Positions 1-28,011 of a stretch of 28,011 nucleotides of DNA are shown one piece after another. The translations under genes and the position numbers were made by a program. Within the stretch, counting starts at the first letter, position 1. Each line of letters starts with the position of its first letter. The stretch is from a virus. The notes under the pieces were generated by a model. The model did not search any database. It saw nothing but the letters and a program-made list of their open reading frames with translations, and was not told the origin of the DNA. The DNA is taken from IMG/VR virus record IMGVR_UViG_3300009431_000109, positions 1-28,011 of that record; one strand, written 5' to 3'.

Positions 1-66
1 CATCGGATGATTTTTGGGTGGGGCCGTCGTCGACGCGCGGGGGGCCGCCGGGCCTCTCGGTGTCGG

Positions 67-84
67 CCCTACCCCCTATCCCCT
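67..84. repeat. ACCCCCTATCCC-type repeat at a gene end (second copy)
   Basis: The plus strand reads CCCTACCCCCTATCCCCT across the stop codon of the 147-aa gene. Its 16-base core is identical to 20278-20293. Confidence 0.55.
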
Positions 85-512
85 GGCCGCGTGACGATCA
101 GGATCCGGTCGTCGTCGCCGGACGGCCCGACGTCGCCGCGGTATCTCACGCCGGAGCGGAGGACCTCGACGGTCGCCCCGATCGCCGTCAGGGCCCGCCG
201 CCAGAGGCGCGTGTGGCCCGGGGTGCACTGGATCAGGATCGGGGCCCCGTCCGCGGCGGCCTCGAAGAGGGGCCAGAGACGGGCCAGGATGGCCAGGACC
301 TCGGCGCGGGTCCCGCCGGCGGTCGCCGCGTCGAGGCGGACCAGGTGGCCGACCTCGTAGAAAACGCCGGGGTCGTCACCGGGGCTCAGGAGGCCGGCCA
401 GGCGGATCGGGGCGGTATGGGGTCCGGCCAGGCGGACCGTTGTCCGGTGCTCTGCGTGCTCGCCCGATCGCACAATCAAATCAGCCGACTCGATGTCGAC
501 CGTGGGGTCCAT
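69..512 (-). CDS. Hypothetical protein at the left end (147 aa)
   Basis: I do not recognise this protein. It is Arg/Gly/Asp-rich without a membrane segment. The opening strand (VDIESADLIVRSGEHAE), a middle helix (AEVLAILARLWPLFEAAADGA) and PILIQCTPGHTRLWRRALTAI suggest a small alpha/beta domain. AAGG lies nine bases before the ATG. It starts ten bases after the glycosyltransferase-like gene. The TAG stop falls in an ACCCCCTATCCC repeat. Bases 1-68 beyond it hold nothing I can identify. Confidence 0.6.
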   Translation of the reverse strand: MDPTVDIESADLIVRSGEHAEHRTTVRLAGPHTAPIRLAGLLSPGDDPGVFYEVGHLVRLDAATAGGTRAEVLAILARLWPLFEAAADGAPILIQCTPGHTRLWRRALTAIGATVEVLRSGVRYRGDVGPSGDDDRILIVTRPGDRG

Positions 513-522
513 GGGGCGGGCC

Positions 523-1104
523 TTATGTCTGGGCGGTGCTCGGTTGGGGCGGGGCCGTCAGGATCATGCGCATGGGCAAGGCCGACGGGATCCGCGGTGT
601 GTGCCCGGCGGTCCCGGCGTGGGCAATAGTAAATCCCGCGGCGGCGACGCGGCGGGCGAACGGCCGGCACAGACACTCCGAGGCCTCGGTCCCCTTGTCG
701 TTGAGGGTCCACTGGAAGGGCCGGGGCCCCACCGCATCCAGGACGGCCCGCCGGGTCCGCCAGAGGCCGGTGTGGAAGGCCGAGGCGTCGGCCCACGCCT
801 CGGCGCCGCGGCCGGTGTCGTACTGGCAGGAGACCAGGTCGGCCGAGGCGGCGAGAAACGCCGCGGTCGACGCCCCCGGCCAGATGTCCTTGTCGGCGAA
901 GATGAAGGCGTCGTAGCGACTGGCCAGGGCCGCGAGAACCCCCGAGTTGTATCCGCAGTCCATCCGGCCGTCCCCGTAGCGGTGGACCTGGATCTCCGCG
1001 ACGCCGATCGCGCCGAGCCACGCGATCATCTGCGGGGCGACCTGGAGGTCCGGGTAGGCCGCGATGACGGCCAGGCATTCGTCGGGCTGGAATCGGGCGG
1101 TCAT
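523..1104 (-). CDS. Glycosyltransferase-like protein (193 aa)
   Basis: The pattern is that of a compact GT-A fold: FIFADKDIWPGAS (67-79) resembles the DxD sugar-nucleotide site, HTGLWRTRRAVLDAVGP (111-127) resembles the acceptor-side helix, and AHAGTAGHTP (161-170) a terminal His motif. The N-terminal segment (LAVIAAYPDLQVAPQMIAWL) is an opening strand and helix. The start at 1104 forms ATGA with the tail hub gene; a longer frame upstream is shadow. If correct, it may glycosylate the adjacent tail protein or a host surface structure. Similarity is judged by pattern only, so another alpha/beta enzyme is possible. Confidence 0.5.
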   Translation of the reverse strand: MTARFQPDECLAVIAAYPDLQVAPQMIAWLGAIGVAEIQVHRYGDGRMDCGYNSGVLAALASRYDAFIFADKDIWPGASTAAFLAASADLVSCQYDTGRGAEAWADASAFHTGLWRTRRAVLDAVGPRPFQWTLNDKGTEASECLCRPFARRVAAAGFTIAHAGTAGHTPRIPSALPMRMILTAPPQPSTAQT

Positions 1105-3572
1105 GTCTTGATGATCCACTTGGCCCCGCCCCACGGGCCGCGGTTGTCCACCTCGTGCGATCCGTCCGGCTTGTCGATCGTGGGCGGGTTGCTTGTCCCG
1201 GTCCAGGTGGGCGAGCTGGTGTTCGTCGTCCAGTCCCAGCAGAAGGCGTCATACCCGCTGGTCACGCCGATGCAGGACGGACCGCCGTCGTAGGGTCCGT
1301 GGTAGTGGTCGAGATCGAGCGTCGCCACGCCGCCGGTGTTGCCGACGGTGCCAAATGTCGCATCCCCGCTTTTCCAGCCGCGGACGGTCCGTCCGCCGGT
1401 GTCGGGGACGTTGAATGTGGTGGATCCGTCGCCGACGCCCCATAGGGTTCCGATCGCGGTAAACAGGTCGGCGTAGGTTGTGCGGCTGACGGCGGCGCCG
1501 TCGCAGATCAACCATCCGGTGGGGACCGTGTTGCCGCCGTAGGGGCACATGGTGCCGGCGGCGAATCCCGCCGCGGCCGCCGGGGGGACCTGGCCGGCGA
1601 GGCGGGCCGGGTGGAAGGCGCCGGTCCGGCGGGCGGTCGGGACCGGGTCGCCCGGGCCGGCGGCGCCGCCGGATCCGGCGATCGACCGGTGGAGGCCGGC
1701 GAAGTCCAGCTCGGCGAAGTCCGTTTTCAGGGTCGTGGTGGCCTCGTCGAAGTCCCAGGTCACCTCGGAGATCACCGACTGGACCTCGAGGTCCTGGCCG
1801 TGGGCCGGCGTCATGAACGAGCCCAGGAGGGTCCCGATCATGTCCTGGTAGTCGAGGTTGGCCAGGGTCGCCTCGGCCCCGCGGCGGTCGCGGCCGTACC
1901 ACGCCTTGGCCATCGCGGCGATCGCCGTGAGCTGCGCCGCGTCGGTCCGGAGGGTCGCCGCGGCGGCCTCCTCGGTGCGGCTGCCGCCGGCGACGCCGAC
2001 CATCGTGTCGGCCAGGCGGTACCAGCACTGGGCCTCGGGGACGTCGATCGTCAGCGTCCCCCCCACGCCGTCGCCGATGTCGGCGGTCACCGCCAGGACC
2101 TCGTCGCTGTACCAGGCGACCGTGGCGTAGATCGTGTCGTAGTCGACGGCCGAGGCCTCGGGCCACTCGAACGACGCCCCGTCGGTGTAGTGGTTGCGGC
2201 CGAGCATGTAGTTGGGGTGGACGATCACGCGGATCCCGGGCTCGCCGTCGAGCGGGACGACGGTCATGTTCGGCCGGCGGTTGTCCGTCGTGGCGAGCTT
2301 GTCGATCGGTTCGTAGGTCGTGGATCCGCCGGGGTCGTTGTCGATCACGACCAGGGGCGAGCGGAAATCGTCCGGGGCGTCGGCGTCGTCGGCGGTCAAC
2401 CGGAGGGGGATCTGGGGGAGGAGTTGCTTTCCGTGGGCGAGGATCTTCGCCGGGCCGGCGGCGAGGGTCCCGTCGTCGTTGCACACCGGCCCGCCCGGGA
2501 GGGACGCGGGGGGGATCCGGTAGGCGGTAAAAACGGACTGGTATTTCTCGTCCTTGCGGTTCTGCTCGGTGGCGGCCTCGTAGGCGGTCTCCTGGGCCGC
2601 CGTCCAGGCCTCGTCGAGGGTCGCGTCGTCGAACGAGAACGTCCCGACCAGGAGGATCGGGGACCCGCGGACGACGACCTCGCTGTAGCGGACCGACTCG
2701 TCGGTGGTCAGCGTCACCCGGTCGTAGTTGGACCGCTCCAGGTCGATGATCGTCGCCGAGGCGGCCAGGGTGGTCGCCCCGACGGTCACGGCGTCGGCGA
2801 ACGCGCTGCAGATCTCGACCAGGACCGTGTTGTCGTTGTTGACCCCGACCCGCCAGGCGTGGCCCCGCTGGCGGGCGGCGACCGCGTCGAGCAGCGCCCC
2901 GACCGTCGGCATCGGCGCCACGGCCGAGGTAAAGGCCGCCAGGTTGGTCTCCAGGCCCGACAGGTCGGCCGCGAGGTCGCTGTCGGTGTACCAGGCCAGG
3001 GCGTACTCGGCGATGTCCTGGGCCGTCCAGGTCTCCCCATCGGCGCTGAAGATGTACGACGTCCGGCCGGACGGGGCGGCGTACTTCGTGGACGACCGGT
3101 TGCCCTGGACGGCCAGGCCCGCCGCGTGCGGGGTGTTGAACGTCAGGCGGCGGGTGATCGTCTGGGCGGCGGCCAGGAGCTCGACGACCGACCCGTCGAT
3201 CGGCGAGTGGTGGAGGATCCACGCCAGGTCGCGGGCCTGGAGGACCTGGACGCCGGTCGGCTCGGCCAGGTCGGCCATGCCCGGGGCGTCGGCGACGCCG
3301 GTGATCACGCCGTGCCAGATCGGCGTGATCGGCGGGCCGGGGTCGGCGATCCGGACGTAGTGGCCGACCAGGTCCAGAGGCGGCACGACCGCCCGGCCGG
3401 CCCCGTCGTTGTCGTCGATCTGGCCGTAGTGCCACCGGAGGGTCGCGGTGCCGATCGCCGGGGCGAGGATGGCGCGGACGGAGATCGGCTTGAGGTCCGG
3501 CCGGAGGATCCACTCGTCGGTCCAGTGTTCGCGGGTCTCGACGATCGGGCGCGTGACGGCGGCGGTGGTCAT
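1101..3572 (-). CDS. Tail hub/baseplate protein with C-terminal tail-collar domain (823 aa)
   Basis: The first about 620 residues look like a phage hub protein: an N-terminal beta domain (ISVRAILAPAIGTATLRWHYGQ), a middle with RDLAWILHHSPIDGSVV, and later EVQSVISEVTWDFDEATTTLKT. A Pro/Ala-rich linker (about 640-670) leads to a phage tail-collar domain (PF07484-like) at about 673-735: GTMCPYGG, PTGWLICDG, a helix, and STTFNVPDTGGRTVRGW. The end, NRGPWGGAKWIIKT, is typical of short tail fibres. Hub and receptor-binding parts appear fused into one chain. The stop overlaps the next gene as ATGA. Confidence 0.82.
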   Translation of the reverse strand: MTTAAVTRPIVETREHWTDEWILRPDLKPISVRAILAPAIGTATLRWHYGQIDDNDGAGRAVVPPLDLVGHYVRIADPGPPITPIWHGVITGVADAPGMADLAEPTGVQVLQARDLAWILHHSPIDGSVVELLAAAQTITRRLTFNTPHAAGLAVQGNRSSTKYAAPSGRTSYIFSADGETWTAQDIAEYALAWYTDSDLAADLSGLETNLAAFTSAVAPMPTVGALLDAVAARQRGHAWRVGVNNDNTVLVEICSAFADAVTVGATTLAASATIIDLERSNYDRVTLTTDESVRYSEVVVRGSPILLVGTFSFDDATLDEAWTAAQETAYEAATEQNRKDEKYQSVFTAYRIPPASLPGGPVCNDDGTLAAGPAKILAHGKQLLPQIPLRLTADDADAPDDFRSPLVVIDNDPGGSTTYEPIDKLATTDNRRPNMTVVPLDGEPGIRVIVHPNYMLGRNHYTDGASFEWPEASAVDYDTIYATVAWYSDEVLAVTADIGDGVGGTLTIDVPEAQCWYRLADTMVGVAGGSRTEEAAAATLRTDAAQLTAIAAMAKAWYGRDRRGAEATLANLDYQDMIGTLLGSFMTPAHGQDLEVQSVISEVTWDFDEATTTLKTDFAELDFAGLHRSIAGSGGAAGPGDPVPTARRTGAFHPARLAGQVPPAAAAGFAAGTMCPYGGNTVPTGWLICDGAAVSRTTYADLFTAIGTLWGVGDGSTTFNVPDTGGRTVRGWKSGDATFGTVGNTGGVATLDLDHYHGPYDGGPSCIGVTSGYDAFCWDWTTNTSSPTWTGTSNPPTIDKPDGSHEVDNRGPWGGAKWIIKT

Positions 3573-4312
3573 TACTGGACCTCCAGGAGGGTCGCGTCGG
3601 CGGGTTGCGTTTCTGCCGCGGCCTGGAATAGCGGCGCCGGCGTGCTGGCCAGGCGCCGGCGTGCTTTGGCGGCGAAATCTTCGTCGATCTCAATCCCGAT
3701 CCATCGGCGGCCGAGGCGCTTGGCGGCCTCGCATGTCGTCCCTACGCCGGCGAAGCAATCCAGGACGACGTCGCCCGGCCGGGTGTGCCACTGGATAAAG
3801 GCCGTCGCCAGGGCGACGGGCTTTTCGGTTGGATGCTGGTCGGCCCGGGGGATGATCTTCGGAATCCGTACCACGTTCGAGATCCGCCGGCCACCGTACC
3901 ACTTGCACGGCCCGCCGGGTTTCTCGCCGACTAAGACCGTCTCGTAGCTGCGCCGGTAGTGCCATCCCATCCCGAGGCCGCCCTTGTCCCATACGATCAT
4001 TTGCTTGAACCCGACCGCTTCGTCGAGCATGAGCGACCACCGCGCGAATTGTGGATCCGGGCCGTCATTGGCGATCGGCCTGGCGTCGGCTGCCGTGTTC
4101 TTTCCGCGGCCAAGCGCCTCCTCCCAGCGGTGGATCAGATCGCCGTTGTTGTTGTTGTGCCCGTAGGGCGGATCCGTGAATACCATATCGACCGCCCCGG
4201 CCGGTAGATCGGCCATGATGTCGAGGCAATCGCCGGTCAGGATGCACCCGTCGGAGCGGCCGGCGATCACGTCGTCAATCTGCACTCCGCAATCCGCAAT
4301 CCGCAATCCCAT
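3572..4312 (-). CDS. Second DNA methyltransferase, beta class (246 aa)
   Basis: An N4/N6-type DNA methyltransferase with catalytic TDPPY at residues 46-50 and AdoMet motif FAGVGTT at 187-193, in beta-class order. HPTEKP at 160-165 is a conserved family element. It shares RSDGCILTGD with the methyltransferase at 22773-23573, but the target-recognition region differs. It is inserted between two tail genes, overlapping each by one base (TGATG and TAATG), an unusual place for DNA modification. The first ten residues come from a GCGGATT repeat, so the original start may have been further in. It is probably an orphan methylase protecting phage DNA; specificity is unknown. Confidence 0.88.
   Translation of the reverse strand: MGLRIADCGVQIDDVIAGRSDGCILTGDCLDIMADLPAGAVDMVFTDPPYGHNNNNGDLIHRWEEALGRGKNTAADARPIANDGPDPQFARWSLMLDEAVGFKQMIVWDKGGLGMGWHYRRSYETVLVGEKPGGPCKWYGGRRISNVVRIPKIIPRADQHPTEKPVALATAFIQWHTRPGDVVLDCFAGVGTTCEAAKRLGRRWIGIEIDEDFAAKARRRLASTPAPLFQAAAETQPADATLLEVQ
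4282..4309. repeat. GCGGATT-type repeat at the methyltransferase N-terminus
   Basis: The minus strand reads GGATTGCGGATTGCGGATTG and then CGGAGTGC, beginning two bases after the start of the ATG. It encodes residues 2-10 of the methyltransferase (GLRIADCGV). The family is the same as at 10247-10344 and 13637-13670. Confidence 0.7.
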
Positions 4313-4680
4313 CACCCCGCCCCCTTGCGGATCCGCCAGGCGGTGTCGACGCGCCACTTGGCGGTCCCCTCGTGGATGCACGCGCGGGGGGTCGGGGCGA
4401 CGAACAGGATCGCGCAGTTGTCGTAGACCTCGCCGGTCGCGTCGGTGATCGAGACGGTGGCGCCCTGGAGGGCCTTGCACGCGGCGGCCTCGGCCCGGGC
4501 CGCGGCGGCGTCGGCGCAGAATGTCGTGGTCCCCATCGTCGACGGCGGGGCCTCGGTGCCGGTCAGGAGGTAGCGGTGGTGGTCCTCGCCCTTGGCCCGG
4601 GGGATCTCCTCGACCACCTCGCCGGCCAGGCCCGGCCGGCCGGTCATCACCGTGAACGTCCTGTCGCCGATCTGTCTCAT
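4312..4680 (-). CDS. Small tail-tip protein (122 aa)
   Basis: I do not recognise a family. The sequence is mixed alpha/beta: an opening strand pair (DRTFTVMTGRP), a charged loop, an Ala-rich helix (CADAAAARAEAAACKAL), and strands near the end (TAKWRVDTAWRIR). The position between tape measure and tail hub suits a distal-tail or hub-associated protein. The start is in an ATGA overlap with the tape measure gene, and the stop is shared with the methyltransferase start as TGATG (4310-4314). Confidence 0.65.
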   Translation of the reverse strand: MRQIGDRTFTVMTGRPGLAGEVVEEIPRAKGEDHHRYLLTGTEAPPSTMGTTTFCADAAAARAEAAACKALQGATVSITDATGEVYDNCAILFVAPTPRACIHEGTAKWRVDTAWRIRKGAG

Positions 4681-6077
4681 CGCTCACCGTGTGCGTTGTG
4701 GGCCGGGAGGCGATCGCTCGCCCGGCGGAAGTTCGTCGCGGCGGCGTTCATCTCGCGGGCCGTCGAGAGGTCCAGGGCCCGTTTCTGGGCCGACACGTCG
4801 GCCTCGCCGGCGGCCAGGTCGGCGTCGACGTCGCCGAAGCCGAGCGCGTTCTTGGCCTCGGCGAGGTTCTCGTAGGCCGACCGGAGGAACGGGTTGACGC
4901 CGGCGGTGCGGTACTGGTAGCCGCGGCGGGTCATCGTCGCCCCGCGGCGGCCGAGGTCCGAGTCGTACTCAGCGATCTCGGCCGCGGCGCGGTACTCCTC
5001 GTTGGCCATGTAGTTCCGCCAGGCCGGGTCGGCCATCGCCACCTCGCGATTGAGGCGGGCGTAGTCGCGGCCCTGGGCCAGGCGGATCCGCCGGGTGTGC
5101 TCGGCCGGGGTCAAGCCGCCGGCGCCGCCCATCATCGCCTCGACGGCCGCGGTCTGGGTCGTGAACAACTGCGCCCGCAGCGCCGGGTCGGCCTGGACCA
5201 TTCCGAGGCGCGCCGTCGCGTCGGCGGTGCCGTAGAACCGCCGCATCGCGATCTGGCCGGCGGTCTCCTTCCTGCCGAAGGCCGCCGGGGCGATCGTGCG
5301 CTGTTCGCCGAGTCGGCCGGCGAGGGCCTGGAGGGCCGAGGCGCCCTGTTCGGTCTGGACGCCGGCCAGGAGGTACCCGAGGGAGGTCTCGCCGCCGATG
5401 CCCAGGGCGCCCATCTGGCGGACGGCCTTGTACCCGCCGCGGGAGATCTTGCGGCCGTGGCGGCCCTGGGCGCCCATCACGTAGGCGGCGATGTCGTGGA
5501 CGTCGCCGGCGGTCGTCCCCGGCAGGAGGGCCCCGAGGGTCCCGAGCGCCGTCCCGACGTCCTCGGCCTCGCCGCCGTAGTACCCGGCCTTCTTGGCGGA
5601 GATCGCCTGGCCGTAAAGGCTCTTGATCCGGCCGAACTCGGCGGCGGGGGCCGCCCCGCGGATCGCCGAGTACATCTGGGCGCCCTCTTGGGGGGCGAGC
5701 GTCGTGCCCTCCTGGAAGATCATCCCGCGGACGCGCCCGGCGACGCCGAGGTCCCCGGCCCCGGCGATCGCCTTGGTGATCGAAACGGTGGCCTTGGCGG
5801 TCTGGGCCTCGAGGCGCTTGGCCTCGGCGATCTGGGCGGTGATCGCCTTGGTCGCCACGCCGATCGCCGCGGCGACGCCGCCCCACTTGAGGACCATCGA
5901 CTTGAGGTCCTTCGTCGCTCGCTTGCCGGCCCGGCCCATCGCCCCGTCCTGGGCCTTGGTCGCCCGCGTGGCCTTGCCGGTGGCCTTGGTCACCTTGTTC
6001 TGGGCGTCGACGACCTTGAGAAACGCGCCGACGGCCTTGGCCGATTCGGCGTCGAGCTTGAAGTTTACCGTTCCCAT
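4677..6077 (-). CDS. Tape measure protein (466 aa)
   Basis: The rod that sets tail length and is ejected ahead of the DNA. It is mostly helical, with repeated Lys/Ala/Thr-rich segments near the N-terminus (QNKVTKATGKATRATKAQ), a hydrophobic stretch at about 65-80 (WGGVAAAIGVATKAI), and many Ala/Gly/Arg helices to the end. It is the largest helical protein in the tail module and follows the chaperone position. At 466 residues it is short for the type; at about 0.15 nm per residue the tail would be roughly 70 nm. GGAAA precedes the start at 6077. The stop overlaps the next gene as ATGA. Confidence 0.8.
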   Translation of the reverse strand: MGTVNFKLDAESAKAVGAFLKVVDAQNKVTKATGKATRATKAQDGAMGRAGKRATKDLKSMVLKWGGVAAAIGVATKAITAQIAEAKRLEAQTAKATVSITKAIAGAGDLGVAGRVRGMIFQEGTTLAPQEGAQMYSAIRGAAPAAEFGRIKSLYGQAISAKKAGYYGGEAEDVGTALGTLGALLPGTTAGDVHDIAAYVMGAQGRHGRKISRGGYKAVRQMGALGIGGETSLGYLLAGVQTEQGASALQALAGRLGEQRTIAPAAFGRKETAGQIAMRRFYGTADATARLGMVQADPALRAQLFTTQTAAVEAMMGGAGGLTPAEHTRRIRLAQGRDYARLNREVAMADPAWRNYMANEEYRAAAEIAEYDSDLGRRGATMTRRGYQYRTAGVNPFLRSAYENLAEAKNALGFGDVDADLAAGEADVSAQKRALDLSTAREMNAAATNFRRASDRLPAHNAHGER

Positions 6078-6096
6078 CGTTTTTCCGTTTACCTGG

Positions 6097-6969
6097 TCAC
6101 GTCGTCAAGGATGGCGATCTCGCCTCGGGTCGGGACGTAGGACCGGGGCAGGAGGCCGGCGATCCAGAGTCGGGCGTTTCGGGTTTTTCGGCTGGGGCTG
6201 TCGTGGTCGCCGGGTGTCCGCTCGGCCTCTCGTTGTCGGCCTCGGCGATCACCGGCGCGTTTTTTTTTGCGTGGGCGAGCCACGTCGGCCAGTCGACGAA
6301 GGCCTCGAGGACCGCCGGGACGTTGGTCGTCGTCAGGATCCGCAGCGCCGAGGCCTCGGCCGCGGCGATCCGGTAGTTGATCGCCAGGATCGCGACGGCG
6401 AGCTCGAACGCCTCGAGGTCGTCCAGGACCGTCGGCCGCTCCGGGTCCGCCGGGGCGCCGTGGGCGGTGCATATCGCGTCCCAGATCCGGTCGGCCATGC
6501 GCGACGCGGCGGCGAACCGCGGCAGGACCTCGCCGACCAGGGACCCGTCGGGGCCGATCGCCAGGGCGGACGGCAGGGCCACGGCGCCGGGGAATACGCG
6601 GGCGACCGGGACGATCCACTCGCGGCCGTCGCCGAGGACGATTCGCGGCCCGGCGATGATCTCGGCGCGGGCCAGGTCGTCCGGACCGGGGGGCGGGCCC
6701 TCGGCGGGCAGGCCCAGAAACACGCCGGCGCGGCCGGGGATCGGCGTCCAGGCCTGGTCGTCGGGCCAGTAGCCGAGGTCGGCGCCGGGGCCGCCGGCGG
6801 CGACGACGATGCCGCCGCGGCGGTCCGGGCCCGGGCCGGCGATCGACTCCCGGCATGAGGTAGGCCCGCCGGCCGGGGGATCGGTCAGGACCGAATCGAG
6901 GCCGGCGTCGGTGAGGGTCTGGGCCGTCGCGGCCCGGGCGTTTTCGATGAAGTAGAGGAAGCGCGGCAC
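6097..6969 (-). CDS. Tail-assembly-chaperone-position protein with frameshift site (290 aa, frame 0)
   Basis: The gene starts with GTG at 6969, with GGAGG nine bases upstream. It sits directly before the tape measure, where siphoviruses encode the tail assembly chaperones. The first part is Gly/Pro/Asp-rich. The helical segment LDDLEAFELAVAILAINYRI and then NVPAVLEAFVDWPTWLAHAKK is likely the folded core. A run of nine A follows (6260-6268); after it the zero frame becomes Pro/Ser/Thr-rich and loses coding bias, while the -1 frame gains it and ends at 6089. Production of two proteins, as lambda G and GT, is proposed. A sequencing error in the A-run is the main alternative. Confidence 0.7.
   Translation of the reverse strand: MPRFLYFIENARAATAQTLTDAGLDSVLTDPPAGGPTSCRESIAGPGPDRRGGIVVAAGGPGADLGYWPDDQAWTPIPGRAGVFLGLPAEGPPPGPDDLARAEIIAGPRIVLGDGREWIVPVARVFPGAVALPSALAIGPDGSLVGEVLPRFAAASRMADRIWDAICTAHGAPADPERPTVLDDLEAFELAVAILAINYRIAAAEASALRILTTTNVPAVLEAFVDWPTWLAHAKKNAPVIAEADNERPSGHPATTTAPAEKPETPDSGSPASCPGPTSRPEARSPSLTT
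6259..6268 (-). other. Slippery sequence for -1 frameshifting (A AAA AAC within nine A)
   Basis: In the zero frame the codons are GCA AAA AAA AAC, which contains the efficient heptamer A AAA AAC (and A AAA AAA) in the correct phase. A -1 slip leads to a product of about 293 residues ending at 6089, eleven bases before the tape measure ATG. Downstream, CGCCGGTG and CACCCGGCG could pair with one bulge as a stimulatory stem. Confidence 0.6.
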
Positions 6970-6971
6970 GG

Positions 6972-7406
6972 TCAGGCCTCCAGGTCGCGCTCGATCTCGG
7001 CGCAGGCGATGCGGGCGGCGTCGGTGTTGGGGAACCGCCGGCCGGCGAACCGGCACGATCCCCGCTGGCCGGTGTAGGTCGCCACGCACCCGCTGACCGG
7101 GGCCGGCCGGACGGTGTAGATCCGGCCCGGGACCTTTGGGCTCGCCGCCGTCCACGTCGCCCCGTTGGCGGTCCAGGTCAGGTTTTTGGATGGGGCGTCC
7201 TCGGCCGGGGGCCGGGCGCTCGGCCTGGCGCTGTCGGCCTCGACGGGCGGCGGGGTCGGGTTCTCGGCCGGCTCGACCGGCTCGGCGGCGGCCTGGGCCG
7301 CGTCGGCCGCGGCGTCGCATCGGGCGACGTGGCGGTCGAATCCGCGCTTGGACTTGTACGGTTTCCCGCATCCGGGGCATTTTCGGACCGTTTTATGTCT
7401 CGCCAT
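6972..7406 (-). CDS. C2HC zinc-finger protein in the tail module (144 aa)
   Basis: Residues 10-30 hold a classical finger pattern: Cys-x2-Cys, 12 residues, His-x3-Cys (CPGCGKPYKSKRGFDRHVARC minus one residue either side). A long Ala/Pro/Glu linker follows (about 31-75), then a compact beta-like domain with three Cys (GCVATYTGQRGSCRFAGRRF) and a helix (DAARIACAEIERDLEA). GGAGA precedes the ATG. A finger protein among tail genes suggests regulation or host-directed DNA/RNA binding rather than a virion role, though the C-terminal domain could be structural. Zinc fingers of this type are less common in phages than ribbon types. Confidence 0.7.
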   Translation of the reverse strand: MARHKTVRKCPGCGKPYKSKRGFDRHVARCDAAADAAQAAAEPVEPAENPTPPPVEADSARPSARPPAEDAPSKNLTWTANGATWTAASPKVPGRIYTVRPAPVSGCVATYTGQRGSCRFAGRRFPNTDAARIACAEIERDLEA

Positions 7407-7419
7407 CGTTCGTCTCCAT

Positions 7420-7475
7420 CGGGCCCGTCGTCGGGCCCGCCGGGCTGCGCCCGGAAGCGTCGGCCGTTGGCCGAC
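7420..7475. other. Three consecutive GC-rich hairpins
   Basis: Between the 171-aa virion gene and the zinc-finger gene lie: GTCGGCC-gtt-GGCCGAC (7459-7475), CCGGGC-tgc-GCCCGG (7440-7454), and CGGGCCCG-tcgt-CGGGCCCG (7420-7439). No T-run follows on the minus strand. The last hairpin is 14 bases from the next start, so it may affect translation of the finger gene as well as mRNA stability. Confidence 0.6.
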
Positions 7476-7502
7476 CGTTAAACGATCGCGTCGGGCGCGG
7501 CG

Positions 7503-8018
7503 CTAGGCCGTGGCGCCGACGATCGTGATCTTGTACTTGCCCTCGAGGGTCGACTCCTCGGTCATCGTGATCTTGTCGCCGGTCCCGGCGGTGACCGTCC
7601 ACCCGGCGCCGGGGTGGGACAGGAGGACCGACCCGCCGGCGGGGATGTTGAGTTGATCCGAGGCGTCGGCGAACGGGCCGGTAAACCCGTTGGCCGCCGC
7701 CGGCGAGATCGAGATCACCGACGCGGTGGTCGACGTGTTCTCGATCAGGATCGCCTTGACGTCGACGAACGTCACCGTGTCGCCGAAGGCGTCGGCCAGG
7801 GACCCGGCCAGGTCGAGGTCCTCGGTCGCGTCGGCCGCGAGGGTCCGCTCGTCGGCCCAGATCACGTCGGCCTGGCCGGATCCGGTCCCGGCGGTCAGCG
7901 CGTCGGCCGCCGCGTGGGAAAACGATTGGGTGACGTCCTGGAAGTCGGTGCTCTTGGCGACCGTCGCCCGGACCGAGGCGGCGATCGTCGTGTTGCTTAA
8001 CGTCTGGGCGGTGGCCAT
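7503..8018 (-). CDS. Beta-rich tail or virion protein (171 aa)
   Basis: The sequence is rich in Thr, Ala, Asp and Gly. Its C-terminal half (IENTSTTASVISISPAAANG and AGWTVTAGTGDKITM) has the look of a beta-sandwich virion surface protein. It has the strong CGAAAGGAC ribosome site and is flanked by hairpins on both sides, which suggests high expression. It could be a second tail tube protein, a tail decoration protein, or a structural protein of unknown place. I do not recognise a family. Confidence 0.65.
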   Translation of the reverse strand: MATAQTLSNTTIAASVRATVAKSTDFQDVTQSFSHAAADALTAGTGSGQADVIWADERTLAADATEDLDLAGSLADAFGDTVTFVDVKAILIENTSTTASVISISPAAANGFTGPFADASDQLNIPAGGSVLLSHPGAGWTVTAGTGDKITMTEESTLEGKYKITIVGATA

Positions 8019-8075
8019 GTCGGCGTCCTTTCGTTCGGCCCCGGCGGCCGCGGCCTGGCCCGGGGTGTCGTCTGT

Positions 8076-8909
8076 CTAAAGTCCGGTGATCACGATCGGG
8101 GCGTTGGTCCCGTCGTAGACGGCCGTGGTGACCCGTTCCTCGACGGCCGGGGCCCCGCCGATGCTCCGGACGGTGGTCAGTTCCTCGTTGAAGGTAAACG
8201 TGATCGGGTTGGCGGCGCGGAACCCGCCGGACGCGACGTCGGTGATCGCCAGGGACCCGCACGACCCGATCCCGAGGTCGCTGAGCGTGTGGTAGCGGTG
8301 CGAGATCACCGGCTGGATCGCGTCGATCGCGACGTGGGTGAACCAGGGCTCCCCGTCGGAGCGCAGGGGCGTGGCGACGATCCCGGTGTCGATCTCGAAC
8401 CCGATCAGGCCGAGGTCGGCCGCGGTGACGACGTACATCTCCTCGGTGGTGCACGCCGCGTCGGTCTGGGCCGTGGCGGTGGTGTACGGGTCGTTGTCGC
8501 CGTCGGCGGACAGGGCGATGATCTCGAACGTCGCCGACGCCAGGCCGTCGCCGCCGGCGGCCAGGGACCGCCACAGGACCAGGCCGGCGGTAAAGGTGAT
8601 CGTGATCGAGGCGTTGGTCTCGAACGTCCCGCCGTCGGCGCGCTTCTTGAAGTACAGGTGGACGTCGTTGGCCCCGGTGCCGATGTCGGTCCCGGTCAGG
8701 GGCGCGGCCCCCAGGGCGGTCTTGACCGCCTCGGTGGTGAACGTGGCGCGGACGTCCTCGAGGTCGACCCCGGCGGCGCGGTTGTAGGGGCTGCCCGAGT
8801 CGCGGGCGAGGAACTCGGTGATCGAGTCGCTGACCGACCCGTCGGTGATCTGGCCGATCACCGTCGATCCGATCTGGACGGCGTGGAGGGCGTAACTGGA
8901 TTGGATCAT
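8076..8909 (-). CDS. Probable tail tube or major tail protein (277 aa)
   Basis: A beta-rich protein with the pattern of tail tube subunits: an N-terminal strand pair (YALHAVQIGSTVIGQITDG), long loops, and a last strand pair (ITFTFNEELTTVR). It follows the neck and terminator genes and precedes the chaperone position and tape measure, the place of the major tail protein in siphoviruses. The identification rests on position and composition more than on motifs. The ribosome site is weak (GGAT). The neighbouring 171-aa protein is an alternative candidate for an abundant tail protein. Confidence 0.55.
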   Translation of the reverse strand: MIQSSYALHAVQIGSTVIGQITDGSVSDSITEFLARDSGSPYNRAAGVDLEDVRATFTTEAVKTALGAAPLTGTDIGTGANDVHLYFKKRADGGTFETNASITITFTAGLVLWRSLAAGGDGLASATFEIIALSADGDNDPYTTATAQTDAACTTEEMYVVTAADLGLIGFEIDTGIVATPLRSDGEPWFTHVAIDAIQPVISHRYHTLSDLGIGSCGSLAITDVASGGFRAANPITFTFNEELTTVRSIGGAPAVEERVTTAVYDGTNAPIVITGL

Positions 8910-8913
8910 GGTT

Positions 8914-9390
8914 TTATCCGATCGTTTGGGTTTCCGTGGTCTTGTTGGCGTTCAGGCGGGCGGTGATCTCGCGGTCGAGGACCGTCGCCATGTCCTCGGC
9001 CTCGGCCGGGGTCACGGCGATCAGTTCGGCGGCCTTGTCCGGCTGGCCGGCCTTGCGGTAGGCGTAGAGGTAGCGCGGGCCCTTCAGCGCGACCCGGGCC
9101 CCGCGGCCGGTGGCCGTCACGCGGGCCATCCGGGTCACCATCCGTTCCATCTCGCCGCTGTAAACCAGGGGCCGGCGGTGGCCGTGGACGCGGCGCTTAC
9201 GGTCGCGGTACTTCGCCGTCCGCTTGCGGTACTTGTAGCGGCCGGCGGCGGCGGGGGTGAAGTGACCCGGGAGGGTCTTGTCGTGCCAGGTGGCGCCGAC
9301 GACGGCCAGGGAGGCCTTGGCCGCCGCGCGGAGGTCCTTTTTCAGGACGCCCGGGCCGCCGGTGTATCGGATCTGCGCGCGGAGGGCCAT
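8914..9390 (-). CDS. Neck/tail-completion protein, HK97 gp10-like or virion morphogenesis type (158 aa)
   Basis: A small, very basic protein. WHDKTLPGHFTPAAAGRY near residue 35 and RRPLVYSGEMERMV near 73 are typical of phage neck and virion-morphogenesis proteins. The C-terminal helix is Ala/Glu/Asp-rich. The start at 9390 has GGGGGGA about eight bases upstream and lies one base past the previous stop; a longer reading from 9414 would overlap that gene by 23 bases. It acts most likely at the head-tail interface. Confidence 0.65.
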   Translation of the reverse strand: MALRAQIRYTGGPGVLKKDLRAAAKASLAVVGATWHDKTLPGHFTPAAAGRYKYRKRTAKYRDRKRRVHGHRRPLVYSGEMERMVTRMARVTATGRGARVALKGPRYLYAYRKAGQPDKAAELIAVTPAEAEDMATVLDREITARLNANKTTETQTIG

Positions 9391-9391
9391 C

Positions 9392-9886
9392 CTAGTCCCC
9401 CCAATCGATTTCAAACGCGACCTGGTAGAAGTCGCCCTCGCCGTCGTCGTCGGACCGGGCGGGGGCGGCGATCATCCGGATCCCGCGGACCCGGAGGTGG
9501 TCGGCCGACGCGGCGCGGGCCTTGATCTCGGCCAGGATCTCGCCGAGGACCGTCAGAAACGCGGTGTGGGCGGCCTCGCGGGCCGCGGCGGTGGCCGCGG
9601 TGTTGGCGTCGGCGACGTCGGCCTCGAGGATAAACAGGATGCTCCCGGCGTCGGAGAACCCGCTGGTCGAGATCCGCGTCATGTCGCGGACCGTGCCCTG
9701 GTCGATCACGGCGAACGGCCGGGCGCCGGCGATCTCGGTGGCCCCGAGGATCGGGGTGTAGACGTGGGCCATCGCCCCGTCGATGGTCGTGGCGCCCACC
9801 AGCGTCCGAAACGCCGGGCAGGTCGCCAGGAGGGTCCGGAAGTTGGCCACCGGGCCCCAGATCAGGTTTTCGCGCGGGATCGTCAT
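9392..9886 (-). CDS. Tail terminator/completion-type protein (164 aa)
   Basis: The N-terminus (NFRTLLATCPAFRTLVGA) and the C-terminal strand pattern (GEGDFYQVAFEIDWG) match the usual form of phage tail terminator or minor tail proteins, which cap the tail tube before head joining. A helical middle part (AATAAAREAAHTAFLTVLGEI) fits. It has no clear ribosome site at the ATG at 9886. It lies 12 bases after the membrane protein and one base before the next gene. Confidence 0.65.
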   Translation of the reverse strand: MTIPRENLIWGPVANFRTLLATCPAFRTLVGATTIDGAMAHVYTPILGATEIAGARPFAVIDQGTVRDMTRISTSGFSDAGSILFILEADVADANTAATAAAREAAHTAFLTVLGEILAEIKARAASADHLRVRGIRMIAAPARSDDDGEGDFYQVAFEIDWGD

Positions 9887-9898
9887 TTTTCGGGTCGG

Positions 9899-10459
9899 CT
9901 AGTCGGTGTCCATCGGGTCGGGTTTTTCGGGTCGGGCCGGCGGCGGCGGGTCGCCGTGGGTCACGGAGCGCAGGTGGGCCTTGCGCTTGACGGTGCGGAC
10001 CGCGGCGCCCGTCGCGGCGTCCTGGACGGCCCGGACGGTGTCGTCGAAGTCGACCAGGACGTGCGGGGCGTGGGCCTTGATCCGGTTCCGGCCGGCCTGG
10101 ACGGACTCGACCAGGTTCTTGATCGTCCGGGCCGGGCGCAGGCGGCCCCACAGGACGCCGCCGATCGCCCCGGCCGGGCCCAGGAGGGAAAGCAGGACCG
10201 CGACGGTCGCGTCGATCGCGTCGGCGGTCTCGCCGGCCGGATCGGGCGATTGCGGATTGCGGATTTCGGATTGCGGATTTCGGCCGTCGGCGGCGGGGTG
10301 CGTTGTCGGGGAATCCGCACTCCGCACTCCGCGATCCGCAATCGGATGCGGCGGCCAGTAACACCCGGGGCAGACCAGGGCCGCGGCGGCCAGGCCGAGG
10401 ATCGCGCAGGCGGCGATCGCCAGGGCGATCAGGACGGCGGTCTGTCGGTAGGTGATCAC
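9899..10459 (-). CDS. Membrane protein carrying an inserted repeat pair (186 aa)
   Basis: The start is GTG at 10459, well supported by GGAGG nine bases upstream. Residues 8-28 form a hydrophobic helix (VLIALAIAACAILGLAAAALV). A Cys-Pro-Gly-Cys follows, so this is a membrane anchor, or less likely a lipoprotein signal. Residues about 39-71 are encoded by an inverted pair of GCGGATT repeats and read IADRGVRSADS and later RNPQSEIRNPQS. A second hydrophobic stretch (VAVLLSLLGPAGAIGGVLWG) lies at about 87-106, and the C-terminus is basic and then Pro-rich. The repeats keep the frame open. It may be a holin or spanin-like partner of the preceding gene, but this is uncertain. Confidence 0.65.
   Translation of the reverse strand: MITYRQTAVLIALAIAACAILGLAAAALVCPGCYWPPHPIADRGVRSADSPTTHPAADGRNPQSEIRNPQSPDPAGETADAIDATVAVLLSLLGPAGAIGGVLWGRLRPARTIKNLVESVQAGRNRIKAHAPHVLVDFDDTVRAVQDAATGAAVRTVKRKAHLRSVTHGDPPPPARPEKPDPMDTD
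10247..10344. repeat. Inverted pair of GCGGATT-type repeats inside a coding sequence
   Basis: The left arm (10247-10283) begins CGATTGCGGATTGCGGATTT. The right arm (10311-10344) is its imperfect reverse complement and ends GCGATCCGCAATCG. Both arms share CGATTGCGGAT at the outer edge and match at roughly 28 of 34 positions. A 27-base loop lies between. The pair lies in frame in the 186-aa membrane protein gene. Confidence 0.75.
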
Positions 10460-10463
10460 GGCG

Positions 10464-10829
10464 CTATCCTCCGCCCGCCAGGTGGGTCACGATCGCCCAG
10501 ATCACGGCCGCGGCGACCGAGCCGCCGAGGGCCGAGACGACGGCGATCAGGAGCTTGACGTGGCCGCTGAGGCGGTCGTGTTTGCGGACCAGGCCGATGT
10601 GGCCGTTGTCGTCGCCGTGGACGGTGGTGTCGAGGCGGGCCAGGATGTCGGCCGACTGGCGGAGCTGGAGGACGATCCCCGCCTCGCCGCCGATCGGGTC
10701 CCCGACGACGGCGGTGTGGATCGCCTCGAGCTTGGCGGTGTTGCTGATGCACTTGCGGGCCTGGGCGGCCTGGGCGGCCGCGACGGCGTCGATCCGCTCG
10801 GCGGTCTGTGTCGGGTTCGGTTCGGTCAT
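10464..10829 (-). CDS. C-terminal membrane protein, holin-like/XhlA-like (121 aa)
   Basis: Residues 1-85 are soluble and helical (LQLRQSADILARLDTTV), and residues about 92-117 form a single hydrophobic helix (LLIAVVSALGGSVAAAVIWAI). This layout, an amphipathic coil and then a C-terminal membrane anchor, is that of XhlA-type proteins that act with holins. It is followed within four bases by another membrane protein, so the pair may be lysis accessory genes placed between head and tail genes. No endolysin is adjacent, so the lysis reading is unproven. The start forms ATGA with the large virion gene. Confidence 0.55.
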   Translation of the reverse strand: MTEPNPTQTAERIDAVAAAQAAQARKCISNTAKLEAIHTAVVGDPIGGEAGIVLQLRQSADILARLDTTVHGDDNGHIGLVRKHDRLSGHVKLLIAVVSALGGSVAAAVIWAIVTHLAGGG

Positions 10830-12556
10830 GGGGCACTCACCATCTCGCCGGCGTACCGGACGGTCGGGGCCAGGAGATTAAGCGGGCTCGGCCGCTGGGG
10901 GTACACGTCGCCGATCGCGTCGCGGATCGGGTCCAGTTTCGGCCGGCCGTAGCGGTCGGGGTGGCCGATCCCCGGCCGGGCCGTCGCGTCGCCCTGGCCG
11001 GTGTCGCAGTTTCCGCCGGCGGTCGGGACGCCGATCGCGTCGATCCCGGCCGAGGCCGAGGCGATGCACCGGGTCTCGGTGCCGGTGACGGTGCCGGCGA
11101 CGATGCAGTTTTCCGCGTCGCCGGTGATCGTGACGTTGGCCCCGATCGTGCATCGCCGGACGGCCGAGGCCGCGTCGTTGGAGATGTCGATCGCCTTGGC
11201 CGCCGCGGCCGAGAGGTCCACGGCGTCGAGGACGATCGGGTTTCCGTTCGTGTCGGCGATGTCGTCCTTGAGGACCTTGGTGCCGCCGGCGATTTCGAGG
11301 CCGGCCCGGATCGCCAGGCGGCACCCGTTGGTCCAGGTCGTCCCGATCGGGAATGTGTCGTTGTCGGCGTAGTTGAAATACAACTTGACCGAGTCGACCG
11401 CCGCGTCGGTCCAGGTGACCGTCGGCGCCGCGGTCGCCGTGTCGCCGGTGTAGAGGCGATCGTAACAGAACCCGCCGAGGCCGCCGGCCAGGCGGGTCCG
11501 CTTGGAGGTGGCGGCCAGGGGGACCGAGACGCCGTCGGCGCCGGTGGCCCGGATCCAGTCGTCGCCGACGATCACGCGGATGTCGCCGTCGAGGGTGGCC
11601 ACGGCGGCGAAAAGCTCGTTGACGGTCTTTTCGGCCGTCAGCTCGAAGGTGTGGGCGTAGTCGAGGCCCGTCCCGTCGAAGGTGAACGTCTCGGAGATCG
11701 TGGCGAAGTCCTCGGGCGTGACCGCGTCGCGGCCGGTCGAGGCCCGCGTGAGGACGACCGTCTGGGCGCATGTGAAGCCGCGGGTCTCGGGGTCGTAGGT
11801 CTCGCCGTCGGCCGTCCAGGTCTCGGTGACCGACGTCTGGAGGCACGTCGCGGCGTTCTGATGGCGGCCGCCGATGTAGTCGCCGGCGTCGTCGATGTTG
11901 TACGCGAAGGCGAACACGGATTCGTAGTTGTTGGCGTCGGCGACGTAGGTGATCGCCTGGCGGGTCCCGACGATCGCCGCGTCGGCGCCGTCGGCGGGGG
12001 TGCCGGTGGAGTTGTAGGCGAGGATCGTGGCGAACCGGATCCCCAGGCCGTCGCCGGATCCGCCGATGCGGACCGTGTCGCCGGCGAGGTCGATGTCGAA
12101 CGTTGCCGACCGGCATCGGCTGCCCCAGATCGAGTCGTTGAGGATCGAGGTATCGATCCCCGGCTGGGCGCCGGCGTCGGTGGTCACGGCCAGCGTCCCG
12201 CCGGTGGCGCTGTAGGAGTAGGAGACGATGCACTTGTCGTATCCGGCCGGGACGTTCCATTCGTGCCAGGCCCCGGCGGCGCCGTTGTAGCGGTAGAACC
12301 CGCGCCACTTGTCGCCGGTCTGGCCGGTGGTGTAGGCGGTCAGGGCCGTCGGGCCCTGGTCGTCGCCGCCCCAGGTGCCAAACCACGCCGGGCGCAACTC
12401 GCCGGCCTCGATGTAGGTGATCGGCAGGACGTTCTCGAGTTGGACCGACCGGGCGGCCCATCCCTTCGTCGGGTCGTCCGGGCACGCCGTGATCACGGTG
12501 ATCGTGTTGTCGACCGTGTCCTCCCAGAGGTAGTTCCCGACGCGGGCGTTCGGCAT
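10826..12556 (-). CDS. Large beta-rich virion protein, possible receptor-binding or fibre protein (576 aa)
   Basis: Nearly the whole protein is predicted beta by eye, with many Thr, Asp, Gly and Ala and several aromatic residues. Residues 1-130 look like a lectin- or Ig-like domain (FYRYNGAAGAWHEWNVPAG). Residues about 420-545 show short strands with regular turns (ANVTITGDAENCIVAGTVTG) suggesting a parallel beta-helix, and GHPDRYGRPKLDPIRDAIGD resembles the end of such helices. Ten or so Cys are present, unusual for a cytoplasmic protein. CGAAAGGA precedes the start. Its place among head and tail genes suggests a virion surface protein; the ligand is unknown. The stop overlaps the next start as ATGA. 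Confidence 0.7.
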   Translation of the reverse strand: MPNARVGNYLWEDTVDNTITVITACPDDPTKGWAARSVQLENVLPITYIEAGELRPAWFGTWGGDDQGPTALTAYTTGQTGDKWRGFYRYNGAAGAWHEWNVPAGYDKCIVSYSYSATGGTLAVTTDAGAQPGIDTSILNDSIWGSRCRSATFDIDLAGDTVRIGGSGDGLGIRFATILAYNSTGTPADGADAAIVGTRQAITYVADANNYESVFAFAYNIDDAGDYIGGRHQNAATCLQTSVTETWTADGETYDPETRGFTCAQTVVLTRASTGRDAVTPEDFATISETFTFDGTGLDYAHTFELTAEKTVNELFAAVATLDGDIRVIVGDDWIRATGADGVSVPLAATSKRTRLAGGLGGFCYDRLYTGDTATAAPTVTWTDAAVDSVKLYFNYADNDTFPIGTTWTNGCRLAIRAGLEIAGGTKVLKDDIADTNGNPIVLDAVDLSAAAAKAIDISNDAASAVRRCTIGANVTITGDAENCIVAGTVTGTETRCIASASAGIDAIGVPTAGGNCDTGQGDATARPGIGHPDRYGRPKLDPIRDAIGDVYPQRPSPLNLLAPTVRYAGEMVSAP

Positions 12557-12574
12557 CGCGGCGATCCTTTCGCG

Positions 12575-12597
12575 GGTTTCGGTTTCGGTTTCGGTCA
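12575..12597. repeat. Hexanucleotide repeat (TTTCGG)3
   Basis: Three tandem TTTCGG units lie between the 12595 stop and the ribosome site of the next gene. The last unit on the minus strand merges into that gene's CGAAAGGA site, so changes in copy number would alter the leader but not remove the site. Confidence 0.55.
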
Positions 12598-13041
12598 GCG
12601 CAGGAAGGCGACCCGGGCGTAGAACGTCCCGCCGTCGGCGGCCGCCAGGGCGATCAGGATGTAGGACCCGGGCGTGACGGCCACGCGGAGCGGGTCCTTC
12701 GCGTTTTTCTCGGTCCCGGTCGTCAGGCCGAAGGCGGCCTGGTCGACGGTGCCGGTCTGCTCGGCGGCCGGGATCGTGACCTCGGTGCTCCGGATCATCG
12801 TCGCGACGGTCGGCGTGGCGGCCGAGAACTCGGCGACGACCAGGGTCCCGCCCTGGCCGGCGGTGGTGTTCATCAGCCAGACGTCCAGGACGTCGGACCC
12901 GGCGCGGTGGAGGACCTCGGCGCCGCCGGCGACCAGGTCCGCGGCCGTGGCGTCGACTTGCAGGGCGCTGGAGGCCCCGCCGCCGTCGTAGACGGCCTGG
13001 CCGACGGCGTCGCCGGCGATCCGTTCGGAAAACTGTCTCAT
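12595..13041 (-). CDS. Virion-associated hypothetical protein (148 aa)
   Basis: A beta-rich protein with Gly/Thr/Ala-rich loops. It has no membrane segment or Cys motif. Segments such as DVLDVWLMNTTAGQGGTLVVAEF and PGSYILIALAAADGGTFYARV look like a jelly-roll or immunoglobulin-like sandwich. GAGG lies about eight bases before the start at 13041. Lying between head-tail genes and a large beta-rich protein, it is likely a structural or fibre-associated protein. I do not recognise a family. Confidence 0.65.
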   Translation of the reverse strand: MRQFSERIAGDAVGQAVYDGGGASSALQVDATAADLVAGGAEVLHRAGSDVLDVWLMNTTAGQGGTLVVAEFSAATPTVATMIRSTEVTIPAAEQTGTVDQAAFGLTTGTEKNAKDPLRVAVTPGSYILIALAAADGGTFYARVAFLR

Positions 13042-13098
13042 CGTGCGCCTCGTTTCGTTTTTCGGCCCGGGCGGTCTTGACGTCGCCGGGTGCGTCCG

Positions 13099-13122
13099 CC
13101 GGGCCGCTCGTCGGCGGCCCGG
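13099..13122. other. GC-rich hairpin in the gap 13042-13141
   Basis: Perfect 9-bp arms CCGGGCCGC and GCGGCCCGG with a 6-base loop, between the head-tail joining gene and the 148-aa virion gene. It has no minus-strand T-run nearby. It is one of several such hairpins in the structural region. Confidence 0.55.
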
Positions 13123-13141
13123 TCGCGGGGTCTGTATTCGG

Positions 13142-13513
13142 TTATCTCGGGATCCGGTGGCCTTCGCGGGTCCGTTCGGCGTGTTCGGTGCGTTTGAGGT
13201 CGAGTTGCCAGTAGTCGCCGCCGCCGACGGCGGCCGGGGCGGTGACGATCGTCCAGACGGACGAATCGGCGGCCACGGTGATCGTCTCGCCGCGGACCGG
13301 GGCGGCCACGGACGCGGCGGGGATCGTGCAGGTGGCCCGCCGGACGGTGGCCCGCCCGTCGCGGACCTCCTCGGTCGCCGGCGGGTCGGCGGCGAACGTC
13401 GCCGCCGCGATCGCGGTGGCGGTGCCGTCCGCGGCCGTGTGCGTGACGGCCTGGCCGAAAACGGTCGCGACCGTCGCGGCGGCGGCGCTCATGATGTCGG
13501 CGATAGCAACCAT
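13142..13513 (-). CDS. Probable head-tail joining protein (123 aa)
   Basis: The N-terminus is a helical Ala-rich segment (MVAIADIMSAAAATVATVF). Beta strands follow, ending VWTIVTAPAAVGGGDYWQLDL, with a basic tail. Size, composition and position after the decoration gene suit a head-tail connector of the gpFII type, but similarity is weak by eye. Neither the ATG at 13513 nor the one at 13492 has a ribosome site; the repeat at 13516-13550 occupies that place. Translation may therefore be weak or leaderless-like, or the start may differ. Confidence 0.6.
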   Translation of the reverse strand: MVAIADIMSAAAATVATVFGQAVTHTAADGTATAIAAATFAADPPATEEVRDGRATVRRATCTIPAASVAAPVRGETITVAADSSVWTIVTAPAAVGGGDYWQLDLKRTEHAERTREGHRIPR

Positions 13514-13515
13514 GT

Positions 13516-13550
13516 CGAAGGTCCAAGGTCCAAGGTCTAACGTCTAACGG
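13516..13550. repeat. CCAAGGT-type tandem repeat before a head-tail gene
   Basis: The plus strand reads AGGTCCAAGGTCCAAGGTC and then TAACGTCTAACGG: three AAGGTC-like and two TAACG-like units. It directly precedes the 13513 start on the minus strand and leaves that gene without a ribosome site. Confidence 0.65.
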
Positions 13551-13570
13551 CGCCGCGCGGTGGGCCCCGC

Positions 13571-13598
13571 GACGGCCGGACCTCCATGTCCGACCGCC
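13571..13598. other. Hairpin after the decoration gene
   Basis: Eleven-base arms GACGGCCGGAC and GTCCGACCGCC around a 6-base loop; in the minus-strand RNA they pair with two G-U wobbles. A second small GC hairpin (CCCCG/CGGGG) lies at 13603-13616. The 157-base gap also contains the two repeats listed separately and no gene. Confidence 0.5.
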
Positions 13599-13636
13599 CG
13601 GGGCCCCGCTGCGGGGTTTTCTTCCGGGCGGGCGCG

Positions 13637-13670
13637 GATTCCGCACTCCGAAATCCGCACTCCGCAATCG
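13637..13670. repeat. GCGGATT-type repeat immediately after the decoration gene
   Basis: Starting one base after the TAG stop, the minus strand reads CGATTGCGGAGTGCGGATTT and continues CGGAGTGCGGAATCC. It matches the left arm of the repeat pair at 10247-10344 at about nine positions in ten, in the same order, so these are copies of one element. Confidence 0.7.
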
Positions 13671-14396
13671 CTAGGCCTCGGCGGCCCAGGTGCCGCGCTC
13701 CTGGGTGACGATCCATCCGTCGGCGGTGCCGTAGACCAGGTGGATGAAGTCGTTGGCCTTGGCCGTAGCCTTGGTCAGGACGCGGTCCTTGTCGTCGACG
13801 CCGGCCAGGTCGGCGCCCATGATCTTGTCATTGGCGTTGGGGCTGACGGTGATGATGCTGACCCCGTCGGCGGCGCCCATCATGATCACGAACTCGAACC
13901 CGGTGGCCACGGCCGGCAGGGTGATCGCCTTGGCGTCGGTGTCGACGAGCATGATCTTCCCGCTGTCCTGGATGTCGAGGGTCTTGTTGCCGCTGACGGC
14001 CTCGACGGTGCGGCCGGCCAGGATCGCCACCAGGTCGGCGGGGATCTTGTTCAGGTCCACGCGGATCGTGGCCGAGGTGGCCGTCGCGTCGGTGATCGCC
14101 GTGCCCATGATGAAATCGGCCGCGGCGAGCTTGGTCGTGCCGGCCCCGGTGGTGGACCCGCCGTAGGGGGTCCCGTCGTTGTCGAAGCCGACGACGGCGC
14201 CGGCCGAGGCGCCGAAGGCGACGAACTCGACGTCGAACTGGCCGTCGGTGTAGATGTCGCCGGTCCCGCCGGCGGCGATGTCGGCGATGCAGACGCCGGC
14301 CTCTCCGTCGTGCCACACGACGTCGCCGGCGGTGCGGGCCGAGGCGCTGTAGTACCGCTTGGTCTTGGTGTTGTCCTGGTAGAGGGTCGCTTCCAT
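13671..14396 (-). CDS. Capsid decoration-type protein with DUF2190-like N-terminus (241 aa)
   Basis: Residues 1-75 resemble DUF2190 capsid decoration proteins (LYQDNTKTKRYYSASA and then GDVVWHDGEAGVCIADI). The middle is Thr/Gly/Ala-rich. The C-terminal about 100 residues form a separate beta-rich domain (GKIMLVDTDAKAITLPAV and DGWIVTQERGTWAAEA), of a type seen in virion surface proteins. It begins with CGAAAGGAC and follows the capsid gene, the usual place for a decoration protein that stabilises the shell. Its TAG stop is followed immediately by a GCGGATT-type repeat. Confidence 0.75.
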   Translation of the reverse strand: MEATLYQDNTKTKRYYSASARTAGDVVWHDGEAGVCIADIAAGGTGDIYTDGQFDVEFVAFGASAGAVVGFDNDGTPYGGSTTGAGTTKLAAADFIMGTAITDATATSATIRVDLNKIPADLVAILAGRTVEAVSGNKTLDIQDSGKIMLVDTDAKAITLPAVATGFEFVIMMGAADGVSIITVSPNANDKIMGADLAGVDDKDRVLTKATAKANDFIHLVYGTADGWIVTQERGTWAAEA

Positions 14397-14483
14397 GGTG
14401 GTCTGGTCCTTTCGGTCAGGGGTCCGTTTTCGGTTTTGCTGGGTCGATCAAGGTCGGTCAGGTTCGGTCGTCCGTCGGCCGCC

Positions 14484-14512
14484 GGCCGGGGACCGTCGCG
14501 GGGTCCCCGGCC
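14484..14512. other. GC-rich hairpin after the capsid gene
   Basis: Perfect 11-bp arms, GGCCGGGGACC and GGTCCCCGGCC, with a 7-base loop, in the 152-base gap between capsid and decoration genes. There is no T-run on the minus strand, so it may protect the upstream mRNA end or reduce read-through rather than terminate fully. The rest of the gap holds only the ribosome site of the next gene. Confidence 0.6.
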
Positions 14513-14548
14513 CGACGCGGCCGGTCGGTTGGGTTTTTCGTGCTGCGG

Positions 14549-16702
14549 TCAGGCGGTCGACTGGACCATCCCGTCGCGGTCGGCGGCGGCCACGCCGTAG
14601 TCGAGGTACACGCGGAAGCCCTCGGCCAGGGTGTCGCCGGCCGCGGCGACCGGCTCGACGGTGGGCGTCTGGACCCCGTCGAGGAACCCGACGCGGATGT
14701 TGGCGCACTCGGCCGGGTTGGCGAACAGGTACCACGTCGTGGCGCTGGTCAGGCGCGGGTCGGTGAACGGGGCGATGGATCCGTCGCCGTAGCCGTGCTT
14801 GCCGTGCTGGGTCGCCGCGGCGGCCCCCACGCCGATGACGACGATGTCCGGGCTCGAGCAGATCGCCCGGGCGGTCCCGAGCAGGGCGATCGGGGCCAGG
14901 AGCGTCTTGGGCATCAGGTGACGCGGCTGGCTCTTGGAGTCCAGCTGGCCCATCATCAGGGTCGCCGCCGAGTCGACCGTCGCGATCGCCAGGGCGCTGG
15001 ATTCCTGGAGGGTCTCGGTGGCGGTGGCGAAGATCGCCGTCCCGTCGGCCATCGCGGCGTTAGCCTCGAGCAGGGTGTACACGACGGTCGAGACGTCGTT
15101 CATGGCCCCGAGGCCCAGGAGGCGCGGGGCGTCGGTCAGGATGTCGATCCGGTCGTCGATGATGTGCTGACGGCTGATGTACAACACCTTGCCGCGCGTG
15201 ACGCCGGTGATCTCCTCGCCGCTGTCGTCGAGGCTGACCGCCGAGAGCTTGCCGTCGTCGCCGACCTCGGTCAGGCCGCCGGCGATGTCGAGCTTGACCA
15301 TCTTCTCGGCCTGGAACCCGCGGAGGGGTCCGACCGAGCAGAACTGGCGCCACGTCTGCTGGGCCGACAGGGCGCCCTGGATGGACGTCACGCCGGCAAC
15401 GTTGGTGACGATGTTGGCCAGGGAGGCCGTGCCGATCCCGGCGCGGTACAGGTCGGAGCGGTTGTCGGGGATCGCCCGGCCCTCGAGGCGCAGGGCGTGG
15501 CGGAACACGTCCTCGAGGCGCAGGCCGCGGAGGGACCGCTCGGCGGTGTGGAGGGTCTGCTCGTCGTAGCCGCGAGTCATCGCGAAGTCGCCGGCGTTGG
15601 CGCGGATCAGGATCCCGGCCTCGACGGTGCGCCTCGCCGCCTCGTCGGCGGCCGGGGCCACGTGGACCGCCGGGAGGCCGGTGACGGGCGGGCGGGCGGC
15701 GCGGAGGACCTCGGCGAACCGGGCGCGGGCGGCGTCGAGGGTGACCGCCGGGTCGCCGATCGCCGCGTCGCGGGTCGCCTCGTCGACGCCGGCGATCCGG
15801 GCCAGCTCGGTGATCTCTCGGGCGCGGGCGGCCGCCGCGTCGGCATCGCGGGCGTCGAGGATGTCGTTGACGTCGTCGCGGGTCAGGGCGACCGGCGGGT
15901 CGGCCGGCGGGGCGGCGTCGGCCGTGGCGCGGGCCTCGGCGGCCTCGAAGTCGGCCGTCAGGGCGGTTCGCTGGTCGTCGGTGAGGTCGTCGGGGTCGAA
16001 ACCTCGGGCTCGGATGTAGTCGTTCAGGTTCATGGTGGCGGTGTCCTTTCGTTGGGGGGTCGCGGGGGCGGTGCGGTGGGTGGCGGTGTGGTGCGGCGGG
16101 CGATCGTCGTCCGCGCGGTTGGTCGCGTTGGGGTCGGCGCCGATCGGGCAGACGGAGTTTTCGTGGATCGTCCAGGACGTCGCGATTCGCAGCGGGCGGC
16201 CGTTGTCGGCGGCGGTGAACTTGCGCCCCTTGACCGTGGCGGTCTGGCCCGGGTCGATGTAGACGGCGCCCTCGACGCGGTAGCCGATCGAGTTGTCCGT
16301 CAGGTGGCCGCCCTGGATCAGGGACCATGCGGTCTCGCCTCGCTCGGTCTCGGCGAACGTGTTGACGCCGATCAGCTTGTCGCCCTCGACGCGGATCTCG
16401 CGGGTGGATCCGATCTGCTGGTCGATCGACCAGCGGCCGTGGGCGTCCAGGAGGGGGATCTGGCGCGAGTCGGGGATCTCGACGCCGGCCATCAGGAGGA
16501 TCTCGTCGACCCGCTCGTAGCGCGTCCAGTCGTAGACCGTTACCGGGGCCTCGGTGGCGATGACGGCCTCGACGGTGCGGGCCTCGACGTCGAGGCTCTC
16601 GGCGCGGGTGACGTAGGCGCGGACGGTGAGGCGATCGGCGTCGGTGGCCGCCGGCGGGGCGTTTCTCGTCTGGATCGGGCTCGGTCTATGCGGCGGCTGC
16701 AT
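14549..16702 (-). CDS. Prohead protease-major capsid protein fusion with internal start (717 aa)
   Basis: Residues about 25-200 are an HK97-type prohead protease (U35): His88 in LLDAHGRWS, Ser138 in HLTDNSIGYRV, and the conserved ENSVCPIGADPNA. Residues 224-390 are helical and charged, like a scaffold/delta domain. The rest is the capsid fold, ending with WYLFANPAECANIRVGFLDG and GFRVYLDYGVAA. Met224 (start at 16033) has the same CGAAAGGAC ribosome site used elsewhere, so a separate 494-residue scaffold-capsid protein is probably made in excess, with the full fusion as a minor product. Protease-capsid fusions are known in phages. The ATG at 16702 is served by GGAG inside the portal repeat. 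Confidence 0.88.
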   Translation of the reverse strand: MQPPHRPSPIQTRNAPPAATDADRLTVRAYVTRAESLDVEARTVEAVIATEAPVTVYDWTRYERVDEILLMAGVEIPDSRQIPLLDAHGRWSIDQQIGSTREIRVEGDKLIGVNTFAETERGETAWSLIQGGHLTDNSIGYRVEGAVYIDPGQTATVKGRKFTAADNGRPLRIATSWTIHENSVCPIGADPNATNRADDDRPPHHTATHRTAPATPQRKDTATMNLNDYIRARGFDPDDLTDDQRTALTADFEAAEARATADAAPPADPPVALTRDDVNDILDARDADAAAARAREITELARIAGVDEATRDAAIGDPAVTLDAARARFAEVLRAARPPVTGLPAVHVAPAADEAARRTVEAGILIRANAGDFAMTRGYDEQTLHTAERSLRGLRLEDVFRHALRLEGRAIPDNRSDLYRAGIGTASLANIVTNVAGVTSIQGALSAQQTWRQFCSVGPLRGFQAEKMVKLDIAGGLTEVGDDGKLSAVSLDDSGEEITGVTRGKVLYISRQHIIDDRIDILTDAPRLLGLGAMNDVSTVVYTLLEANAAMADGTAIFATATETLQESSALAIATVDSAATLMMGQLDSKSQPRHLMPKTLLAPIALLGTARAICSSPDIVVIGVGAAAATQHGKHGYGDGSIAPFTDPRLTSATTWYLFANPAECANIRVGFLDGVQTPTVEPVAAAGDTLAEGFRVYLDYGVAAADRDGMVQSTA
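16033..16052 (-). promoter_or_regulatory. Internal ribosome-binding site of the capsid part
   Basis: On the minus strand CGAAAGGAC lies about ten bases before an in-frame ATG at 16033 (Met224 of the fusion). The same motif precedes the genes starting at 8018, 14396, 18477 and 27614. The codons before it encode a His/Thr/Pro-rich linker, consistent with a domain border. Confidence 0.65.
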
Positions 16703-18248
16703 CGGTGGACTCCGTGGACTCGGTGGACTCGGTGGACTCGGCCGCGGTCTCGTCGGCGGCCTCGGCGGCGTTTTCCGCGGCGATCGCCGGGGCGGCGTCC
16801 TCGATCGTCAGGCCCTTGGTCGCCAGGTACTCGCGTTCCTCGGCGATCTGGTCGACCGCGCGGCGCCAGTCGAGGCCCTGGCGGGCGTACTCGCGCTTCA
16901 GCGTGGTCGTCAGGCTGTTGAGGCGGATCCGCTGGGCGTTGGCCTCCTTGGCCGGGTCGACGTGCTGGCGGCCGGGCCAGTACCACTCGGCCAGGATCCC
17001 GGCGCCGGGGCGCAGGATCGGACGGACGCGGGTGGTCAGGGCGTACTCGGCATACCAGGCGTCGAAAACGGCGTTGCAGTCGACGCGGCGGTCGGCCTGG
17101 CGGGTGGTGACGAAACGGTGGTAGCCCTGGTCGTCGAGGCGGCCCGAGGCGTAGTTGTGGTTGGACGAATCGGCCGCGGCGCGGTTGTACGGCATGTGAA
17201 ACGGCCGGGCGGCCTCGGCGATCTGTTCGTGCTTGAAGTCCTTGTACGTGGCGGTCGGCTGCTTGGCGTCGAACCCGGTGGCGCCGTAGCCGTAGGGGAT
17301 CGTCATGGCCGAGTCGTCGGGGATCTCGACCTCGTCGAAGTCGGCCTCGGCGTCCTCGACGTCGATCTCGGCGTTGTTGGCGTGGAGGAGGACGGAGATC
17401 GACGCGGCGCGACGTGCCGCCCGGACGGTGGCCAGGGTGTAGCCGCGCAGTTGCATCAGCGGGATCAGGCTGGCCGCCAGGCGCGGGATCCCGCGGATCT
17501 GGCCGGGGCGGTCGGGGTCGAAGATGTGGATCACCTTGTCGGCGGGGACCAGGTCGTAGGCGGCGGGGTTCGCCGCGCCGGTCGTGTCGCCGGGGTGGTT
17601 CTTGAGGATGTAGTATCCCGACGGGCGGCCGTCGTCGTCGAACCGGACCCCGTCGCGGACGGTCCGGTCGCCGTAGAGGGCCCAGGGCGAACAGACGCGA
17701 TCCGATTCGATCAGGCGGAGCCGGAGCGAGACGGCGCCGCGCGCCGCGTCGGGGTCGTTGACCAGGACGATGAACGCCTCGCCGGAGTGGCCGATCTGTT
17801 GCTCGGCCTGGCGGAGGATCTGCCCGAAGGTGCGCGACCCGTCGGCGTCGCACCGGGCGGACCAGTCGGCGAAGTCGTCCTCGATGCGCTGGGCCGTGGT
17901 CTCGGCGGGCCCCGAGATCTGCAACCGCGGGCCGGGGCCGACGACGTCGTTGGCCAGGGTGTCGACGATCCCCCGAGCGTAGCCGTTGTTGGCGTACTCG
18001 AACCGGCACCGCCGGCGGATGGTCGCCAGGTCGGCCCGGACGATCGCGTTGATGTCCAGGATCGAGGCGTCGGCGAAATGCGTGTCGGTGTAGCGATTGG
18101 ACGCCGCCGCGTCGTAATACGACCGGCCCTGGCCGCCGCGCTGGTTTGCGGGCTTGCGGACGATCTTGTTGACGATCGGGCGGGGGGCCTGGCCGCGGCC
18201 GACCAGGGCGTCGGCGACGCGTCGGAGGAGTCCGCGGCGGCGGGCCAT
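16686..18248 (-). CDS. Portal protein, lambda family (520 aa)
   Basis: The dodecameric vertex through which DNA enters and leaves the head. Length and sequence fit the lambda B-type portal family (PF05136): a basic N-terminus, NNGYARGIVDTLANDVVGPG near 90-110, the SGEAFIVL strand, DPDRPGQIRGIPRLAA in the middle and NYASGRLDDQGYHRF later. The C-terminus is low-complexity, Ala/Glu-rich with four EST repeats, encoded by a 9-bp tandem repeat. The gene overlaps the next one by 17 bases. Its place between the gpW and protease-capsid genes is standard. Confidence 0.92.
   Translation of the reverse strand: MARRRGLLRRVADALVGRGQAPRPIVNKIVRKPANQRGGQGRSYYDAAASNRYTDTHFADASILDINAIVRADLATIRRRCRFEYANNGYARGIVDTLANDVVGPGPRLQISGPAETTAQRIEDDFADWSARCDADGSRTFGQILRQAEQQIGHSGEAFIVLVNDPDAARGAVSLRLRLIESDRVCSPWALYGDRTVRDGVRFDDDGRPSGYYILKNHPGDTTGAANPAAYDLVPADKVIHIFDPDRPGQIRGIPRLAASLIPLMQLRGYTLATVRAARRAASISVLLHANNAEIDVEDAEADFDEVEIPDDSAMTIPYGYGATGFDAKQPTATYKDFKHEQIAEAARPFHMPYNRAAADSSNHNYASGRLDDQGYHRFVTTRQADRRVDCNAVFDAWYAEYALTTRVRPILRPGAGILAEWYWPGRQHVDPAKEANAQRIRLNSLTTTLKREYARQGLDWRRAVDQIAEEREYLATKGLTIEDAAPAIAAENAAEAADETAAESTESTESTESTDAAAA
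16704..16739. repeat. Four 9-bp tandem repeats (GGTGGACTC)
   Basis: Four units, three identical and one with C in place of the first G, encode Glu-Ser-Thr four times at the portal C-terminus. On the minus strand the variant base makes GGAG, eight bases before the ATG of the protease-capsid gene. Confidence 0.8.
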
Positions 18249-18454
18249 TAGCGGGCCCTCGACGACTTGAAGGTGTTGATCGCGAAGGCCCGGCCGGCGG
18301 AGCTGGTGTTCTGGCCGGCGTAGAGGCGGGCCAGGGCGTCGAGCATGTCGGCCCGGGACCCGTAGGCCACCGTCCGGCCGTTCTCGTCGGTGACCGACGT
18401 GGCGCCCACCTCCAGGGCGGCCTCGATCGCGGCGATGATCGTCGCGGTGCTCAT
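18248..18454 (-). CDS. gpW-like head-tail joining protein (68 aa)
   Basis: A small protein of the lambda gpW type, which closes the portal after packaging and prepares the head for tail attachment. Length (68 residues) and pattern fit: an N-terminal helix (IIAAIEAALEVGA), a short beta hairpin (SVTDENGRTVAYGS), and a second helix (RADMLDALARLYAGQ). A position immediately before the portal gene is typical. The stop overlaps the portal start as TAATG (18246-18250). Translation is probably coupled to the leader peptide upstream. Confidence 0.75.
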   Translation of the reverse strand: MSTATIIAAIEAALEVGATSVTDENGRTVAYGSRADMLDALARLYAGQNTSSAGRAFAINTFKSSRAR

Positions 18455-18477
18455 CGAATACGTCCGATCCAGGTCAT
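18451..18477 (-). CDS. Eight-residue leader peptide MTWIGRIR coupled to the gpW gene
   Basis: A short frame begins at the ATG at 18477, eight bases after the phage's usual ribosome site CGAAAGGACCG. It ends in TGA overlapping the gpW ATG as ATGA (18451-18454). The gpW start itself has only a weak ribosome site, so ribosomes probably load at the leader and reinitiate. The alternative is a long gpW frame starting at 18562, which has no ribosome site and would include the terminator. Confidence 0.5.
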   Translation of the reverse strand: MTWIGRIR

Positions 18478-18497
18478 GCGGTCCTTTCGGGCTGTCC

Positions 18498-18547
18498 AAA
18501 AAACGGCGGCCGGGCCTGGTGGAGTGGCGGCCCCGCCAGGCCCGGCC
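18498..18547 (-). terminator. Strong intrinsic terminator before the head operon
   Basis: Perfect 12-bp arms, GGCCGGGCCTGG (18508-18519) and CCAGGCCCGGCC (18536-18547). On the minus strand the hairpin is followed, after four bases, by six T (18503-18498). This should stop transcripts from the cassette. The head genes start only 21 bases beyond the T-run, so they need read-through, antitermination or a promoter not seen here. Confidence 0.75.
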
Positions 18548-18630
18548 TGTTCGATCCAGCATGATCTACCTACGTTTTTCGCGCGGGGAGACGGCCGGGG
18601 CAAGTGGAAAACGGCCCCCGCGCGGCAAGT

Positions 18631-18646
18631 GTGCTACATGTAGCAC
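18631..18646. promoter_or_regulatory. Perfect 16-bp palindrome GTGCTACATGTAGCAC
   Basis: A fully symmetric 16-base site with an AT-rich centre in GC-rich DNA, lying in the 275-base gap between the cassette and the head operon. Size and symmetry are those of a dimer-bound operator. Its protein is unknown. The rest of the gap holds further inverted repeats (for example CGCGCGGGG with CCCCGCGCG between 18583 and 18625) but no recognisable promoter. Confidence 0.5.
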
Positions 18647-18671
18647 GAAATCCGCCGTCGGGGCGGATTTC
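18647..18671. repeat. Inverted repeat GAAATCCGCC / GGCGGATTTC
   Basis: Ten-base perfect arms (18647-18656 and 18662-18671) around a five-base loop, directly beside the 16-bp palindrome. Neither strand has a T-run after it, so it is not a standard terminator. It may be a protein site or an RNA hairpin at the end of the cassette transcript. Confidence 0.5.
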
Positions 18672-18729
18672 GAGGGCGGAGGGGGTGGGGTGTAGAGGGT
18701 AGGAACGGCCGGAAACGGCCCGGATGGAC

Positions 18730-19314
18730 TCAGTTGATCGGTGGGATCGGCGTGGCGTACCCGGGCCAGTCGACGTACGCCATCAGCGCCTCGTCGGCTT
18801 TGGCGCGCTCGTATGCGGCGGTGATGTTCGTTCCGGCGGTTTCCCATGCCTTATTTGTGAACGCCTCGGGATCGCCACCGGCGGCCTGATGCCGGGTGGC
18901 GTGCGCCGAGTTGAAACGGATCACGCTGACGTGCGCATCGGCGAGCTTGGCGAGGGTGTCGGCCGACGCGTGCGCGGCGGCTAGGGCGGCAAGCCCGGCG
19001 GGGTAGGCGTCGGCCAGGAACGGGCCCCTTTGCCGGCACTCCACCGCGGCGAACGCGTTGACCCTCAGTTCCGCCAGGATCGCCCGGACGGCCTGGACGT
19101 CGCGGCGTTGCTCTCTCGCGGTCATTTCCTTCGCCTGGGTTTCCATGGTGTCGGCTTGGCGCCTCATCTGTCGGACGATGCAAAACGTCAGGACCACGTA
19201 AACGCCCGTGATCACGACCAGGGCGACCGTTGCCCAGGCCAAGACGGTGGCCGTCGCGCCGCCCGGATCGCAGGCGGCGGCTTCGGCGAGGAGGGTTGTC
19301 GTTTCCGCCAGCAT
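18730..19314 (-). CDS. Single-pass membrane protein of the lower-GC cassette (194 aa)
   Basis: Residues about 22-47 form one strongly hydrophobic helix (VLAWATVALVVITGVYVVL). A basic charged helix with coiled-coil character follows (QMRRQADTMETQAKEM), then a soluble Ala-rich C-terminal domain. This N-terminal layout is common in prophage- and bacterium-encoded membrane proteins of unknown role. GGGAG precedes the start at 19314. It is the last gene before the palindromes and terminator at 18498-18671. A function at the cell envelope, such as exclusion of other phages, would suit a cassette like this but is only a guess. Confidence 0.7.
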   Translation of the reverse strand: MLAETTTLLAEAAACDPGGATATVLAWATVALVVITGVYVVLTFCIVRQMRRQADTMETQAKEMTAREQRRDVQAVRAILAELRVNAFAAVECRQRGPFLADAYPAGLAALAAAHASADTLAKLADAHVSVIRFNSAHATRHQAAGGDPEAFTNKAWETAGTNITAAYERAKADEALMAYVDWPGYATPIPPIN

Positions 19315-19315
19315 G

Positions 19316-19684
19316 CTATGCTCCCGTTTCTGTGGCGGCGTCGTCGGTCGTGTCGTTCCGGCGCGTCGGCACCGGCGGGGCGAGGCGTTCGCGGATCCGC
19401 TTCGTGATGTCGGCGAGGATCGTTTGGGGCTGGCGGCCGACGGGCTGGAGCGCGGGTATGGAAGTGCCCATTCCCGCTCCGGACTTGTCGGGGTCCCCGA
19501 AGGCGTCTAGGCCCTGGATGGGGATCTTGATCGGGTAGAATTCGTTCCGGAGGTCCTTGACGACGAGTGTCCCGCCGTCGGGGTCGATCTCGTAGCGTTC
19601 GAACGGGGCCGCGGCGGGGTTCTTCTTGATCGCGGCGCGGATCTCGGCTTCGGCGTGGGCGACGTACTTGGCGTCGTAGTCCAT
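19316..19684 (-). CDS. Hypothetical protein of the lower-GC cassette (122 aa)
   Basis: I do not recognise this protein. The start at 19684 has a clear ribosome site (GGGAG). The N-terminal 25 residues are helical and charged (YVAHAEAEIRAAIKKN), followed by a beta-like part (RYEIDPDGGTLVVKD) and a Gly/Pro-rich loop. The C-terminus ends in a Thr/Asp-rich tail. It has no transmembrane segment and no Cys clusters. The stop lies one base from the next start, so the two are likely co-translated. Confidence 0.65.
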   Translation of the reverse strand: MDYDAKYVAHAEAEIRAAIKKNPAAAPFERYEIDPDGGTLVVKDLRNEFYPIKIPIQGLDAFGDPDKSGAGMGTSIPALQPVGRQPQTILADITKRIRERLAPPVPTRRNDTTDDAATETGA

Positions 19685-19702
19685 GGCGTTCTCCCAGGTT
19701 TT

Positions 19703-20119
19703 TCATGCCGTGTCTCCCTTCGTGAGTTCTTGGAGGTGGAACCCCATCGCCTCAAGGCCGCGTTCGCAGTCTCGATCCTGTTGCTTGAGGGAGCGGACCA
19801 AGATTCTCGCTCGCTGCGCAGCATCGTGTAACCCACCCCACGAATTGTCGCTTCGATCTGATGCGGCGGCCAAGGCTTGGCAAATACTGGTTGCTTCGTC
19901 TCGTTCCTCCCGCAGCCGCTCGATCTCCTCAGACGCCTGTGCGACCTGCAAATCCCTGTCCTCTACGGTCAGCTTCAGGACGGCGACCTCCTCGCAGAAC
20001 TCTGCAACGAGTGTTTTCAGACGCTCGATCTCCACGGCCTGTCGCTCTGCCAGGCCCTTCAATCGGACGTATTCCGCCCGCAAATCGTCGCCGGACAGAA
20101 TGGGTTGCTCGTCAGTCAT
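19703..20119 (-). CDS. Coiled-coil protein of the lower-GC cassette (138 aa)
   Basis: Residues about 10-85 are a long Glu/Leu/Arg-rich coiled coil (for example VEIERLKTLVAEFCEEV and EEIERLREERDEA). A second helical part follows, with several Cys, Gln and Asp. It has no catalytic motif I recognise. Two in-frame ATGs are close. The one at 20119 is preferred because AAAGGG lies eight bases upstream; the ATG at 20125 is only three bases from that site. Its GC content and third-position bias are clearly lower than in the phage core genes, suggesting different ancestry. It is the first gene after the candidate promoter at 20215-20244. Confidence 0.72.
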   Translation of the reverse strand: MTDEQPILSGDDLRAEYVRLKGLAERQAVEIERLKTLVAEFCEEVAVLKLTVEDRDLQVAQASEEIERLREERDEATSICQALAAASDRSDNSWGGLHDAAQRARILVRSLKQQDRDCERGLEAMGFHLQELTKGDTA

Positions 20120-20185
20120 CGCCATTTCCCTTTCTGCCCGCCCACCAGCGATCGCGGGCTGTCTGGTTAATTATCGCCGCCGAGC

Positions 20186-20200
20186 CAACACCCTGTGTTG
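20186..20200. promoter_or_regulatory. Operator-like dyad CAACAC-cct-GTGTTG
   Basis: A perfect inverted repeat with 6-bp arms and a 3-base centre, about 15 bases downstream of the candidate -10 box, so over or just past the start site. Such a position would suit a repressor operator. No repressor gene is identified in the window. Confidence 0.4.
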
Positions 20201-20214
20201 TCCCGGTCGCGGTC

Positions 20215-20244
20215 ATTCTACCGCCGGCGGCTGTGCCGGTGCAA
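20215..20244 (-). promoter_or_regulatory. Candidate sigma-70 promoter of the 20119-18730 cassette
   Basis: On the minus strand TTGCAC (20244-20239) and TAGAAT (20220-20215) are separated by 18 bases. TAGAAT matches TATAAT at five of six positions; the -35 box is weak, keeping only TTG. Transcription would start near 20208, about 90 bases before the coiled-coil gene, in a gap of about 170 bases. Few other sites in this GC-rich window fit this well. Confidence 0.5.
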
Positions 20245-20276
20245 GGGCGTTCAGGCCGTTTCCGCTACACCCGAAC

Positions 20277-20299
20277 CCCTACCCCCTATCCCTTATCCG
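20277..20299. repeat. ACCCCCTATCCC-type repeat at a gene end
   Basis: The plus strand reads CCCCTACCCCCTATCCCTTA across the stop codon of the zinc-ribbon gene. A 16-base core, CCCTACCCCCTATCCC, is identical at 67-82, where it again spans a stop codon. Confidence 0.6.
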
Positions 20300-20493
20300 T
20301 TGTCGATCGTTTCGCGGGTGCGGATCCGGCGGCCGCAGTGGCGGCAGACGCGGTAGCGGCGGACCTGGCCGGCCAGGGGGACCGTCGTGGCGGTCCGGAA
20401 CATCCTGCACCCGCATCGCGGGCATTTTAGCCCCCGACGGCCTCGCCGGCCGGCCGGGGGGTCCTCGGTCCGTTGTCGTTTCGCTTTCGCCAT
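20293..20493 (-). CDS. Small zinc-ribbon protein (66 aa)
   Basis: Two CxxC pairs are visible: CPRCG at about residue 24 and CRHCG at about 50, separated by an Arg-rich strand (RRYRVC) and followed by RRIRTRETI. This layout is that of NrdR-type or phage Com/Ogr-type zinc ribbons, which bind DNA or RNA. The basic N-terminus supports nucleic-acid binding. A GGAG lies about 12 bases before the ATG. The TAA stop falls inside an ACCCCCTATCCC-type repeat, so the extreme C-terminus is set by that repeat. As a lone ribbon ahead of the lower-GC cassette it could be a transcription factor; the target is unknown. Confidence 0.68.
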   Translation of the reverse strand: MAKAKRQRTEDPPAGRRGRRGLKCPRCGCRMFRTATTVPLAGQVRRYRVCRHCGRRIRTRETIDNG

Positions 20494-20510
20494 CCGTGGC
20501 GTCTCCGGGG

Positions 20511-20546
20511 AGGTTCAAGGTTCCGGGGTCAAGGTTGAAGGTCAGG
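20511..20546. repeat. AAGGTT/AGGTC-type short tandem repeat in an intergenic gap
   Basis: Read on the plus strand, the units are AGGTTCAAGGTTCC, then GGTCAAGGTTGAAGG and TCAGG. The segment lies just after the stop of the 144-aa gene and before the zinc-ribbon gene. It resembles the repeat at 13516-13550. It is of lower GC than its surroundings and looks inserted. Confidence 0.55.
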
Positions 20547-20558
20547 CGTCCCGTAGCG

Positions 20559-20993
20559 TCACGGTCTCGGGGTCGGGAAGTTTGTCATCCAGGACCACGA
20601 CGTCATCCGGTCGACGATCTTGGTCAGCGTCTCGATATGGGCCTGGAGGGCGGCGACCAGGCGGTCGTCGGGCGCGGCGATCGCCTCGAGGACCTCGCCC
20701 ACCTGGGGCGTCGGCGGGCCTATCACCGGACCGAGGGCGCCGAGGTGGTGGAGGTCGGCGGCGAGGGTCTCGGCCTGGGCCTGCGTGAGGACCACCGCGG
20801 CGGGAGTTTCCTCGCCATCGGACACGTTGACGAAGCCGGGGCGCTCGAGTCCCGCGGAACCCACGATAAGGGCCCGCGTCATGTCGTCGACGTCGGCTTC
20901 GTCGCGGGTGGATAGGATGTGGAGGCAGTAGCGCGACGGGTCGAACCGCTTGGAGGCCCGGACGTCGAGGCCGCTGGGGGCGTGGTTGCTCAT
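20559..20993 (-). CDS. Hypothetical protein of the packaging module (144 aa)
   Basis: I do not recognise this protein. The start at 20993 has a good ribosome site (AAAGGA) and overlaps the preceding stop as ATGA. A longer open frame continues upstream but is only the shadow of the kinase fusion. The first 60 residues look globular (CLHILSTRDEADVDD). A helical segment at about 68-90 (LTQAQAETLAADLHHLGAL) and another near 108-130 could form a coiled coil or dimer. It ends about 65 bases before the zinc-ribbon gene; that gap carries a short repeat. Confidence 0.65.
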   Translation of the reverse strand: MSNHAPSGLDVRASKRFDPSRYCLHILSTRDEADVDDMTRALIVGSAGLERPGFVNVSDGEETPAAVVLTQAQAETLAADLHHLGALGPVIGPPTPQVGEVLEAIAAPDDRLVAALQAHIETLTKIVDRMTSWSWMTNFPTPRP

Positions 20994-22156
20994 GATCGTT
21001 TTTCCTTTCGCTTGGCCGTCTTGGTCGCGGCCGTTTTCTTGGGTGCCGTTTTTCGTTTGGCGGTTTGTCGTTTGGCCGTTTTGGCCGCGGGGGTCTTGGC
21101 CGTCTTGCGGGTGCGTTTGGGGCGTTTGACCTTGCGGCGGAGGCGGGCGATCTCGTCGCCGGCCAGGCGGACCAGGTCGGCGTCGGTCAGGTGCGGGTCG
21201 TCGGTCAACGCCAGGGGCTCGATCACGTCCTCGATCGACCGGACGATCGCCGCGAGGTGCTCGGACTCGATCGCCCGCCGCTCGGCCGGCGTTGTTTGGG
21301 CCGGGCCGTCGCCGTCGGCGGCCGGATCGGCCCCGGCGGGGACCTCGCCCACCGGGCCGAGGCCGAGGAGGCGGTTTTTCTCGCGCTGGGCGGCCAGGGC
21401 GGTCTTGACGTCCTGGATCCGGAGGGACCGCGAGTACAGGTCGTCCAGGCGGGTGATCGACTCGCCGAGGGCCGCCGGGGCGCTGTACTCGGCGGCCCGG
21501 GCGATCCGCCGGTGGGCCTCGGCGATCGCCGCGGCGGCCGCCGGGCCGTCGAGGCCGAGCTTTTCGCCGGCGGTGGCCAGGATCCGCGACGGGCGGAGGC
21601 CCGAGACGATCAGGAGGACGATCTGGTCGACGGTCTGCTCGGCCGCGGCGGCCGCGTCGCCGGCGGCGGGCTCGGCGGGCCCGGCGGCGGGGGCCGCCGC
21701 GGCGCCGTCGGTCCGGACGATCTCGAGGGCGCCGGCCTCGGCGGCCGTCGGGGCCACCAGGTCGTCGAAGTACCGCGCGACGGCCCGCTCGGCGGCCCGG
21801 GGCTGGAGCGGGTGGCCCTTGCGGGCCCGGATCCGGGCGAGGCAGACGTCCGAGGGGGTCGGGACGTAGAGGATCCGCGTGGCGTACCCGGCGGCCCGGG
21901 CGGCGGCGAGGATCTTCTTGCGCTGGGCCTGGCGGGGGTTGGTCCGGTCGATCACGATCACCGGCGGTTTCTGGTCGCCGGCCAGGGCGGCCTTGACCGC
22001 GGCCAGGAACCCGCGGAAGTCCGACGGCGTCTCGGGGTCGTCGGGGCAAAGGATCGGGGCGCCGCCGTACCGGTCGGCGGCGAGGGTGCTCTTGCCGGAC
22101 CCGGGCGGGCCGACCAGGAGGACCATCTCGCGTTTTGTGGCCTGGGGGTCCGTCAT
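20990..22156 (-). CDS. P-loop polynucleotide-kinase-like domain fused to a small-terminase-like domain (388 aa)
   Basis: Three parts are visible. Residues 1-150 form a P-loop kinase: Walker A GPPGSGKST at 16-24, then VIVIDRTN (66-73) and a basic segment with RIRARKGHP, the pattern of AAA_33/T4-Pnk-like kinases that phosphorylate 5' hydroxyl ends. Residues about 174-266 resemble small terminase subunits: a helix-turn-helix-like segment (SGLRPSRILATAGEKLGL) and then long helices ending REKNRLLGL. Residues 341-388 are a Lys/Ala/Thr-rich histone H1-like tail, probably binding DNA. An Ala/Pro-rich linker (about 151-172) separates the first two. No other TerS candidate lies near TerL, which supports the assignment. 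The kinase activity and packaging role are inferences. Start and stop are both ATGA overlaps. Confidence 0.72.
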   Translation of the reverse strand: MTDPQATKREMVLLVGPPGSGKSTLAADRYGGAPILCPDDPETPSDFRGFLAAVKAALAGDQKPPVIVIDRTNPRQAQRKKILAAARAAGYATRILYVPTPSDVCLARIRARKGHPLQPRAAERAVARYFDDLVAPTAAEAGALEIVRTDGAAAAPAAGPAEPAAGDAAAAAEQTVDQIVLLIVSGLRPSRILATAGEKLGLDGPAAAAAIAEAHRRIARAAEYSAPAALGESITRLDDLYSRSLRIQDVKTALAAQREKNRLLGLGPVGEVPAGADPAADGDGPAQTTPAERRAIESEHLAAIVRSIEDVIEPLALTDDPHLTDADLVRLAGDEIARLRRKVKRPKRTRKTAKTPAAKTAKRQTAKRKTAPKKTAATKTAKRKEKRS

Positions 22157-22776
22157 TTCGTCAGCGCCTCCTCCATCCAGTCGCGGTGGAATCGGTAAAG
22201 GCCCGCGTCGCGGGTGATCACGTAGTTCTCAAGGCGGGGGTTGCCGGTCAGGTTGGCCGATCCCTCGACGCAGATCCCGCCGTCGGGCGTGGCCAGGAGG
22301 AGGACCTTTGCGTGGTTCAGGAAGGCGCGGTAGCGGCCGCCGCGGGCCCGGATCCCGTCGAGGAGGAGGGCGTAACTGGCCGTCTCGCGGCGCTTGAAGT
22401 AAAGGCCGGTCAGGATGTCGACGGTCCCGATCCGGCCGGTGTCCCACAACTCCAGGAGGTCCACGACGTTCGGCCGCGATGTCGTCCACGTCGAGCACGA
22501 CAAGCGGTCGGTGCGGCCGATCCAGTCCAGCAACACCGGGACCCACGTCCAGAAATCGAACGTCCCCGGGCCGATCAGGTGGACCGATTCGCCGATCGCC
22601 GGCGGGCCGTCCATCACGTCGCCGAGGGCCTGTTTCTGGCGGAAGCGGATAAACCGCCGGCGGGCCTCGGCGCGGCGGAACCGGGCGGCGGCGGGCATGT
22701 GCTCGGTCTCGAGCGGGTCGACCGCGTCCTGGCCGCCCAGGATGTCGTCGATCAGGTAGTCGTCGCCGGCGGTCAT
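22153..22776 (-). CDS. Phospholipase D-like protein with one HKD-type motif (207 aa)
   Basis: The C-terminal half contains one PLD-superfamily motif: His155 and Lys157 in NHAKVLL, followed by EGSANLTGNPRLENY (171-185), the typical GS-N-x-N companion. Family members hydrolyse phosphodiester bonds, often as dimers when only one motif is present, and include small nucleases. Residues about 85-130 look like an alpha/beta half-domain. The N-terminal 60 residues are charged and helical. It starts at 22776 in an ATGA overlap with the methyltransferase and ends in an ATGA overlap with the kinase fusion, so it belongs to the packaging/DNA module. A nuclease acting on packaged or host DNA is a reasonable guess; the substrate is unknown. 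Confidence 0.78.
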   Translation of the reverse strand: MTAGDDYLIDDILGGQDAVDPLETEHMPAAARFRRAEARRRFIRFRQKQALGDVMDGPPAIGESVHLIGPGTFDFWTWVPVLLDWIGRTDRLSCSTWTTSRPNVVDLLELWDTGRIGTVDILTGLYFKRRETASYALLLDGIRARGGRYRAFLNHAKVLLLATPDGGICVEGSANLTGNPRLENYVITRDAGLYRFHRDWMEEALTK

Positions 22777-23573
22777 TCGTCGGCCTCCTGGGGCGGGAAC
22801 AAGGGGCGGGGGACGGTGTCGAGCCGGCGGGCGGCGGTCTCGGCGTTTGCGGGGACGGACTCGACGGCGATGTAGCGGTACCCGGCGGCCTTGGCCGCGA
22901 CGGCCGTCGTCCCGGATCCGGCGAACGGGTCGAGGATGATCCCGCCGGGCGGGGTGATCCGGACCAGGTCCCGCATCAGCGCCGTCGGTTTGCCGGTCAT
23001 GTGGTGCTTGTCGGCCTGGGTGACGCGGTGCGAGAACATGCCGGGCAGGCATGGCGCATCGGCGGGCGGCGCGGGCATGGGGCCGGCCGATCCCCAGACG
23101 ACGTACTCGCACTGGTTGCGGAATCGGGCTTTCGCGGGCCGGGTCGAGAGGGTCTTGTCCCAGGGGACGATCCCACGCCATATCCACCCGCCGGCCTGGA
23201 GCGCGTCGGTGGTGATGGGGAGCTGTCGCCAGTCGGTGAACATGCACAACGGGGCCCCCGGGACGGCGGCCCGGAGGCATTGGGCAAGCCAGAGCGCCGA
23301 CCAGTACCCATACGCGCGCTGGTCGCGGTTGTCGCCCGTGAACTGGGCGTACTGGCGGAGCGTGGACGTCATGACGTACTTCTCGTTTGTGCGTTGCATC
23401 CGATCGGAACGGAAGGCCCCGCCGGACGAATACGGGGGGTCCGTAATGACGGCCCCGATCGACGCGGCGGGGATCATCGGCAGGATCGCCAGGGCGTCGC
23501 CGGTCAGGATGCAGCCGTCGGAGCGAGCATCGAGTACTTCGTCGATTGCGTGTCGGGTCTCGGCGTCGGTCAT
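22773..23573 (-). CDS. DNA (adenine-N6 or cytosine-N4) methyltransferase, beta class (266 aa)
   Basis: An S-adenosylmethionine-dependent DNA methyltransferase of the N4/N6 family (PF01555-like). The catalytic motif IV is TDPPY at residues 44-48 and the AdoMet-binding motif I is FAGSGTT at 217-223. This order, with the target-recognition region between, defines the beta class. The start at 23573 overlaps the TerL stop as ATGA. No restriction endonuclease is adjacent, so it is probably an orphan enzyme that marks phage DNA against host restriction or influences packaging; that role is inferred. Near its N-terminus it carries RSDGCILTGD, also found in the second methyltransferase of this window (3572-4312), with nearly identical DNA. 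The recognition sequence cannot be predicted. Confidence 0.9.
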   Translation of the reverse strand: MTDAETRHAIDEVLDARSDGCILTGDALAILPMIPAASIGAVITDPPYSSGGAFRSDRMQRTNEKYVMTSTLRQYAQFTGDNRDQRAYGYWSALWLAQCLRAAVPGAPLCMFTDWRQLPITTDALQAGGWIWRGIVPWDKTLSTRPAKARFRNQCEYVVWGSAGPMPAPPADAPCLPGMFSHRVTQADKHHMTGKPTALMRDLVRITPPGGIILDPFAGSGTTAVAAKAAGYRYIAVESVPANAETAARRLDTVPRPLFPPQEADE

Positions 23574-25693
23574 CGGCGGGATCTCCTGGCCTTCTGGCGC
23601 TCGCTCATCTTGGGTTTTTTGGTCGGGGGGCGGTTGGCGGCGGCGCCGGCGGCGGACGGGCCGGCCGGGCGGGCCGCGGCGGCGGGGATCTCGGGGATCC
23701 CGCGGATCGCGGCGGCGGCGCGGGCCATCGCCGTCGTATCGAGGTAGTGGTTGGCGCGGCGGCGGCGGTCCCAGAAGGTGAGCTCGCGGCCGCCCCGGAA
23801 GATGGTCGTCAGGGCCTCGGCGGTCACCTGGTCGGCGTACTCGCGGTGGGCGATCGGGTCCGATCCGAATACCGAGAGGGACCCGGGGCGCGGGGTCCCG
23901 TCGTCGCGCGGCAGGAGAAACGCGGCGTGGACGGTCTCCTTCCAGTGGTCGGCGTTGAGGTTCATCAGCCAGATCCGGGCCTCGGCCTGGCGGGTGGAGA
24001 ACCAGTTGCGGCCGAGTCGACGGCCCCGGGCCTTTTTGGCCGGGGGGCGATACCTCGCCTGGCCGGTGGCGGTGCCGAAGCCCTTGGACGGGACGTAGAG
24101 GCCGCGCGGGCCGGTGCGGCAGAAGGCGTAGACCGCCTGGGGGCGGTACCCGGCGTCGACCAGGCACAGGTCGAGGTGTCGGACCTCGCCGGTGGTCGAC
24201 TCGGGCCATCCGGCGGCGAACTGGTCGCGGACCTCGGCCAGGGCCTCGACGATCGCCTCATCGAGGGCCCGGGCGTTGGCCGGGTCGGTCAGGGCGCCCT
24301 CGAGGGGGGAGTGGACGCGGGTCGAGCCGTAGTCGACGACGTAGCCGGCCCCGGCGGCGACGGCCAGGACCGTCCAAGCCAGGTGCCGGCCGTGGACGTC
24401 GACGGCGGCGGTGATCACGTCGGTGGCGGGCGGGACGGTCCCGCGGGCCAGGCCGTCGGTGGCGGTCATCACCGCCCCGAGGTCGATCCCGGCGGTCTCG
24501 GGCGCCTCGTCGGCCGGCGGGACGTTCTGGTACTCGGTCTCGAAGGCCGCCCGGCCGTCGTCGGCGATCACGTCGTAGCAGAACTGCAGCGCGGAGATCT
24601 GGCGGCGGGTCCCGTCGGGGAGGCGGTCGCCGAAGTAGCGCGCGGGGTTCGAGACGATCGCCCCGGCGTGCATCGCCTCGCGGTGGGCCAGGAGGTGGCG
24701 GTGGGCCGTCCGGCCGGTCTTGTCGCCGGCGATCGCGTCGCGCTGGCGGAGGTCGACGTAGGTGTCCCAGAGGTCGGCCCGGTCCGGCTCGGCGGTCAGG
24801 AGCTTGTGACGGTGGCCGCCCCAGGCGGGCTTGCGGGCCGGGTCGGTGTAGATGTCGGCCAGGTCGTTGCGGGCGATGATCGTCGCCAGGAGGAGGATCG
24901 CGATCGGGGTGTCCTGGCCGCCGAGCTGGGCCACGTCGGCGTCGATGTACCGCTCGCGCTTGGCGATCTCGGTGGCGCTGGCGGCGGTCTCGCGGGTCTG
25001 GGGGTCGTCGATGATCACCATGTCGGGGCGCTGGCCGTTGTAGTTCAGGCCGCGGATCGCCGCGTCGAGGCCGCGGCAGGTGATCAGGGCCCCGGCCGCC
25101 GGCCAGGGCCGGCCGGTCGCCGGGTCGATCACCATCGGGAAGCGGAGGATGTCGCCGGTCCAGCGGGTGCGGGTCCGGACGCCGGCGACGGTCTGCTGGT
25201 TGGCCCGCTGGGCGGCGCCGCCGAGGGCCCGGACCGGGTGGCAGGCCTCCGGGAAGTCGGCGGCGAGGCGGTCGTTGGTCTCGACCTGGTCGCGGATGTT
25301 GCCGGTGTTGCGGATCGCGTCGCCGGCGTTGGCGCCGATCAGGACCACAAAGCGGCGGTGACCGTACAGGAGGGCCCAGAGGGCCAGGCCGCGGGCGATC
25401 TCGGATTTGCCCTCGCCACGCGGGGCCGCGACGGCCTGGTAGCCGGCGAGGTCGATGCAGGACCGGAAGGCGTCGATCATCGCGACGTGGTTCTCGCTGA
25501 ACTCGCGGTAGAACGTGTCGGGGAAGTAGACCTCGAGGAAAAGGCGGGGGTCGTCGCCGGCCAGGCGGCGGCGGCGGGGGTTGGCGATCGGCGGGATCAC
25601 CAGGTCGCGGGCGAGGGCGCGGCGGGCGGCCACGCGACGGCGGTCGCGTTCGCGTTCGGTCAGGCGGGCGGGGATTGTGGCGGGACCTGTCAT
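23570..25693 (-). CDS. terL: Terminase large subunit, GpA-like (707 aa)
   Basis: The packaging motor: an ATPase that drives DNA into the prohead and a nuclease that cuts the concatemer. With the start at 25693, a Walker A-like loop is at residues 91-98 (PRGEGKSE) and Walker B at 225-230 (MVIIDD). An RNase H-like nuclease domain begins around 427, with Asp432 (AVDVHGRH) and Asp513 (CLVDAGYRPQ) as likely metal ligands. The later segment with VYAFCR, a Lys-Gly pair and NHYLDTTAMARAA matches the usual C-terminal pattern of GpA-type terminases. The start was chosen because it forms ATGA with the preceding frame and because the in-frame extension to 25882 is poorly biased and runs through palindromic DNA. 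The stop overlaps the methyltransferase start as ATGA. Confidence 0.92.
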   Translation of the reverse strand: MTGPATIPARLTERERDRRRVAARRALARDLVIPPIANPRRRRLAGDDPRLFLEVYFPDTFYREFSENHVAMIDAFRSCIDLAGYQAVAAPRGEGKSEIARGLALWALLYGHRRFVVLIGANAGDAIRNTGNIRDQVETNDRLAADFPEACHPVRALGGAAQRANQQTVAGVRTRTRWTGDILRFPMVIDPATGRPWPAAGALITCRGLDAAIRGLNYNGQRPDMVIIDDPQTRETAASATEIAKRERYIDADVAQLGGQDTPIAILLLATIIARNDLADIYTDPARKPAWGGHRHKLLTAEPDRADLWDTYVDLRQRDAIAGDKTGRTAHRHLLAHREAMHAGAIVSNPARYFGDRLPDGTRRQISALQFCYDVIADDGRAAFETEYQNVPPADEAPETAGIDLGAVMTATDGLARGTVPPATDVITAAVDVHGRHLAWTVLAVAAGAGYVVDYGSTRVHSPLEGALTDPANARALDEAIVEALAEVRDQFAAGWPESTTGEVRHLDLCLVDAGYRPQAVYAFCRTGPRGLYVPSKGFGTATGQARYRPPAKKARGRRLGRNWFSTRQAEARIWLMNLNADHWKETVHAAFLLPRDDGTPRPGSLSVFGSDPIAHREYADQVTAEALTTIFRGGRELTFWDRRRRANHYLDTTAMARAAAAIRGIPEIPAAAARPAGPSAAGAAANRPPTKKPKMSERQKARRSRR

Positions 25694-26025
25694 GTGGTGG
25701 CCTGGGGCGGACGGACGGACTGTGTCAAAAATGCGCGGGCTGCTGGACCGCAAGGTTTCGGGACGGGCTTGGGAGTACCTTTTGCCTTGGTTCTCCGGGC
25801 GGTTTTTGTCGAGGTTTGCCGCCCTGAAATGCCATCGGGCGCCCCCCGCGCTCCGGCCGGTGCGCGCGCACAACTTACACACCCGCGCCGATCGTCCGAT
25901 CTCGCGACCGTTGCGGGCCTTACGATCCGCCCGTCGGCGCCGCGGCGCGCGCGCGGTCCGTGCGCCAGCGCGCCATAATACAAATTAAGCGCCCCTCGCC
26001 CGTTTTGCCGGCCGGGCGCAATCAT
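25690..26025 (-). CDS. Doubtful 111-aa frame between integrase and terminase
   Basis: This open frame fits exactly between the integrase and TerL, joined to both by ATGA overlaps (26022-26025 and 25690-25693), which fits the gene style of the window. Against it, third codon positions are not GC-biased as in every neighbour (CTT, AAT, TTG, TAT, GTA, AGT, AAA and TTT all occur). The product is an Arg/Pro/Gly-rich string without a recognisable fold, and the stretch holds palindromes and an AT-rich patch more typical of control DNA. It may be an accidental frame over a regulatory or attachment region, or a recently acquired small gene. Confidence 0.3.
   Translation of the reverse strand: MIAPGRQNGRGALNLYYGALAHGPRARRGADGRIVRPATVARSDDRRGCVSCARAPAGARGAPDGISGRQTSTKTARRTKAKGTPKPVPKPCGPAARAFLTQSVRPPQATT
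25694..26021. promoter_or_regulatory. Atypical stretch between integrase and terminase; possible control or attP region
   Basis: About 330 bases without a convincing gene and with lower, patchy GC. Seen in it: two perfect 12-bp palindromes, GTGCGCGCGCAC (25860-25871) and GCGCCGCGGCGC (25937-25948). An AT-rich island at 25972-25989 reads, on the minus strand, TTAATTTGTATTATGG and includes a TATTAT that could be a -10 box for the packaging operon, though no good -35 lies 16-18 bases upstream. A position next to the integrase would suit attP. No direct evidence separates promoter, operator and attachment-site readings. Confidence 0.35.
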
Positions 26026-26960
26026 AGCATCCCCTCCATGATCGCCGCCCCGAGCTCGACGCGGACGGCGATCGTCTGGTCGTAGTACACCGCGAGCATC
26101 CTGAGATCCTTGTGACGCGAGAACTTCTGGACGTCCGGCATCAGCGCCCCGCGGCCGATCATGGCCGAGATCGCCGCGTGGCGCAACCCGTGCGGCGTGG
26201 TGCGAAAGCCGGCGGCCCGGCTGACGCGGTCGACCATCCGCGCGATCCCGCCGGGGCCGAGTCGCCGGTCGTGCCGGTGGCCGTTGTCGAGCGGGACAAA
26301 GAGCGGATCGGCGGGGTCCTCGAGGCCGGCCGGCATGTCAAGCCAGGCGGCCAGGGCCGAGCGCGTCGAGCCGTTGATCGGGACGATCTGCGTGTCGCGG
26401 CGCCCCTTGCCCTGGATCCGGATCACCGCCGGGCGGCCCTTGCGGAGGTCCACGTCGCCGCGGTTCATCGCCCCGGCCTCGCCCCGCCGGAGGCCCTCGC
26501 CGTACAGGAGGGCCAGGATCGCCCGGTCGCGTCGGCCGGCCAGGCCGCCGGCGGCCTTGGCGATCGCGAACATCCGGGCGACGATCACCGGGTCCGGCCC
26601 GCGGGTGTCGCGGAGGACCGTCGCCGGCACCGGCGCCACCGTCAGGCGCCAGTCGACCAGGTCGAGGTCCTGGGCCGTCCGCGTCAGGGAGTTGATCGAG
26701 GCGATCCGCCGGTTGACCGTGCCGGCCGCCGCCCGGTCGGCCAGGGCCCGCTGGTAGGACCTCACGATCGCCAGGGCCTCGGCCCGCCCGCCGGCCAGGA
26801 GGGCTTGGGCCGCGTCCTGGACCGTCGCGACGCCGAGGTGGCGGGCCAGGTCGGCCAGGTCGCCGGCGTAGGCCTCGCGGGTGGCCCGGGCCTTGTCGGC
26901 AAGCCAGGCGTCGATCGCCCGCCCGGCGGCGTCATGATCTCGATCGGGTCGCCGGGCCAT
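26022..26960 (-). CDS. int: Tyrosine recombinase / phage integrase (312 aa)
   Basis: A site-specific recombinase of the lambda-integrase/XerC-D family, which cuts and rejoins DNA through a 3'-phosphotyrosine intermediate. Residues about 10-110 form the helical core-binding (SAM-like) domain. The catalytic domain shows all expected residues: Arg158 in GEGLRRGEAG, Lys185 in QGKGRRD, His257 and Arg260 in PHGLRHA, His283 in SRHKD and the nucleophile Tyr292 in VYYDQ. The length suits the minimal phage/Xer type, without an arm-binding N-terminal extension. It lies three bases after the zinc-ribbon gene and its stop forms ATGA with a possible downstream frame. Its place directly ahead of the packaging genes, on the same strand, is less common than an isolated integrase beside attP. 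An attachment site may lie in 25694-26021. Confidence 0.93.
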   Translation of the reverse strand: MARRPDRDHDAAGRAIDAWLADKARATREAYAGDLADLARHLGVATVQDAAQALLAGGRAEALAIVRSYQRALADRAAAGTVNRRIASINSLTRTAQDLDLVDWRLTVAPVPATVLRDTRGPDPVIVARMFAIAKAAGGLAGRRDRAILALLYGEGLRRGEAGAMNRGDVDLRKGRPAVIRIQGKGRRDTQIVPINGSTRSALAAWLDMPAGLEDPADPLFVPLDNGHRHDRRLGPGGIARMVDRVSRAAGFRTTPHGLRHAAISAMIGRGALMPDVQKFSRHKDLRMLAVYYDQTIAVRVELGAAIMEGML

Positions 26961-26963
26961 GGG

Positions 26964-27614
26964 TTACTCGACCTCCCAGGTGCCGTCGAAAAGGCGGACC
27001 GACCCGTCGGCCGACTCGATGACCGGGTGGACCACGCATCGGCCGTGTTCGTCGATTACGGCCTGGGCCCGCTCGGGCAGGTGAAACGTCGCCCCCTCGC
27101 GCGACATGGCGGCGTTCCGTTCGTCGGTTAGCGTCGCGACGTGGGCGAGCAACTTGGCCTCGCGCAGGATCGGGTCGGCGGTCTCGATCTCGCTTTCGGT
27201 CACGACGCGCTGGCAGTGGTCGCACGCCCCGTTGGGCGAGGGGAATCCCGTGCAGCGGATCAACCGCCCGCACTCGGGGCACGTCGCCCAGGTGACGATC
27301 TCGCCCAGCGCCCGGCCCAGGGCCGTCTCGGCCCGGTCGATCATGGCCAAGGCCGCATCGACGGTCGCCGCATCATCGCCCGGGGCATGGACCACGGCGT
27401 CGAGGCGGTCGATCTCGGCCTGCAGGGCGTCGCGGTCGGCCCGCGTGGCGATCAGGTCGCCCTCGGTCAGGGCGATCCGCTCGGCCAGGCCCATCGGGTC
27501 GCGGCCGGTGGCCCGGCGTTTCCAGGTGCTCCGTCGCCAGTCCAGCACGACGATCAGGATCCCCTGAAACGCCAGGGCCCCGATCAGGATCTCGGTTGTC
27601 GTCTGCGGTGTCAT
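26964..27614 (-). CDS. Membrane-anchored coiled-coil protein with zinc ribbon (216 aa)
   Basis: The N-terminus (residues about 7-24) is hydrophobic and could anchor the protein. A charged region rich in Ala, Asp, Arg and Leu follows (about 45-105), with coiled-coil character. A treble-clef or zinc-ribbon pattern then appears: CPECG, about 14 residues, CDHC. The C-terminal part contains a compact beta-like segment. The start at 27614 has the phage's usual CGAAAGGAC ribosome site and overlaps the preceding stop as ATGA. The integrase begins three bases after its stop. I do not recognise the family. A membrane anchor plus zinc ribbon could suit a regulator or a host-interaction protein, but this is inference. 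Confidence 0.75.
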   Translation of the reverse strand: MTPQTTTEILIGALAFQGILIVVLDWRRSTWKRRATGRDPMGLAERIALTEGDLIATRADRDALQAEIDRLDAVVHAPGDDAATVDAALAMIDRAETALGRALGEIVTWATCPECGRLIRCTGFPSPNGACDHCQRVVTESEIETADPILREAKLLAHVATLTDERNAAMSREGATFHLPERAQAVIDEHGRCVVHPVIESADGSVRLFDGTWEVE

Positions 27615-27781
27615 CGGCGGTCCTTTCGGTCTCGGGTGTGTCGTTTGGGGCGGTCCGGCGTGCGGATCCGTCGGGCGAGTCCTCGGGCGGCGCCGACGGC
27701 GCAGGCGCCGAGGATCATCGCCGCGGGGATCACCAGGCCGATCGCGTCGGGGGCGTTGGTTGCCAGGGCGGCGTGGGTCAT
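27611..27781 (-). CDS. Small single-pass membrane peptide (56 aa)
   Basis: A 56-residue protein starting at 27781 with a strong ribosome site (AAAGAGGAG, spaced for this ATG). Residues about 13-33 form one hydrophobic helix (GLVIPAAMILGACAVGAA), followed by a short, very basic tail of Arg and Lys, so the tail should stay in the cytoplasm. A longer reading starting upstream at 27946 is possible but would overlap the preceding gene heavily and has no comparable ribosome site. Its start and stop both sit in ATGA overlaps. The role is unknown; small membrane peptides of this type in phages include holins and superinfection-exclusion proteins, but nothing here decides. Confidence 0.6.
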   Translation of the reverse strand: MTHAALATNAPDAIGLVIPAAMILGACAVGAARGLARRIRTPDRPKRHTRDRKDRR

Positions 27782-27984
27782 GGCGTTTCTCCTCTTTCGC
27801 GTTGTGCGGTGCGGGTCCATAGATCGAGGCACAACCACCGGCCGACGTACCCGAGGTGGTCGGTCGGCGGCCAGTGTTGCGGTCCCCATCCGGCGTAGTT
27901 CTGGAGGCCGAGGCGGGACTCGTAGAGCAACTGCTCGATCATCCAAACGGAGTCAAATACCGCGCGGATCCGGACGGTTTTCAT
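27778..27984 (-). CDS. Small tryptophan-rich hypothetical protein (68 aa)
   Basis: I do not recognise this protein. It is 68 residues long and rich in aromatic residues (several Trp and Tyr) with no obvious membrane segment. The start is well supported: GGAGG lies nine bases before the ATG at 27984. The stop overlaps the next start as ATGA (27778-27781), so the two are probably translated together. It heads the set of small early proteins to the right of the integrase. Function is unknown. Confidence 0.65.
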   Translation of the reverse strand: MKTVRIRAVFDSVWMIEQLLYESRLGLQNYAGWGPQHWPPTDHLGYVGRWLCLDLWTRTAQRERGETP

Positions 27985-28011
27985 GGCGCGCCCTCCGTCT
28001 CGGCCGGGGCG
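27981..28011 (-). CDS. 3' end of an upstream gene (partial)
   Basis: Only the last nine codons are in the window, reading APAETEGAP and then TGA. The stop overlaps the ATG of the next gene as ATGA, the same junction used by most gene pairs here, which is the only reason to call it. Nothing can be said about function. It could equally be leader sequence in an open frame. Confidence 0.3.
   Translation of the reverse strand, partial: APAETEGAP

Follow-up and report, generated by a model that had tools for sequence, protein, structure and literature searches.

The window analysed here, a 28,011-nucleotide stretch of virus record IMGVR_UViG_3300009431_000109, belongs to a tailed phage and carries genes for an integrase, a terminase, a portal, a protease–capsid fusion and a tail collar fibre. 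On its minus strand, a gene lying just before a tape-measure-like gene contains a run of nine adenines (A9) near its 3′ end, beyond which the −1 frame stays open (Table 1). Some other genes of the window deserve mention. The 717-aa protein encoded at 14549-16702 consists of a protease fused to the major capsid protein, and stretches identical to its gene occur in two other metagenome records (L012 and L013), which represent the same phage as the window and do not reach the slip site. The interval between terminase and portal holds a P-loop kinase-like gene with weak similarity to Zeta toxins (20990-22156), and an N4/N6 DNA methyltransferase gene (3572-4687) lies inside the tail module, overlapping the tape measure gene at the latter's end.

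Table 1. Features at the chaperone locus, in coordinates of the window
Feature	Position	Strand	Details and basis
Probable ribosome-binding site of the chaperone gene, GGAGG	6977-6981	minus	upstream of the GTG at 6969
Frame-0 product, G-like, 290 aa	6097..6969	minus	GTG start; open reading frame and homologues in 18 further lineages
Slip site, A9	6260-6268	minus	frame-0 phase GCA AAA AAA AAC
−1-frame extension, predicted T-like, 56 codons	6089..6259	minus	open frame, GC3 and codon usage, profile of relatives
Candidate hairpin just 3′ of the run, putative stimulator	6208..6257	minus	−26.3 kcal/mol; z −3.2, computed with the A9 run included
Conserved extension core, RLWIAGLLPRSYVPTRGEIAILD	6104..6172	minus	alignment of 16 extensions
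Tape-measure-like gene, 466 aa	4677..6077	minus	11 nt past the chaperone gene; BFVD matches

The A9 tract is the sole A/T run of at least seven nucleotides in the window, which is 71% GC, and an A/T run of length nine appeared in none of 100 dinucleotide shuffles of the window. A first-pass annotation made from the letters of the window had described this run and its phase, a −1 frame open to position 6089 and a passage of third-position G/C bias from frame 0 to the −1 frame, and we verified all of these. The frame-0 stop codon lies at 6099-6097 and the −1-frame stop, TAA, at 6091-6089. Frame 0 keeps a high GC3 over the first 13 or so codons past the run, after which the −1 frame is highest, and codon-usage log-odds along the gene agree with this switch. 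In the window (6089-6258) and its sister lineage L002 (L002:6690-6836), the frame-0 tails (53 and 45 aa, respectively) almost equal the −1 extension in length, so that some 150 nt serve two frames; the frame-0 tails of other relatives are far shorter, at 1-26 aa. Pairwise pN/pS between the window and L002 did not separate the frames in this overlap (0.52 for the −1 frame and 0.61 for frame 0).

We found that the −1 extension is conserved in sequence. A profile of the relatives’ −1 extensions, built without the window and without L002, recovered the window extension with an E value of 5.5e-7; the runner-up among 457 six-frame segments had an E value of 0.48. Alignment of 16 extensions revealed a common motif, W..GL.P.Y.PT..(D/E)...L. 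The extension had been thought shorter than usual, at about 55 residues, and this view was not borne out: its 56 codons compare with 32-65 codons in relatives and about 57 in P2 E+E′, going by the site annotated there. No ATG, GTG or TTG occurs before the last three codons of the extension in the window, and the same is true of L002, which indicates that the extension, if made, would be a fusion to the frame-0 protein.

An AF2 model of the frame-0 product (pLDDT 90.3, pTM 0.88) has a chaperone-like fold. In a Foldseek search of the predicted viral structures of BFVD, the top-ranked and only significant match was a tail assembly chaperone (A0A6J5LCU1; E 3.6e-4, probability 1.00, TMt 0.51), and the second match, which was not significant, was another tail assembly chaperone. 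Comparison of the model with solved structures (PDB, VIA-align) gave weak matches only (best Foldseek E 0.34, Z 2.8), which does not speak against a known fold. Searches of Pfam and PHROG with 12 chaperones of the family yielded no convincing match, which likewise is no argument against a chaperone, and the family adds to those that lie outside the convincing reach of these collections. The gene had also been described as the immediate predecessor of the tape measure gene, and its neighbour fits this description: the model of the 466-aa product is all-helical, of low confidence and matched in BFVD mostly by tape measure proteins. This product had no match in PHROG or Pfam, and the tape measure candidates of ten relatives matched no tape measure family in PHROG.

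Because homologues, the leave-out profile, the fold and the gene position agree, we conclude that the gene very probably encodes a two-product tail assembly chaperone resembling lambda G/GT. To that extent the first-pass proposal of a −1 frameshifted chaperone stands; the ribosomal slippage on A AAA AAC that formed part of it is not established. As in lambda G/GT, HK97 gp13/gp14 and P2 E/E+E′, the gene immediately or closely precedes that of the tape measure, and the slip would occur near its 3′ end and give a short C-terminal −1 extension. There is no sequence family match between the window family and the lambda, HK97 or P2 chaperones.

Homologues of the chaperone were found in 18 further lineages, all from uncultured virus contigs, with identities to the window protein that are mostly 24-36% (67-68% for L002). 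Named phages gave no match in tblastn searches with the chaperones of the window, L007 and L017, the genome contigs scanned gave none either, and an exact scan of viral contigs found no second copy of the window site. The extension is present in 17 of the 19 lineages, always in the −1 frame. At the slip site, 15 of the 19 have A9 (n=13) or A10 (n=2) at the same place, and none has A7 or A8; the sixteenth A-type site is an A6, in L003, and L023 has a G5 (G GGG GAG). L040 and L041/L042 have neither run nor extension, the tape measure gene following at once, which indicates that run and extension go together. Comparison of homologues, which had been put forward as a check on the slip site and on both reading frames, therefore bears out the conservation of run length and extension, but the codon phase of the run varies and two lineages have lost both features.

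All three codon phases are represented. The A9/A10 run is in phase 2 in the window, L002 and L009, in phase 1 in L004, L019, L020, L021, L022, L025, L030 and L032, and in phase 0 in L007, L017, L035 and L056. On the protein tree the phases are interspersed, and the sisters L020 and L035 differ in phase while both retaining A9. No further A/T run of at least nine nucleotides was present in the 126.7 kb checked. A run-length simulation from codon usage predicted that 0.84 of 15 runs would reach nine if an A AAA AAN in frame were the sole requirement, compared with 14 of 15 seen. The resulting P value, about 1e-19, treats the lineages as independent and is overstated because they are not. L056, which was found after the idea of transcriptional slippage had formed, likewise has A9.

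Conservation of length without conservation of phase fits slippage by RNA polymerase, and we lean towards polymerase slippage at A9 as the main source of the shift. Under this model, most expression would proceed by reading through in frame 0 to give the 290-aa G-like chaperone. In a minority, a shift into the −1 frame at A9 would produce a fusion with the conserved, T-like tip of about 30 aa, which, by analogy with lambda GT, may join the tape measure to the tail-tube protein. RNA polymerase would slip on the run and leave a fraction of mRNAs with an extra A (A10), on which ribosomes would read directly into the −1 frame. Thermus dnaX offers an example of transcriptional slippage at A9, and in many bacteria A/T runs come under negative selection from a length of about 9 nt (PMC1088944). 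Ribosome sliding, by comparison, requires about A11 and is slight at A9-A10 (PMC4363877). Some facts count against a shift at the level of transcription: in E. coli, slippage by RNA polymerase is more frequent on runs of T than on runs of A (PMC6260861); the window itself has canonical heptamers in frame, A AAA AAC among them; and whatever its phase, an A9 run includes A AAA AAA or A AAA AAC.

The foremost alternative is a programmed ribosomal −1 shift at A AAA AAC or at the A AAA AAA that overlaps it, with the extra adenines serving only as a boost; we regard it as a serious contender, albeit a somewhat unlikely one. Ribosomal shifting is the documented mode at this gene position, one of the two heptamers is in frame in every A-type relative, including all A9 lineages, and the hairpin in the window is strong. 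Longer A-runs may raise the ribosomal shift rate, and the low shift rates that such genes need could be met by ribosomes alone. Within the same family, moreover, the sites of L003 and L023 look ribosomal: L003, the lone A6 lineage, combines a minimal A AAA AAC with a Shine–Dalgarno (SD)-like GAGG at −11 and a GC stem (L003:6714-6770), and the G GGG GAG of L023 resembles GGGGGAA, a motif that PRFect reported. However, a heptamer needs far less than the 9-10 A that nearly all A-type sites (15 of 16) keep despite the change of phase. The heptamer A AAA AAG is used at none of the A9/A10 sites; in E. coli this heptamer (A_AA.A_AA.G) is among the best, and A_AA.A_AA.C is of low efficiency (PMC4066793).

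The stimulators of a ribosomal shift may also tell against this alternative, as neither SD-like sites nor hairpins are clearly conserved among relatives. SD-like sites occur in 8 of 16 lineages, compared with 5.1 expected, and no consistent hairpin was found in relatives, whose z scores scatter about zero. The stem that the first-pass annotation had offered as a candidate is indeed strong in the window, but it begins about 1 nt past the heptamer rather than at the usual spacing of 5-8 nt, and it lacks clear conservation among relatives. Taken together, these observations lead us to slightly favour transcriptional slippage over ribosomal slippage. The family may also be mixed, with polymerase slippage at the A9/A10 sites and ribosomal shifting in at least one member (L003, A6), which would make it a phage counterpart of dnaX, where transcriptional slippage in some homologous genes and translational slippage in others lead to the same pair of products; we consider the arguments for and against such a mixture to be evenly balanced.

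Two other readings are highly improbable. In the first, the extension would be made separately by termination and reinitiation, not fused to the frame-0 protein. The frame-0 stop of L007, L009, L019, L022 and L032 does overlap or adjoin a −1-frame ATG, which might there yield a separate T-like peptide, but the window and L002 extensions have no start codon at which this could occur ahead of their last three codons, and reinitiation leaves the conserved run unexplained. In the second, the run would reflect DNA-level phase variation or an assembly error in a gene that is truly one continuous frame; replication and sequencing both tend to err at homopolymers, but we rejected both possibilities because near-identical contig pairs from different records (L004/L005, L025/L031 and L032/L033) all keep A9, the extension is in frame with frame 0 in none of the 19 lineages, and the A10 lineages still have it in the −1 frame.

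The G/GT frameshift is among the best conserved recoding events of tailed phages and is discussed as ribosomal. In the papers covered here, each tail-chaperone case has been put down to ribosomal frameshifting or left open. Known sites of the lambda, HK97 and P2 type are short ribosomal heptamers, whereas the sites described here are A9 or A10 runs whose length is kept and whose phase is not. Our control on known chaperone slip sites covered HK97 and P2: the HK97 region has no run of at least six A, and the P2 slip site has T6 instead of a long A-run. In its long homopolymer the window family resembles Thermus dnaX, Shigella mxiE and spa13, Citrobacter tssM (A11) and IS elements, and, like these transcriptional-slippage genes, it would have two products per gene and has no clear ribosomal stimulators. 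By contrast, none of the transcriptional-slippage cases covered here is a phage tail chaperone. Our search of the open-access literature, outside which most subscription papers lie, turned up no tail chaperone reported to use transcriptional slippage; this absence is weak evidence of novelty.

If polymerase slippage is indeed the source of the shift, the host RNA polymerase would set the ratio of the two products, per mRNA instead of per ribosome, and tools that seek ribosomal heptamers would describe the wrong signal. With its A9/A10, A6, G5 and lost sites, the family is also a natural collection in which to study why each type evolves. Among the lineages that lack the A-run, L040 has a C7 in the frame-0 phase GCC CCC CCT, a C CCC CCT heptamer that was not seen in L041/L042 (L040:4380-4500); past this C7, the −1 frame of L040 is open into the frame of the tape measure gene.

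What the first reader, a model, noticed from the sequence alone, without database searches (positions are those of the whole stretch)
18498..20244. Self-contained three-gene cassette with its own promoter, operator dyad and terminator (moron-like)
Seen: a TTGCAC-18-TAGAAT promoter candidate, an adjacent CAACAC/GTGTTG dyad, three unknown genes of visibly lower GC and weaker codon bias, then a 12-bp hairpin with six T. Established: morons are autonomous phage cassettes with this plan and often serve host fitness or exclusion. Inference: the coiled-coil, soluble and membrane proteins form one accessory system, possibly envelope-linked defence.
Basis: partly seen in the sequence, partly recalled or inferred. 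Interest (0 to 1): 0.7.

Follow-up and report, generated by a model that had tools for sequence, protein, structure and literature searches.

The report
Accessory gene cassette at phage hotspot
Three unknown phage genes form a small piece of accessory cargo at a spot where related phages either have nothing or carry unrelated genes, several of them toxin- or defence-like; the 'operator' and 'terminator' that matter belong to the phage core, not to the cargo.

Summary
The three genes (18730-20125, minus strand) are real and form one tight operon with no detectable homologues outside two contigs of the same virus. They are accessory cargo. In the nearest relative (L086, portal 54% identical) and in most of about 88 relatives, the flanking genes (an NrdR-type zinc-ribbon gene and gpW/portal) are separated by a short spacer. 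In 17 loci, counting this one, 0.2-2 kb of mostly unrelated, lower-GC cargo sits there: AbiEii, PIN, DUF6932 nucleotidyltransferase with HTH, Beta protein with sce7726, NucS-like nuclease. The promoter (8/12) is near chance level; the CAACAC dyad is chance-level; the hairpin is real but core, since relatives without the cassette have it. A different, much stronger palindrome (18631-18646) marks the far edge of the insertion. It is conserved in about 75 loci, resembles an NrdR box, and co-varies with the zinc-ribbon protein, which probably binds it. The conserved hairpin can form two competing stems. A defence or exclusion role for this cassette is inferred only from what relatives carry at the same site.

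The parts
19703..20125 (-). cc140: 140-aa acidic coiled-coil protein, first cassette gene
   Evidence: ORF; only weak coiled-coil-type hits to Pfam/NCBIfam; GC3 0.69
19316..19684 (-). sol122: 122-aa soluble protein, second gene
   Evidence: ORF; no usable family hit; single-sequence model too poor to use
18730..19314 (-). mem194: one TM helix near the N terminus (about residues 24-47), then a long helix and a helical C-terminal part; N-out/C-in by charge (inference)
   Evidence: hydropathy; model helix 20-70 fairly confident, rest not
20126..20292 (-). 167-bp spacer with weak promoter candidate (20215-20244) and chance-level dyad (20186-20200)
20293..20493 (-). Core gene: 66-aa NrdR-type zinc-ribbon protein, upstream edge of the hot spot
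   Evidence: conserved in about 100 loci; 15 of 18 aligned members hit PF22811 NrdR Zn ribbon; solved NrdR at E 0.002 with the family profile
18631..18646 (.). Conserved palindromic operator GTGCTACATGTAGCAC, downstream edge of the hot spot
18646..18672 (-). 11-bp perfect hairpin next to the operator, meaning unknown
18498..18547 (-). Core hairpin with T6: terminator-like element able to form two competing stems
18451..18477 (-). Possible 8-aa leader ORF MTWIGRIR* whose stop overlaps the gpW start (ATGA)
   Evidence: sequence; inference
18248..18454 (-). gpW-like head-tail adaptor (core)
   Evidence: phrog_2545, E 8.5e-8
16686..18248 (-). Portal, lambda family (core)
   Evidence: PF05136, E 4.5e-65

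Best explanation
The three genes are one accessory operon (cargo) inserted in a temperate-type phage between a conserved NrdR-type zinc-ribbon gene and that protein's probable operator, just upstream of the head genes. Shown by comparison: the site is a hot spot, empty in most relatives and filled with other, lower-GC genes in 17 loci; in nearly all of those the cargo lies between the zinc-ribbon stop codon and the operator, leaving operator, hairpin terminator and gpW together as a core block. Inferred: the zinc-ribbon protein binds the palindrome as a dimer and controls passage from packaging to head genes, with the two-state hairpin as a transcription gate. The cargo, transcribed by read-through or from a weak promoter of its own, would stop at the core hairpin and so be tolerated without disturbing the head genes. 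For the products the most likely role is a lysogen-borne conflict system (exclusion or abortive infection), with the single-span membrane protein as effector and the two soluble proteins as partners or sensors; I give that part about 0.35. The confidence below is for the accessory-cargo reading.
For: Absence of all three proteins from every fetched relative except two contigs of the same virus. Empty site in L086: zinc ribbon 5346-5555, 224-nt gap, gpW 5780; operator-to-gpW DNA homologous to the window (alignment score 52, shuffled maximum 36). Operator motif: EM log-likelihood 307 against 49-57 for shuffled sets; 76 of 88 loci at or above score 6 against 2-11 shuffled. Of 75 operator loci, 52 have it within 60 nt of the zinc-ribbon stop, 17 beyond 200 nt because cargo intervenes, and only two have cargo after it. 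Operator sequence tracks the zinc-ribbon protein (partial Mantel 0.58 given portal, 0.62 given TerL; TerL given zinc ribbon -0.15), also in cargo loci where the two are 0.2-2 kb apart (3.2 mismatches of 16, against 6.0 by portal kinship). Cargo GC is below flanks in 15 of 16 loci. Cargo families: AbiEii 2e-110, Beta + sce7726, DUF6932, PIN_3, NucS. Hairpin + T run in 16 of 76 loci against 0.65 expected. Integrase in the window.
Against: No homologue or usable structure for any cassette protein, so no direct functional evidence. Not all cargo in relatives is defence-like (HNH, unknowns). The motif model was trained on the loci it scores. Zinc-ribbon gene and operator are linked, so co-variation could partly be co-inheritance. 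The palindrome might instead be a packaging (cos) site: the P2 and P4 hot spots lie beside cos (PMC9122126). The two-stem alignment was partly chosen for the inner stem.
Confidence: 0.8

Rival explanations
1. Classical autonomous moron exactly as first read: own promoter, operator and terminator, expressed in the lysogen independently of phage late transcription.
For: 167-bp spacer of somewhat lower GC with a TTGCAC/TAGAAT site; hairpin + T6 at the far end.
Against: Promoter 8/12 with P about 0.08; dyad P about 0.30; hairpin and operator present in relatives without the cassette.
Confidence: 0.25
2. Lineage-specific core genes for virion assembly or packaging in the late operon, diverged beyond recognition rather than inserted.
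For: Same strand and operon as packaging and head genes; proteins identical in two other metagenome contigs.
Against: Nearest relative has the same flanking gene order with a 224-nt gap and no counterpart; other relatives hold unrelated genes there; deviant composition.
Confidence: 0.1
3. A lysis cassette: mem194 as holin or spanin-like protein with two partners.
For: One TM helix; weak Phage_holin_3_6 match, E 0.008, below cut-off; no lysis gene recognised among the window proteins searched.
Against: Charge distribution puts the long C-terminal part in the cytoplasm, unlike a spanin; no endolysin beside it; match below the curated cut-off.
Confidence: 0.08
4. The palindrome at the cassette edge is the cos or terminase recognition site rather than an operator; the hot spot is simply cos-proximal as in P2/P4.
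For: P2/P4 defence hot spots lie next to cos (in P2 between gpA and portal; PMC9122126); the site sits between packaging and portal genes; symmetry suits a dimeric nuclease.
Against: Its sequence tracks the zinc-ribbon protein and not TerL; its shape resembles an NrdR box, which this zinc-ribbon type binds.
Confidence: 0.2

Closest known systems
[quoted passage not shown] 2022, PMC9122126)
   Same: Small (1-5 kb) high-turnover locus between conserved phage genes next to packaging and portal functions, with Abi/TA/defence genes in many members.
   Different: Different phage group (lambda-type TerL and portal, protease-capsid fusion); bounded by a zinc-ribbon gene and its putative operator; often empty; this cassette has no known defence gene.
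Lambdoid morons
   Same: Extra operon inserted between core genes, lower GC, absent from relatives.
   Different: No convincing promoter of its own; the terminator is a core element, not brought in with the genes.
NrdR repressor and NrdR boxes (PMC12051234)
   Same: Zinc ribbon of the same type and a 16-bp palindrome with the C-N-A-y-A-T-r-T-N-G core (NrdR consensus letters recalled from memory).
   Different: Phage proteins lack the ATP-cone; a single box in the window instead of a phased pair; different outer bases; no ribonucleotide reductase target nearby.

Membership tests
Moron (phage accessory cassette) | Inserted between genes that are adjacent in relatives; absent there | tested here: met
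   L086 empty site, no homologues in any fetched relative
Moron (phage accessory cassette) | Base composition unlike the core | tested here: met
   GC 59.6-68.2%; cc140 an outlier, the other two borderline; cargo GC below flanks in 15 of 16 loci
Moron (phage accessory cassette) | Own promoter | tested here: inconclusive
   8/12 site, chance 7.6% per shuffled spacer
Moron (phage accessory cassette) | Own terminator | tested here: not met
   Hairpin lies in core DNA and occurs in relatives without the cassette
Moron (phage accessory cassette) | Expressed in the lysogen or benefits the host | not testable with these tools
   No transcriptome or host available
Phage defence hot spot | 1-5 kb variable locus between two conserved phage genes, high turnover | tested here: met
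   17 filled loci with mostly unrelated cargo, most others empty; some fillings are under 1 kb
Phage defence hot spot | Contains anti-phage systems | tested here: inconclusive
   By family, yes in several relatives; no hit for this cassette beyond a weak coiled-coil match
NrdR | NrdR-type zinc ribbon | tested here: met
   PF22811 in 15 of 18 aligned members, best 3e-11; the window protein alone only 0.0016, below cut-off
NrdR | ATP-cone nucleotide-binding domain | tested here: not met
   66 aa, zinc ribbon only
NrdR | Phased pair of 16-bp boxes at ribonucleotide reductase genes | tested here: not met
   One box in the window, at the head operon

The most novel reading that the evidence does not exclude
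A large group of uncultivated phages uses an NrdR-derived mini-regulator, a lone zinc ribbon with a co-evolving 16-bp operator and a two-state terminator, at the packaging/head boundary. The gap between regulator gene and operator is a protected slot for conflict genes, and this window's slot holds a new three-gene, membrane-linked exclusion system.
Probability: 0.25. Interest if true: 0.78.

Novelty: new variant of a known kind. Interest (0 to 1): 0.6.

Why it matters
The cassette alone is an anonymous accessory operon. The comparison it prompted yields two testable things: a phage hot spot that can be searched for new defence systems by anchor genes in uncultivated phages, and a compact regulator-operator-terminator module (NrdR-type zinc ribbon without nucleotide sensing) for which I found no description in Rfam or in the papers searched. 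Binding can be tested with one protein and one short DNA.

Tried and rejected
Pfam, PHROGs, NCBIfam and PADLOC for all three proteins, and PDB sequence, phage and plasmid tblastn for mem194 and sol122: nothing usable. Single-sequence AlphaFold models of sol122 and mem194: too poor for fold search, so none was run. Two genome-contig scans found no relative, so the host is unknown; relatives cannot be drawn for a virus record. TerL single-protein scan found nothing. Spanin hit for sol122 (E 0.37) and DruC hit for cc140 (E 0.005, coiled coil) rejected as chance or low complexity. Rfam: no match in the window or at the hairpin element.

Full report
What is in the window. The record is a 28-kb IMG/VR virus contig, about 71% GC. 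It holds an integrase, a lambda-type TerL, a TerS-like protein (by sequence pattern, my reading) with an AAA_33 kinase-like domain, a short zinc-ribbon gene, the three genes of the finding, gpW, a lambda-family portal, a protease-capsid fusion and tail genes, all on the minus strand. The three ORFs have coding-like composition and 18-nt and 1-nt gaps, so they are very likely one operon.

The promoter is an 8/12 match that the consensus scan does not accept and that shuffled spacers reproduce 7.6% of the time; the dyad is reproduced in 30% of shuffles. The hairpin with six T is far beyond chance, but see below for whose it is.

Cargo, not core. Searches for relatives by capsid and portal gave about 155 further loci. 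None encodes any of the three proteins except two contigs of the same virus at 99.9% or more. In contrast the zinc-ribbon gene is conserved in about 100. The closest relative, L086, keeps the order TerS-like gene, 100-aa ORF, zinc ribbon, gpW, portal with only 224 nt between zinc ribbon and gpW: an empty site.

The edge of the insertion. Perfect palindromes turned up in that gap in several relatives (the total count of any palindrome was no more than expected, but the sequences were alike). A strict pattern taken from them found 13 in 89 loci against 0.4 expected. A palindromic EM model then found gTTCtAyATrTaGAAc, including the window's GTGCTACATGTAGCAC form, in 76 of 88 loci, log-likelihood 307 against about 50 for shuffled sets. 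In empty loci it lies within 60 nt of, or overlaps, the zinc-ribbon stop codon (52 of 75); in 17 loci it is more than 200 nt away because cargo lies between, and in two the cargo is on the other side. The window has one good site, 184 nt before gpW, the same distance as in L086. The L003 contig stands in for the window in these counts.

Who binds it. The zinc-ribbon proteins are NrdR-type and the site has the shape of an NrdR box, each half of which binds one NrdR zinc ribbon (PMC12051234; consensus letters from memory). Operator sequence follows zinc-ribbon sequence and not portal or TerL sequence, also where cargo separates the two. Linkage is the main caveat.

The hairpin. Hairpin plus T run recurs 121-190 nt after the operator in 16 of 76 loci against 0.65 expected, including loci without cargo. 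In most of them the left strand is complementary to two successive right strands at fixed spacing; both pairings show compensatory changes in all five inner pairs. The set was partly chosen for the inner stem, so this is suggestive. It is not in Rfam. In the window the hairpin therefore belongs to the gpW leader.

What sits in the slot elsewhere. AbiEii (L152), DUF6932 nucleotidyltransferase with HTH (L030), Beta protein with sce7726 (L040), M78-like peptidase with a second ORF (L142), PIN_3 (L154), NucS-like nucleases (L017, L027), SDH-type protease (L069), HNH (L090/L091) and unknowns. Cargo is AT-richer than flanks in 15 of 16 loci. This is the behaviour of the P2/P4 antiviral hot spots.

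What the cassette does. No direct evidence. One membrane protein with a probably cytoplasmic helical part and two soluble partners, in a slot favoured by conflict genes, make exclusion or abortive infection the leading guess (about 0.35); other lysogenic-conversion functions share the rest.

Limits. Host unknown; relatives are metagenomic fragments; duplicates were removed only when sequences near the site were identical; annotations of relatives' cargo are by profile only.

Noticed in passing
window 18498-18547 and leaders of about 13 relatives: Hairpin with layout S4-T5-G[GAT]GC-T'5-N3-T''5-S'4-Tn in which T can pair with T' or T''; both stems co-vary; not in Rfam.
   Followed up: partly
window 20990-22156 (-): AAA_33 kinase-like domain fused to a TerS-like C-terminal part; L086 has the TerS-like part apparently without the kinase domain.
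   Followed up: no
window 22153-23570 (-): DNA methyltransferase next to an endonuclease-like gene between TerL and the TerS-like gene: possible phage restriction-modification pair.
   Followed up: no
window 18451-18477 (-): 8-aa ORF MTWIGRIR with a good Shine-Dalgarno site, stop overlapping the gpW start codon.
   Followed up: no
L040:2350-2413 (-): Type II hammerhead ribozyme in a phage contig (Rfam RF02276).
   Followed up: no
L154:4240-4311 (+): tRNA gene overlapping the 65-aa ORF between hot spot and portal.
   Followed up: no
window 14549-16702 (-): Head protease and major capsid protein fused in one 717-aa protein.
   Followed up: partly

Follow-up and report, generated by a model that had tools for sequence, protein, structure and literature searches.

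A gene of a temperate planctomycete phage that joins a polynucleotide-kinase-type domain to a small-terminase candidate

The DNA analysed here, referred to below as the window, is filed in IMG/VR as a viral record with a length of 28,011 bases; the 28 kb contig is possibly incomplete. An integrase, a lambda-type portal, a protease-capsid fusion and a head-tail adaptor (Table 1) mark the element as all or part of a temperate tailed phage, and the virus infects bacteria of the Planctomycetes. The gene under study belongs to a tight operon in the order large terminase (TerL), methyltransferase, PLD-like protein and fusion gene, in which TerL is the third gene upstream, as had been predicted. The TerL itself looks chimeric, with an ATPase half of Mu type and a nuclease half resembling that of lambda gpA. 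A second DNA methyltransferase-like ORF lies near the left end of the window (3572-4687).

Table 1. Features of the window, in order of position
Feature	Positions	Strand	Evidence
Protease-capsid fusion	14549..16702	-	phrog_4523 6.7e-90
Portal, lambda family	16686..18248	-	Pfam 4.5e-65
Head-tail adaptor	18248..18562	-	phrog_2545 2.4e-7
Fusion gene (388 aa)	20990..22156	-	Translation; codon-position G+C
Residues 341-388, Lys/Arg-rich tail	20993..21136	-	Sequence, alignment
Residues 267-340, variable spacer and conserved C-terminal segment (LEPLxL...LVRLA)	21137..21358	-	Alignments
Residues 174-266, HTH-like and helical hairpin core, TerS-candidate family	21359..21637	-	Alignments, AF2, synteny
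Residues 151-173, Ala/Pro-rich linker	21638..21706	-	Sequence; low pLDDT in full-length model
Residues 1-150, PNK-type AAA_33 kinase domain	21707..22156	-	Pfam, PNK folds, alignment with chromosomal homologues
PLD-like single-HKD protein, adjoining the fusion gene on its 5′ side	22153..22776	-	
N6/N4 DNA methyltransferase	22773..23573	-	Pfam 6e-24
Large terminase, Mu-like ATPase half (phrog_38) and lambda gpA-type nuclease (PF20454)	23570..25693	-	
Tyrosine integrase	26022..26960	-	Pfam 6e-20

The fusion gene is a single intact reading frame, which runs from an ATG at 22156 to 20990 with zero internal stops. It is a real gene, because its codon-position G+C (0.74/0.56/0.94, in a genome of 71% G+C) is like that of its neighbours and its first 4 bases are also the last 4 of the preceding PLD gene. 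The same codon-position pattern holds for the kinase part and the helical part taken separately.

Judged from sequence and predicted structure, the first 150 residues make up a P-loop domain of the polynucleotide-kinase type, as the profile, the individual residues and the fold agree. Pfam AAA_33 matches residues 11-127 with an E-value of 2.3e-14 and 54.3 bits, above the curated cut-off of 27. The Walker A sequence GPPGSGKST and the DRTN motif, noticed earlier within the first 75 residues, are indeed found at 16-24 and 70-73, and the alignment with chromosomal homologues adds Asp40 and the lid arginines Arg108 and Arg112; Asp40 falls on the catalytic Asp position in an alignment that has a one-residue gap. 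Among solved proteins matched over the full domain, those nearest in sequence are mammalian PNKP and small kinases from fungi, and the best folds for the AF2 full-length model (pLDDT mostly 70-85 in the kinase part) are 9drz (Z 10.2), mammalian PNKP (9.7) and T4 Pnk (9.6). The PNK matches extend from Z 10.2 to 8.0, with most adenylate, APS and fructose-6-phosphate kinases at Z 7-8. The closest folds all being PNKs, the original proposal of a polynucleotide-kinase-like first part holds. The fold, the Walker A motif, the catalytic Asp, the DxTN motif and the lid arginines are shared with the PNK domains of T4 Pnk, mammalian PNKP, C. thermocellum Pnkp and the fungal proteins 9drz and 9d8a. In contrast to these enzymes, the window kinase has no phosphatase or ligase partner domain and is joined to a protein of the phage packaging module. 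On this sequence and model evidence, the domain probably phosphorylates 5′-OH ends of nucleic acids.

The helical part behind the linker belongs to a family, which was defined on residues 174-340. Its first members were found in IMG/VR; later ones came from MAGs named Planctomycetales, Planctomycetes, Sedimentisphaerales and Phycisphaerales, and from other genomes of this phylum. In total, 26 non-redundant planctomycete phage and prophage loci were read, and in every one of them the helical protein stands alone and the kinase is absent. The helical gene adjoins TerL on the 5′ side, or overlaps it there, in 16 loci (L005, L006, L007, L008, L010, L013, L016, L019, L020, L021, L024, L025, L027, L030, L065 and L066; the adjoining TerL of L065 is a remnant). 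It lies upstream of TerL with other genes between in L004, L046, L047, L050 and L064, and downstream (3′) of TerL in L011, L017, L018 and L049, as in the window; the contig of L048 is too short to place it. The four downstream loci share with the window protein a Lys-rich tail as well, and therefore the tail and the position 3′ of TerL are features of this clade. The tail of the window protein, rich in Lys, Ala and Thr, consists to 48% of Lys and Arg. It had been called histone-like; its Lys-rich nature is confirmed, the term itself is mere description, and the tail is clade-wide and so lies outside what is novel in the fusion. In L065 (2-827), the helical protein is followed only by the TerL remnant and a large gene that is not phage-like. 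One candidate locus with a Peregrinibacteria match (L022) was dropped, as it sits in an unrelated frame of 1636 residues, and long open frames in L017 and L018 were rejected as further fusions, being shadows of the overlapping PLD frame.

The fusion of kinase and helical part was found in one virus and on one contig only. Two contigs of the same strain (L002 and L003, 99.9% identical) begin at residues about 157 and 272. The original prediction called for a search for the same architecture in other phages; it recurs nowhere searched, and no description of a PNK-TerS fusion was found in the literature searched. An erroneous assembly, in which host kinase DNA was joined to the phage, might be suspected where one contig alone spans the junction and the kinase stretch occurs on no viral contig. 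Such a chimera is unlikely, indeed very improbable, because the open frame and an equal codon-position G+C run across the junction and both edges of the kinase fit the phage operon, its start overlapping the PLD stop as with other operon genes. Of the kinase relatives found, the closest (33-41% identity) lie as stand-alone genes on Planctomycetes chromosomes among ordinary host genes, and no relative was found in the viral contigs searched. Therefore, the kinase is a recent capture by the small-terminase (TerS) candidate, and it is an accessory gain, since every relative read lacks it.

The TerS is usually encoded directly 5′ of TerL. Residues 174-266 are predicted as confident helices (AF2 pLDDT about 95 over most of the segment), in a predicted arrangement of HTH-like part and helical hairpin; in the model of the whole helical part, five helices are confident, and two more towards the C-terminus are less certain. 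The original prediction that this segment resembles TerS proteins is supported by the gene position of the relatives and, weakly, by the fold. The small terminases of G20c and P74-26 (6ejq, 4xvn, 6v1i) are among the few PDB entries spanning the whole core, at Z 5.8, 5.0 and 4.1, which is noise level; the G20c match (Z 5.8 over 91 residues, rmsd 8.7) is of the noise level usual for helical models. The window protein and these terminases are alike in the order of HTH and helical hairpin, as far as the model predicts it, in size and in the slot 5′ of TerL among the relatives, whereas sequence homology is undetectable, the structural match stays at noise level and the gene of the window clade lies downstream of TerL. 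A Foldseek search of the PDB with the helical part gave nothing significant, with ribosomal-protein and TerS entries at noise level. Among predicted viral structures, 10 of the 50 best matches carry the name terminase small subunit; ranked first (E 4.7e-5) is a protein of Hot spring virus BHS1 with a putative DNA-binding function. A study of a hot-spring virome reported a phage fragment related to Gemmata in which domains of both the large and the small terminase occur (PMC5707555).

The profile searches did not follow the original prediction. The helical family has no significant TerS profile match in Pfam, PHROGs or NCBIfam; the best TerS-named profile, phrog_5334 (terminase small subunit), reached E 0.12 with one family member. 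A PDB profile search with the family gave chance matches only, and known phages yielded zero sequence matches, whether the query was the whole protein, the helical part or a relative. Matches to phrog_800 and phrog_4581, both named terminase small subunit (E 0.01-0.04), were discounted, as they cover the Walker A motif only. As TerS families are very divergent, the lack of a profile match leaves a TerS possible. Two other packaging-region HTH proteins were compared. The DUF1804 DNA-binding protein of Mu-like phages (RcapMu31, DMS3-24) is also small, its gene lies directly 5′ of TerL in RcapMu, RcWaterboi and RR1-B and close upstream in DMS3 and VW-6B, and the TerLs beside it have an ATPase half related to that of the window TerL; homology to the helical family was rejected at an hhalign probability of 0.4%. 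Homology to the lambda Nu1 TerS was likewise rejected (0.7%).

The absence of another TerS candidate, which had been part of the original argument, was upheld for the window, where Pfam and PHROGs scans of most genes and six-frame searches with phrog_57 and Terminase_2 found none, on a contig that may be incomplete. One relative does carry another. In L004, the helical protein (689-1114) stands side by side with a Nu1-type TerS (phrog_57, 4e-30) and a full gpA-type TerL, which speaks against the TerS reading, and it lacks the C-terminal segment (residues 267-340) that the others keep. In one reading, L004 may have swapped its terminase, and the old TerS would have lost its TerL-contacting part. 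Among ten viral records carrying the helical protein that were searched, a phrog_57 Nu1-type TerS was clear only in that of L004, and Terminase_2 was found in none.

The strongest argument comes from a distant branch of the family. The family profile also reached L029/L052 and L028/L051, and a profile comparison of the family with L029 gave a probability of 93.5% (E 2.4e-7). The distant-branch proteins lack the C-terminal segment. In L052, the gene for this protein runs into the start of a Terminase_6N TerL gene, behind which come an HK97-type portal and capsid, and L075 has the same pair of protein and TerL. This Terminase_6N enzyme differs from the window TerL, with its Mu-like ATPase and gpA nuclease. 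The same slot thus precedes two unrelated TerLs, and this is the best argument for a TerS. The window TerL family itself occurs in 55 of 392 Planctomycetota genomes, and only 3 of the 30 window-type TerL loci taken from such genomes (L076-L105) encode the helical protein in the part of the upstream flank that was examined. For this reason, this TerL family may have several partners, of which the helical protein would be one at most. The elements at these 30 loci could be gene transfer agents or domesticated elements. Many of them carry a conserved ORF of 65-75 amino acids (..NADGTxNLVHYAAWLVKEM..) just 5′ of TerL.

The rarity of the helical protein beside these TerLs, the missing TerS profile match, and L004, which retains the PLD and helical proteins yet uses a Nu1 TerS and a full gpA TerL, fit a different role as well. 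Though this is less likely than a TerS, the helical protein might bind DNA as an accessory to a PLD-nuclease/methyltransferase cassette in the packaging region, and the fusion would then connect a kinase that processes ends with a module for DNA repair or anti-restriction. The PLD-like protein has one HxK/GSAN motif, keeps 58-61% identity between otherwise divergent phages and stands beside packaging genes wherever found; its gene lies directly 5′ of the helical gene in 11 of the 26 loci and in the window. In L013 (5992-7152), the PLD-like protein is fused to a phosphoribosyltransferase-like domain. Against an accessory role stand the 14 loci without a PLD gene beside the helical protein (L049 has an HNH gene), most of which abut TerL, and the distant branch, which keeps the order TerS, TerL, portal and capsid without PLD. 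Residues 174-340 are thus presented as a TerS candidate, a role that the evidence modestly favours.

If the helical part is a TerS, it would most likely bind packaging-site DNA through the HTH, oligomerise through the helical hairpin and recruit TerL; the basic tail would raise its affinity for DNA. Tethered by a flexible linker, the kinase would most likely phosphorylate 5′-OH ends of nucleic acids near the phage DNA. The full reading, in which a temperate planctomycete phage has a TerS candidate with a recently captured N-terminal polynucleotide-kinase-type domain, has an even chance of being correct.

The job of the kinase is a separate matter. T4 Pnk repairs tRNA 5′-OH ends made by host defence nucleases. 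The window kinase resembles stand-alone repair kinases, is tethered by a long flexible linker and occurs in 0 of the 26 relatives, so that packaging does not need it. It is thus a real possibility, though short of an even chance, that the helical part is a TerS and that the kinase, as a passenger, does unrelated work, for example the repair of 5′-OH ends left by host defence nucleases; the fusion would then be an operon accident giving co-expression and localisation to DNA. Against such a passenger, the Pfam and PHROGs scans, which covered most window genes, recognised neither an RNA ligase nor an anticodon nuclease. The kinase may alternatively mend the ends of damaged phage DNA or RNA while infection proceeds, or act as partner of the PLD-like protein. 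The original proposal of 5′-end repair at the packaging cut has general repair or counter-defence as an equal rival, and action of the kinase at the cut is improbable. Improbable to the same degree is a packaging initiator that itself phosphorylates or repairs DNA termini there, or in which the kinase fold would act as an ATP-sensing switch.

Few isolates of planctomycete phages exist. If the TerS reading is true, the helical proteins would form a new small-terminase sequence family for these phages, and one member would show a packaging initiator gaining an end-processing enzyme. The need of phage termini for 5′ repair before or after packaging would then become testable. Even with a passenger kinase, the helical family would be of use as a marker, and would offer a TerS candidate where a phage has none annotated.
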